From an uncultured Bacteroidales bacterium (GTDB lineage Bacteria > Bacteroidota > Bacteroidia > Bacteroidales > WCHB1-69), in NCBI GenBank assembly GCA_900315705.1, contig ONAB01000027.1, positions 571 through 40,323 of the forward strand: a stretch of DNA of 39,753 nucleotides, written 5' to 3'. Shown in pieces: positions 1 to 39,753 of the stretch. Under the pieces are notes generated by a model that saw nothing but the letters and a program-made list of their open reading frames with translations, ran no database searches and was not told the origin of the DNA. Every line of letters starts with the position of its first letter. The first letter of the stretch is position 1. Made by a program: the position numbers and the translations under genes.

Positions 1-190
1 GGGTTACTACGACGGCAGCGTGGACCGCTACTACAACCTGCTGGGCGAGACCTACTTCTGGACGGGCGACCCGGTGACGACGGTCGAGGAGGGCCACTGT
101 TCAGTGATCACGATGACCTGCCCGCAGATGATGCACACGGTGTATCCCAAGGGCCACGGCCACAGCGTGCGCTGCGTACAGAAACGATAA
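1..190 (+). CDS. C-terminal fragment of a FISUMP-domain protein (5' end outside window)
   Basis: An open frame enters from the left edge (first full codon at 2) and stops with TAA at 188-190, giving 62 residues. The end, S-V-R-C-V-Q-K-R, closely matches the last residues of the FISUMP lipoprotein at 4163-4918 (S-V-R-C-V-K-D). This is the typical close of the Fibrobacter succinogenes major paralogous domain (TIGR02145), a C-type-lectin-like fold found in surface lipoproteins and secreted proteins of Bacteroidota and Fibrobacterota. The fragment is rich in aromatic residues (GYYDG, RYYNLL, TYFWTGD). Its ligand and localisation cannot be judged without the missing part. A strong terminator follows 15 bases after the stop. 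Confidence 0.7.
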   Translation, partial: GYYDGSVDRYYNLLGETYFWTGDPVTTVEEGHCSVITMTCPQMMHTVYPKGHGHSVRCVQKR

Positions 191-204
191 TCACACCTTA
201 ACTC

Positions 205-238
205 AAAAAAAAGCCTCCTGACGGGAGGCTTTTTTTTT
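205..238. terminator. Bidirectional intrinsic terminator
   Basis: The stem AAGCCTCC / GGGAGGCTT with a short TGAC-type loop is flanked by eight A's on the left and nine T's on the right, so it can end transcription in either direction. It serves the FISUMP fragment on the plus strand and could also stop transcripts of the minus-strand lamin-tail gene ending at 357. Confidence 0.9.
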
Positions 239-262
239 GAATGGAGATGTTAGACGATTTTC

Positions 263-360
263 GAGTTGCGACTTTCGATTTGCGAAAAAGGTCTAAGGTC
301 CATAGTCTCCGAAAACATCTCGTAAATCGTATCTCGCAACTCGCAACTCGCAAATCTTAA
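263..360. repeat. Composite heptamer array A (degenerate 7-bp tandem repeat)
   Basis: The stretch divides without gaps into fourteen heptamers: GAGTTGC-type units (263-283), a GAAAAAG spacer (284-290), GTCTAAG-type units (291-311), one odd unit, then CTCGTAA/CTCGCAA units (319-353) and ATCTTAA. The left and right parts are inverted relative to each other: GATTTGCGA at 277-285 pairs perfectly with TCGCAAATC at 348-356. The stop codon of the minus-strand lamin-tail gene (357-359) lies in the last heptamer. A homologous composite element is at 5784-5860. Confidence 0.8.
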
Positions 361-2252
361 TTTCCCCATATCCCCACCACCCGCCTCACTCTCTTGCTCC
401 TCCCGTCGGGAGTGCGCCACTGGATGACGGCAATATAAGAGCCGGTGGGCAGCGGGGCACCGTAGGTGTCGGTGCCGTCCCAGCGGAATAGAGCCTCCGT
501 GCCGCAGTACTCGTTGTTGACCAGGCTACGCACCAGTCGCCCTTGGCGGTCGAAAATCTGGATAGAGAGCCGGTTTTCGGGTTGCGTGAAGCGGAGGGTG
601 AATTCTGTGAAGTCCTCAAAGCCGTCGTTGTCGGGGGAGAACACCTCCGGCGTGATGGCAATCTCATCGCGGGGCAGCTCGTCGCCGGCGTGGGAATTGC
701 GGTATCCCGGGGTGGCGAATCCGGCGGTGGAGGCCGCGGAGTGCCAGTTGGCCTCGTCCTGCGTGGGCTCATCGCTTCTCAGGCGCTCCAAGCTCACCCC
801 CTCGGTGCTCAGCAGTCCGGGGTAGTGCATCCCCTCGTCATAGGCGAAGCGGTCAAGGGACAGCAGCCCGACAGTGGTGAGGTGCACGATGCCGCTGCCG
901 TTGTTGTAGGCGGGCAGCGAGTCGCACGGCTGCAGGGCGCGTGCGTCAGGACAGAAGTAGTGCGATAGGGTGTGGTCGCGGTCCTTGCAGAGTGCGCAGT
1001 ACTCGCCGGGGAACAGCTGCCGGCCACTGCCCACGGCCACTATCGCTTTGCCGGGCAGGGTGTCGCCGCCCGAGCCAATCTTCACTTCCTTGAGGTCGAT
1101 AATTTTCGAGGAGCGGTTGTAGATTTCGATGAAGTCGGCATCGGCCCCGTCGAAGGGGTGGGAAAGTACCTCGTTGATGACGAGGTCGCGTGCGGTGGGC
1201 GACTGAGTGAGCCCGAAGGGCAACTCCCCGGTGACGATGGGGTTTCCTGCGCAGTCGCAGAAGTCCTCGGTCAGCGCAATGCGGTAGTGGACGCCAAAGT
1301 GCGGCACCTCGCCCAGCCGAATGTCGAGGGCATCAAAATGGGGAGGCACTTCCCGGACTTCAGTGATGTCCAGCAGGGGAGATATTGAACACCACGCTGT
1401 GCGGAGGGGTAGGGGAGGCTGCAAGGGTTCGGAGAAGAAGAGACGGAGGGTGGAGCTGTCGAGGAGGGTGAGCCGTTCCAGAAGGGGCGGGTTGGGGTCC
1501 TCCACGGTGCGGCGGGCGTCGTTGGGTGCGCCGGGGGTGCCGCCCAAGGGCGAGGTGGAGGAGTTCCAGTTCGTCGCCCCCAGACAGGGCATACGCTCGT
1601 CCAGCATCTCCAATGACCAGCCGCCATCCTGCTTCACGGGTTCGCTGTGCCACGCCTTCTTGAACGTGACGGAGTGGATGACCTCGCCCTGTGGGTCGTA
1701 AAGCGTCAGGCGTTGGCCACCGTCGGTGATGCTCAGTGAGGAGAGGGCGACGGCGGGGATGCCCAGCGAGTCGAACATCGCGAGGTTGCGGGCCGCCACC
1801 ACGATGACATAGCCAGCGCTGTCGAGAGTGAGGGCAGGCAGTTCCTTGAGGGTGTTGCCCGTCTGCAGTTTCCAGCCACTGAGGGTGCAGGGGTGGGGGA
1901 GCCGGTTGTGCAGTTCCACATACTCGGCGGCAGGCAGCCCGACGGCGGGTGTGGGGTCGGCCATTATCTCGCTGATGACGATGTCGTAACGCCCCACAGT
2001 CTGGGCCAGTGCCGGCCCGCGCAGGGCCGCGACAGCGAGGATGCAGAGCGCCGCTATCACTGCGCAGTCGCGTCGCTGGTGGTCGCCCCACACTGCGCGA
2101 CTGCGTCGCTGGTGGTCGCCCCACACTGCGCAGTTGCGTCGCTTGTACTCGCCCCACACTGCGCGACTGCGTCGCTTGTGCGGGGTTACTGGAATATCGT
2201 GCCTTCGGCACGGGGAATAATGCCAGATGTAATAAAAAGTGGTAGAAGTCAT
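357..2252 (-). CDS. Secreted lamin-tail-domain protein with C-terminal T9SS/FlgD-like sorting domain
   Basis: The body (up to about 2035) has two lamin-tail domain (LTD) units. One begins near D-I-V-I-S-E-I-M-A-D-P just after the signal peptide; the second begins near R-D-L-V-I-N-E-V-L-S-H-P. The last ~95 residues (F-S-P-D-N-D-G-F-E-D-F ... G-A-P-L-P-T-G-S-Y) are a FlgD/CHU_C-like C-terminal domain used for type IX secretion or anchoring. A hydrophobic core (V-I-A-A-L-C-I-L-A-V-A-A-L) ending in ALAQ is the likely Sec signal. The start is uncertain. The ATG at 2250-2252 is the only in-frame ATG, but GTG codons at 2093 (in the last 33-bp repeat) and 2060 are alternatives. The frame stays open through the repeat arrays to 2420. 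Function beyond a cell-surface or secreted role is unknown. Confidence 0.8.
   Translation of the reverse strand: MTSTTFYYIWHYSPCRRHDIPVTPHKRRSRAVWGEYKRRNCAVWGDHQRRSRAVWGDHQRRDCAVIAALCILAVAALRGPALAQTVGRYDIVISEIMADPTPAVGLPAAEYVELHNRLPHPCTLSGWKLQTGNTLKELPALTLDSAGYVIVVAARNLAMFDSLGIPAVALSSLSITDGGQRLTLYDPQGEVIHSVTFKKAWHSEPVKQDGGWSLEMLDERMPCLGATNWNSSTSPLGGTPGAPNDARRTVEDPNPPLLERLTLLDSSTLRLFFSEPLQPPLPLRTAWCSISPLLDITEVREVPPHFDALDIRLGEVPHFGVHYRIALTEDFCDCAGNPIVTGELPFGLTQSPTARDLVINEVLSHPFDGADADFIEIYNRSSKIIDLKEVKIGSGGDTLPGKAIVAVGSGRQLFPGEYCALCKDRDHTLSHYFCPDARALQPCDSLPAYNNGSGIVHLTTVGLLSLDRFAYDEGMHYPGLLSTEGVSLERLRSDEPTQDEANWHSAASTAGFATPGYRNSHAGDELPRDEIAITPEVFSPDNDGFEDFTEFTLRFTQPENRLSIQIFDRQGRLVRSLVNNEYCGTEALFRWDGTDTYGAPLPTGSYIAVIQWRTPDGRSKRVRRVVGIWGN
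2061..2180. repeat. 33-bp tandem repeat array 1 (3.6 units)
   Basis: Units start at 2061, 2094 and 2127, each 33 bp, plus a partial unit from 2160 to about 2180. They share a TGCGC start and a GCCCCACAC end; the middle varies between GTCGCTGGTGGTC and GTCGCTTGTACTC. There are no spacers, so this is not CRISPR. Read on the minus strand, each unit is 11 codons (VWG(D/E)(H/Y)(Q/K)RR(D/S/N)(C/R)A) and begins with GTG. The array joins directly to the signal-peptide core of the lamin-tail gene. Confidence 0.9.
2183..2212. repeat. REP-like hairpin 1 with GGGGTTACTGGAATAT lead
   Basis: The stem CGTGCC/GGCACG with triloop TTC is at 2198-2212, preceded by the 16-base lead GGGGTTACTGGAATAT (2182-2197). 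The same lead occurs at hairpin 3 and, inverted, at hairpin 4. Confidence 0.8.
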
Positions 2253-2309
2253 AGTCTTATGATTTGAGTTCGGTGTTGTTGTATCAGATGATTTGTCGTA
2301 GAGGTAGTG

Positions 2310-2326
2310 GCGTGCCTCTGGCACGC
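2310..2326. repeat. REP-like hairpin 2
   Basis: The stem GCGTGCC/GGCACGC has triloop TCT. It sits immediately left of array 2. Two GTAG tetranucleotides occur just upstream (2298-2301 and 2304-2307); a GTAG beside the hairpin foot is typical of enterobacterial REPs, though here the match may be chance. Confidence 0.75.
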
Positions 2327-2328
2327 GG

Positions 2329-2441
2329 TTGCGTCGCTTGTGCTTGCCCCACACTGCGCAGTTGCGTCGCTTGTGCTCGCCCCACACTGCGCAGTTGCGT
2401 CGCTTGTGCTCGCCCCACACTGCGCGACTGCGTCGCTGGTG
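2329..2441. repeat. 33-bp tandem repeat array 2 (about 3.4 units)
   Basis: A partial unit at 2329-2354 is followed by full 33-bp units at 2355-2387 and 2388-2420, then a partial unit at 2421-2441 that breaks into the GGGGTTACTGGAATA lead. The sequence is nearly identical to array 1. The two arrays are separated by about 150 bp that include hairpins 1 and 2. Confidence 0.9.
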
Positions 2442-2442
2442 A

Positions 2443-2474
2443 GGGGTTACTGGAATAGCGTGCTGTAAGCACGC
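2443..2474. repeat. REP-like hairpin 3 (compensatory stem variant)
   Basis: The stem GCGTGCT/AGCACGC with triloop GTA is at 2458-2474. Compared with the other copies, one pair has changed from C-G to T-A on both arms, which preserves pairing and supports a selected structure. The lead GGGGTTACTGGAATA precedes it, as at hairpin 1. Confidence 0.8.
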
Positions 2475-2521
2475 AGGGGTGACGCTTCTCCTCTGTCGTG
2501 GACGCGGGTCGTACGTGGTGC

Positions 2522-2574
2522 CGTGCCGTAGGCACGATATCCCAGTAACCCCTTACAGCTATGCTGTATGGGGT
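2522..2574. repeat. REP-like hairpin 4 (inverted) plus a second long hairpin
   Basis: Hairpin 4 is CGTGCC-GTA-GGCACG at 2522-2536, followed by an inverted copy of the lead (ATATCCCAGTAACCCC, 2537-2552). Overlapping the end of the lead is another hairpin at 2548-2574: ACCCC-T-TACAGC, loop TAT, GCTGTA-T-GGGGT. It has 11 pairs and one T-T mismatch. The opposite orientation relative to hairpins 1 and 3 resembles BIME-style REP pairs. Confidence 0.75.
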
Positions 2575-2595
2575 GGCGATGTGTGGCGGGCACCC

Positions 2596-2612
2596 GCGTG
2601 CCGAAGGCACGC
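2596..2612. repeat. REP-like hairpin 5 at the transposase gene end
   Basis: The perfect stem GCGTGCC/GGCACGC with triloop GAA. Its last base (2612) is also the last base of the TAG stop codon (2612-2614, minus strand) of the adjacent transposase gene. Confidence 0.8.
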
Positions 2613-3067
2613 TACTTGCTGTCTCGCAGAAAATAACGTTCGTCAATCTCTATCCCGTTTTCCTCTATAAAAGACCGGTACTCCTCAGCAAAGGTCGTTT
2701 GTTGATGGTGCTCCTTTTGCCGAATGATATAGTTTATGATTTTATCCTTATCTCTAAAATTGTAACTGAAGCCGCCATATTCGTGTCCCCAACCACGAAA
2801 ATCTGGAAAATGTGGATTGACCTTCAACCATTTGCTGCTATCAGTCTTTACTCTTTGTACAAACGAAGCTAGCGATATTGTGGAAGGCAATGACACAAAT
2901 ATATGAATATGGTCAGGCATACCGCCTATTCGGTAGGTCTGACAATCTAGGTTCCTTGCGATGCCGAAAATGTAGGCGTACAATTCCCTTTCGTGTTCTT
3001 CAGAGATTGTTTTTTCACTCTGGTAGGTGCGAAATACGATGTGATAATGCGATTTGGTGTAACTCAT
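2612..3067 (-). CDS. IS200/IS605-type Y1 transposase, likely REP-associated (RAYT-like)
   Basis: This 151-residue protein has the Y1_Tnp (PF01797) plan. M-P-D-H-I-H-I-F contains the HUH metal-binding motif (H-I-H, about residues 53-55), and a Y-I-I-R-Q segment (YxxxQ) in the C-terminal third carries the likely nucleophilic tyrosine. These enzymes cut and join single-stranded DNA at hairpin ends. No TnpB or IscB gene lies beside it. Five hairpins with one stem consensus lie just downstream, so a domesticated REP-associated role is more likely than a free IS200, though an IS200-family element remains possible. The length is normal and the gene appears intact, with ATG at 3065-3067. It is visibly more AT-rich than its neighbours, which suggests acquisition. 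Confidence 0.85.
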   Translation of the reverse strand: MSYTKSHYHIVFRTYQSEKTISEEHERELYAYIFGIARNLDCQTYRIGGMPDHIHIFVSLPSTISLASFVQRVKTDSSKWLKVNPHFPDFRGWGHEYGGFSYNFRDKDKIINYIIRQKEHHQQTTFAEEYRSFIEENGIEIDERYFLRDSK

Positions 3068-3123
3068 AATTTTTTGATTTAATTTAAATGTATAATGCCT
3101 TTATGTTTGTTTTGCAAAAATAG

Positions 3124-3131
3124 TATCTTTG
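3124..3131 (+). promoter_or_regulatory. Bacteroidota -7 promoter element for asd
   Basis: TATCTTTG matches TAnnTTTG and lies 50 bp before the asd ATG, downstream of T-rich sequence (TTTGTTTTG near 3106-3114). No other gene could use it. Confidence 0.65.
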
Positions 3132-3181
3132 CAGACGGAATGCAATATTTGTTAATAACTTTTTAAAATTCTTAATAAATT

Positions 3182-4162
3182 ATGAAAATAGCATTGGTCG
3201 GGGCCACCGGGTTAGTGGGTGGTGTTATGCGTAAAGTCTTGGAAGAAAGAGGTTTCGGTGATTGTGAGCTGATACCGGCTGCTTCGTCAAGGTCGGTGGG
3301 CAAAAAGGTTACATTTGCCGGAAAAATGTGTAATGTCGTCTCCGTGGAGGAGGCCATCGAACAGGCCCCCGAGTATGCCATTTTCTCCGCCGGCAGCGGC
3401 CCGTCACTGCAATACGCGCCACTCTTCGCTGCCAAGGGCACCATGGTCATCGACAACTCGTCGGCGTGGCGCAGCGACCCATCCAAGCCTCTCGTGGTGC
3501 CGGAAATCAACGGTGACGTGGTGACCCCGGCCGACCACATCATCGCCAACCCCAACTGTTCCACCATCCAGATGGTGATGGCCCTGGCCCCGCTGCACCG
3601 CCGCTACCGCATCCGCCGCATCGTGGTCTCCACCTACCAATCGGTCACCGGCACGGGAATGAAAGCGGTCAACCAACTGGAAAAAGAGCGGGCCGGCGAA
3701 CCTTGCGAGCGCGCCTATCCCCATCCCATCGATATGAACCTGATCCCGCACGGCGGCACGTTCGAGGAGAATGGCTACACCACTGAGGAAACCAAACTCC
3801 TGAACGAGACCCGCAAGATACTGCGCGACAGTGAAATTGCTGTCTCCGCCACGGTGGTGCGCGTGCCCGTCACGGGTGGCCACTCCGAGTCGGTGAATGT
3901 CGAGTTTTACGAGGATTTCGACTTGCAGGAGGTGTACGACCTGCTGAAGGCGATGCCCGGCGTGGTGGTGCAAGACAACCCCGCCGAAAATCTCTATCCG
4001 ATGCCGCTGTATGCCAAGGACAAGGACGAGGTGTTCGTGGGGCGCGTGCGCCGCGACTTCTCGCAGCCCAAAACCCTGAACTTATGGGTGGTGAGCGACA
4101 ACCTCCGCAAGGGAGCCGCTACCAATGCTGTGCAGATTATGGAGATGCTGCTGAAAAGATAA
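3182..4162 (+). CDS. asd: Aspartate-semialdehyde dehydrogenase
   Basis: Reduces L-aspartyl-4-phosphate to L-aspartate-4-semialdehyde with NADPH, the branch step to lysine/diaminopimelate, threonine and methionine; cytosolic. The 326-residue protein opens with the nucleotide-binding loop G-A-T-G-L-V-G (7-13). The catalytic cysteine is C126 in N-P-N-C-S-T, and the acid/base histidine is H234 in T-G-G-H-S-E. Length and motif spacing are normal. It is monocistronic behind its own -7 element. Its stop (4160-4162) abuts the stop of the convergent FISUMP gene with no spacer and no clear terminator between them. Confidence 0.97.
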   Translation: MKIALVGATGLVGGVMRKVLEERGFGDCELIPAASSRSVGKKVTFAGKMCNVVSVEEAIEQAPEYAIFSAGSGPSLQYAPLFAAKGTMVIDNSSAWRSDPSKPLVVPEINGDVVTPADHIIANPNCSTIQMVMALAPLHRRYRIRRIVVSTYQSVTGTGMKAVNQLEKERAGEPCERAYPHPIDMNLIPHGGTFEENGYTTEETKLLNETRKILRDSEIAVSATVVRVPVTGGHSESVNVEFYEDFDLQEVYDLLKAMPGVVVQDNPAENLYPMPLYAKDKDEVFVGRVRRDFSQPKTLNLWVVSDNLRKGAATNAVQIMEMLLKR

Positions 4163-4918
4163 TCAGTCCTTGACGCAGCGCACCGAAAGACCGTAGAAGA
4201 GACTACACTCGGAAGCGTCAGCCTTTTTGCTGTTGTAGCCGATGGCACGTCCCGCGCCGAAGTTCTCGGAACTGCGCATTGTGGTCCAGAAATAGGCGTA
4301 ATATCCTAAATCGTTGTAATTTCCGAACACGTAGTTGCCGGCCGGCAGGGCGGCGAAGCCCGTGGCGTCGTTGTCGGCGATGCGGTGGCCGGGCGTGAGG
4401 TAGATGCGGCTGGTGTCCCAACCGGCGCCGGCGGCCAGAGCCTTGGCCACGGAACCGCTGTATTCCATATAGTCCTCGTTGTTTTCCACAAATCTGGTCA
4501 TCGTTTTCCATTCAGCGTTGGAGGGCACGTGCCAGCCGTCAGGGCAGATGCCCTGCACCCCGGAGGGCGACTCGTTGGACTGGGCACTGCCGTGCATCAC
4601 GGCGGGCCAGTTGTAGAGATAGCCTGAACGCCTCACGAAGGATGAACTGCCCCCGGGCACGTAACGGTAAGGGTGCGTGCTGCTGTGCCGGTCAGGGTCC
4701 CCCGACGGAATCTCCGTGCCGTCGGCGTAGTGCGTCGTCTTGAGGTTGGAGGCCATCCACACCTGGTCGCCGATCTTCACCCCGTCATAGACGTTGCCGT
4801 CAATGTCCTTGACTGCTTTGGGGATGATGATGGCGGGCCGTTCCGTGACGCGGTGACGGCATCCCGACAAGGCGAACAATAAACCGATGCAAAGGGCGGA
4901 AAAGAGGAACTTTTTCAT
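4163..4918 (-). CDS. FISUMP-domain lipoprotein
   Basis: A 251-residue lipoprotein. The signal peptide M-K-K-F-L-F-S-A-L-C-I-G-L-L-F-A ends in the lipobox L-S-G-C, so it should be lipid-anchored. After a short linker comes the FISUMP domain (TIGR02145), with D-G-N-V-Y-D-G-V-K-I-G-D-Q-V-W-M near the start, C-P-D-G-W-H-V-P-S in the middle and S-V-R-C-V-K-D at the end. FISUMP domains adopt a C-type-lectin-like fold; ligands are mostly unknown. The ATG at 4916-4918 was chosen because the signal peptide begins there; the longer open frame upstream is antisense to the glycosyltransferase gene. It is related to the partial protein at 1-190. Confidence 0.9.
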   Translation of the reverse strand: MKKFLFSALCIGLLFALSGCRHRVTERPAIIIPKAVKDIDGNVYDGVKIGDQVWMASNLKTTHYADGTEIPSGDPDRHSSTHPYRYVPGGSSSFVRRSGYLYNWPAVMHGSAQSNESPSGVQGICPDGWHVPSNAEWKTMTRFVENNEDYMEYSGSVAKALAAGAGWDTSRIYLTPGHRIADNDATGFAALPAGNYVFGNYNDLGYYAYFWTTMRSSENFGAGRAIGYNSKKADASECSLFYGLSVRCVKD

Positions 4919-4939
4919 ACAAGTTGTTTTTTGACGGGG

Positions 4940-4947
4940 CAAAAATA
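4940..4947 (-). promoter_or_regulatory. -7 element for FISUMP lipoprotein gene
   Basis: The minus-strand sequence TATTTTTG (plus strand CAAAAATA) fits TAnnTTTG, 22 bp before the ATG in the divergent spacer. Confidence 0.5.
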
Positions 4948-4969
4948 CATATAAAACCAAAATTTTGCA

Positions 4970-4977
4970 TACTTTTG
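4970..4977 (+). promoter_or_regulatory. -7 element for GT2 gene
   Basis: TACTTTTG fits TAnnTTTG and lies 37 bp before the glycosyltransferase start, back to back with the divergent FISUMP promoter. Confidence 0.5.
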
Positions 4978-5014
4978 CAAACTTTTTTCCCGAAAGGGTT
5001 AGAGATGTTTTTAT

Positions 5015-5755
5015 ATGCTGAAAGACAAGAAGATATGTGTGGTGCTGCCCGCCTATAACGCGGCCAAGACGTTGGAGATGACCTATGGGGAAATCCCGAT
5101 GGACATCGTGGACGAGGTTATCTTGGTCGATGACCACTCCTCCGACGACACGGTGGAGGAGGCCCACCGCTTGGGCATCCGCCATATCATCCGCCACGAG
5201 TCCAACAAGGGGTACGGTGGCAACCAGAAGACCTGCTACGACAAGGCCCTGGAGTTGGGCGCCGACGTGGTGGTGATGCTTCATCCCGACTATCAGTACA
5301 CGCCGCAGCTCATCGAGTCGATGTGCTACATTATCGTCAACGGGGTGTATCCCGTGGTGCTGGGCTCGCGCATCCTCGGGATGGGCGCGCGCAAGGGCGG
5401 AATGCCTCGCTACAAGTACTTCTTCAACCGCTGCCTCACGCTCTTCCAGAACATCGTGATGCACCAGAAACTCTCCGAATACCACACCGGCTACCGCGCT
5501 TTCTCCGCCGAGGTGTTGCGCCGCATCGACTACCACAAGGATTCCGACGACTTTGTCTTCGACAACCAGATGCTGGCCCAGATTTTCTACGCCGGCTATG
5601 AGATTGCGGAGGTTACTTGTCCCACCAAATATTTCCCGGAGGCCTCTTCCATCAACTTCCGCCGCAGCGCCAAATACGGTCTCGGTGTGTTGTGCACCGC
5701 CCTCCAATACCGGATGCAGAAATGGCATTTGGGAAGATTTGATATATTTTCATAA
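5015..5755 (+). CDS. Family 2 glycosyltransferase (polyprenyl-phosphate mannosyl/glucosyltransferase type)
   Basis: A 246-residue GT-A fold enzyme of family GT2, resembling bacterial DPM1-type enzymes that move a sugar from a nucleotide donor to a polyprenyl phosphate. Motifs: P-A-Y-N-A-A-K-T-L near 11, V-D-D-H-S-S-D-D-T near 38, N-K-G-Y-G-G-N-Q near 64, and H-P-D-Y-Q-Y near 90 (DxD-like metal site). No transmembrane segment is evident, so it is a soluble or membrane-peripheral enzyme. Donor and acceptor cannot be read from sequence. It stands alone, ends 28 bp before heptamer array B and has no other terminator. Confidence 0.88.
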   Translation: MLKDKKICVVLPAYNAAKTLEMTYGEIPMDIVDEVILVDDHSSDDTVEEAHRLGIRHIIRHESNKGYGGNQKTCYDKALELGADVVVMLHPDYQYTPQLIESMCYIIVNGVYPVVLGSRILGMGARKGGMPRYKYFFNRCLTLFQNIVMHQKLSEYHTGYRAFSAEVLRRIDYHKDSDDFVFDNQMLAQIFYAGYEIAEVTCPTKYFPEASSINFRRSAKYGLGVLCTALQYRMQKWHLGRFDIFS

Positions 5756-5783
5756 ATGACCCTGGCGGGACGTGGGATTGTCC

Positions 5784-5860
5784 GATGTGCGATTTCCGAT
5801 TTACGAAAAAGGTCTATGGTCTATAGTCTTCGGTCTATGATATAATCGTAAATCGCAATC
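5784..5860. repeat. Composite heptamer array B
   Basis: Eleven consecutive heptamers: GATGTGC/GATTTCC/GATTTAC, a GAAAAAG spacer (5805-5811), four GTCTATG-type units (5812-5839), ATATAAT, CGTAAAT and CGCAATC. CGATTTACGA (5797-5806) pairs perfectly with TCGTAAATCG (5846-5855), giving a 10-bp stem around the GTCTATG units. It has the same architecture as array A and lies 3' of the GT2 gene, where it may serve as a weak transcript end. Confidence 0.8.
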
Positions 5861-5874
5861 TGGCATTTTTTTTG

Positions 5875-5882
5875 TATCTTTG
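5875..5882 (+). promoter_or_regulatory. -7 element for the kamD operon
   Basis: TATCTTTG fits TAnnTTTG, 63 bp before the kamD ATG. The short leader contains a small hairpin, CCGCA (5899-5903) / TGCGG (5912-5916). The leader is too short for a cobalamin riboswitch and no B12-box is visible. Confidence 0.6.
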
Positions 5883-5945
5883 CAAACTTTTTCTTAAGCC
5901 GCAGGCCATCTTGCGGTAATTGTGATAAATAGTGAATGTAAAAAT

Positions 5946-7502
5946 ATGAATAAAAGTAAATTAGGACTTGATTTTGCGCAAGTTGCCGTGGCCAAACAGT
6001 TGGCCAAATCCATTGCAGACCAGGTGCAGCAGTTTGTGGACGGCTACACTACGGTGACCGTGGAACGCACCCTCTGCCGTCTTATCGGCATTGATGGCAT
6101 TGATGAAAATGGTGTGCCCCTCCCCAATGTGGTGGTGGACTCCCTCCTCGAGAAGGGCGTACTCAACCAGGGCGTGCTCTATTTCATCGGCAACGCCATC
6201 CTGGAGACGGGCAAGGACCCGCAGGCCATTGCCGAGGCCGTGATGAACGGCCAACTCGACCTGACGACCTTGAAGCTCCACCATATCACGGAGATCCAAA
6301 ACGCGGTGCAGCCCTACATTGAGAAATGCCTCACCCGCATCAAGGGCAATGTGGCCAAGCGTAACGAGTACCTCAATACCATAGGCGAGGGCCCGAAACC
6401 TTACCTTTATATTATAGTGGCCACCGGCAACATCTATGAGGATGTGGTCCAAGCACAGGCCGGCGCGCGCCAGGGTGCAGACATCATCGCGGTGATCCGC
6501 ACCACGGGCCAGAGCCTGCTCGACTACGTGCCTTACGGCGCCACCACGGAGGGCTTCGGCGGCACCTTCGCCACACAGGAGAACTTCCGCATTATGCGTA
6601 AGGCCCTCGACGAAGTGGGCGAGGAGGTGGGCCGCTACATCCGCCTCTGCAACTACTGCTCCGGCCTCTGTATGCCTGAAATCGCTGCGATGGGTGCCCT
6701 CGAGCGTCTTGACGTGATGCTCAACGACGCCCTCTATGGCATCCTCTTCCGCGACATCAATCCGCAGCGTACCCTCATCGACCAATACTTCTCCCGCATT
6801 ATCAATGGCTACGCCGGCGTCATCATCAACACGGGCGAGGACAACTACCTCACCACCGCCGACGCCGTGGAGGCCGCCCACACCGTGCTCGCCTCCGACC
6901 TTATCAACGAGCAGCTGGCCCTCCTGGCCGGTCTGCCTGAGGAACAGATGGGCCTCGGCCACGCCTTCGAGATGGACCCGATGCTCGAAAACGGCTTCCT
7001 CCTCGAACTGGCCCAGGCACAGATGACGCGCGAGATCTTCCCGAAGGCCACGCTCAAGTATATGCCGCCCACCAAGTTTATGACCGGCAACATCTTCCGC
7101 GGCCATATCCAGGACGCCCTCTTCAATATGATCGGCATCTGGACGCACCAGGGCATCCAGCTGCTGGGTATGCCTACCGAGGCTATCCACACGCCCTTTA
7201 TGAGCGACCGCTACCTCTCCATCGAGAATGCCCGCTATATCTTCAACGATATGCGCAGCATTGGCGAGGAGATGGAGTTCCGCGAAGGCGGCATCTGCCG
7301 CGAGCGCGCCAAGACGGTCCTCAACAACGCGATCGAGCTGCTTCAGGAAATCGTCCAGGAAGGCCTCTTCACCGCCCTCGAAAAGGGTATCTTCGGCGAT
7401 GTCAAGCGCCCGATGACCGGCGGCAAGGGCCTCGCAGGTGTGGTCACCAAAGGCGACAATTACTTCAACCCCTTCATTCAAATGATGAAAGATAGAAAAT
7501 AA
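5946..7502 (+). CDS. kamD: Lysine 5,6-aminomutase alpha subunit
   Basis: Large subunit of the adenosylcobalamin- and PLP-dependent enzyme that moves the terminal amino group of D-lysine or L-beta-lysine to the adjacent carbon, giving 2,5- or 3,5-diaminohexanoate in lysine fermentation; cytosolic. The 518-residue protein is recognisable along its whole length: T-V-T-V-E-R-T-L-C-R-L near 40, R-T-T-G-Q-S-L-L-D-Y-V near 187, the conserved L-C-N-Y-C-S-G-L-C-M-P-E segment near 235, and the P-P-T-K-F-M-T-G-N-I-F core. ATG 5946 is preferred over an in-frame GTG at 5922, because family members begin close to the N-K-S-K-L-G-L-D segment. It is the first gene of a four-gene operon; the ferredoxin-like gene follows 21 bp later. 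Confidence 0.96.
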   Translation: MNKSKLGLDFAQVAVAKQLAKSIADQVQQFVDGYTTVTVERTLCRLIGIDGIDENGVPLPNVVVDSLLEKGVLNQGVLYFIGNAILETGKDPQAIAEAVMNGQLDLTTLKLHHITEIQNAVQPYIEKCLTRIKGNVAKRNEYLNTIGEGPKPYLYIIVATGNIYEDVVQAQAGARQGADIIAVIRTTGQSLLDYVPYGATTEGFGGTFATQENFRIMRKALDEVGEEVGRYIRLCNYCSGLCMPEIAAMGALERLDVMLNDALYGILFRDINPQRTLIDQYFSRIINGYAGVIINTGEDNYLTTADAVEAAHTVLASDLINEQLALLAGLPEEQMGLGHAFEMDPMLENGFLLELAQAQMTREIFPKATLKYMPPTKFMTGNIFRGHIQDALFNMIGIWTHQGIQLLGMPTEAIHTPFMSDRYLSIENARYIFNDMRSIGEEMEFREGGICRERAKTVLNNAIELLQEIVQEGLFTALEKGIFGDVKRPMTGGKGLAGVVTKGDNYFNPFIQMMKDRK

Positions 7503-7523
7503 TTACACCAAATATTCCATACA

Positions 7524-8690
7524 ATGAGAAAACTGTTCCTTTTAATATCCCTTTTGACATTGACGGTTGTTGCCGGTTTCTCACAAGGCCAGAAAGCCAA
7601 AGAGACCGCCAAAGAGTCGGTTGTCTATTTCTGCAGTGATATCACTCCGGAGAACATCGTTAAGCTCTATGATGCGATGGGAGTGGATATGAGCGCCTAC
7701 AAGAAAGTGGGTTTGAAAATCCATTTCGGTGAGGATGGCAACAAAAACTTCCTCAACCCCGAGTTGGTCCATCCGCTGGTGAGCAAGACCAACGCCACGC
7801 TGGTGGAGACCAACGTCCTCTATGTGGGCAAACGCCGTTACACCCAGTCGCACATTGCATTGGCCAAGGAACACGGCTTCACTTTCGCACCAATCGACAT
7901 TCTGGACGATGAGGGTGAGACGGTTTATCCGGCGCAGAAGAACTTCAAGTTCTGTAAAAACGTGCGCACGGGTAGCCATTTCGAGAACTATGACTTTTAC
8001 ATCATCTATTCCCACTTCAAGGGCCACGGCTCCTCCGGCTTCGGCGGCGCCATCAAGAATGTGGGTATGGGTATGGCCTCCCCGGGTGGCAAGATGGCCA
8101 TCCACGCCAACAACTACCCCAAGGTGAACACCCCGGACAAGTGCTTCCAGTGCCATCGCTGTGCCGACCAGTGCCCCGCTAATGCCATCACCATCACCAA
8201 GGATGGCCCGGTGATTGACACCACCAAGTGCATCGGCTGCGCCAAGTGCATCGCCGAGTGCCCCATCAAACTCTTCTCTCCCGACAACACCGGCTACGAC
8301 GAGATCCGCTTCCTCGACAAGCTTGTGGAATACACCAAAGTGCTTGCCGACCAGCGCCCGATGGCCTTCATCAACGTGATGGCCAACATCTCCCGCAGCT
8401 GCGACTGCTCAGCCAAGGCGCCCGCCCCCTTTATCCACGACATCGGTGCGGTGGCCTCCACAGATATCGTGGCCATCGACCAGGCTTGCCAGGATCTTGT
8501 CTCCATCGCTTATGGCAAGGAGGAGTGCTTCAAGGATGTCAACAATGTCAGCGGCATCGAACAGCTCAAGTATGCCGAGAAGTTGGGAATGGGCAACACG
8601 AAGTATATCCTTATCGATGTGGCTACCGGAAAAAAGATTACCTTGGAAGAGGCTGTTGCACAGGCACAAGCCAAACACAAACACGAATAA
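7524..8690 (+). CDS. DUF362 / 2x[4Fe-4S] ferredoxin-domain protein with signal peptide
   Basis: A 388-residue protein: N-terminal DUF362-like region (about 30-195), then two ferredoxin motifs, C207-x2-C210-x2-C213-x3-C217-P and C236-x2-C239-x2-C242-x3-C246-P, then a C-terminal DUF362-type segment with further cysteines in S-R-S-C-D-C-S. The first 21 residues (M-R-K-L-F-L-L-I-S-L-L-T-L-T-V-V-A-G-F-S-Q) look like a Sec signal peptide, which is unusual for an iron-sulfur protein because there is no twin-arginine motif. It lies inside the lysine 5,6-aminomutase operon between kamD and kamE. A redox role linked to B12 or lysine fermentation is inference only. The final residues are charged and His/Lys-rich. 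Confidence 0.85.
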   Translation: MRKLFLLISLLTLTVVAGFSQGQKAKETAKESVVYFCSDITPENIVKLYDAMGVDMSAYKKVGLKIHFGEDGNKNFLNPELVHPLVSKTNATLVETNVLYVGKRRYTQSHIALAKEHGFTFAPIDILDDEGETVYPAQKNFKFCKNVRTGSHFENYDFYIIYSHFKGHGSSGFGGAIKNVGMGMASPGGKMAIHANNYPKVNTPDKCFQCHRCADQCPANAITITKDGPVIDTTKCIGCAKCIAECPIKLFSPDNTGYDEIRFLDKLVEYTKVLADQRPMAFINVMANISRSCDCSAKAPAPFIHDIGAVASTDIVAIDQACQDLVSIAYGKEECFKDVNNVSGIEQLKYAEKLGMGNTKYILIDVATGKKITLEEAVAQAQAKHKHE

Positions 8691-8711
8691 AAAGTATTTA
8701 ATTAGAAGATA

Positions 8712-9254
8712 ATGAACGATATCAATAACTTGCCCGCAGGAACCCGCGTCCGTCACGAGAAATACGGAGAGGGTGTCATCAGCCAGAACAACGCTCTGAC
8801 GTACAAGATTATCTTTGTGCGCGGCGGCGAAATCGAGTTCTCCAAGATGAGCGTGCAACTCGAGGTGCTCGATGCCGTGGAGGCCGACGACAACCAGCCG
8901 AAACTCAATCTCAAGGAGTTTGAGCGTGTGCTGACGCATATCCTCAACAAATACAACGGCATCGAATACAAGGCCGAACTGGGCAAGAAATGGCAGGGCG
9001 GCACAATGACTCTCCAGCCTGCCAACAGCGAGCTCAAACCCAAGGAGATGCCCATCGAGACTTTCTTCCATAAGATCGTGATGATGCGCGACCGCCTACG
9101 TGTGCTCGAACAGAACATCAACAGCAGCAACTCCCTTTCCGATGAGGAAAAGGTGAACCTGCAGCAGTATATCTCACGCATCTACGGCAGTATGACCTCC
9201 TTCAACGTGCTCTTTGAGAACAGCGAGGACTACTTTGTGGGAATGAAGAGTTGA
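8712..9254 (+). CDS. Small protein with UvrD/PcrA-type Tudor-like N-terminus, unknown function
   Basis: A 180-residue soluble protein. Residues about 8-45 (G-T-R-V-R-H-E-K-Y-G-E-G-V-I-S ... I-I-F-V-R-G-G-E-I-E-F) resemble the small beta-barrel (Tudor-like) fold that ends UvrD/PcrA helicases, where H-x-K-Y/F-G-x-G is typical. The rest is mostly helical, with a segment rich in charged residues that could form a coiled coil (D-R-L-R-V-L-E-Q-N-I-N-S-S). It has no signal peptide. It sits between the ferredoxin-like gene (21 bp upstream) and kamE (42 bp downstream). Its link to aminomutase function is unknown. Heptamer array C starts directly after the stop. Confidence 0.8.
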   Translation: MNDINNLPAGTRVRHEKYGEGVISQNNALTYKIIFVRGGEIEFSKMSVQLEVLDAVEADDNQPKLNLKEFERVLTHILNKYNGIEYKAELGKKWQGGTMTLQPANSELKPKEMPIETFFHKIVMMRDRLRVLEQNINSSNSLSDEEKVNLQQYISRIYGSMTSFNVLFENSEDYFVGMKS

Positions 9255-9289
9255 GAATCGTAAATCATAAATCGCAAATCGCAAAAACT
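9255..9289. repeat. Heptamer array C
   Basis: Five heptamers in phase (GAATCGT, AAATCAT, then AAATCGC twice, AAAAACT) fill the space between the small gene's TGA (9252-9254) and the kamE ATG (9297). They match the right arm of composite arrays A and B. No separate promoter is seen, so kamE probably relies on read-through. Confidence 0.75.
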
Positions 9290-9296
9290 AAGCAAT

Positions 9297-10085
9297 ATGA
9301 GTGGCGGATTATATTCAATGGATCAAAAAGATTTTGATCAGACCCTGGACCTGACACGTGTGAAGCCTTACGGCGACACGATGAATGATGGCAAAACCCA
9401 GTTGAGTTTCACCTTGCCGGTGCCCTGCGGCGACGAGGCCGTGGAGGCAGCCAAGCAACTGCTCAAGAAGATGGGCTTTGACAACCCACAGGTGGTTTAT
9501 TACAAAGAACTGACCAATGGTTTCACCTTCGTGAACTGCTATGGATCCAGCATCCATACGGTGGACTTTACCACCATCCACGTGCCCAAGGTGGAATCCA
9601 CGGTGTGGTCGATGCCCGAAACCGACCAGTTCATCCGTGAGCACATCGGCCGCAAGATTGTGGTGGTGGGTGCCAGCACCGGCACCGACGCGCACACGGT
9701 CGGCATCGACGCCATTATGAATATGAAGGGCTATGCCGGCCATTACGGCATCGAGCGTTACGATATGTTCGAGGCCCTCAATATGGGCAGCCAAGTGCCC
9801 AACGAGGAGTTCATCGCCAAGGCGGTGGAGATGCACGCCGACGCACTGCTCGTGTCGCAGACGGTCACGCAGAAAGATGTGCACATCAAGAATATGACCG
9901 AGCTTATCGAGATGCTGGAGGCCGAAGGTCTCCGCGACAAGCTGATTGTCGTCTGTGGCGGACCGCGCATCACGCACGAACTGGCCAAGGAACTCGGTTA
10001 TGATGCTGGCTTCGGTGCCAACACCTATGCCGACGACGTGGCCTCCTATATCGCCCAGGAACTGGATCGCAGAATGCACCAATAA
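9297..10085 (+). CDS. kamE: Lysine 5,6-aminomutase beta subunit (B12- and PLP-binding)
   Basis: A 262-residue small subunit carrying the Rossmann cobalamin domain. The base-off B12 motif is D-A-H-T-V-G with H133 as lower axial ligand, and K144 in M-N-M-K-G-Y-A-G is the lysine that forms the internal aldimine with PLP. Both positions coincide with the numbering known for the Clostridium sticklandii enzyme, which also supports ATG 9297 as the start. A later glycine-rich stretch (V-V-C-G-G-P-R-I-T) completes the B12 fold. With KamD it forms the alpha2-beta2 enzyme. It is the last gene of the operon; a clear terminator follows. Confidence 0.96.
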   Translation: MSGGLYSMDQKDFDQTLDLTRVKPYGDTMNDGKTQLSFTLPVPCGDEAVEAAKQLLKKMGFDNPQVVYYKELTNGFTFVNCYGSSIHTVDFTTIHVPKVESTVWSMPETDQFIREHIGRKIVVVGASTGTDAHTVGIDAIMNMKGYAGHYGIERYDMFEALNMGSQVPNEEFIAKAVEMHADALLVSQTVTQKDVHIKNMTELIEMLEAEGLRDKLIVVCGGPRITHELAKELGYDAGFGANTYADDVASYIAQELDRRMHQ

Positions 10086-10117
10086 CCCTGTTTTCGGGTC
10101 CTTCGCAATACCTTAAA

Positions 10118-10167
10118 ACGGCAAGTCTTTCATTCTGATAAAAGTGAAAGGCCTGCCGTATTTTTTT
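10118..10167 (+). terminator. Intrinsic terminator after kamE
   Basis: The stem ACGGCA/TGCCGT continues with CTTTCA/TGAAAG around a 12-base loop and is followed by seven T's (10161-10167). It closes the kam operon before gyrB. Confidence 0.85.
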
Positions 10168-10201
10168 ATACTTTTTGAAAGGTTTGAACCGCTTTTTTTT
10201 G

Positions 10202-10209
10202 TATCTTTG
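10202..10209 (+). promoter_or_regulatory. -7 element for gyrB
   Basis: TATCTTTG fits TAnnTTTG, 34 bp before the gyrB ATG; TTTG occurs upstream at 10183-10186. Confidence 0.65.
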
Positions 10210-10221
10210 CACGTTATATGA

Positions 10222-13012
<2,791 letters not shown>

Positions 13013-13035
13013 AACCCTACGAGTGAAAGTCGTTT

Positions 13036-13085
13036 ATAGGGACAAGACTTGCGTTATTCGTCAAGTTTTGTCCCTATTTTTTTTT
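13036..13085. terminator. Intrinsic terminator between ftsE and the convergent YfhO gene
   Basis: Stem ATAGGGACAA / TTGTCCCTAT with an inner ACTTG/CAAGT extension, followed by nine T's (13077-13085) on the plus strand. The hairpin overlaps the last codons of the convergent minus-strand gene ending at 13061. Confidence 0.85.
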
Positions 13086-15148
13086 CTGTTGAATATCAGT
13101 ACGAAAACCAGTGCTGCCACAATCCCAATGCATTCCAAGATAAAAAGGATGGGCAGAATGGGACGGTGGTACTTGAAGGTGATGGTGTGTTGACCTTGGG
13201 GTGCTTGTATGCATAGCAACGAATGGTCGGCAGCTACGATTTCAACCCGTTCGCCCTTTTCGGTCGTGACTTGCCACCAGGGAGCGATGTTTTGGCAGAG
13301 CACTAAAGGTCGCGCTTTGTTGGTGCGAGTTTCTATAACAATCTGCTTGGGACTAAATTCCCGGATGCGGAGTGCTGAGTTGTAGGTGGAGTCGTAATGC
13401 TGAGTCAGGATATTTGTTGTGTAAATGGTGTCTGCATCGTAAAAAGAGCGGGAGGTATCACGGGATACGGCAGAAGGGAAGAAAGCGATGGGCAGGCGCA
13501 TCACACTGTCCATCTCGCGGTATGCCTGTACCATACGCTTGTGCTCGTGGAAAATCAAGGGATTTCGGCTGTGCCATTCCACGCTCTTCCGATAGCACCC
13601 TGCATTTTCCCATATATAGTAGGGATGCTCGTGAATGATGTCTTGCCAACTTGTCAGGCAGTCGGGTATGGGATAGTCTGTCACATAGGTGTCGGGTGGC
13701 ATTGCATCGTGTTTCACCCTGACGTCATAGACAGTATAGGGCCCGCACAGGTGGGTGTGTACGAGCAAGTCAATCAGAAACAATACGACCCATAGCAAGG
13801 GTGTGCCTTTGTTTTTTTGTAATAATGTGAAGGCCAAGGCGGTGGCTATCACGGCAACTCCAATCCCCAATTCAGCCAAAATGTGCGGGTGGTTTGACAT
13901 ATCTGCTTGGGAAGAAGAAACTGTCAGTATAAGACTGATTATCAATAGAATCAGTACTGTACCGAAGGCTATCATCAGGTGTTTGCGGGATGTTGGCCAT
14001 TCATCCATCACACAAGCCAACCCTATACCGCTCAATAATAATGTCGGGAAGATGAAGAATATCCGGAAAAGGGCGGGCAGTCGAATGAAACTTATGAGTG
14101 GCAGATAGTTGTATGCTAATTTGTGAAATGGCAGATTGGTCCCGAATGCCGTGAGCAAGGCGAGGATGCCGGTGCCGAAGAGTATCCAGAGAGGTACATT
14201 TTTGTTCTTTATTATGCCAATCACGACGAAAAACGGGGTGAGAAGCCCCATAAAGAGACTGCACATACTGGCATCGGTATGAGATATTATGTCATTGCTG
14301 CAAAGGGAACCGGGTAGAAATACGGAGAGCAGACAGGGCGCTGTCAGGGATTCTTTGATGCTCTCATAGGGCAGACCTTCTCCGCGAGTGATGTGCGAAC
14401 GTATGCTCAGAATGGAGTATAAAGTGGGGGTCGCGAGGAGAACGCTCGCTGCAAGGGCAATGCTGCTGAAGGCGATGAGGCGCCGCAATCCTTGCCAGTT
14501 CCGGTTTCGGAGATGTCTGATGATGTAATAGAGAAAAAGGAGGGCTACGATATACACAAGCACGAAGGCAAATCCCGGATATCCGCCTGTTAGGAGAAGA
14601 GCGGCGAAAACGGCGGTGAGAAGTGCATTCTTCAAGTCTGGTTCTTCAAACAACGAGAAACAGGCCCACAATACCCAGGGCAGCCAAGCACCGGCGATAA
14701 TCCAGGAGAGGTGTTGAGCATTGCCCACGAAAAACCCCGACATTATGTATGCCGCAGCTGTGATGAAGGAGGCCCAACGATGTCTCGTGAATCGGAAAGT
14801 CAGGGTATAAAAGCCACAAGCGGCAATAAAGGCGTGCAGGATGAAGTCGAAGGCACAGCTGATGGAGGTGTATTCCCCGAAAATGGCGAAAATCCATAGC
14901 AGGGGGTAAAAAGCGCCGGATTGCGGGTCTGCGTGTGTTGGCGTTCCCATAGACTGATAAGGGTTCCACAAGGGGAAAATGCCGTGGCGGATGCTGTTTA
15001 CCAGGACGAAACGCTCGGGCAGGAACTCGTTGAAATAGTCGTGAAGGGGCGGATGGAGAAGGAGTGTGCCAAAAGCCGCCACGGACGTGACGAACAGCAA
15101 GATAATCTGAAACCAGTGACGCTCCCGTTCTTGATTGTAAGTGGTCAT
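13061..15148 (-). CDS. YfhO-like polytopic membrane protein (GT-C fold candidate)
   Basis: A 695-residue membrane protein with about a dozen hydrophobic helices over residues 10-480, then a soluble C-terminal part and a final helix near 670. An early loop contains F-L-P-E-R-F-V-L and P-L-W-N-P-Y-Q-S-M-G-T-P, the kind of acidic first-loop/P-x-W-N-P pattern seen in YfhO (PF09586) and other GT-C glycosyltransferases that use lipid-linked sugars. The exact substrate is unknown. Base composition is visibly more AT-rich than its neighbours. ATG 15146-15148 follows a good -7 element. Confidence 0.82.
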   Translation of the reverse strand: MTTYNQERERHWFQIILLFVTSVAAFGTLLLHPPLHDYFNEFLPERFVLVNSIRHGIFPLWNPYQSMGTPTHADPQSGAFYPLLWIFAIFGEYTSISCAFDFILHAFIAACGFYTLTFRFTRHRWASFITAAAYIMSGFFVGNAQHLSWIIAGAWLPWVLWACFSLFEEPDLKNALLTAVFAALLLTGGYPGFAFVLVYIVALLFLYYIIRHLRNRNWQGLRRLIAFSSIALAASVLLATPTLYSILSIRSHITRGEGLPYESIKESLTAPCLLSVFLPGSLCSNDIISHTDASMCSLFMGLLTPFFVVIGIIKNKNVPLWILFGTGILALLTAFGTNLPFHKLAYNYLPLISFIRLPALFRIFFIFPTLLLSGIGLACVMDEWPTSRKHLMIAFGTVLILLIISLILTVSSSQADMSNHPHILAELGIGVAVIATALAFTLLQKNKGTPLLWVVLFLIDLLVHTHLCGPYTVYDVRVKHDAMPPDTYVTDYPIPDCLTSWQDIIHEHPYYIWENAGCYRKSVEWHSRNPLIFHEHKRMVQAYREMDSVMRLPIAFFPSAVSRDTSRSFYDADTIYTTNILTQHYDSTYNSALRIREFSPKQIVIETRTNKARPLVLCQNIAPWWQVTTEKGERVEIVAADHSLLCIQAPQGQHTITFKYHRPILPILFILECIGIVAALVFVLIFNRKKNRDKT

Positions 15149-15168
15149 ATATTTCTAGAAAAGAGGTG

Positions 15169-15176
15169 CAAACATA
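15169..15176 (-). promoter_or_regulatory. -7 element for YfhO-like gene
   Basis: The minus-strand sequence TATGTTTG (plus strand CAAACATA) fits TAnnTTTG, 21 bp before the ATG. Confidence 0.55.
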
Positions 15177-15198
15177 CAAAAAAATGTGCATAGGTGGA

Positions 15199-17145
15199 TT
15201 AAAAAGAAAACATCATTTGCGCCTTCAGTTCCGTTTTGTGCGGTTTGTCAATCTGGTTCAGGCCGCTGCTTATCGTTTGCCTGTCGAGGTAATGGGTGCG
15301 GGCGACGCGTACCCAGATGCTGAACCATTTGTGCTTGTAGCGCAAAAGGAGGTACCATTTGCACCCTTTGTAGTAGTAGGAGCCGATGGTGAAGGCGTAG
15401 TAGAGGTCGTTCTCGTAGGCATAAAGCCGCTCGTCGTAGCGCTCGGTGTCGAACAGGGCGACGCGCGCGTGCAAGGCGAGCCCTGTGCGGGGCGGCTCTA
15501 TCGCGATGTCTTGGAAAAGCAACAGCCCTTGATGCCATTTCCCGTCCGACAGCTCGTGTTGCATCTGCCAGTCCATTTCTGTCTTTAGCTTCACGATGGC
15601 GTGGGGGACAATGTCCCATTGCAAGCGCACTTTGTGCCGCTGTCGGTCGGCGATGGCGTGCAGATGCTCGCCGCCCCCGTTTTGCGGGCGGGTGCGCCAC
15701 GTGTATTTCAAGGTCAGCAGGCTTTGTCGGCTGGGACGGTAGAGCAGGGATAGCCCGAAATCCATACCATTGATGGGGGCATCTGTGCGGTAGCTGGGGC
15801 CCGTGAGCCGGTAGTAGTCGGCGTACAGGTTCAGCTCGGCCTTGCGCCCGAGGATGCAGTCGGCGGTCACGTAGAGGCCGTCCTCCCCGCTGTGCCGGCT
15901 GTTGGCGGCGAATCCCTGCCCCATCGGGGCGCTGAAGTCACGGTCGTAGTGGCGGAACAGCAACAGCAGCTTGAGGGTGGGGGAGAGGTTGAGCTGGGCG
16001 GCCTGCAGGAGGGCGAACTTGCCCCGCTCGTTGCAAGCCGTCTCGCCGAATAGCAGATGTCGCCAGAGGATGAGGTGGTAGTCGGCCGCGACGTTGAAGG
16101 CGGTCGGAGTGCAGCTGCTGCGGACCCTCTCCGGTGGCGAGGTGCCGGAAGTGTCGGTGAGTGAGAACCCTATTGCTCGCGCCCCGATCTTGAAACGCGC
16201 CCGACGGTAGGAGAAATCCGCGCCGAGGCAGTTCTGCAGTTTCCCGAACCGACGCCCCGCGAACAATGTTCCTGCGATGTTGTGATTGCCTAGGGTGACG
16301 GCGCCGCCCCGCCAAAAGTCGCCTTCGTTGGTGGGGGCCACCGGCCGGATGCCCGTGGCGAACCGGCGGGCGCTGCCCACACCTCCGCCCTTGCCCGACA
16401 GTAGCGAGGAGCCTGCCACCAATCCCTGCCCGAAGTTGAGCCTGAAATCGCCGGCCACGGCCCGCTGCAGTATGCCGATGTCTTGGAGGCACAGAGAGCC
16501 GGAGTAGAGATCGAACCCCTTTCTCTGCGCTCCCCGGAAGAACTGCTCGCCCGCGTCCTTTTCACCTGCCACCCGCAAGATGACCCTGTCCTGCGAGTTG
16601 AAGGTGTATTTGAAGCAGACGTGCCCGGGAGAACCGGCATAGTGGCTGTTGCGCGAGGTGTCGTAACCGGCCTGTCGCTCCAGTATCCTGCTGTAGCGAA
16701 CCCATATCGAGCTCTGGCTCCTTTTGAAAAAATCACGGAAAAGTCGCGACCTGCTTTTGACAGGAAGGGCGTCCACATAAGGCTGAAGTCGGGCCACATC
16801 GGTTGGAGTGAACCCTTCGATGGCGGATAGCTCGTATATGGAGACCAGCGCCCCGGAATTCTCGATATACAGTTGTAATTGGTAGTATTGATAGTCGCTG
16901 AGGTGCAGGACCTTCACGGCGGTTTCATAGCCGAGGTCGTTGAGGTTGATTTTGGTGACGGGAGCCTCCTCGAGGATATCCTCGAGAATCTCTTCCGGGA
17001 TTAGCGATTCGCCGTCCCATTGCTCCAGGATCTCCTCCAGTTGGTCGGGGATGCCTCTGTCCTGCACGGGGATGCTGTCCTCCTGGGCATATCCGCCCAA
17101 GAGGAACAGCAGCGTGCAGAGGAAAGTGATACATTTTTGTCGCAT
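15199..17145 (-). CDS. Outer-membrane protein with helix-hairpin-helix N-terminal domain
   Basis: A 648-residue exported protein. Signal peptide M-R-Q-K-C-I-T-F-L-C-T-L-L-F-L-L-G-G-Y-A-Q. Residues about 45-120 have two ComEA-like helix-hairpin-helix segments (I-N-L-N-D-L-G-Y-E-T-A-V-K-V-L and A-I-E-G-F-T-P-T-D-V-A-R-L-Q-P-Y-V). The remaining ~500 residues are alternating aromatic/polar beta strands (for example L-R-V-A-G-E-K-D, H-K-V-R-L-Q-W-D) ending M-M-F-S-F, as expected of an outer-membrane beta-barrel with a terminal aromatic. HHH domains usually bind DNA, but no function is established for this combination. Start chosen at ATG 17143-17145; upstream codons overlap the preceding gene. Likely an operon with 17159-18016. 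Confidence 0.8.
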   Translation of the reverse strand: MRQKCITFLCTLLFLLGGYAQEDSIPVQDRGIPDQLEEILEQWDGESLIPEEILEDILEEAPVTKINLNDLGYETAVKVLHLSDYQYYQLQLYIENSGALVSIYELSAIEGFTPTDVARLQPYVDALPVKSRSRLFRDFFKRSQSSIWVRYSRILERQAGYDTSRNSHYAGSPGHVCFKYTFNSQDRVILRVAGEKDAGEQFFRGAQRKGFDLYSGSLCLQDIGILQRAVAGDFRLNFGQGLVAGSSLLSGKGGGVGSARRFATGIRPVAPTNEGDFWRGGAVTLGNHNIAGTLFAGRRFGKLQNCLGADFSYRRARFKIGARAIGFSLTDTSGTSPPERVRSSCTPTAFNVAADYHLILWRHLLFGETACNERGKFALLQAAQLNLSPTLKLLLLFRHYDRDFSAPMGQGFAANSRHSGEDGLYVTADCILGRKAELNLYADYYRLTGPSYRTDAPINGMDFGLSLLYRPSRQSLLTLKYTWRTRPQNGGGEHLHAIADRQRHKVRLQWDIVPHAIVKLKTEMDWQMQHELSDGKWHQGLLLFQDIAIEPPRTGLALHARVALFDTERYDERLYAYENDLYYAFTIGSYYYKGCKWYLLLRYKHKWFSIWVRVARTHYLDRQTISSGLNQIDKPHKTELKAQMMFSF

Positions 17146-17158
17146 AATGGTGTGGTTG

Positions 17159-18016
17159 TCAGAGATTAAACAGATAATGGGCGGAGACTGCGTTGGAAAA
17201 ACTGATGCTGTAGTGCCATTCCGATTGGATGCTGATGAGCAGTCGGTGCCACGGCACACAGATGCCGATGCCGATATGTCGCAGAGAGCAATTGCCATTT
17301 AGAATCAGATACTTGGAGGGCCGGTAACACAATCCGACTCCTGCGTCGAAGCCTCCGGGTAGTTCTTTCCTCGCCTGCAGGAAGAACAGCAGTTTCTCGT
17401 CTCGCCGATGCAGTATGTCTAGCGAGAAGCCCATAGGGATAACCTCTTGTCCTGTAATGCCGTAGCGCATACGGATAGGGTTGAACAGGCCGACGGCTAC
17501 TCCCCATTGCGGGGAGATCTGGCAGTAGGCCGATACGTCAACGGTAAAGGAGTGCCTGCTGCGATAATGCTCGGCGTGTCGGGCTATATAGGTGCCTGTC
17601 AAGGATATGGAGAGCCGCTGCCCGAAGCGTCGGCCGTATCCGGCGTCCACCCGCACCTCTCCGAAACGGGCGTAGCCGTCGTGCGATGTCCTGAGATGAA
17701 TCACGTTCCCGTCGTGTAGCAGATGGAGTTCCAGCGATTTGTACATCAGTTCAGCGACACAGAAGTCGTTGCGGAACATAAATCCAACCGCGCTTTCTTC
17801 GGTGAAGGGTGCGTATGCGGGGATGTCGTGAGTGCGATGACAGAAATGATATTGAGAAAGGGTTGTCTGTGACTGCGCCACTCCAATGGTCTGGCTTATG
17901 TATAATATATACAATATTAATTTAATGTTAACACATAGGTCGAGGTGTAGGCGGCGTTTCACGGTCTCGCCACTTGTCCGAATAGTCGTATATATGCCTT
18001 TTCTTTGCGTTTTCAT
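17159..18016 (-). CDS. Predicted outer-membrane beta-barrel-like protein, unknown function
   Basis: 285 residues. A long basic N-terminus (M-K-T-Q-R-K-G-I-Y ...) precedes a hydrophobic stretch, I-K-L-I-L-Y-I-L-Y-I-S, ending near G-V-A-Q-S-Q, so it is probably exported. The rest alternates polar and aromatic residues (A-G-Y-G-R-R-F-G-Q-R, L-F-F-L-Q-A-R-K-E-L), compatible with a small barrel, loosely like PorP/SprF-type proteins. I do not recognise a definite family. Only 13 bp separate it from the downstream HHH/barrel gene, so the two are probably cotranscribed and may act together. ATG 18014-18016 is chosen because a -7 element (18038-18045) sits just upstream. Confidence 0.65.
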   Translation of the reverse strand: MKTQRKGIYTTIRTSGETVKRRLHLDLCVNIKLILYILYISQTIGVAQSQTTLSQYHFCHRTHDIPAYAPFTEESAVGFMFRNDFCVAELMYKSLELHLLHDGNVIHLRTSHDGYARFGEVRVDAGYGRRFGQRLSISLTGTYIARHAEHYRSRHSFTVDVSAYCQISPQWGVAVGLFNPIRMRYGITGQEVIPMGFSLDILHRRDEKLLFFLQARKELPGGFDAGVGLCYRPSKYLILNGNCSLRHIGIGICVPWHRLLISIQSEWHYSISFSNAVSAHYLFNL

Positions 18017-18037
18017 AATGCATCCATAAAGATGCCG

Positions 18038-18045
18038 CAAAGATA
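18038..18045 (-). promoter_or_regulatory. -7 element for the barrel/HHH gene pair
   Basis: The minus-strand sequence TATCTTTG (plus strand CAAAGATA) lies 22 bp before the ATG. The region 18046-18120 beyond it is very AT-rich and holds no gene. Confidence 0.6.
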
Positions 18046-18140
18046 ATAAAAATATTGATATATTAAATCAATATTAATAAAAAAATAATTTATATTAAAT
18101 TATTTGATCTCAAACTACTATCCTCACTCCCTATACCCAA

Positions 18141-18182
18141 TTACTGCTCACTGCTCACTCTTCACTGCTCACTGAATCTACA
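18141..18182. repeat. Heptamer array D
   Basis: Six heptamers in phase, TTACTGC, TCACTGC, TCACTCT and similar, to 18182. The stop codon (18178-18180, minus strand) of the response regulator gene lies in the last unit. Bases 18103-18140 may hold decayed units. Confidence 0.75.
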
Positions 18183-18858
18183 TCACAAACTTGAATCCGA
18201 TTCCGTGAATGTTAAGGATTTGGATTTTGGGTTCGCTTTTGAAGTATTTGCGGAGTTTGGTGATATAGACGTCCATATTGCGGGCGTTGTAGAAGCTGTC
18301 GTCGCCCCAGATTTTCTTGAGGGCGTAGCCGCGTTCGAGGATGTCATTCTTTTTGTCCACGAGCATTTCGAGCAGTTGTGTCTCACGAGTGGAGATGCGT
18401 TTCTCCTCGCCTTGGATGGTGAGGGTCTGCCGTTTCTTGTCGAAGGTGATGCTGCCGAGCTCTATGATGTCGTTGCCGGTCTCCTGGGCGGCGGTGCGGC
18501 GCAGGAGGGCCTGGATGCGGGCCTGCAGCTCCTCAATGGAGAAGGGCTTGGTGATGTAGTCGTCACCACCGATGGTGAACCCCTTGATAAGGTCTTCCTG
18601 CAGGTTCTTGGCGGTCAGGAAAATGATGGGGATTTTCTTGTCCAGTTTGCGAATCTCCTGTGTCAGCGTGAAGCCGTCCATCAAGGGCATCATCACGTCC
18701 ACGATGCAGATGTCGAACGTCTTGGTGCAGAACGCCTCGTAGGCGATCTCCCCGTTGGTGGCGTGGGTCACGTCGTACCCTTTGGAGGTGAGGTAGGTGG
18801 TGAGCACCTTGCCCAAATTGACGTCGTCTTCAGCGAATAAAATCTTGATAGGGTCCAT
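18178..18858 (-). CDS. OmpR-family response regulator (RprY-like), no kinase adjacent
   Basis: A 226-residue two-domain regulator. The receiver domain has the acidic pair D11/D12 (preceded by E10), phosphorylation site D54 in C-I-V-D-V-M-M-P, T82 and K104 in Y-I-T-K-P-F. The C-terminal winged helix (Trans_reg_C) runs from about 130, with R-E-T-Q-L-L-E-M-L and M-D-V-Y-I-T-K-L-R-K-Y-F as recognition-helix region and a C-terminal G-I-G-F-K-F. It resembles the RprY group of Bacteroides. No histidine kinase gene lies on either side, so its partner is elsewhere or it is an orphan. It has its own -7 element. Confidence 0.92.
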   Translation of the reverse strand: MDPIKILFAEDDVNLGKVLTTYLTSKGYDVTHATNGEIAYEAFCTKTFDICIVDVMMPLMDGFTLTQEIRKLDKKIPIIFLTAKNLQEDLIKGFTIGGDDYITKPFSIEELQARIQALLRRTAAQETGNDIIELGSITFDKKRQTLTIQGEEKRISTRETQLLEMLVDKKNDILERGYALKKIWGDDSFYNARNMDVYITKLRKYFKSEPKIQILNIHGIGFKFVM

Positions 18859-18926
18859 CTTCTTGCGTTTTAAAATGACAAATTGTATAACGTGGCTTTC
18901 GGGAAAATGTTATACCAAAAGTGTGG

Positions 18927-18934
18927 CAAAGATA
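18927..18934 (-). promoter_or_regulatory. -7 element for the OmpR-type regulator
   Basis: The minus-strand sequence TATCTTTG (plus strand CAAAGATA) lies 69 bp before the ATG, so the 5' leader is about 60 bases. Confidence 0.55.
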
Positions 18935-19003
18935 CATAAAAATAATAAAACCAGAAAAACAAAAATAATTTTTATTGAAATGATATCGTATTATTAAAAA
19001 TTA

Positions 19004-19011
19004 TATATTTG
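19004..19011 (+). promoter_or_regulatory. -7 element for the T9SS cargo gene
   Basis: TATATTTG fits TAnnTTTG, 75 bp before the start. The AT-rich divergent spacer (18859-19085) holds no gene. Confidence 0.5.
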
Positions 19012-19085
19012 CAGCGTTTTTGTGCGCGTGTTCTGATTTTAATATATTATTGTAACACAATTGTTTATAAAGTATATTAAAAGAA

Positions 19086-20642
19086 ATGATGATTATGAAA
19101 ATTTTTAATGAAAAGCAAATCAGAACACTTTTGGTGATTTTCACCCTCTTGGCGGTCCCCTGCCTCTTGTCGGCACAGGCCGTCCTTTATCAGGAAAATT
19201 TCGGCGTCCCGTCGGCCAACACGCTGATACAGAACTATAGTGGCTGGCAGGATACCTCCGTGCTCTACACGGGCGACGGCACCTGCGACGTGCGTGCCTC
19301 CTCCGCTTCCAGCGGCTATGGCGGCGCCTCCGGCGGTGGCAACGTGATGATCAACGACACCGTGAAGTGGTTCCAGATCTCCCGACTCAACACTGCCGCC
19401 GACACCAACCTCTCGCTCTACTGCGGACTGCGCAAGACGGCTTCCGAGAACGGCTCCAACCTGGTGGTGGAGGCCTCCGCCGACAGCCTTGTCTGGACCC
19501 GCCTCTATCTGGAAGACACCCTTCCCGCAGGCACCGGCACCTCCGGCTGGTACCGTGTCCGCTATCGTCAGGTGCCCTCCTGCCCCAATCTCCACCTCCG
19601 CTTCTCCAACCTCGCCCGCGTGGACTACCGTCTCGATGACCTGGCTCTGGTGGTGGGCGACGAGAATGTGCTGGAAACGGTGGCTACCCCCACCATCTCC
19701 CCCTCCGGCGGCACCTATTACGAACCCCAGACCGTCACGATTGCCACGACAACGGCAGGCGCCACCATCTACTATACGATGGACGGCTCCACCCCTTCGG
19801 CTGCCTCCTTGCCCTATCTTGGTCCGCTGACGGTCAACAATCCTGTCACGGTCAAGGCGATGGCTGTGAAAGCTGGGATGTACGACAGCGAGGTGGCTTC
19901 GGCCTCCTTCGTCGTCCTTGACACCAACTCGCTGGTGATCCTGCCGCTGGACCTTTCCGACAATAGCGGAAGTTCCCACTGGGACATCACCCAACTGCCG
20001 GGCTTCCGGGGCTATCATCTGGGCTCCTCCTATAGCGACGGCTCCGTGAAGTTCGAGACCGCACACGCCGGGCAGGCCGCGCTCGTAGCGCACCTCGACA
20101 GTGCCCCCGGCAAATTGGCCTTCGACCTGAAGGGCAAGAACGGAGGCTCTAACCCCGCTGCATACGAGGGCATTCAGATGGAGGTGGCCCAGTCGCCCGA
20201 CGGCCAACAATGGAGCACCGTCGCTTTGCTGACCGAAAGCGACATCTCCACGGACGGCTTCGCCCACTTCGACGGCTATGTGCTGGATCAGAGCACGCGT
20301 TATGTGCGTTGGAAACTGCTTGCCAGCACCAAGGGCAACACACAGCTGAACAATATCGCTATCGGCCGCTATTCAGGTGGAGGAGGTGATTCGACGGCGG
20401 TTATCTCTCATACGCCCCCCGTGGTTGGGCTGCACCCGAATCCCACCTTGGGATACATCGGGATCTATGCCGGACAAGTGCCGGTGGAGTCCCTTACCTT
20501 GCTGGATCTGAGCGGTCACGTCCTGCGCCATTGGACGGCCCCCTGTCAGGAGATTGATATATCGGACTTTCCTCGGGGCTTGTATATGTTGCGCGTGCAG
20601 ACTGCCCAAGGCGTGGTGGTAAAAAAGGTAGTGCGATACTAA
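19086..20642 (+). CDS. Secreted protein with chitobiase-like domain and T9SS C-terminal domain
   Basis: 518 residues. The signal peptide ends at L-L-S-A-Q. A segment near 200-275 (P-T-I-S-P-S-G-G-T-Y-Y ... I-Y-Y-T-M-D-G-S-T-P-S) is the chitobiase/beta-hexosaminidase C-terminal (CHB_HEX_C) Ig-like module. The region before it looks like a beta-sandwich binding module. The last ~75 residues (L-H-P-N-P-T ... I-D-I-S-D-F-P-R-G-L-Y-M-L-R-V) form a type A T9SS sorting domain ending in K-K-V-V-R-Y. Glycan binding or a surface role is probable, but no catalytic domain is recognised. An ATG at 19095 is an alternative start that gives a better signal peptide n-region. Confidence 0.88.
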   Translation: MMIMKIFNEKQIRTLLVIFTLLAVPCLLSAQAVLYQENFGVPSANTLIQNYSGWQDTSVLYTGDGTCDVRASSASSGYGGASGGGNVMINDTVKWFQISRLNTAADTNLSLYCGLRKTASENGSNLVVEASADSLVWTRLYLEDTLPAGTGTSGWYRVRYRQVPSCPNLHLRFSNLARVDYRLDDLALVVGDENVLETVATPTISPSGGTYYEPQTVTIATTTAGATIYYTMDGSTPSAASLPYLGPLTVNNPVTVKAMAVKAGMYDSEVASASFVVLDTNSLVILPLDLSDNSGSSHWDITQLPGFRGYHLGSSYSDGSVKFETAHAGQAALVAHLDSAPGKLAFDLKGKNGGSNPAAYEGIQMEVAQSPDGQQWSTVALLTESDISTDGFAHFDGYVLDQSTRYVRWKLLASTKGNTQLNNIAIGRYSGGGGDSTAVISHTPPVVGLHPNPTLGYIGIYAGQVPVESLTLLDLSGHVLRHWTAPCQEIDISDFPRGLYMLRVQTAQGVVVKKVVRY

Positions 20643-20728
20643 TCGGAGGGATTGGGGGTTGCCAGCACCACCCCAGGCAGGCCTTCCAATGTCTTCGGCG
20701 GAATGGCAGCCCCTAATCTCTTTTTTTG

Positions 20729-20736
20729 TATTTTTG
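20729..20736 (+). promoter_or_regulatory. -7 element for the MORN2 lipoprotein operon
   Basis: TATTTTTG fits TAnnTTTG, 20 bp before the ATG at 20756. Confidence 0.55.
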
Positions 20737-20755
20737 CGCGCTTTTAAACACGAAT

Positions 20756-21418
20756 ATGAGAAAGATTCTTTTGCTCTCGTGCGCCGTGCTTTTCCTGTGC
20801 GCATCCTGTACGAAAACCGAGAAGACCTACTATCCTGACGGTCACGTGCAATCTTCCATCCAATATCGTTTTGGAAAGGAAAATGGCAAGACCATATACT
20901 ACTATGATAACCCCAATACGGTGGAGATAGAGGTCGAGATGAAGAATGGCAAACGCCACGGAGAGTTCAACCGCTATTACCAGAATGGCTATCTTGACAC
21001 GCATTGCCAGTATGTGAATGATTCCATCGAGGGGGTGGAGACCAACTACACCGCCAATGGCGAGAAAGCCCAGGAGTTTACCTACGTGCGGGGCGTGAAA
21101 AACGGTCCCCACAAGGCCTATCATCTCAGCGGCGAGCTGAAAATAGAGGGCGGTTTCAAGGATGATAAATTCGACGGCGACTGGAAATACTACGATGACC
21201 GTGGCGTCCTGGTCGGCGAAGGCTCCTTCGACAGGGGCACTGGCGAGGTGGTCTTCTACGACAAACGCGGACTGCCCGAACGCAAGACCCGCTATGTGGA
21301 CAACAAGAAAGACGGAACGGAGGAGTACTACAACACTTCCGGCGATGTGTACAAGGAGATTGTCTTCAAGCAAGACAGGATTGTTTCCGAAAACACCGAT
21401 TCCACCAAGGTAAGATAG
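20756..21418 (+). CDS. MORN2-repeat lipoprotein
   Basis: 220 residues. The signal sequence ends in the lipobox-like C-A-S-C (C about 18). It is followed by seven or eight MORN_2-type repeats of about 22 residues: Y-Y-P-D-G-H-V, Y-Y-D-N-P-N-T-V, K-N-G-K-R-H-G-E-F, N-G-Y-L-D-T and so on. Such proteins are often auto-named YwqK family antitoxin, but here a lipoprotein signal and no toxin partner argue for a cell-envelope role. The ATG at 20756 replaces longer upstream starts because it opens the signal peptide. It is followed after 7 bp by the OstA-like gene, so they are probably cotranscribed. Confidence 0.88.
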   Translation: MRKILLLSCAVLFLCASCTKTEKTYYPDGHVQSSIQYRFGKENGKTIYYYDNPNTVEIEVEMKNGKRHGEFNRYYQNGYLDTHCQYVNDSIEGVETNYTANGEKAQEFTYVRGVKNGPHKAYHLSGELKIEGGFKDDKFDGDWKYYDDRGVLVGEGSFDRGTGEVVFYDKRGLPERKTRYVDNKKDGTEEYYNTSGDVYKEIVFKQDRIVSENTDSTKVR

Positions 21419-21425
21419 TGCTCTT

Positions 21426-22952
21426 ATGAAAAAAGTTGTGCTGCTGCTGACGCTCTCCCTCCTGGCCCTGCAAACGGTGTGGGCCCAGGACAACCGTAAA
21501 ATCAGGTATCGGGCCGATATGGGATTTTACGACGAGGAGTACATCCCAGGAGCACAGCGCCTCATCGGCAACGTGGCCTTTGCGCAGGACAACGTGCGCG
21601 GCTATTGCGACAGTGCCTATCTCTATGAACGCGAGAACTATATCATCGCTTTCGGCGACAAGGTGAGAATCCTGGTGGGCGACTCCGTGCGGCTGTATGG
21701 CCGCCGCGCCTACTATGACGGCGACGACAAGGTGGCCTCCATCGCTTCATCGGTCTGTTTGGAAAAAGGCAAGGCCTATCTGCTGACCGACAGTTTGATT
21801 TACAATACTCGCGACGAAGTGGGCTATTATCTTACGGGTGGCAAACTGGTGAACGACAAGGACACGATGACCAGCCGAGAGGGATGGTACTACACCAAGA
21901 CCGATGATGCCGTAGCCAAGGAGAATGTGCAGCTCTGGAATGAGACCTACAAGGTGGATTGTGAGGCGTTGAAGTATAATGCGGCAGTCAAGATTGCCTA
22001 CTTCATCTCCCGCACGCACCTCCACTCCGACGAACAGGATATCTACACCACCTCGGGATGGTATGATACGGAACAGGAAATTACCACTCTTTCGCAGGAC
22101 GTGCAGCTCTTTTCGGGCAGTCGCTCCGTGTTTGCCGACAGCGCCTACTACGAACGCTCCCGCTCCTTTGGCAGGGCCTGGAACCGCGCCACCCTTATCG
22201 ATACCGCCGATCGCTATGTGCTCAAGGGCGATTATGTGGAGTATTACCAGAAAGGCGGAGTCTCGATGGCCACCGACAGCAACCTGCTGATTCTCATTGA
22301 CGAGAACCGCGACTCGCTCTTCCTGCACTCCGACACGCTCAAACTCTATGTGGATGACGAGGAGGAGATGCAGTGGGCCAGCGCCTACAACAATGTCAAG
22401 TTCTACCGCAAGGATATGCAGGGCGCCTGCGACTCGATGGGTTTGGTGCGCGCCGACTCCACGCTGATGATGTACTACAACCCCGTGCTCTGGAGCGACG
22501 ACTACCAACTGACAGGCGACACCATTCGCTATGTGATGATTGACTCCTCCAATTCCACCATCGAACTCTGCAAGGCCGGATTCATTGTCGGCAGTCTGTT
22601 CGAGGAGACCGAATTCAACCAGATCAAAGGCATCAGCATCAAGGGCTTTGTGAAAGACAAGAAACTCTATCGGGTGGATATCGTCGGCAATGCCGAGTGT
22701 GTCTATTACCTCCAGGAGGAGGATAGTAGCCTGATAGGCATCAACACCTCCATCACCAGTGAGATGCGAGTCTTTCTCAAGGATAACAAGATAAAGCAAA
22801 TCCGCTTTTATGATGCCCCTGACGGGACGGTCTATCCTGACGAGAAGTTTGAGGACAAGGACCGCCGCCTGCAGGATTTCCGCTGGCTCTCCGCTTACCG
22901 GCCCCGCAGGTTTGAGGATATCTACGTTAATCCCATTCCCCGGGAGAAGTAG
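21426..22952 (+). CDS. OstA/LptA-like LPS-transport protein
   Basis: A 508-residue exported protein with signal peptide M-K-K-V-V-L-L-L-T-L-S-L-L-A-L-Q-T-V-W-A-Q. The rest consists of repeated OstA-fold strands, with units such as R-L-I-G-N-V-A-F-A-Q-D-N, G-Y-C-D-S-A-Y-L-Y, E-N-V-Q-L-W-N-E-T and Y-V-L-K-G-D-Y-V-E-Y, in which a state is named, its D-S-A or D-T pair follows and the next strand begins. This is the Bacteroidota OstA-like family (PF13100-type), thought to form a periplasmic bridge for lipopolysaccharide, related to LptA and the N-terminal domain of LptD. It is encoded directly after the MORN2 lipoprotein. Confidence 0.88.
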   Translation: MKKVVLLLTLSLLALQTVWAQDNRKIRYRADMGFYDEEYIPGAQRLIGNVAFAQDNVRGYCDSAYLYERENYIIAFGDKVRILVGDSVRLYGRRAYYDGDDKVASIASSVCLEKGKAYLLTDSLIYNTRDEVGYYLTGGKLVNDKDTMTSREGWYYTKTDDAVAKENVQLWNETYKVDCEALKYNAAVKIAYFISRTHLHSDEQDIYTTSGWYDTEQEITTLSQDVQLFSGSRSVFADSAYYERSRSFGRAWNRATLIDTADRYVLKGDYVEYYQKGGVSMATDSNLLILIDENRDSLFLHSDTLKLYVDDEEEMQWASAYNNVKFYRKDMQGACDSMGLVRADSTLMMYYNPVLWSDDYQLTGDTIRYVMIDSSNSTIELCKAGFIVGSLFEETEFNQIKGISIKGFVKDKKLYRVDIVGNAECVYYLQEEDSSLIGINTSITSEMRVFLKDNKIKQIRFYDAPDGTVYPDEKFEDKDRRLQDFRWLSAYRPRRFEDIYVNPIPREK

Positions 22953-22965
22953 GAGTCGCGATTCC

Positions 22966-25407
22966 TTACCTTATGATCGTCAACGTCCCGTTGTATTGGA
23001 CTGTTTTGACCTTCCCTTTGTAATAGAAGCTGAAATAATAGACCCCGTCGGGCAGGTGGCTGCCGTCGAAGGCCTGCGTGCCCGGCGTGATGACGCCGTC
23101 GCGAGAGAAGGTGTCGTAGTTATGCGCCTCATAAACCTTCTTGCCCCAGCGGTCGTAGATGAACAGGTCGTTGTGGCGGTACTCGTCCGGGTCCTCGGGG
23201 TTGATGTGCGTGTTCAGGTTCTGGATGGCGAACACGTCGTTGAGGCCGTCGCCGTTGGGTGTGATGACGTTGGGGAACACCAAGTCCTGCTCAACCACCA
23301 CTGTGTGGGTGATCTCGCTGTTGCAGCCTGCGGCAGTCTCAATGCTCATCGTCACGTCGTAGTCGCCCCACTGCGTGTAAGTGTGCGTGGGCGAGAAACT
23401 GCCGTCAGTGTTGCCGTCATCAAAATCCCAAGTGATGGTAGCTCCCGACGCCATCAGCGAGTCGGAGTAGTTGATGAAGTGCACCACGCCGCCGTTCTCT
23501 GACATCAACGACATCTCCGGGTCGGCAGCGAACTCCGCAATGGGCTGGAAATTGGCCTGTATGTAGTTGGGTATGATGATGGAGTCGGTGCATCCGTATG
23601 GGGATGTGACAATATAACGGAGCGTGAAGACGCCCGGCAGCGGGATTTCAAAGTCGGGATCGGGTAGGATGGAGGCGTAGGCAAGCTGTCCGTTGGCATC
23701 ATACAAGTACCACTCGTAGATGCACGAGTCGCAAACCTCGTGGTTGTCAATGTGCACCGAGAGCGGCACGCACCCCTGCCGCGGCTCCGCGTCGAAGTCA
23801 ATGAGCGGCTGCTCCACCGAGAAGACCTGCACCGTATCGCGGCCATAACATCGGAAAGCGCCGTTGGTGGAGGTGCCGATGACACTCACATAATAAGTGC
23901 CCTCCGCCAGGGCCAGTATGCTGGCGGTGGTGTCGCCCGTGTTCCAGAGAATGTCCACATCCGCCGGCACACTGTCCAACGACAGCTCGACCATATCGCC
24001 GAAACACAAGTAGATGTCCTCGCCCAGGTCGGGGTTCACACTCTCCACGATCTCGACATCCATCACCACGGCATCGTCAACGCCGTTGGGGTTGATGAAG
24101 ATGTGCTCCAGAGAATCGGAACTGGTGAAGTTGACGCCGTACCAAGTGAAGGGCAGGTCATAAGAGCAGATGGTCGTATCCTCGAAATGGCGCACCAGCA
24201 CCTGGATGGTGTCGGTGGCACCGCAGTTACTCAGCTTGAAGAAGGAGATGTCATCCAGCCCGAAATCGTTGCCGCCGGCATCGGTGTTCTGGTTGACGAT
24301 GGAGATGGTGGCCTGCGTGTTGTTGCCGCTGTTCCACACCACATAAAAATGGAGCCAGGTGTTGGTGGCCCCGTACGTGGCCGGGGCGGAGAAGACACTC
24401 CCGATTTGCTGGCCGTTGATGCTGAACTGCAACTGGGCCCACGGACTATTGGCCACAGTGGTGACCCAGGTGGTGAAGGCGTAGTCGGAGTTCGGCGAAA
24501 CGGGGATGGTCTGCGACCAGACGACCGTGCCGGGCGAGGTGGCCCCGTTGACAATCATATAGTTGCCGTGGCCGGTGGTGTGGTCGGTGCTTCCCTGGAA
24601 ATTGGTGTGGTAGGTGCTGGCATTGCTCCCCACATAGTAGGTGCCCTCACCCCACAGGTTGGTGTTCTGGGTGTAGCTGCTCGTGAATCCCGCACTGCCC
24701 TGCTCGAAGTCGCCGTTGCCGATGAGGTTGACGCCCGAGTCGTAGCCGGTCACAATCACGTACATCGACTGGCTGGGCGTGCAGACGGTCTGGCTGGCAG
24801 TGGTGGTGGAGAGGTTCGACGCCGGGGACCAGACATAGTAGTCAGCGCCCGTGGAAGAGAGCAGCACGCTCTCCCCTTGGTTCAGGATGGTGTCGCCCGA
24901 CGAGAAAATGGTGGGCGTCGGGTTGACGGTCAGGTGCAGCGTGATGATGCTGTCGCATCCCGCAGCGTTGGGTATCGTTCGCGTGAAGGTGAGCGAGGTG
25001 CCCCCGTTCAAGCTGTCGGGCGGCAAGTTGAAGCCGTACTCCGTGTAATAATCCCCTTGGCAGGCGTTGCCATACACCGACAAATAGGTCGGGTCGGTGG
25101 TCGTCAGGGTCATCACCACGAGGCTGTCGCTGCCGTCGGATGCCGTGAGAATCGCCGATTGGGTGCCCGCCTGGAGAAATACAACACCGTTCCAGATGTA
25201 GGGCAGCTGACTGTTGCAAATGCCCATCTGCACGTAGGTGGTGTCGGAACAAACGCGTAATACGTCAGTGGGGTAGTTGCGGGCAGAAGCCTTTCCGCTC
25301 ATAATCCCTGCAAATACCCCAATTAACAGGAGTGCCAAAATACCGACAACACCATTCCCGATAGATTGTGATTGCAACTTCGACTGTCCTCCGTATAAAT
25401 TATTCAT
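22966..25407 (-). CDS. Large secreted PKD-domain protein with gliding-type (CHU_C) C-terminal domain
   Basis: 813 residues. The signal region is G-N-G-V-V-G-I-L-A-L-L-L-I-G-V-F-A-G near 17-34. Repeated Ig-like segments contain C-D-S-I-I-T-L-H-L-T-V (about 150). A beta-sandwich binding module (N-G-D-F-E-Q-G ... G-L-D-D-I-S-F-F) occupies about 235-400. PKD-type domains occur near 590 and near 700 (W-D-F-D-D-G-N ... H-T-Y-T-Q-W-G-D-Y). The final ~95 residues (F-P-N-V-I-T-P-N-G-D-G-L-N-D-V-F) are the gliding-motility-associated/T9SS type B domain. This is a surface or secreted adhesin-like protein with unknown ligand. ATG 25405-25407 is chosen at the signal peptide. It is convergent with the OstA-like gene, 13 bp apart. 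Confidence 0.85.
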   Translation of the reverse strand: MNNLYGGQSKLQSQSIGNGVVGILALLLIGVFAGIMSGKASARNYPTDVLRVCSDTTYVQMGICNSQLPYIWNGVVFLQAGTQSAILTASDGSDSLVVMTLTTTDPTYLSVYGNACQGDYYTEYGFNLPPDSLNGGTSLTFTRTIPNAAGCDSIITLHLTVNPTPTIFSSGDTILNQGESVLLSSTGADYYVWSPASNLSTTTASQTVCTPSQSMYVIVTGYDSGVNLIGNGDFEQGSAGFTSSYTQNTNLWGEGTYYVGSNASTYHTNFQGSTDHTTGHGNYMIVNGATSPGTVVWSQTIPVSPNSDYAFTTWVTTVANSPWAQLQFSINGQQIGSVFSAPATYGATNTWLHFYVVWNSGNNTQATISIVNQNTDAGGNDFGLDDISFFKLSNCGATDTIQVLVRHFEDTTICSYDLPFTWYGVNFTSSDSLEHIFINPNGVDDAVVMDVEIVESVNPDLGEDIYLCFGDMVELSLDSVPADVDILWNTGDTTASILALAEGTYYVSVIGTSTNGAFRCYGRDTVQVFSVEQPLIDFDAEPRQGCVPLSVHIDNHEVCDSCIYEWYLYDANGQLAYASILPDPDFEIPLPGVFTLRYIVTSPYGCTDSIIIPNYIQANFQPIAEFAADPEMSLMSENGGVVHFINYSDSLMASGATITWDFDDGNTDGSFSPTHTYTQWGDYDVTMSIETAAGCNSEITHTVVVEQDLVFPNVITPNGDGLNDVFAIQNLNTHINPEDPDEYRHNDLFIYDRWGKKVYEAHNYDTFSRDGVITPGTQAFDGSHLPDGVYYFSFYYKGKVKTVQYNGTLTIIR

Positions 25408-25517
25408 ATAAATTTCTTTGAAGAAAGTGTAATTTGCAAAGAAACAAAAAAATTCGTTACAATCACATATCCAATAGGGTGTAAAAATGTTCCAATACAA
25501 CGATTGGAAAGTCGATA

Positions 25518-27431
25518 TTACAGAATCTCGAAACTTCTCTTGACAAATTCGCTCAGTTTCTCGCCGGTGAGGATGTTCTGCGACAGCAGGGCAAGGTCCA
25601 CCATCTGTTGGACGAGCTTGGTGCGCTTCTCATCGTCCTCCTCTGCCAGCACGCGCGAAGCGAGAGGATGGTTGCCGTTGACCACCAAGTTGTAATGATC
25701 GAAGTTGCCGTACAATCCTTGTTGACCGGAGACCTTTTCCATATCTTTGAAACGGCGCATAAATTCGTTTTGCGTGATCATCACGGGCAGGTCGCTCTCG
25801 CTGAGGTTCTCCACCATCACCGTGAAGGTCTTGTCATCCACATTCTTGGTGAAAAACTCTTTGAGATTTTTCTGCTGGTCGTCGGAGAGCTTGGCCGGTG
25901 TGGCCTCCTCTTTCTTCTCGATAAGTTTGTCGATGACATCCGCGTCCACGCGCGTGAACCGCACCTTCTCGTTTTTCTGCTCCAGCATCTGGATGGCGTG
26001 CGCGTCGAGGAATCCGTCCATCAACAGCACGTCATAGCCCTTCTCCTTGGCAGCGGAGATGTAGAGGTTCTGGGCATCGGCATTGGCGGCATAGAGGAAG
26101 ATGACATTGTCGTTCTTGTCGGTCTGCAAGACACTCACCAGATTCTTGTACTCTTCCACCGTGTAATACTTGCCTTCTGTGTTCTTGAGCAGGTAGATGT
26201 CTTTGATCTTGTCGTAGAACTTCTCGTCCGTGAGGGAGCCGTACTGCAGGAAGACCTTCAGCTCGTCCCATTTCTTCTCAAAGTCCTCGCGGTTTTCCTT
26301 GAACATCGTCTCCAACTTCTCGGCCACCTTCTTGCTGATGTAGGTGGAGATTTTCTTGACGTTGGCGTCGGATTGCAGATAGGAACGGGAGACGTTGAGC
26401 GGGATGTCGGGCGAGTCGATGACGCCGTGCAGCAGGGTCATAAACTCGGGGATGATGCCCTCCAGCTCGTCGGTGATAAAGACCTGGTTGCAGTAGAGCT
26501 GCACGCGGTTTTTCTTGAGGTCGAGCTGGTTCTTGACTTTCGGGAAATAGAGGATGCCGGTGAGGTTGAAGGGGTAGTCCACGTTGAGGTGGATTTGGAA
26601 CATCGGGTCCTCGAAGTTCATCGGATAGAGCTCGTGGTAGAACTTCTTGTAGTCCTCATCGGTGAGGGAGGAAGGAGACTTCTGCCAGAGCGGGTCGGTG
26701 TCGTTGATGATGCGGGGCACCTGCACGGCTTCTTCCTTGGGTTCCTCTTTTTTCTCGTCCTTGTTTTCGTCAGAGGCCTCTTCGGGCTTGGGCTCGGGTT
26801 TGCGCCATTCGGTCTTGGTGCCGCAGAGGATGGGGATGGGCAGGAAACGGCAGTACTTGTTGAGCAGCCCCACGATTTTGTTCTCGTCGAGGAACTCGGC
26901 GGTGTCGTCGGCCACGTGCAGCACAATCTCGCTGCCGCGCTCCGCCTTGTCAATCTCTTCCAGGGTGAAATCGGGCGAGCCGTCGCAACTCCACTTCACG
27001 GCAGGGGCGTCGCTCTTGTACGACTTGGTGAGGATGTCGACGCGGTCGGCCACCATAAAGGAGGAGTAGAAGCCGAGCCCGAAATGGCCGATGATGTTGG
27101 CGGCGTCGGTGCCCTTGTATTTGGCCAGGAAATCCTCGGCGCCGGAGAATGCGATCTGGTTGATGTATTTGTCCACCTCCTCGGCCGTCATCCCGATGCC
27201 GTGGTCGATCACGCGGATGGTCTTGTCCTCCTTGTTGACCTTTACCTCGATGGTCAGGTCGCCCAACTCGCAGTCGGCCTCGCCGAGACTGACCAGACGC
27301 TTGATCTTCTGCGTGGCGTCCACGGCGTTCGAAATAAGTTCGCGAAGGAATATCTCATTGTCTGAATAGAGGAATTTCTTGATGACAGGGAAAATGTTTT
27401 CCGTTTGTACGTTGATTTTACCGGTTTGCAT
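25518..27431 (-). CDS. htpG: Molecular chaperone HtpG (Hsp90)
   Basis: A cytosolic Hsp90 homologue of 637 residues that uses ATP to remodel client proteins. GHKL motifs: E-L-I-S-N-A-V-D-A near 32, D-H-G-I-G-M-T near 79 and G-H-F-G-L-G-F-Y near 119. A charged linker (residues about 225-255, rich in E/K/D/P) separates the N-terminal and middle domains, as in other Bacteroidota HtpG. ATG 27429-27431 is chosen because family members start at this point (M-x-x-G-K-I-N-V-Q-T-E). It diverges from kamA across a 202-bp spacer. Confidence 0.96.
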   Translation of the reverse strand: MQTGKINVQTENIFPVIKKFLYSDNEIFLRELISNAVDATQKIKRLVSLGEADCELGDLTIEVKVNKEDKTIRVIDHGIGMTAEEVDKYINQIAFSGAEDFLAKYKGTDAANIIGHFGLGFYSSFMVADRVDILTKSYKSDAPAVKWSCDGSPDFTLEEIDKAERGSEIVLHVADDTAEFLDENKIVGLLNKYCRFLPIPILCGTKTEWRKPEPKPEEASDENKDEKKEEPKEEAVQVPRIINDTDPLWQKSPSSLTDEDYKKFYHELYPMNFEDPMFQIHLNVDYPFNLTGILYFPKVKNQLDLKKNRVQLYCNQVFITDELEGIIPEFMTLLHGVIDSPDIPLNVSRSYLQSDANVKKISTYISKKVAEKLETMFKENREDFEKKWDELKVFLQYGSLTDEKFYDKIKDIYLLKNTEGKYYTVEEYKNLVSVLQTDKNDNVIFLYAANADAQNLYISAAKEKGYDVLLMDGFLDAHAIQMLEQKNEKVRFTRVDADVIDKLIEKKEEATPAKLSDDQQKNLKEFFTKNVDDKTFTVMVENLSESDLPVMITQNEFMRRFKDMEKVSGQQGLYGNFDHYNLVVNGNHPLASRVLAEEDDEKRTKLVQQMVDLALLSQNILTGEKLSEFVKRSFEIL

Positions 27432-27512
27432 ATCGTTGTTTTTTTGTTGTTTTAAAAAAAATATGTGAAAAAAGCAGATTTGTCTTGCAAAATCTGTGCC
27501 AAAAGACAAGGG

Positions 27513-27525
27513 TGACAGAATGGCA
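27513..27525. promoter_or_regulatory. Candidate operator-like motif between htpG and kamA
   Basis: TGACAGAATGGCA is a near-palindrome (TGACA-GAA-TGGCA, one mismatch) in the divergent spacer. Near it, CAGATTT (27475-27481) and AAATCTG (27490-27496) form an inverted repeat with an 8-base spacer. A heat-shock link is only a guess. Confidence 0.25.
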
Positions 27526-27581
27526 GAGACTCGTTGAGAAAATGATGGATTTTAGGTTGACCGAGATTCAAATAAATTATG

Positions 27582-27589
27582 TACCTTTG
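27582..27589 (+). promoter_or_regulatory. -7 element for kamA
   Basis: TACCTTTG fits TAnnTTTG, 44 bp before the kamA ATG. Confidence 0.6.
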
Positions 27590-27633
27590 CCGCCTCAAAA
27601 AAAAACTCAAAAATCCGATTATAATTTTATAAT

Positions 27634-28872
27634 ATGGCAAGCAGAAGAAAAGAACTTTTCCCCAACGTTACCGATGCAGAATGGAACGATTGGAGATGGC
27701 AGGTCCGCAACAGAGTCGAGACCTTGGAAGAACTGAAAAAATACATCGATTTGACCCCGGCAGAGGAAGAGGGCGTGAAGAAGTCCCTCGCCACCCTCCG
27801 TATGGCCATCACCCCGTACTACCTGAGTCTGATCGACCCGAACAACCCGAAGTGCCCGATCCGCCGCCAGGCCATTCCGACGGCCGCCGAGGTGCACCAA
27901 TCGCCGGCCGACTTGCTCGACCCGCTGCACGAGGATGAGGACTCCCCGGTTCCCGGCCTCACCCACCGCTATCCCGACAGAGTGCTGTTCCTCATCACCG
28001 ATATGTGCTCGATGTACTGCCGTCACTGCACCCGCAGAAGATTCGCCGGCCAGCACGACTGCGAGTCCACGCAGGACCGCATCCAGGCCGCCATCGACTA
28101 CATCGCCCGCACCCCGCAAGTGCGCGACGTGCTGCTCTCCGGTGGCGACGCGCTGATGGTGGGCGACAAAATGCTCGAATCCATCATCCAACGCCTGCGC
28201 GCTATCCCGCACGTGGAGATTATTCGTCTCGGCTCCCGTACCCCTGTGGTTTGCCCGCAGCGCATCACCGACGACTTGGTGAATATGTTGAAGAAATATC
28301 ATCCGATTTGGCTCAACACCCACTTCAACCACCCCAATGAGGTGACAGAAGAGTCTATGGCCGCTTGTGCCCGTCTTGCTGACGCCGGCATCCCGCTTGG
28401 CAACCAAACCGTGCTGTTGCGCGGCGTGAACGACGACACCGAGATCATGAAGCAGCTCGTACACGACCTCGTGCGCATGCGCGTGCGTCCGTACTACATC
28501 TACCAATGCGACCTCTCTATGGGTCTGGAGCATTTCCGCACGCCCGTCTCCAAGGGCATCGAGATCATCGAGAACTTGCGCGGACACACCTCCGGCTACT
28601 GCGTGCCGACCTTCGTGGTGGACGCTCCTGGCGGCGGCGGCAAGATTCCCGTGATGCCCCAGTACGTCATCTCCCAGAGCCCGCACAAGGTGATCCTCCG
28701 CAACTATGAAGGCGTCATCACCACCTACACCGAGCCCGAGGATTATCAGGAGAACACCTGCAGCCCGCTGCCCGACAAGAAGCACGTCGAAGGCGTGGCC
28801 TCCCTCCTCCACGGCGAGCAGATGGCGTTGGAGCCCAACGAGCTGGCGAGAAAGAAACGCCACAGAAAATAA
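27634..28872 (+). CDS. kamA: L-lysine 2,3-aminomutase (radical SAM, PLP)
   Basis: Converts L-lysine to L-beta-lysine using S-adenosylmethionine, a [4Fe-4S] cluster and PLP; the first step of lysine fermentation; cytosolic. 412 residues. The radical SAM motif is C125-S-M-Y-C129-R-H-C132. The PLP-binding lysine is K337 in P-G-G-G-G-K-I-P-V-M, and the substrate-binding aspartates are D293 and D330. All coincide with the numbering of the Clostridium subterminale enzyme. The intact substrate aspartates and the full C-terminal part argue against EpmB, the shorter EF-P-modifying paralogue. It is 17 kb from kamE and stands alone; no reactivase or diaminohexanoate dehydrogenase gene is adjacent. Confidence 0.97.
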   Translation: MASRRKELFPNVTDAEWNDWRWQVRNRVETLEELKKYIDLTPAEEEGVKKSLATLRMAITPYYLSLIDPNNPKCPIRRQAIPTAAEVHQSPADLLDPLHEDEDSPVPGLTHRYPDRVLFLITDMCSMYCRHCTRRRFAGQHDCESTQDRIQAAIDYIARTPQVRDVLLSGGDALMVGDKMLESIIQRLRAIPHVEIIRLGSRTPVVCPQRITDDLVNMLKKYHPIWLNTHFNHPNEVTEESMAACARLADAGIPLGNQTVLLRGVNDDTEIMKQLVHDLVRMRVRPYYIYQCDLSMGLEHFRTPVSKGIEIIENLRGHTSGYCVPTFVVDAPGGGGKIPVMPQYVISQSPHKVILRNYEGVITTYTEPEDYQENTCSPLPDKKHVEGVASLLHGEQMALEPNELARKKRHRK

Positions 28873-28888
28873 TATTGCGACACCAATA

Positions 28889-28918
28889 TGTAGAGACGGG
28901 GCACGCCCCGTCTCTACA
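28889..28918. terminator. Perfect 30-bp palindrome between kamA and the LytTR gene (repeat and likely bidirectional transcript end)
   Basis: TGTAGAGACGGGG (28889-28901) pairs perfectly with CCCCGTCTCTACA (28906-28918) around CACG. It lies 16 bp past the kamA stop and covers the TAG stop codon (28914-28916, minus strand) of the LytTR regulator. There is no T-run, so it is not a textbook terminator. It looks like a dispersed intergenic palindrome of the GTAGAGAC type. Confidence 0.75.
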
Positions 28919-29684
28919 AGGTGTACCACTCTTTGAATTCTGGAACGCGGGCCTTGCTGATGAGAATGCGTTCGGGAACGTTCACCGAAAGGGAAAGATT
29001 CAGCTTGCCGCCAAACCACATCGAGATGCCCTCGATGGCCTTGTGCGCCACCACATACTGCCGGTTGGCGCGGAAGAAGAGATGCGGATCCAACTGATCC
29101 ACAATGACATCCAACGGTTTGCCAACCACGACGGTCTTTCCGTCGAACGTAATCGCGCGCGACACCTTGTCCTCCAAATAGAAACACGCCACCTCCGCGA
29201 TGGCCAACGGAACCAACTTGTCTTTCACCGGAATCAGGAAGTAGGACTGGTACTGCCGCGACTGCCGGTTGAACATCTCCATCAGGGCGGAAAGCTGGCT
29301 GTTTTCGGCTGCCGAGGAGGCTTTCCCCTCGATTTTCCCGAATTTGTACAGTGCCCGCTGCAAATCCTCACGGTTGATGGGCTTCAGCAGATAATCGATG
29401 CTGTTCACCTGGAAGGCCTGCAACGCATATTGGTCGTACGCGGTGGTGAAAATAATCGGGCATTCGATGGTAATCTTGTCGAAGATGCGGAAGGCCAGCC
29501 CGTCCGCAAGATGGATGTCCATGAACACCAAATCAGGAGTTGGATTCGTCTGAAACCATTCAACCGTATCTTCCACAGTTTGAAGCACTTGCATCACCTG
29601 CAAATCGGGATTCTCCTCTGACAGCATCTTGGAGAGTCTCTGGGCTGCAATCGCTTCATCTTCTATAATGACCACTTTTTTCAT
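28914..29684 (-). CDS. LytTR-family response regulator
   Basis: A 256-residue regulator. The receiver domain has E8/D9 and phosphorylation site D56 in L-V-F-M-D-I-H-L, with K about 105 in Y-L-L-K-P-I. The C-terminal LytTR DNA-binding domain runs from about 155 to 250, with P-H-L-F-F-R-A-N-R-Q-Y-V-V as the typical core. It is the last gene of the minus-strand set TolC-HlyD-ABC2-ABC2-LytS-LytTR, 6 bp after the kinase gene, so it is the kinase's partner and probably regulates the efflux genes upstream. Its last codons run into the 28889 palindrome. Confidence 0.94.
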   Translation of the reverse strand: MKKVVIIEDEAIAAQRLSKMLSEENPDLQVMQVLQTVEDTVEWFQTNPTPDLVFMDIHLADGLAFRIFDKITIECPIIFTTAYDQYALQAFQVNSIDYLLKPINREDLQRALYKFGKIEGKASSAAENSQLSALMEMFNRQSRQYQSYFLIPVKDKLVPLAIAEVACFYLEDKVSRAITFDGKTVVVGKPLDVIVDQLDPHLFFRANRQYVVAHKAIEGISMWFGGKLNLSLSVNVPERILISKARVPEFKEWYTL

Positions 29685-29690
29685 AGCATT

Positions 29691-30782
29691 CTATTCTTTC
29701 ATTCTATCCAGCATTTCCATCGCTTTCTCTCTGGAAATCAGCGGAATATCCACCACGAACATCTCGTTGTCGCTGCGCATGGAAATATGCTCGCCGGCTA
29801 TCAGTTCGTAACGTTTGTCCAAATTGGCAAGCCCGACACCCTCAGACTCGGTGGCCTCCTTGGGACAAACGCGGTTGCTGACCCGCAATGTGCCGTTGCC
29901 AGTCGCCTCCAGACGAATCTCCAAAGGATGCTTGTCGCTTACCACATTGTGCTTCAGCGCGTTCTCAATCAACTGCTGCACGCTGATGGGCACCACATAG
30001 CCCTCCACCCCATCCAACCGGCGCACCACTTTCAGATTGTTGACGTAGCGGATGTTCATCATGTAAAGATAGGCATCCGCAAAGCGAAGTTCCTCCTCGA
30101 TCGGTACCAACTTGTTCTGCTGGATAGTGTAACGATAGGTCGATGCCAACTGCTGCAAATACTCCTGCGCCTTGTCGTCATCCATGCCAATCAATCCGCT
30201 AAGCGTGTTGAGCGAGTTGAATAGAAAATGCGGATCCAGCTGACTTTCAAGGGTCTCATAACGCACCAACAAGTTTTCCGACTGCAACCGCTCATTCTCC
30301 AGCATCATCTGATGTCGGCGACTCAGACTAAAAATCAGCAGCGTAATCATGATGGTCGTGATGACAATCAACCCGTCCTTGATCATGTTGCCGCTATAGG
30401 CCTTGTCTATCATAAATCCCTCGTAAATAAGGCGTTGCAATCCGATAGAGAGCAGCGAGAAAACGGCGGCGATGAGCAACGAACCGGCCGTGGCCAACAC
30501 GAAACGCCACGCCACAGGCAGTTTGCTCTTCACAATGCTGAAAACGAAGAGGAAAAGGACGAAGAAGAGTCCGCAGTTCAGTGCCAGACTCAAGGCCGGA
30601 TGATAACTGGAAGCAATCGTCCAAGTGGCGGTGTCCAGATGCCCCAAGGTCATGATTCCGGTAAGAATGATTCCGGCTGGCAAAGAGAGCCACAGGGCAT
30701 TCCGCACCGTGAAGGGGTTTATCACGTGCAACGGCTTCAGCCTAAACGCTGAAAGTCTTCTGTTTTTCGTATTGGCAACCAT
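29691..30782 (-). CDS. LytS-type sensor histidine kinase
   Basis: A 363-residue membrane kinase of the His_kinase (PF06580) group. Four hydrophobic helices occupy about residues 25-160 (for example L-S-L-P-A-G-I-I-L-T-G-I and L-I-V-I-T-T-I-M-I-T-L-L-I-F), then a coiled region (E-N-E-R-L-Q-S-E-N). The phosphoacceptor block is L-D-P-H-F-L-F-N-S-L-N near 190, followed by an ATPase domain with I-E-N-A-L-K-H-N and G-V-G-L-A-N-L. No extracytoplasmic sensor domain is present, so the signal is probably sensed in or near the membrane. It is followed by its LytTR partner and preceded, after 34 bp, by the second permease gene. Confidence 0.92.
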   Translation of the reverse strand: MVANTKNRRLSAFRLKPLHVINPFTVRNALWLSLPAGIILTGIMTLGHLDTATWTIASSYHPALSLALNCGLFFVLFLFVFSIVKSKLPVAWRFVLATAGSLLIAAVFSLLSIGLQRLIYEGFMIDKAYSGNMIKDGLIVITTIMITLLIFSLSRRHQMMLENERLQSENLLVRYETLESQLDPHFLFNSLNTLSGLIGMDDDKAQEYLQQLASTYRYTIQQNKLVPIEEELRFADAYLYMMNIRYVNNLKVVRRLDGVEGYVVPISVQQLIENALKHNVVSDKHPLEIRLEATGNGTLRVSNRVCPKEATESEGVGLANLDKRYELIAGEHISMRSDNEMFVVDIPLISREKAMEMLDRMKE

Positions 30783-30816
30783 ATTTCCTCAATCAAGCTG
30801 CAAATTAACATAAAAT

Positions 30817-32028
30817 TCAAATACACACAGCCCCATCTTTGTATTTGAAAAATTTCACCCTATAGAGCAGACAGGTGGTCAGAAAATAGAGTCCCGACTG
30901 CACCCAAAGCATCTGATACTCAAACTGAACCTGCTTGAGATGGGCGCCCATGGAGTTGATACGGACGAAGCCCTGGATGCCATGTGTGGAGGGGAACAGG
31001 TAGGAGAAGTATTTCCAAAACAGCGGCATGTTGGAGCGAGGCCACACCACACCCGACAGGAACAGCAGCACCACGCTGAAGAAGATGCAGACGAGGATGC
31101 CGGTGTCACGCTGACGAACGAACGAACCCACTGTCATGCTGAAAGATATAGTCGCCAACAAGAACGGCAAGAAGAAGAGGCAGAGGTCACCGAGACGGCC
31201 GATGTGGGGCAGTCCGAAGACTCGCGGGAGCAGCACCAAGTCAATGGCTACCAGCGGGATGTAGATCATCATGTAGGCTAACGAGCGACCAATGACCACC
31301 CGATAGACACTCCGATTGCGCAGTCGCTCTGGCACGATGGCGACGGTCTGTCCCTCCTCGCGAGCGGTGCCCGAAAGGATGCCGATGCCGAGGAACAGCG
31401 TTTGGTGGATGACCAACGCCAAGAGCGCCGGGACCAGAAAACTGGTGAATCCGCCCGCCGGCGAGAAGAGTTTCACGTCCTCGTAAGGCACTGGCGTAAT
31501 GGCCGTTTCGGCATCCTGTCCCGTCACGCCAGCCATCGCGTAGCGTTCGAGTTCGATATGCTTCATCTCGTCCAGCATCACGCTGCTGGCACCGGCAAAG
31601 ACGCTTCGGTAGTAGAGGAAACTGCTCATGTCGCAGAAGAGGCACAGCCGCGCCGTCTCGCCCTTCGCCAAACGGTCGCTGTAATCGTTCGGGAAATAGA
31701 CGATGCCGTTGACTTTGCGCTGCCGCATCAGCGATTCCGCCTCGGCCAAGGTGTTGCAATGGAAATCCACATTGACCTCCGGCGTGGCATCCAACTTATG
31801 GATAAACCGCTGACTCGAAGCACTTTGCGAATCATCAACCACCGCCACCGGCAGATTCTGGATACATTCGTGCTTGTAAATCGCCCCGAAAATCAGAGGA
31901 TAAATCAACGAACCCACGAAGAATATCAGCATCACTCCCCCATCGGTGAAAATGCGGTACAATTCCAGCGTGAAGACATCGTAAATATCTTTCAGTCCCG
32001 CTGTTATATTATGCCAAAAACTTTTCAT
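30817..32028 (-). CDS. ABC-2 type transporter permease (second)
   Basis: 403 residues. One N-terminal membrane helix (G-G-V-M-L-I-F-F-V-G-S-L-I-Y-P), then a ~150-residue periplasmic region beginning L-P-V-A-V-V-D-D-S-Q, then five helices, the layout of ABC2_membrane_3 (PF12698) permeases such as YbhR/YbhS/YhhJ. Exported substrates of such systems include drugs and cell-envelope lipids; the substrate here is unknown. The protein lacks Walker motifs. It lies 20 bp after the first permease gene. No ATPase gene lies in the cluster. Confidence 0.9.
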   Translation of the reverse strand: MKSFWHNITAGLKDIYDVFTLELYRIFTDGGVMLIFFVGSLIYPLIFGAIYKHECIQNLPVAVVDDSQSASSQRFIHKLDATPEVNVDFHCNTLAEAESLMRQRKVNGIVYFPNDYSDRLAKGETARLCLFCDMSSFLYYRSVFAGASSVMLDEMKHIELERYAMAGVTGQDAETAITPVPYEDVKLFSPAGGFTSFLVPALLALVIHQTLFLGIGILSGTAREEGQTVAIVPERLRNRSVYRVVIGRSLAYMMIYIPLVAIDLVLLPRVFGLPHIGRLGDLCLFFLPFLLATISFSMTVGSFVRQRDTGILVCIFFSVVLLFLSGVVWPRSNMPLFWKYFSYLFPSTHGIQGFVRINSMGAHLKQVQFEYQMLWVQSGLYFLTTCLLYRVKFFKYKDGAVCI

Positions 32029-32048
32029 AATCTACTGTTTATCAATAT

Positions 32049-33221
32049 TTAACACTCTATCGCCGCCTTGTTCGAATCGCATTTGGCCAGCCGGTTCAGC
32101 AGCAATCCTCCGATGCAACCCGCAATCAAAAAACAGAGCAGCCAGCAAAGATGAGACCAATACTGCGTAAAGGTCGCGCCAAACATCGCCACGTCCGCGT
32201 AGGTCAAGTAATAGTGGCGCAGAGGGAAGATGTAGCTGAAGGCCTGCAAAGCGGGCGGCATACTGACCACAGGATAGGAAAACCCTGACATTGAGAAGGA
32301 TAACATTCCGTAGATGGCGGCGATACTGACCGCAAGATGCTGGTCGGGGATCAGTCCGGCGAGAAGCACGCCCATCGACTGCATGGCCATCACGAACAGC
32401 AGCAGTGCCACCGAAAGGGCGAAGAAACTGCCCAAGCATACAAAATGGCTGAATCCGAACATCACAATGTTGCCGACAACGCCTAACAACGTAAACCAGC
32501 AAGTGTAAGGTAACAGTTTGCCGATCAGTGCTTTAAGCATGTCGCCGCCTGCGGTTGAAAGCCAGATTTTCTCTGTTTTCAGCTTATACTCGTTGGTCAC
32601 CAAATAGACCGTGAGCAGCAGCGCCATCACCCCGATAATGCCGGGAAGCATGGTGGTGAGCACGTATGGCAGATAGCTTCCCCAAGGGTTGCTGATCAGG
32701 TGCGCGTCTATTTCGATGGGCTGGATCATCCCCATAATCTGGTCTTCGGAATAGCCCTTTTTCCGCATCACCTCGCGTTGCACCGCTGCGGAAGTGAGTT
32801 TTCCGATGGTGCTTAACGTCTTGTAACTCAGCGATCCTGCCAACAGGTAAGCGTTGTTGGAATAGAGCGCGAGGTGCGGGGTCTTGAAGTCGAGCACTTC
32901 CGAATAGGTGCCGGCGGGAATCTCCAGAAATGCAAAGATTTCCTGCCGCTGCATAGCCTCACGCGCTTCGCTGTGACTGTTATAGACCGCCACAACAACC
33001 ACACCTTGGGTTGCGTCAATCTCGTGGCACAGCCGGCGCGAAAGGTAGCTGCCGTCCTGATCCACCACCGCAATCGGCAGATTCTCAGGCTGTCCCTCGT
33101 GCATGAACGTCAGGAAGAAGACGTAACTGAAGAGGATGCCGGCCGTCAGCAGAATCAGGTAACGCGGACTCTCCTTGATCAGTCCCAACTCCCTACAGAA
33201 GCAGTTCCACAAATGTCTCAT
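32049..33221 (-). CDS. ABC-2 type transporter permease (first)
   Basis: 390 residues, with the same plan as its neighbour: an N-terminal helix (L-I-L-L-T-A-G-I-L-F-S-Y-V), a periplasmic domain opening L-P-I-A-V-V-D-Q-D-G-S, then five membrane helices including L-P-G-I-I-G-V-M-A-L-L-L-T-V. The two permeases are distant paralogues and presumably form a heterodimer. It follows the HlyD gene after 26 bp. It has no nucleotide-binding domain of its own. Confidence 0.9.
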   Translation of the reverse strand: MRHLWNCFCRELGLIKESPRYLILLTAGILFSYVFFLTFMHEGQPENLPIAVVDQDGSYLSRRLCHEIDATQGVVVVAVYNSHSEAREAMQRQEIFAFLEIPAGTYSEVLDFKTPHLALYSNNAYLLAGSLSYKTLSTIGKLTSAAVQREVMRKKGYSEDQIMGMIQPIEIDAHLISNPWGSYLPYVLTTMLPGIIGVMALLLTVYLVTNEYKLKTEKIWLSTAGGDMLKALIGKLLPYTCWFTLLGVVGNIVMFGFSHFVCLGSFFALSVALLLFVMAMQSMGVLLAGLIPDQHLAVSIAAIYGMLSFSMSGFSYPVVSMPPALQAFSYIFPLRHYYLTYADVAMFGATFTQYWSHLCWLLCFLIAGCIGGLLLNRLAKCDSNKAAIEC

Positions 33222-33247
33222 GATACAATATTATATGTTGAAAGAAA

Positions 33248-34231
33248 CTATCGTTTGATGATGACCGTCATACCGGGACGCATGTCGGGAATCTTCTCTT
33301 GAGGGACCAACTTGACATCGAAGCTCTTCACGTCATACTGTCCGTTGGTTTTGGTGGCTCGCCAGGTGGCGTAGGAGGCCATGGCACGGAGGTAGGTGAC
33401 CTTCGCCTTGTAGGTCTGCTCGCCCAACGCGGGAATCTGCACCTCCACCACGCTGCCCACCTTCAAATCCTGGAGCAGGTCTTCGCGCACGCTGAAGGTG
33501 AACCAGACATCGTTCATATCCACGATGGACATCACGGGGGAGCCTGTGCCCAACAACTCCGAGCGTTTGGGGTAGATTTCCATCACCTCGCCGTCGCAGG
33601 GCGCGATGAGGAAACGGTCGTGGATGTAGGATTCGACCTCCGACACGGCGCCGCTGGCCTGCGCCACAAGTGCCTGCGCCGCTAACCTGTCCTGACTTTG
33701 CGCACCCTCCATGGCAAGGTCGTACTGCTGTTTTGCGGCGTTCGCAGTCGCCACGGCGGCCTTATACTGCGCCTCGGCCTCATCGCGTTTCTGCGCGGAA
33801 ACCACTTTCTTGTCGTACAGAGCCTGCACACGGTCGTAGGACTTCTTGGCGATATCGACACCGGCCTGCGCCTTCTGCCACATCTCGTAGGCGGAGGCGA
33901 TCTGCTGCTGACGGGCGCCGCTGTTGGCCTTGCTGCTCTGCGCGGACGCGGCGGTGCGTGCGGCCTTCGCCTGCGTGAGCTTGGCGTCCACCTCCGGACT
34001 GCTGATGTAAGCCAAGGTGTCGCCGACACGCACCTGCGAAGACTCTTCCACGTAAAGGGTGTCCAATCTACCCGGAACCTTGTTCGCGACACGGTATTCG
34101 GTAGCCATCACCTCTCCCATCAGCACTTCAGGTTCGGGACGCAAGGCCACCACTCCAATCAAGGCGACGATGACCACCACCGCAATCACCACGCCAATTC
34201 CAATCCATAAATTTCTCTTTGATTTTTCCAT
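33248..34231 (-). CDS. HlyD-type membrane-fusion (periplasmic adaptor) protein
   Basis: 327 residues. A single N-terminal membrane anchor (I-G-I-G-V-V-I-A-V-V-V-I-V-A-L-I) is followed by the first half of a lipoyl/barrel-sandwich domain (V-P-G-R-L-D-T-L-Y-V-E-E-S-S-Q-V-R-V-G-D-T-L), a long alanine-rich helical hairpin (about 80-200), the second half of the lipoyl domain (A-P-C-D-G-E-V-M-E-I-Y) and a beta-barrel domain. It bridges the inner-membrane permeases to TolC. Between this gene and tolC is heptamer array F. Confidence 0.93.
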   Translation of the reverse strand: MEKSKRNLWIGIGVVIAVVVIVALIGVVALRPEPEVLMGEVMATEYRVANKVPGRLDTLYVEESSQVRVGDTLAYISSPEVDAKLTQAKAARTAASAQSSKANSGARQQQIASAYEMWQKAQAGVDIAKKSYDRVQALYDKKVVSAQKRDEAEAQYKAAVATANAAKQQYDLAMEGAQSQDRLAAQALVAQASGAVSEVESYIHDRFLIAPCDGEVMEIYPKRSELLGTGSPVMSIVDMNDVWFTFSVREDLLQDLKVGSVVEVQIPALGEQTYKAKVTYLRAMASYATWRATKTNGQYDVKSFDVKLVPQEKIPDMRPGMTVIIKR

Positions 34232-34246
34232 ATTGTTTATTTTTAT

Positions 34247-34288
34247 TATTGTCCTATTGACTATTGCCTTTTCCCTATTCCCTACTTC
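34247..34288. repeat. Heptamer array F
   Basis: Six heptamers in phase (TATTGTC, CTATTGA, CTATTGC, CTTTTCC and so on) fill nearly the whole tolC-hlyD spacer. The TolC stop codon (34282-34284, minus strand) lies in the last unit. Confidence 0.75.
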
Positions 34289-35748
34289 CCCAACGCCTTC
34301 TCAAGATAAAGATAATCCATCCGAATCTCTATTTCCGCATCCACCACTTCCGATTTCGCCGACATCCAGGCCGTTTGAGCCGCCATCAAATCGCTGCTGC
34401 TGATGACACCCGCCTCGAACGACTCATTCGCTAAACGAAGGTTCTCCTCCGCATTCAGCAAGTTGCTTTGCGCCTGTACGAGCTTCTTGTTCGCCACCTC
34501 TAACTCATAGTTCAACTTGTTCACTTGCAGCTCGATAGCATTGCGAGCCTCCTCCAACTCATACTGCACCTCAGCGCGTTTGTGCTTGGCCGCCTTCACC
34601 GCGAGGATATCCTCCGCATGGCAAATAGGGATATTGACGACCACGCCTGCTGTGAACATTCCGGCAAACTTGTTCTGGAAACCGTTGAAAACGTTAGGAT
34701 TACTCACCAAATACGACCCGGTCACCGCCACGTTCGGCAGCAGACCAGCAGTCGCCATCTTCACATTCGACTTGGCCATCTGATCGCCGATTTCCAACAG
34801 TTTGATTTCTTTACGATTATTCCAAACGTTCTGCATATCAAGCGTTTGCTCAGGAAGAAAAGACTTCATATCCACTTCCTCAGCAATTTCGTAATCGCCT
34901 GTCAGATTCAGTCCACAGAGCTGATAAAGCACCATTTTCGAGAGTGCCAGTCCGTTTTCCGCTTTGGTGAGGCTCATCTGCGCTTCGTTGAGTTTCACAC
35001 GCACCTGCGTCAGGTCGCTTTGTGTGGCCACACCCTCGGCTACCATCGCTTCCACGTTTTGGTTCAAAGTATCCAAAAGATTGCAATATTGACGGGCAAG
35101 CAACTGCTTGTGTTGTAGCGAAATCACCCGCCAGTACGCTTCATCGACCTGTATGAGCAGATTCTCCTGCGCTTGGTCAGCTTGCAGGACTGCCGCCTGG
35201 TTGGTGAGTTTTGCAGTTTTGTACATGGCACGGATTTTTCCGCCAAGATAGATGGGCTCGGACACCGTGACCGCCCCCGCGAAGACGTTTCTCGTATCGA
35301 TGTTAAAGGCATCCGTAATCTCCTGACCGACACCGTTTAACGCCTCCTCCACATTCATTCCGGCCAAACTCTGCGCCAATGTCATGGCCAACTGAGGATC
35401 GCTTTGCATCAGCTGCATGATGACCGGCTGCAGGGCGGGCGTCACCTGCGACATCACCGTGGTGCCCATGTTATTGATGGTGGCCTGCTGCTCATCGCTC
35501 AGCAGCGAAATGTTTTTCTGGTTCCAGTTGTAAGTGCCATTCACACTGACTTTTGGGAAGAACTGCGCCAGTGCAGCCCCTTTCAGTGCCTCCGTCTCCT
35601 CGACACGCTCCTGCGCGATCTTCAGACGATTGTTCGAAGCGAGGGCCAATTCGTGGCATTTTTCCAAGGTTAAGACCTGTTGTGCGCCAACCGAAGGTAC
35701 CAGCCCGAACATAACTACCGTGATAATCAACGATTTAATCTTTTTCAT
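34282..35748 (-). CDS. TolC-family outer-membrane efflux protein
   Basis: 488 residues with signal peptide M-K-K-I-K-S-L-I-I-T-V-V-M-F-G ending at V-G-A-Q. The two OEP (PF02321) repeats are seen as long heptad-rich helices, for example L-E-K-C-H-E-L-A-L-A-S-N-N-R-L near the start and N-L-L-N-A-E-E-N-L-R-L-A-N-E-S-F near 435. TolC trimers form the outer-membrane channel and periplasmic tunnel. It is the first gene of the efflux operon, so expression starts here; the upstream region (35749-35869) holds the promoter and candidate operator. ATG at 35746-35748. Confidence 0.94.
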   Translation of the reverse strand: MKKIKSLIITVVMFGLVPSVGAQQVLTLEKCHELALASNNRLKIAQERVEETEALKGAALAQFFPKVSVNGTYNWNQKNISLLSDEQQATINNMGTTVMSQVTPALQPVIMQLMQSDPQLAMTLAQSLAGMNVEEALNGVGQEITDAFNIDTRNVFAGAVTVSEPIYLGGKIRAMYKTAKLTNQAAVLQADQAQENLLIQVDEAYWRVISLQHKQLLARQYCNLLDTLNQNVEAMVAEGVATQSDLTQVRVKLNEAQMSLTKAENGLALSKMVLYQLCGLNLTGDYEIAEEVDMKSFLPEQTLDMQNVWNNRKEIKLLEIGDQMAKSNVKMATAGLLPNVAVTGSYLVSNPNVFNGFQNKFAGMFTAGVVVNIPICHAEDILAVKAAKHKRAEVQYELEEARNAIELQVNKLNYELEVANKKLVQAQSNLLNAEENLRLANESFEAGVISSSDLMAAQTAWMSAKSEVVDAEIEIRMDYLYLEKALGK

Positions 35749-35816
35749 CTTTCCTATTTTTGAGGTCGCGAAAATAGGAAGTCACCACCACGGCACAAAC
35801 GACAAACGTTCTGAAG

Positions 35817-35857
35817 CGGACAAAAGCCACTCGGAAACGACCGGAACGCGGTCGGAA
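35817..35857 (-). promoter_or_regulatory. Candidate operator: phased CGGAA/CGGAC half-sites upstream of tolC
   Basis: CGGAC at 35817 and CGGAA at 35832, 35842 and 35853 recur with start-to-start spacings of 15, 10 and 11 bp, 69-105 bp before the tolC ATG. LytTR proteins bind tandem direct half-sites, so this is a possible target of the regulator encoded at the end of the operon. A near -7 element (minus-strand TATTTTCG) follows at 35770-35777. Confidence 0.35.
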
Positions 35858-35869
35858 AGGGAAAAAGGA

Positions 35870-37570
35870 TTACCGCTCCCTCCGTTCAATCACCTCTTTC
35901 AGGCGATAGCGATCACCTGTGGCGGTGCCAATGGCGTTGATGAATTGGATATCGTAGCCGGGCGTTTCGTAGCCCCAACGCTGGAAACTGCCGTCCTGAT
36001 CCACCTTCTTAACCACCTGGTCGTTGTATTTGACAATCAGGTATTTGGCCAGCACATCCCAACGCTTCATCATCTTGTCGGCGTAGGCGATGCTCTTCTT
36101 GTTGAGGTAGTCGCGACGGTCGGCGGGGGTCATCTTCTCAATGGCCTTCAGCACGCTGTCCTGGTCGGCGAAGTAGTAGTCCTCCAACTCGCGTTGCGCC
36201 TTGCGCAGGTCGCCGATCATCATCGAATAGCGCGGATAGACCATATTGGCCACCCAGTTGTTCATCCAGAAGGCCGACTCGAACGAGAACTCCGTGCGCG
36301 GGTTGTTCTCGGGACGGAAGCAGTCTGGCATTTGCGTGATGCAGCAGTAGAGCGGCACGTAGGCCACCATGTCGGCGTCATCGCAGTTGAACCATGTGAC
36401 GCCGCCCACGTCGTCGGGCAGCCACGAGCGCATCTGGCAGGTCATCGTGAAGCCGCTCTGCTGCGTGGCGATGGGACGCTCGCGGAAGTAGCTCACGCCG
36501 GCGGTGTCACGGAAGTGCATCGGCAGCGGACGGATCGGCATCCCCCACGGACCGGCGGTCATGTCGGCGGTCATGTCCAACGGGGTGTTCTCGAAATGGT
36601 CGCGCATGTCCTCTTGCAAGTCGCGCAAGGTCAGCGGTTTGTCGGGCTTGATCCAGAGCGGCAGGTGGTCGCACTTGTCGAACTCGCCGTTGAGGTATGG
36701 GAGGTACTTGTCCATCTCCGCCTCGTCGTAGTGGTGGCGGAAGAAGCTCCACACGCGGGCGTCGGCGTAGCGCACGTTCTCGAAATCGATGGGACAGTAG
36801 GCATCGCGGAAGGAGAAGTCCGCATCCTTGCCGCTGAAGTAGCCCAGCTCGCGAGCCAGGGTGATGACATCCTCGGCATAGACGCACTCGACTTCGGGGC
36901 GGGTGATGTATTGCAAATTCTTGCTGGAAATGGATTTGTAAGAACGTTTTTGTCCCAACGGGAATTGTCTGATTCTGCTGAGGTTGGCATGGGCGCAGAT
37001 GCAGTCGTCAGGGATGCGCAGGGCCACCCAGACGGCCCCTTTCCTGCCTTTCCCCTTGCCGATGATCTCCATGATCCACGCCTCGTTGGGGTCGCAAACG
37101 GTGATGCTCTCGCCAGTGCTGTTGTAGCCGTACTCCTCTACCAGCTCCGCCATGCACTTGATGGCCTCGCGGGCGGTGGAAGCGCGTTGCAACGCGAGCC
37201 GCATCAGGGAGAAGTAGTCGAGCAGCCCTTCGCGGTTCTGAAGTTCCAAGCGTCCGTCGAAGGTGGTCTCCACGATGGTCAGCTGCTTCTCATTCATCAA
37301 GCCGACGACGTTGTAGGTGTACTCGACCTGCTTCACGAACTGTCCTTCGTGCGCGGGTCCCCACCCGTGGATGGCGATCTGCTCGTCGGGGGCATGCCGT
37401 CCGGCGGGACTGTAGAACAGCGAACCGGAGAAGCCGAAGCCGTCGCAGTTGTAGGTACACATCACGCTGCCGTCGGCGGAGGCCTTCTTGCCGACAATCA
37501 GGTTGGTGCAGGCCACGGCGGGGAGGATGGCCGCGGCTAAGAGGATGATGGTGGTAAGGAGGTGTTTCAT
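35870..37570 (-). CDS. Peptidase family C69 dipeptidase (PepD-like), exported
   Basis: A 566-residue N-terminal-nucleophile hydrolase. The signal peptide M-K-H-L-L-T-T-I-I-L-L-A-A-A-I-L-P-A-V-A is followed directly by C21 in C-T-N-L-I-V-G, so cleavage would expose the catalytic cysteine as the new N-terminus; family members such as dipeptidase A cut dipeptides. The sequence A-D-G-S-V-M soon after the nucleophile and N-E-A-W-I-M-E-I near 160 are typical of C69. It is likely periplasmic or surface-exposed, which fits a peptide-fermenting lifestyle. It is not a lipoprotein by the usual lipobox rule (P-A-V-A-C lacks the L/V-x-G/A/S pattern clearly), but this cannot be excluded. Confidence 0.93.
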   Translation of the reverse strand: MKHLLTTIILLAAAILPAVACTNLIVGKKASADGSVMCTYNCDGFGFSGSLFYSPAGRHAPDEQIAIHGWGPAHEGQFVKQVEYTYNVVGLMNEKQLTIVETTFDGRLELQNREGLLDYFSLMRLALQRASTAREAIKCMAELVEEYGYNSTGESITVCDPNEAWIMEIIGKGKGRKGAVWVALRIPDDCICAHANLSRIRQFPLGQKRSYKSISSKNLQYITRPEVECVYAEDVITLARELGYFSGKDADFSFRDAYCPIDFENVRYADARVWSFFRHHYDEAEMDKYLPYLNGEFDKCDHLPLWIKPDKPLTLRDLQEDMRDHFENTPLDMTADMTAGPWGMPIRPLPMHFRDTAGVSYFRERPIATQQSGFTMTCQMRSWLPDDVGGVTWFNCDDADMVAYVPLYCCITQMPDCFRPENNPRTEFSFESAFWMNNWVANMVYPRYSMMIGDLRKAQRELEDYYFADQDSVLKAIEKMTPADRRDYLNKKSIAYADKMMKRWDVLAKYLIVKYNDQVVKKVDQDGSFQRWGYETPGYDIQFINAIGTATGDRYRLKEVIERRER

Positions 37571-37584
37571 GTTGGGGTTTTAAA

Positions 37585-37619
37585 GGTTAGAAGTTAGTAG
37601 TTAGCAGTTAGTAGTTACG
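37585..37619. repeat. Heptamer array E
   Basis: Five heptamers in phase, GGTTAGA then AGTTAGT/AGTTAGC units and AGTTACG. The TAA stop (37608-37610, minus strand) of the next gene lies inside it, so the final codons of that protein are part of the repeat. Confidence 0.75.
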
Positions 37620-39644
37620 TTTCTGGCAAAAGTAGTCGCCGATTTTCATGAGCAGAACGGCGTTGTCGAAGGCCTCTCGACCATAAAAATCTGCTGTAAG
37701 ACAGTTGTTTATAAAATGAGAAAGGGCAATACTATAACAATTGAAATGCTGGTCGTTATATTCAAAACGCCATGGGAGGAACCACGGATCTCCATCCTCA
37801 TAATAGGAACTCCTTATCCTGCAGGTGTCGTTGTTTTGGTTGACAAATTCAACTTCAAACCAATTGCTTGTGGTGCTTGTAAAACCTTCACCCATGTTGA
37901 GGATGTCGTATAATGTAGCCTTGTCAATGCCGTCCAACATAACAGGAACCGAATCATAGAGACCTTTGTCCTTATTCTGGATCTTGTTGAAGTCATACCA
38001 TCCCATGTCCAGCCGCTTTTGCAATCTTTCCATATAATGCTTTTTATCCACTTCCGTGACTTTAAAATTCTGAATTTCAAGCGTTTCATCAGGATTTGCA
38101 TTGATATGTTCCAGCAATCGAACCAGTTGAGCGCCATTCACGGTGATGTCGACCAGCGAATCCGTCCTATCTTGATAACCTCCCACTTTCGACATCACAG
38201 CCGCATTGAAAAGCGAATTATCTTCCGCATTAAACTCAATTTGATTGCCGTTATAATGAAAACAACCCCGACTGCCTGACGAAATGGTGAATTTCTTAAT
38301 GGGGGCGGCGAGGAAATCGCGCAACGGTTCTCTGTACGAGTAATCCTTCACGGTGTGGTTTTGCAAAGAATAAAGATGGTTTCGGAGACCGTCCCAAAGA
38401 ATGGCAACACTGTCGCTCAGCAACTTGATGCCACAGGTCGGGAAATCCAGTACCGCCTCACGATACCAGCAGCTATCTTTTTTGTCCGCGATATAGAGCT
38501 GACCGTCTTCCTCACCCCAAATCAGATGCTCACCGCTTTCCTTCAACCAAGGTTCCTCTATCGGATGATCAGTGGTGTAGGGAATATGGCAAGTCAGTCC
38601 CTCATGGTTGGCGCGCCCTACCATCTTATTAGCCAGAATCATATACAATGATCCGTTAACCGCTTTGATGTCAATTGGATATGCAGGAAGACGCTCGTTT
38701 AAGGGCGATCCATATTCCGTGGGTGAAGCAAACCACAACACCCTGAGACTGTCGTCAATCGCACACAACAGGTTGCAACCCTTGTCCAACGAGAGATCTA
38801 TGATTTGGACAGGAAACGGTTGCCAGTCAATCTTATTCGTTGTCAGCGTATAAAAGGACTTTCCACATTGCTTTGCAATCAGGTAAGGTCCCCAAATGAG
38901 CACTTTGTCAACGCGCGGTTGATCCTCGCGTTCGCTTGCTTCCACTTTTTTCTGATCCAATGGCGTGGGTATGTTTCGGGCTGTGTGCCAATTGTCTTCC
39001 GTGATGAGAATTTCGTTGGCTTCCGAACCGACTATGCCGCGAAACGCATCCGCCATGTAGAGCGCGTAGATTCTGTCCGACTTCTTAAACGGAATCTTCA
39101 ATGCTTTGAAATGTTCTCCGAAATCGTCGGAATAATGAATTTTTTTGCCTGCAGTTCCAATCCAAGCATCTCCGCGACTGTTTACGCAAGCTTCGTAAAT
39201 CCGGCCTTCTCCACCAAAGCTTCGAAGCTCCCAAGTGCGACCGCCGTCCGTAGTCCGATAGTATCCGTCGTATGGACTTTTCCAATCGTCGAAAAAATGC
39301 ATAAAGCCCGTCATGATGGCAGTATCAGCATTGAAAAAGGAGATTCGGTTGAGATTCGGTTTTTTTAAACTCAAATAATCCTCCTTGTCATCTTCGGCTG
39401 AAGGGTCCAGGCGGCCATAATGCCAGTTGGAGTCGATGCTGTTTGTATAATAGATTCCCCCCATGTAGGTGGTCAGCCAAATTTGCTCGTCGGGTGCAAC
39501 CGAAATTTCCGTGATTCGCCCAACGATATTGAGGGCGGCCCGATAATCGCGCGTATCACGCTCCCGTATCTGAGCTTGCGCAACCACGCTAAACCAAACG
39601 GACACTGTTACCAGCAACACACCTCGTATCCTATTAGCATTCAT
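37608..39644 (-). CDS. Exported beta-propeller-like (BNR/YCF48-type) protein
   Basis: 678 residues with signal peptide M-N-A-N-R-I-R-G-V-L-L-V-T-V-S-V-W-F-S ending near A-Q-A-Q. The N-terminal ~400 residues have propeller-blade repeats, for example Y-Y-R-T-T-D-G-G-R-T-W-E (Asp-box), I-H-Y-S-D-D-F-G-E-H-F and A-W-I-G-T-A-G, as in sortilin/BNR and photosystem II assembly-like proteins. The C-terminal ~250 residues show no family I recognise. No sorting domain is evident. Base composition is visibly more AT-rich than neighbouring genes, suggesting later acquisition. The promoter region beyond 39644 is cut by the window end. Confidence 0.78.
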   Translation of the reverse strand: MNANRIRGVLLVTVSVWFSVVAQAQIRERDTRDYRAALNIVGRITEISVAPDEQIWLTTYMGGIYYTNSIDSNWHYGRLDPSAEDDKEDYLSLKKPNLNRISFFNADTAIMTGFMHFFDDWKSPYDGYYRTTDGGRTWELRSFGGEGRIYEACVNSRGDAWIGTAGKKIHYSDDFGEHFKALKIPFKKSDRIYALYMADAFRGIVGSEANEILITEDNWHTARNIPTPLDQKKVEASEREDQPRVDKVLIWGPYLIAKQCGKSFYTLTTNKIDWQPFPVQIIDLSLDKGCNLLCAIDDSLRVLWFASPTEYGSPLNERLPAYPIDIKAVNGSLYMILANKMVGRANHEGLTCHIPYTTDHPIEEPWLKESGEHLIWGEEDGQLYIADKKDSCWYREAVLDFPTCGIKLLSDSVAILWDGLRNHLYSLQNHTVKDYSYREPLRDFLAAPIKKFTISSGSRGCFHYNGNQIEFNAEDNSLFNAAVMSKVGGYQDRTDSLVDITVNGAQLVRLLEHINANPDETLEIQNFKVTEVDKKHYMERLQKRLDMGWYDFNKIQNKDKGLYDSVPVMLDGIDKATLYDILNMGEGFTSTTSNWFEVEFVNQNNDTCRIRSSYYEDGDPWFLPWRFEYNDQHFNCYSIALSHFINNCLTADFYGREAFDNAVLLMKIGDYFCQKRNY

Positions 39645-39753
39645 TATTCTACATTATTACTGGTGCGTTAAAATTTGACAGTTTAGAATAAAGTTAGTTC
39701 TTTGACATTTTGATTGAAATTCAGGTGACTTTGTTTCTCATCGGGAACGGTCA

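Follow-up and report, generated by a model that had tools for sequence, protein, structure and literature searches.

The locus at about positions 2061–3112 of the window, as we call the whole stretch of 39,753 nucleotides analysed here, is most probably a REPtron/REPIN-like unit in which a Y1 transposase of subclass 1.2 is accompanied by cognate hairpins, a reading to which we give a probability of roughly 0.75 from the sequence comparisons below. Most known REP and RAYT systems are from Proteobacteria. In the Bacteroidota examined here, hairpins are associated with the gene and stand in inverted order around it, their stems covary and follow the gene clade, the lead sequence is dispersed, and gene-less elements occur that are present or absent between species. 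The locus comprises the following features.

2612–3067, minus strand: Y1 (HUH) transposase gene, 151 aa, TnpA-Y1 subclass 1.2 by motif (DHIH, YIIRQKEHH)
2596–2615, minus strand: Hp1, the gene-proximal hairpin GCGTGCC-TTC-GGCACGC, with a GTAG foot overlapping the stop codon TAG
2549–2573, minus strand: HpA, a CCCC...GGGG hairpin between Hp1 and the lead on the 3' side of the gene
2539–2552, minus strand: lead GGGGTTACTGGGAT
2522–2536, minus strand: HpB, hairpin CGTGCC-TAC-GGCACG, after the lead
2413–2474, plus strand: second HpA-lead-HpB unit (HpA 2413–2446, lead 2443–2456, HpB GCGTGCT-GTA-AGCACGC 2458–2474)
2324–2441, plus strand: 33-bp tandem array of HpA-like units, 3.6 copies
2307–2326, plus strand: Hp1-like hairpin GCGTGCC-TCT-GGCACGC with a GTGG foot
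2152–2212, plus strand: third HpA-lead-HpB unit (HpA 2152–2185, lead 2182–2195, HpB CGTGCC-TTC-GGCACG 2198–2212)
2058–2180, plus strand: 33-bp tandem array of HpA-like units, 3.7 copies, an in-frame extension of the LTD ORF
2061–3112, no strand: insert of approximate extent between the LTD gene and asd, with edges not base-resolved (homology to sister L237 ends at 2012 and resumes at 3113)

All five hairpins described in the initial annotation are present (2198–2212, 2310–2326, 2458–2474, 2522–2536 and 2596–2612), with the stems, the variable triloops and, in the copy at 2458, the exchange of C-G for T-A on both arms that it had reported. Their general form is CGTGC(C/T)-NNN-(G/A)GCACG, they span 2198–2612 and adjoin the Y1 gene, and CGTGCNNNNNGCACG matches the window five times, whereas 100 shuffles gave 0.11 matches on average and always fewer than five. 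The lead, said to occur three times with one copy inverted, is found at 2182–2195 and 2443–2456 on the plus strand and at 2539–2552 on the minus strand (0 expected), and the stop codon TAG (2614–2612, minus strand) does touch the fifth hairpin, as it lies within the GTAG (2615–2612) at its foot. Three further details had gone unrecorded: a longer hairpin, CCCCACAC...GTG.GGGG, which we named HpA, uses the GGGG of the lead as its 3' arm; HpA units form the 33-bp tandem arrays at 2058–2180 and 2324–2441; and a GTGG foot belongs to the hairpin at 2310. Tagged hairpins, with GT[AG]G but also with GTCG or GTTG feet, stand on both sides of the gene in many relatives. In the window they are on the 3' side only, and the 110 nt before the gene start have none; thus, this copy may have a single end and be immobile at present. 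The roughly 1-kb insert is missing in each of the 28 genus relatives whose sequence extends 1500 nt upstream of asd, a count that leaves out L241 with its 307 nt.

To define the association beyond the window, we used two sets of loci. The family set holds 78 loci, that is, 80 named loci minus five, plus the window, L044 and L045 (the window and two paralogs); the five dropped were L091, L105 and L111, for which the ORF finder gave no intact ORF, and L088 and L122, which were short, while L046 was not included because it is distant. The phylum set holds 65 of 69 loci (L215, L224, L226 and L228 gave no ORF), of which picks 29 were best matches and 40 were chosen by hand from a list rather than at random, with guessed start codons. 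In the family set, a 7-bp hairpin with at most one mismatch follows the stop codon in 69/78 loci and in 22/165 control ORFs, and a GTN-G foot accompanies it in 48/78 and 2/165, respectively. Upstream of the gene, a hairpin was found in 65/76 loci, 12 of them of the HpA type (controls 43/144), and a foot in 37/76 (controls 0/144). Under the strict definition of a perfect 6-bp triloop hairpin, the counts are 49/78 versus 2/165 downstream and 45/76 versus 6/144 upstream. GTCG and GTTG feet also occur in relatives.

The two sides of a locus resemble each other. The inner five stem positions are common to both in 40 of the 59 two-sided family loci (of 78; permuted mean 14.8, maximum 23) and in 29 of 40 in the phylum set (of 65; permuted mean 7.3, maximum 15), and copies identical in stem and loop are inverted in 29 family loci and direct in 3, the corresponding phylum figures being 11 and 6. 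Among 54 loci selected by a GTNGC near the stop codon, and not by pairing, 333 of 378 cells are paired, compared with a mean of 270 and a maximum of 291 after shuffling of the arms. Moreover, stem class is linked to gene clade: on a tree of 54/78 family loci (thinned by identity), L046 and 34/65 phylum loci, from which the C34 gene row was dropped, coarse stem class changes 6 times, against a shuffled mean of 13.4 and a minimum of 11. Where relatives in the window's clade have the full unit, it consists, on each side and in inverted orientation, of Hp1 by the gene (GTN-G foot, 7-bp stem, triloop), HpA, lead and HpB. In the phylum set, a TCTACC-type lead adjoins a hairpin on the 3' side in 13/65 loci (controls 4/107) and on the 5' side in 10/65 (controls 0/90). 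Neighbouring genes are the same in 34/45 pairs of loci at 95–100% protein identity and in 4/500 pairs at 75–80%. A gene with a profile match at E 1e-10 occurs in 135 of 296 sampled Bacteroidota genomes, and the motif Y---Q--HH, checked in 65 loci from this search, was found in every one.

The HUH and YxxxQ motifs ascribed to the window protein are there, as DHIH and YIIRQ, and the protein matches Pfam Y1_Tnp at 1.1e-19. By motif, it fits TnpA-Y1 subclass 1.2: Y---Q--HH is present in 78/78 family and 65/65 phylum loci and DH.H in 78/78 and 60/65. As to the C-terminal domain specific to the subclass, the comparison covered an alignment of 42 sequences, in which the C terminus is conserved. The genome, a draft of 47 contigs, holds three other close Y1 genes (60, 57 and 33% identical) and no near-identical copy, which agrees with the low copy number of diverged genes in subclass 1.2. 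As for class-2 RAYTs, the protein has YIIRQKEHH instead of Y---NP, scores 28.7 bits with NCBIfam REP_Tyr_transpos (cut-off 80), and falls outside the clade (100/100) of five RAYT references, one annotated rayT and four chosen by likeness to it. Hence, what stands of the RAYT/REP reading in the initial annotation is a Y1 transposase with REP-like hairpins of its own in Bacteroidota, while motif, score and tree set it apart from a strict class-2 RAYT. As for the IS200/IS605 family, the four references form their own clade (100/97) separate from the window protein, the transpos_IS200 score of 52.8 bits narrowly misses the cut-off of 55, and several near-identical gene copies, typical of that family, are absent from the 47-contig draft.

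In a sister genus, there are gene-less elements of 200–220 bp that resemble two gene flanks joined. We collected 16 of them from 3 genomes, picked because they are inverted pairs, and the halves of 4 align with gene flanks of the same genome at 64–77% in pieces of at least 90 bases. The site matching one element is empty in 4 sister genomes, and another element is present in 2 and absent in 1; AT-rich repeats at the flanks keep these empty sites from being resolved to the base. The genome of the window has one decayed gene-less element (L047). REPINs, as Bertels and Rainey reportedly described them in 2011, are inverted hairpin pairs dispersed without the gene, and the 16 elements have this arrangement.

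One may argue that this is not a REP-type system but an insertion sequence of the IS200 kind whose hairpin ends are elaborate and whose gene-less derivatives are ordinary MITEs. Genus relatives indeed lack the inserted gene unit, most loci have different neighbours, the gene-less derivatives look like two joined ends, and among solved structures the nearest are those of IS200/IS605 transposases; however, the closest genes in the genome are only the diverged relatives noted above, the protein lies outside the IS200/IS605 references in the tree, and GTN-G feet with inverted hairpins are features of REPtrons, so we regard this account as rather unlikely.

The dispersed repeats speak partly for and partly against the REPtron/REPIN-like reading, and the missing upstream hairpin of the window copy also speaks against it. 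We counted 31 copies of the lead GGGGTTAMTRGRAT in this genome, compared with 0 for the control, and 299 in 29 of 105 family genomes, compared with 7. A genome search for stem and lead found the lead units dispersed but the exact stem GCGTGCC-NNN-GGCACGC confined to the locus; the shorter CGTGC stem occurs at 6 other places, hardly more than the 4 in the control. Because the dispersed lead units in this genome mostly have a GTCCC-type stem, their cognate enzyme is not certain. Of their sites, 7/22 fall within ATG ORFs of at least 100 aa. The exact lead is missing within 1 kb of the gene in 54/78 loci, and of 39 genomes that have a close gene, 25 hold fewer than three copies, gene-adjacent ones included. 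All 8 copies in genome G007 lie beside the gene, and G058 has the most copies (45), yet its best gene match spans only residues 1–108. In a second alternative, the hairpins would be targets and not substrates: the gene would have jumped into a family of repeats, or been captured by one, without processing them, as the HpA arrays of the window and the other stem of the dispersed units would allow. Nevertheless, Hp1 sits at the stop codon in loci mostly without common neighbours and stem class is linked to gene clade, which makes this explanation improbable. That the hairpins serve as terminators of transcription or control the mRNA of the gene, as their position just past the stop codon might imply, is very improbable, since TTTT follows within 12 nt in only 5/69, inverted copies lie upstream of the start, gene-less elements exist, and Rfam has no match at E 0.1 in window positions 2000–3200. 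Rfam searches of nine other sources gave one tRNA and two matches below the gathering score; a Histone3 match (24.9 bits, gathering 34) over the upstream hairpin of the C6 gene in L045 was taken as chance.

Under the REPtron/REPIN-like reading, we infer that the window protein may bind, cut and transpose, and that HpA and the lead would have roles in this. A TnpA dimer would bind the hairpins when these fold in single-stranded DNA, for example on the lagging-strand template. The cut would be guided by the GTNG foot, and the stretch between two inverted ends would be excised and re-inserted elsewhere, with gene-less end pairs (200–220 bp, REPIN- or MITE-like) moving in trans. In broader terms, there is perhaps an even chance that subclass 1.2 supplies the dedicated transposase of a hitherto unassigned REP/REPIN system spanning the phylum Bacteroidota, with multi-hairpin ends, gene-less miniatures and a guide of the GTAG type that emerged, or was retained, outside the class-2 RAYTs. 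If a class-1 enzyme does use tagged hairpins, one could test how domesticated single-strand transposases arose from IS200-like ancestors, and the palindromic repeats of Bacteroidota genomes would gain a candidate source. In a literature search with hairpin strings, four of 13 or 14 bases were unmatched and a 10-base string occurred only in unrelated papers.

The initial annotation had called a Bacteroidota version less described, and this can be sharpened: Table 1 of Quentin et al. 2018 (PMC6006769) gives REP "no" for TnpA-Y1 subclass 1.2, and its account of the subclass has it generally without typical IS200 terminal structures. The window protein shares with the subclass, as characterized there, DH[IV]H, Y---Q--HH, a length of about 150 aa, low copy number and occurrence in Bacteroidota. 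In contrast to the reported lack of REPs, hairpins stand beside the gene here, and most family loci, as well as many of those sampled across the phylum, have them in inverted orientation on the two sides. IS608 and ISDra2 (IS200/IS605) have a Y1 domain related by sequence (2a6m, 2xm3) and, as outlined in PMC8266576, hairpin ends, but the present genes lack near-identical copies and are separate from the IS200/IS605 references in the tree. The gene-less elements are like REPINs in being dispersed inverted hairpin pairs and unlike them in their 200–220 bp, central GTNG pair and HpA, lead and HpB on each side. With REPtrons and class-2 RAYTs, as far as these are set out in Nunvar 2010 (PMC2817692) and Corneloup 2021 (PMC8266576), the system has in common inverted flanking hairpins, a GTAG/GTGG foot, one stem per gene lineage and dispersed copies; it differs in a protein that is class 1 by motif, without Y---NP, in the three hairpins plus lead per end of the window's clade, and in the use of GTCG and GTTG feet as well.

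At the window locus, five hairpins with the stem CGTGC(C/T)/(G/A)GCACG lie between positions 2198 and 2612, where shuffling would give 0.11, and a short sequence adjoining hairpins, the lead GGGGTTACTGG(A/G)AT, accompanies three of them. The gene beside them is:

2612-3067, minus strand: Y1 gene, 151 aa; Pfam Y1_Tnp, 1.1e-19

The stop codon of this gene falls inside the GTAG foot of the hairpin closest to it. No hairpin was found upstream in the 110 nt examined before its start, so this copy of the unit may have decayed or be one-sided. The locus lies between an LTD gene and asd. Tandem 33-bp arrays of HpA, a CCCC...GGGG hairpin, at 2058-2180 and 2324-2441 are in frame with the LTD ORF and read as 11-aa repeats, which add about 120 codons to it past a GTG near 2060. 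Separately, a 14-bp tandem repeat (CATCTCGCAAATCG) at 316-356 has similar units downstream of another Y1 gene of this genome (L046, on contig C2).

Hairpins flank most relatives of this gene. From the best 80 of 187 encoding stretches in one scan, 78 loci with a full gene were counted, scoring 7-bp stems with no more than one mismatch. Such a hairpin follows the stop in 69 of the 78 loci (with a GTN-G foot in 48), and 65 of 76 loci have one upstream of the start (foot in 37), 12 of those 65 being HpA-type; control ORFs of the same loci gave 22/165 (foot in 2) on the 3' side and 43/144 (foot in 0) on the 5' side. Since the foot is also found upstream, it is not merely a by-product of the TAG stop codon. 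Among 54 loci selected by GTNGC near the stop, at least six of seven pairs form in 48, and stem positions 3, 5, 6 and 7 show pair changes on both arms. The same stem occurs on both sides of a gene more often than in permuted pairs, and stem class agrees with the gene tree of 98 proteins described below. The lead is confined to part of the family, with no exact copy within 1 kb of the gene in 54 of 78 loci.

By NCBIfam, the window protein scores 52.8 bits as IS200 (cut-off 55) and 28.7 bits as a REP-associated transposase (cut-off 80), and by sequence its nearest solved structures are IS200/IS605 transposases. Its DHIH and YIIRQKEHH fit the TnpA-Y1 subclass 1.2 motifs of Quentin et al. 2018 (PMC6006769), a paper that marks this subclass as REP 'no' and places it mostly in Cyanobacteria and Bacteroidetes. 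The tree comprised 54 window-family rows, 35 distant Bacteroidota rows, four IS200/IS605 references, all annotated, and five RAYT references, one annotated rayT and four picked by likeness to it. The window family forms a single clade (100/99), separate from the IS200/IS605 (100/97) and RAYT (100/100) references. The distant rows split without a single clade, and constraining them and the family to one clade was not rejected (p-AU 0.338). One sequence titled Clostridia bacterium (L109) sits within the Bacteroidales clade, perhaps through a binning error.

Across the phylum, a matching gene is present in 135 of 296 sampled genomes, and 65 of 69 fetched loci had an ORF. In this non-random sample, under a looser criterion than that for the family (at least 5 bp within 160 nt), hairpins occur on the 3' side in 53/65 loci versus 33/107 controls, and on the 5' side, where start codons were guessed, in 49/65 versus 14/90. 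Recurring stems include ACCCC, GTCCC, ATCCC and GCTCC.

The window's genome has Pfam Y1_Tnp matches in five places, four of the window's kind; the fifth (L313, G000:C34:3018-3257) is weaker at 34 bits. The other three genes are 60, 57 and 33% identical to the window protein, and the flanks of each, read by eye, hold hairpins with a different stem. At one (L044, contig C20), GCATCTC hairpins bracket the gene, and an array of about 95-bp period with TATGCC-GGA-GGCATA hairpins lies upstream of it; the 33% relative (L046) has GTCCC hairpins on its flanks, some tailed by GGTAGAA.

The repeats are also dispersed. GTCCCN{3,4}GGGAC occurs at 65 places in this genome versus 6 in the control, and the lead, with at most two mismatches, at 26 versus 9. 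After the window's three and L030 were removed, 14 of the 22 remaining lead places run on into GTCCC-NNN-GGGAC and five into close variants; the second arm is missing at three (L027, L029, L040). The window's own stem, CGTGCNNNNNGCACG, is rare beyond the locus (11 places, five inside it; control 4). By eye, two outside places (C27:4134 and C45:6250) are lead units, HpA-lead-HpB, with a variant lead, HpB being the hairpin beyond the lead. A third, C10:8214, read in the same way, is a gene-less element (paired ends without the Y1 gene) that has decayed. Exact leads occur in 29 of 105 family genomes (299 copies versus 7 in the control), with 31 in the window's genome and a maximum of 45 in another. 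At least three copies, counting gene-adjacent ones (all eight in G007, for example), were found in 14/39 genomes with a close gene versus 2/66 others (Fisher p 1e-5, uncorrected for relatedness).

Many of the lead sites listed in one sister genus are inverted pairs, and 16 gene-less elements were fetched for this reason. They measure 200-220 bp and read, by eye, HpB, lead, HpA, Hp1, Hp1, HpA, lead, HpB, Hp1 being the gene-proximal hairpin; none of the 16 lies within a spanning open frame of at least 110 codons. In four of them the halves align to gene flanks from their own genome, matching at 64-77% over stretches of at least 90 bases. With edges approximate rather than base-resolved, four sister genomes lack the L280 element at the corresponding site; two genomes carry the L271 element and one lacks it, four further genomes with indecisive flanks being left outside this count. 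The element-free L280 sites (L295-L298) contain AT-rich repeats resembling TCAGAATTC, which vary from species to species. At the window's own site, 28/28 genus relatives with enough sequence have the LTD gene 138-395 nt upstream of asd and no Y1 gene between the two, versus about 1 kb extra in the window. Y1 loci mostly have gene neighbours in common at 95-100% protein identity (34/45 pairs) and rarely do so below 85%.

An open-access literature search found no paper assigning repeats to subclass 1.2, although such papers may exist. In the passages available, PMC11194056 terms Chryseobacterium genes RayT and leaves repeats unmentioned, PMC8040213 describes palindromic RNA candidates in Bacteroidetes without the word transposase, and PMC3733652 names Bacteroidetes as one of the phyla that have CGTC repeats. 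The gene-linked hairpin system described here resembles a REPtron, a transposase gene flanked by its REP hairpins, and probably works like one, with the difference that its enzyme comes from another subclass.
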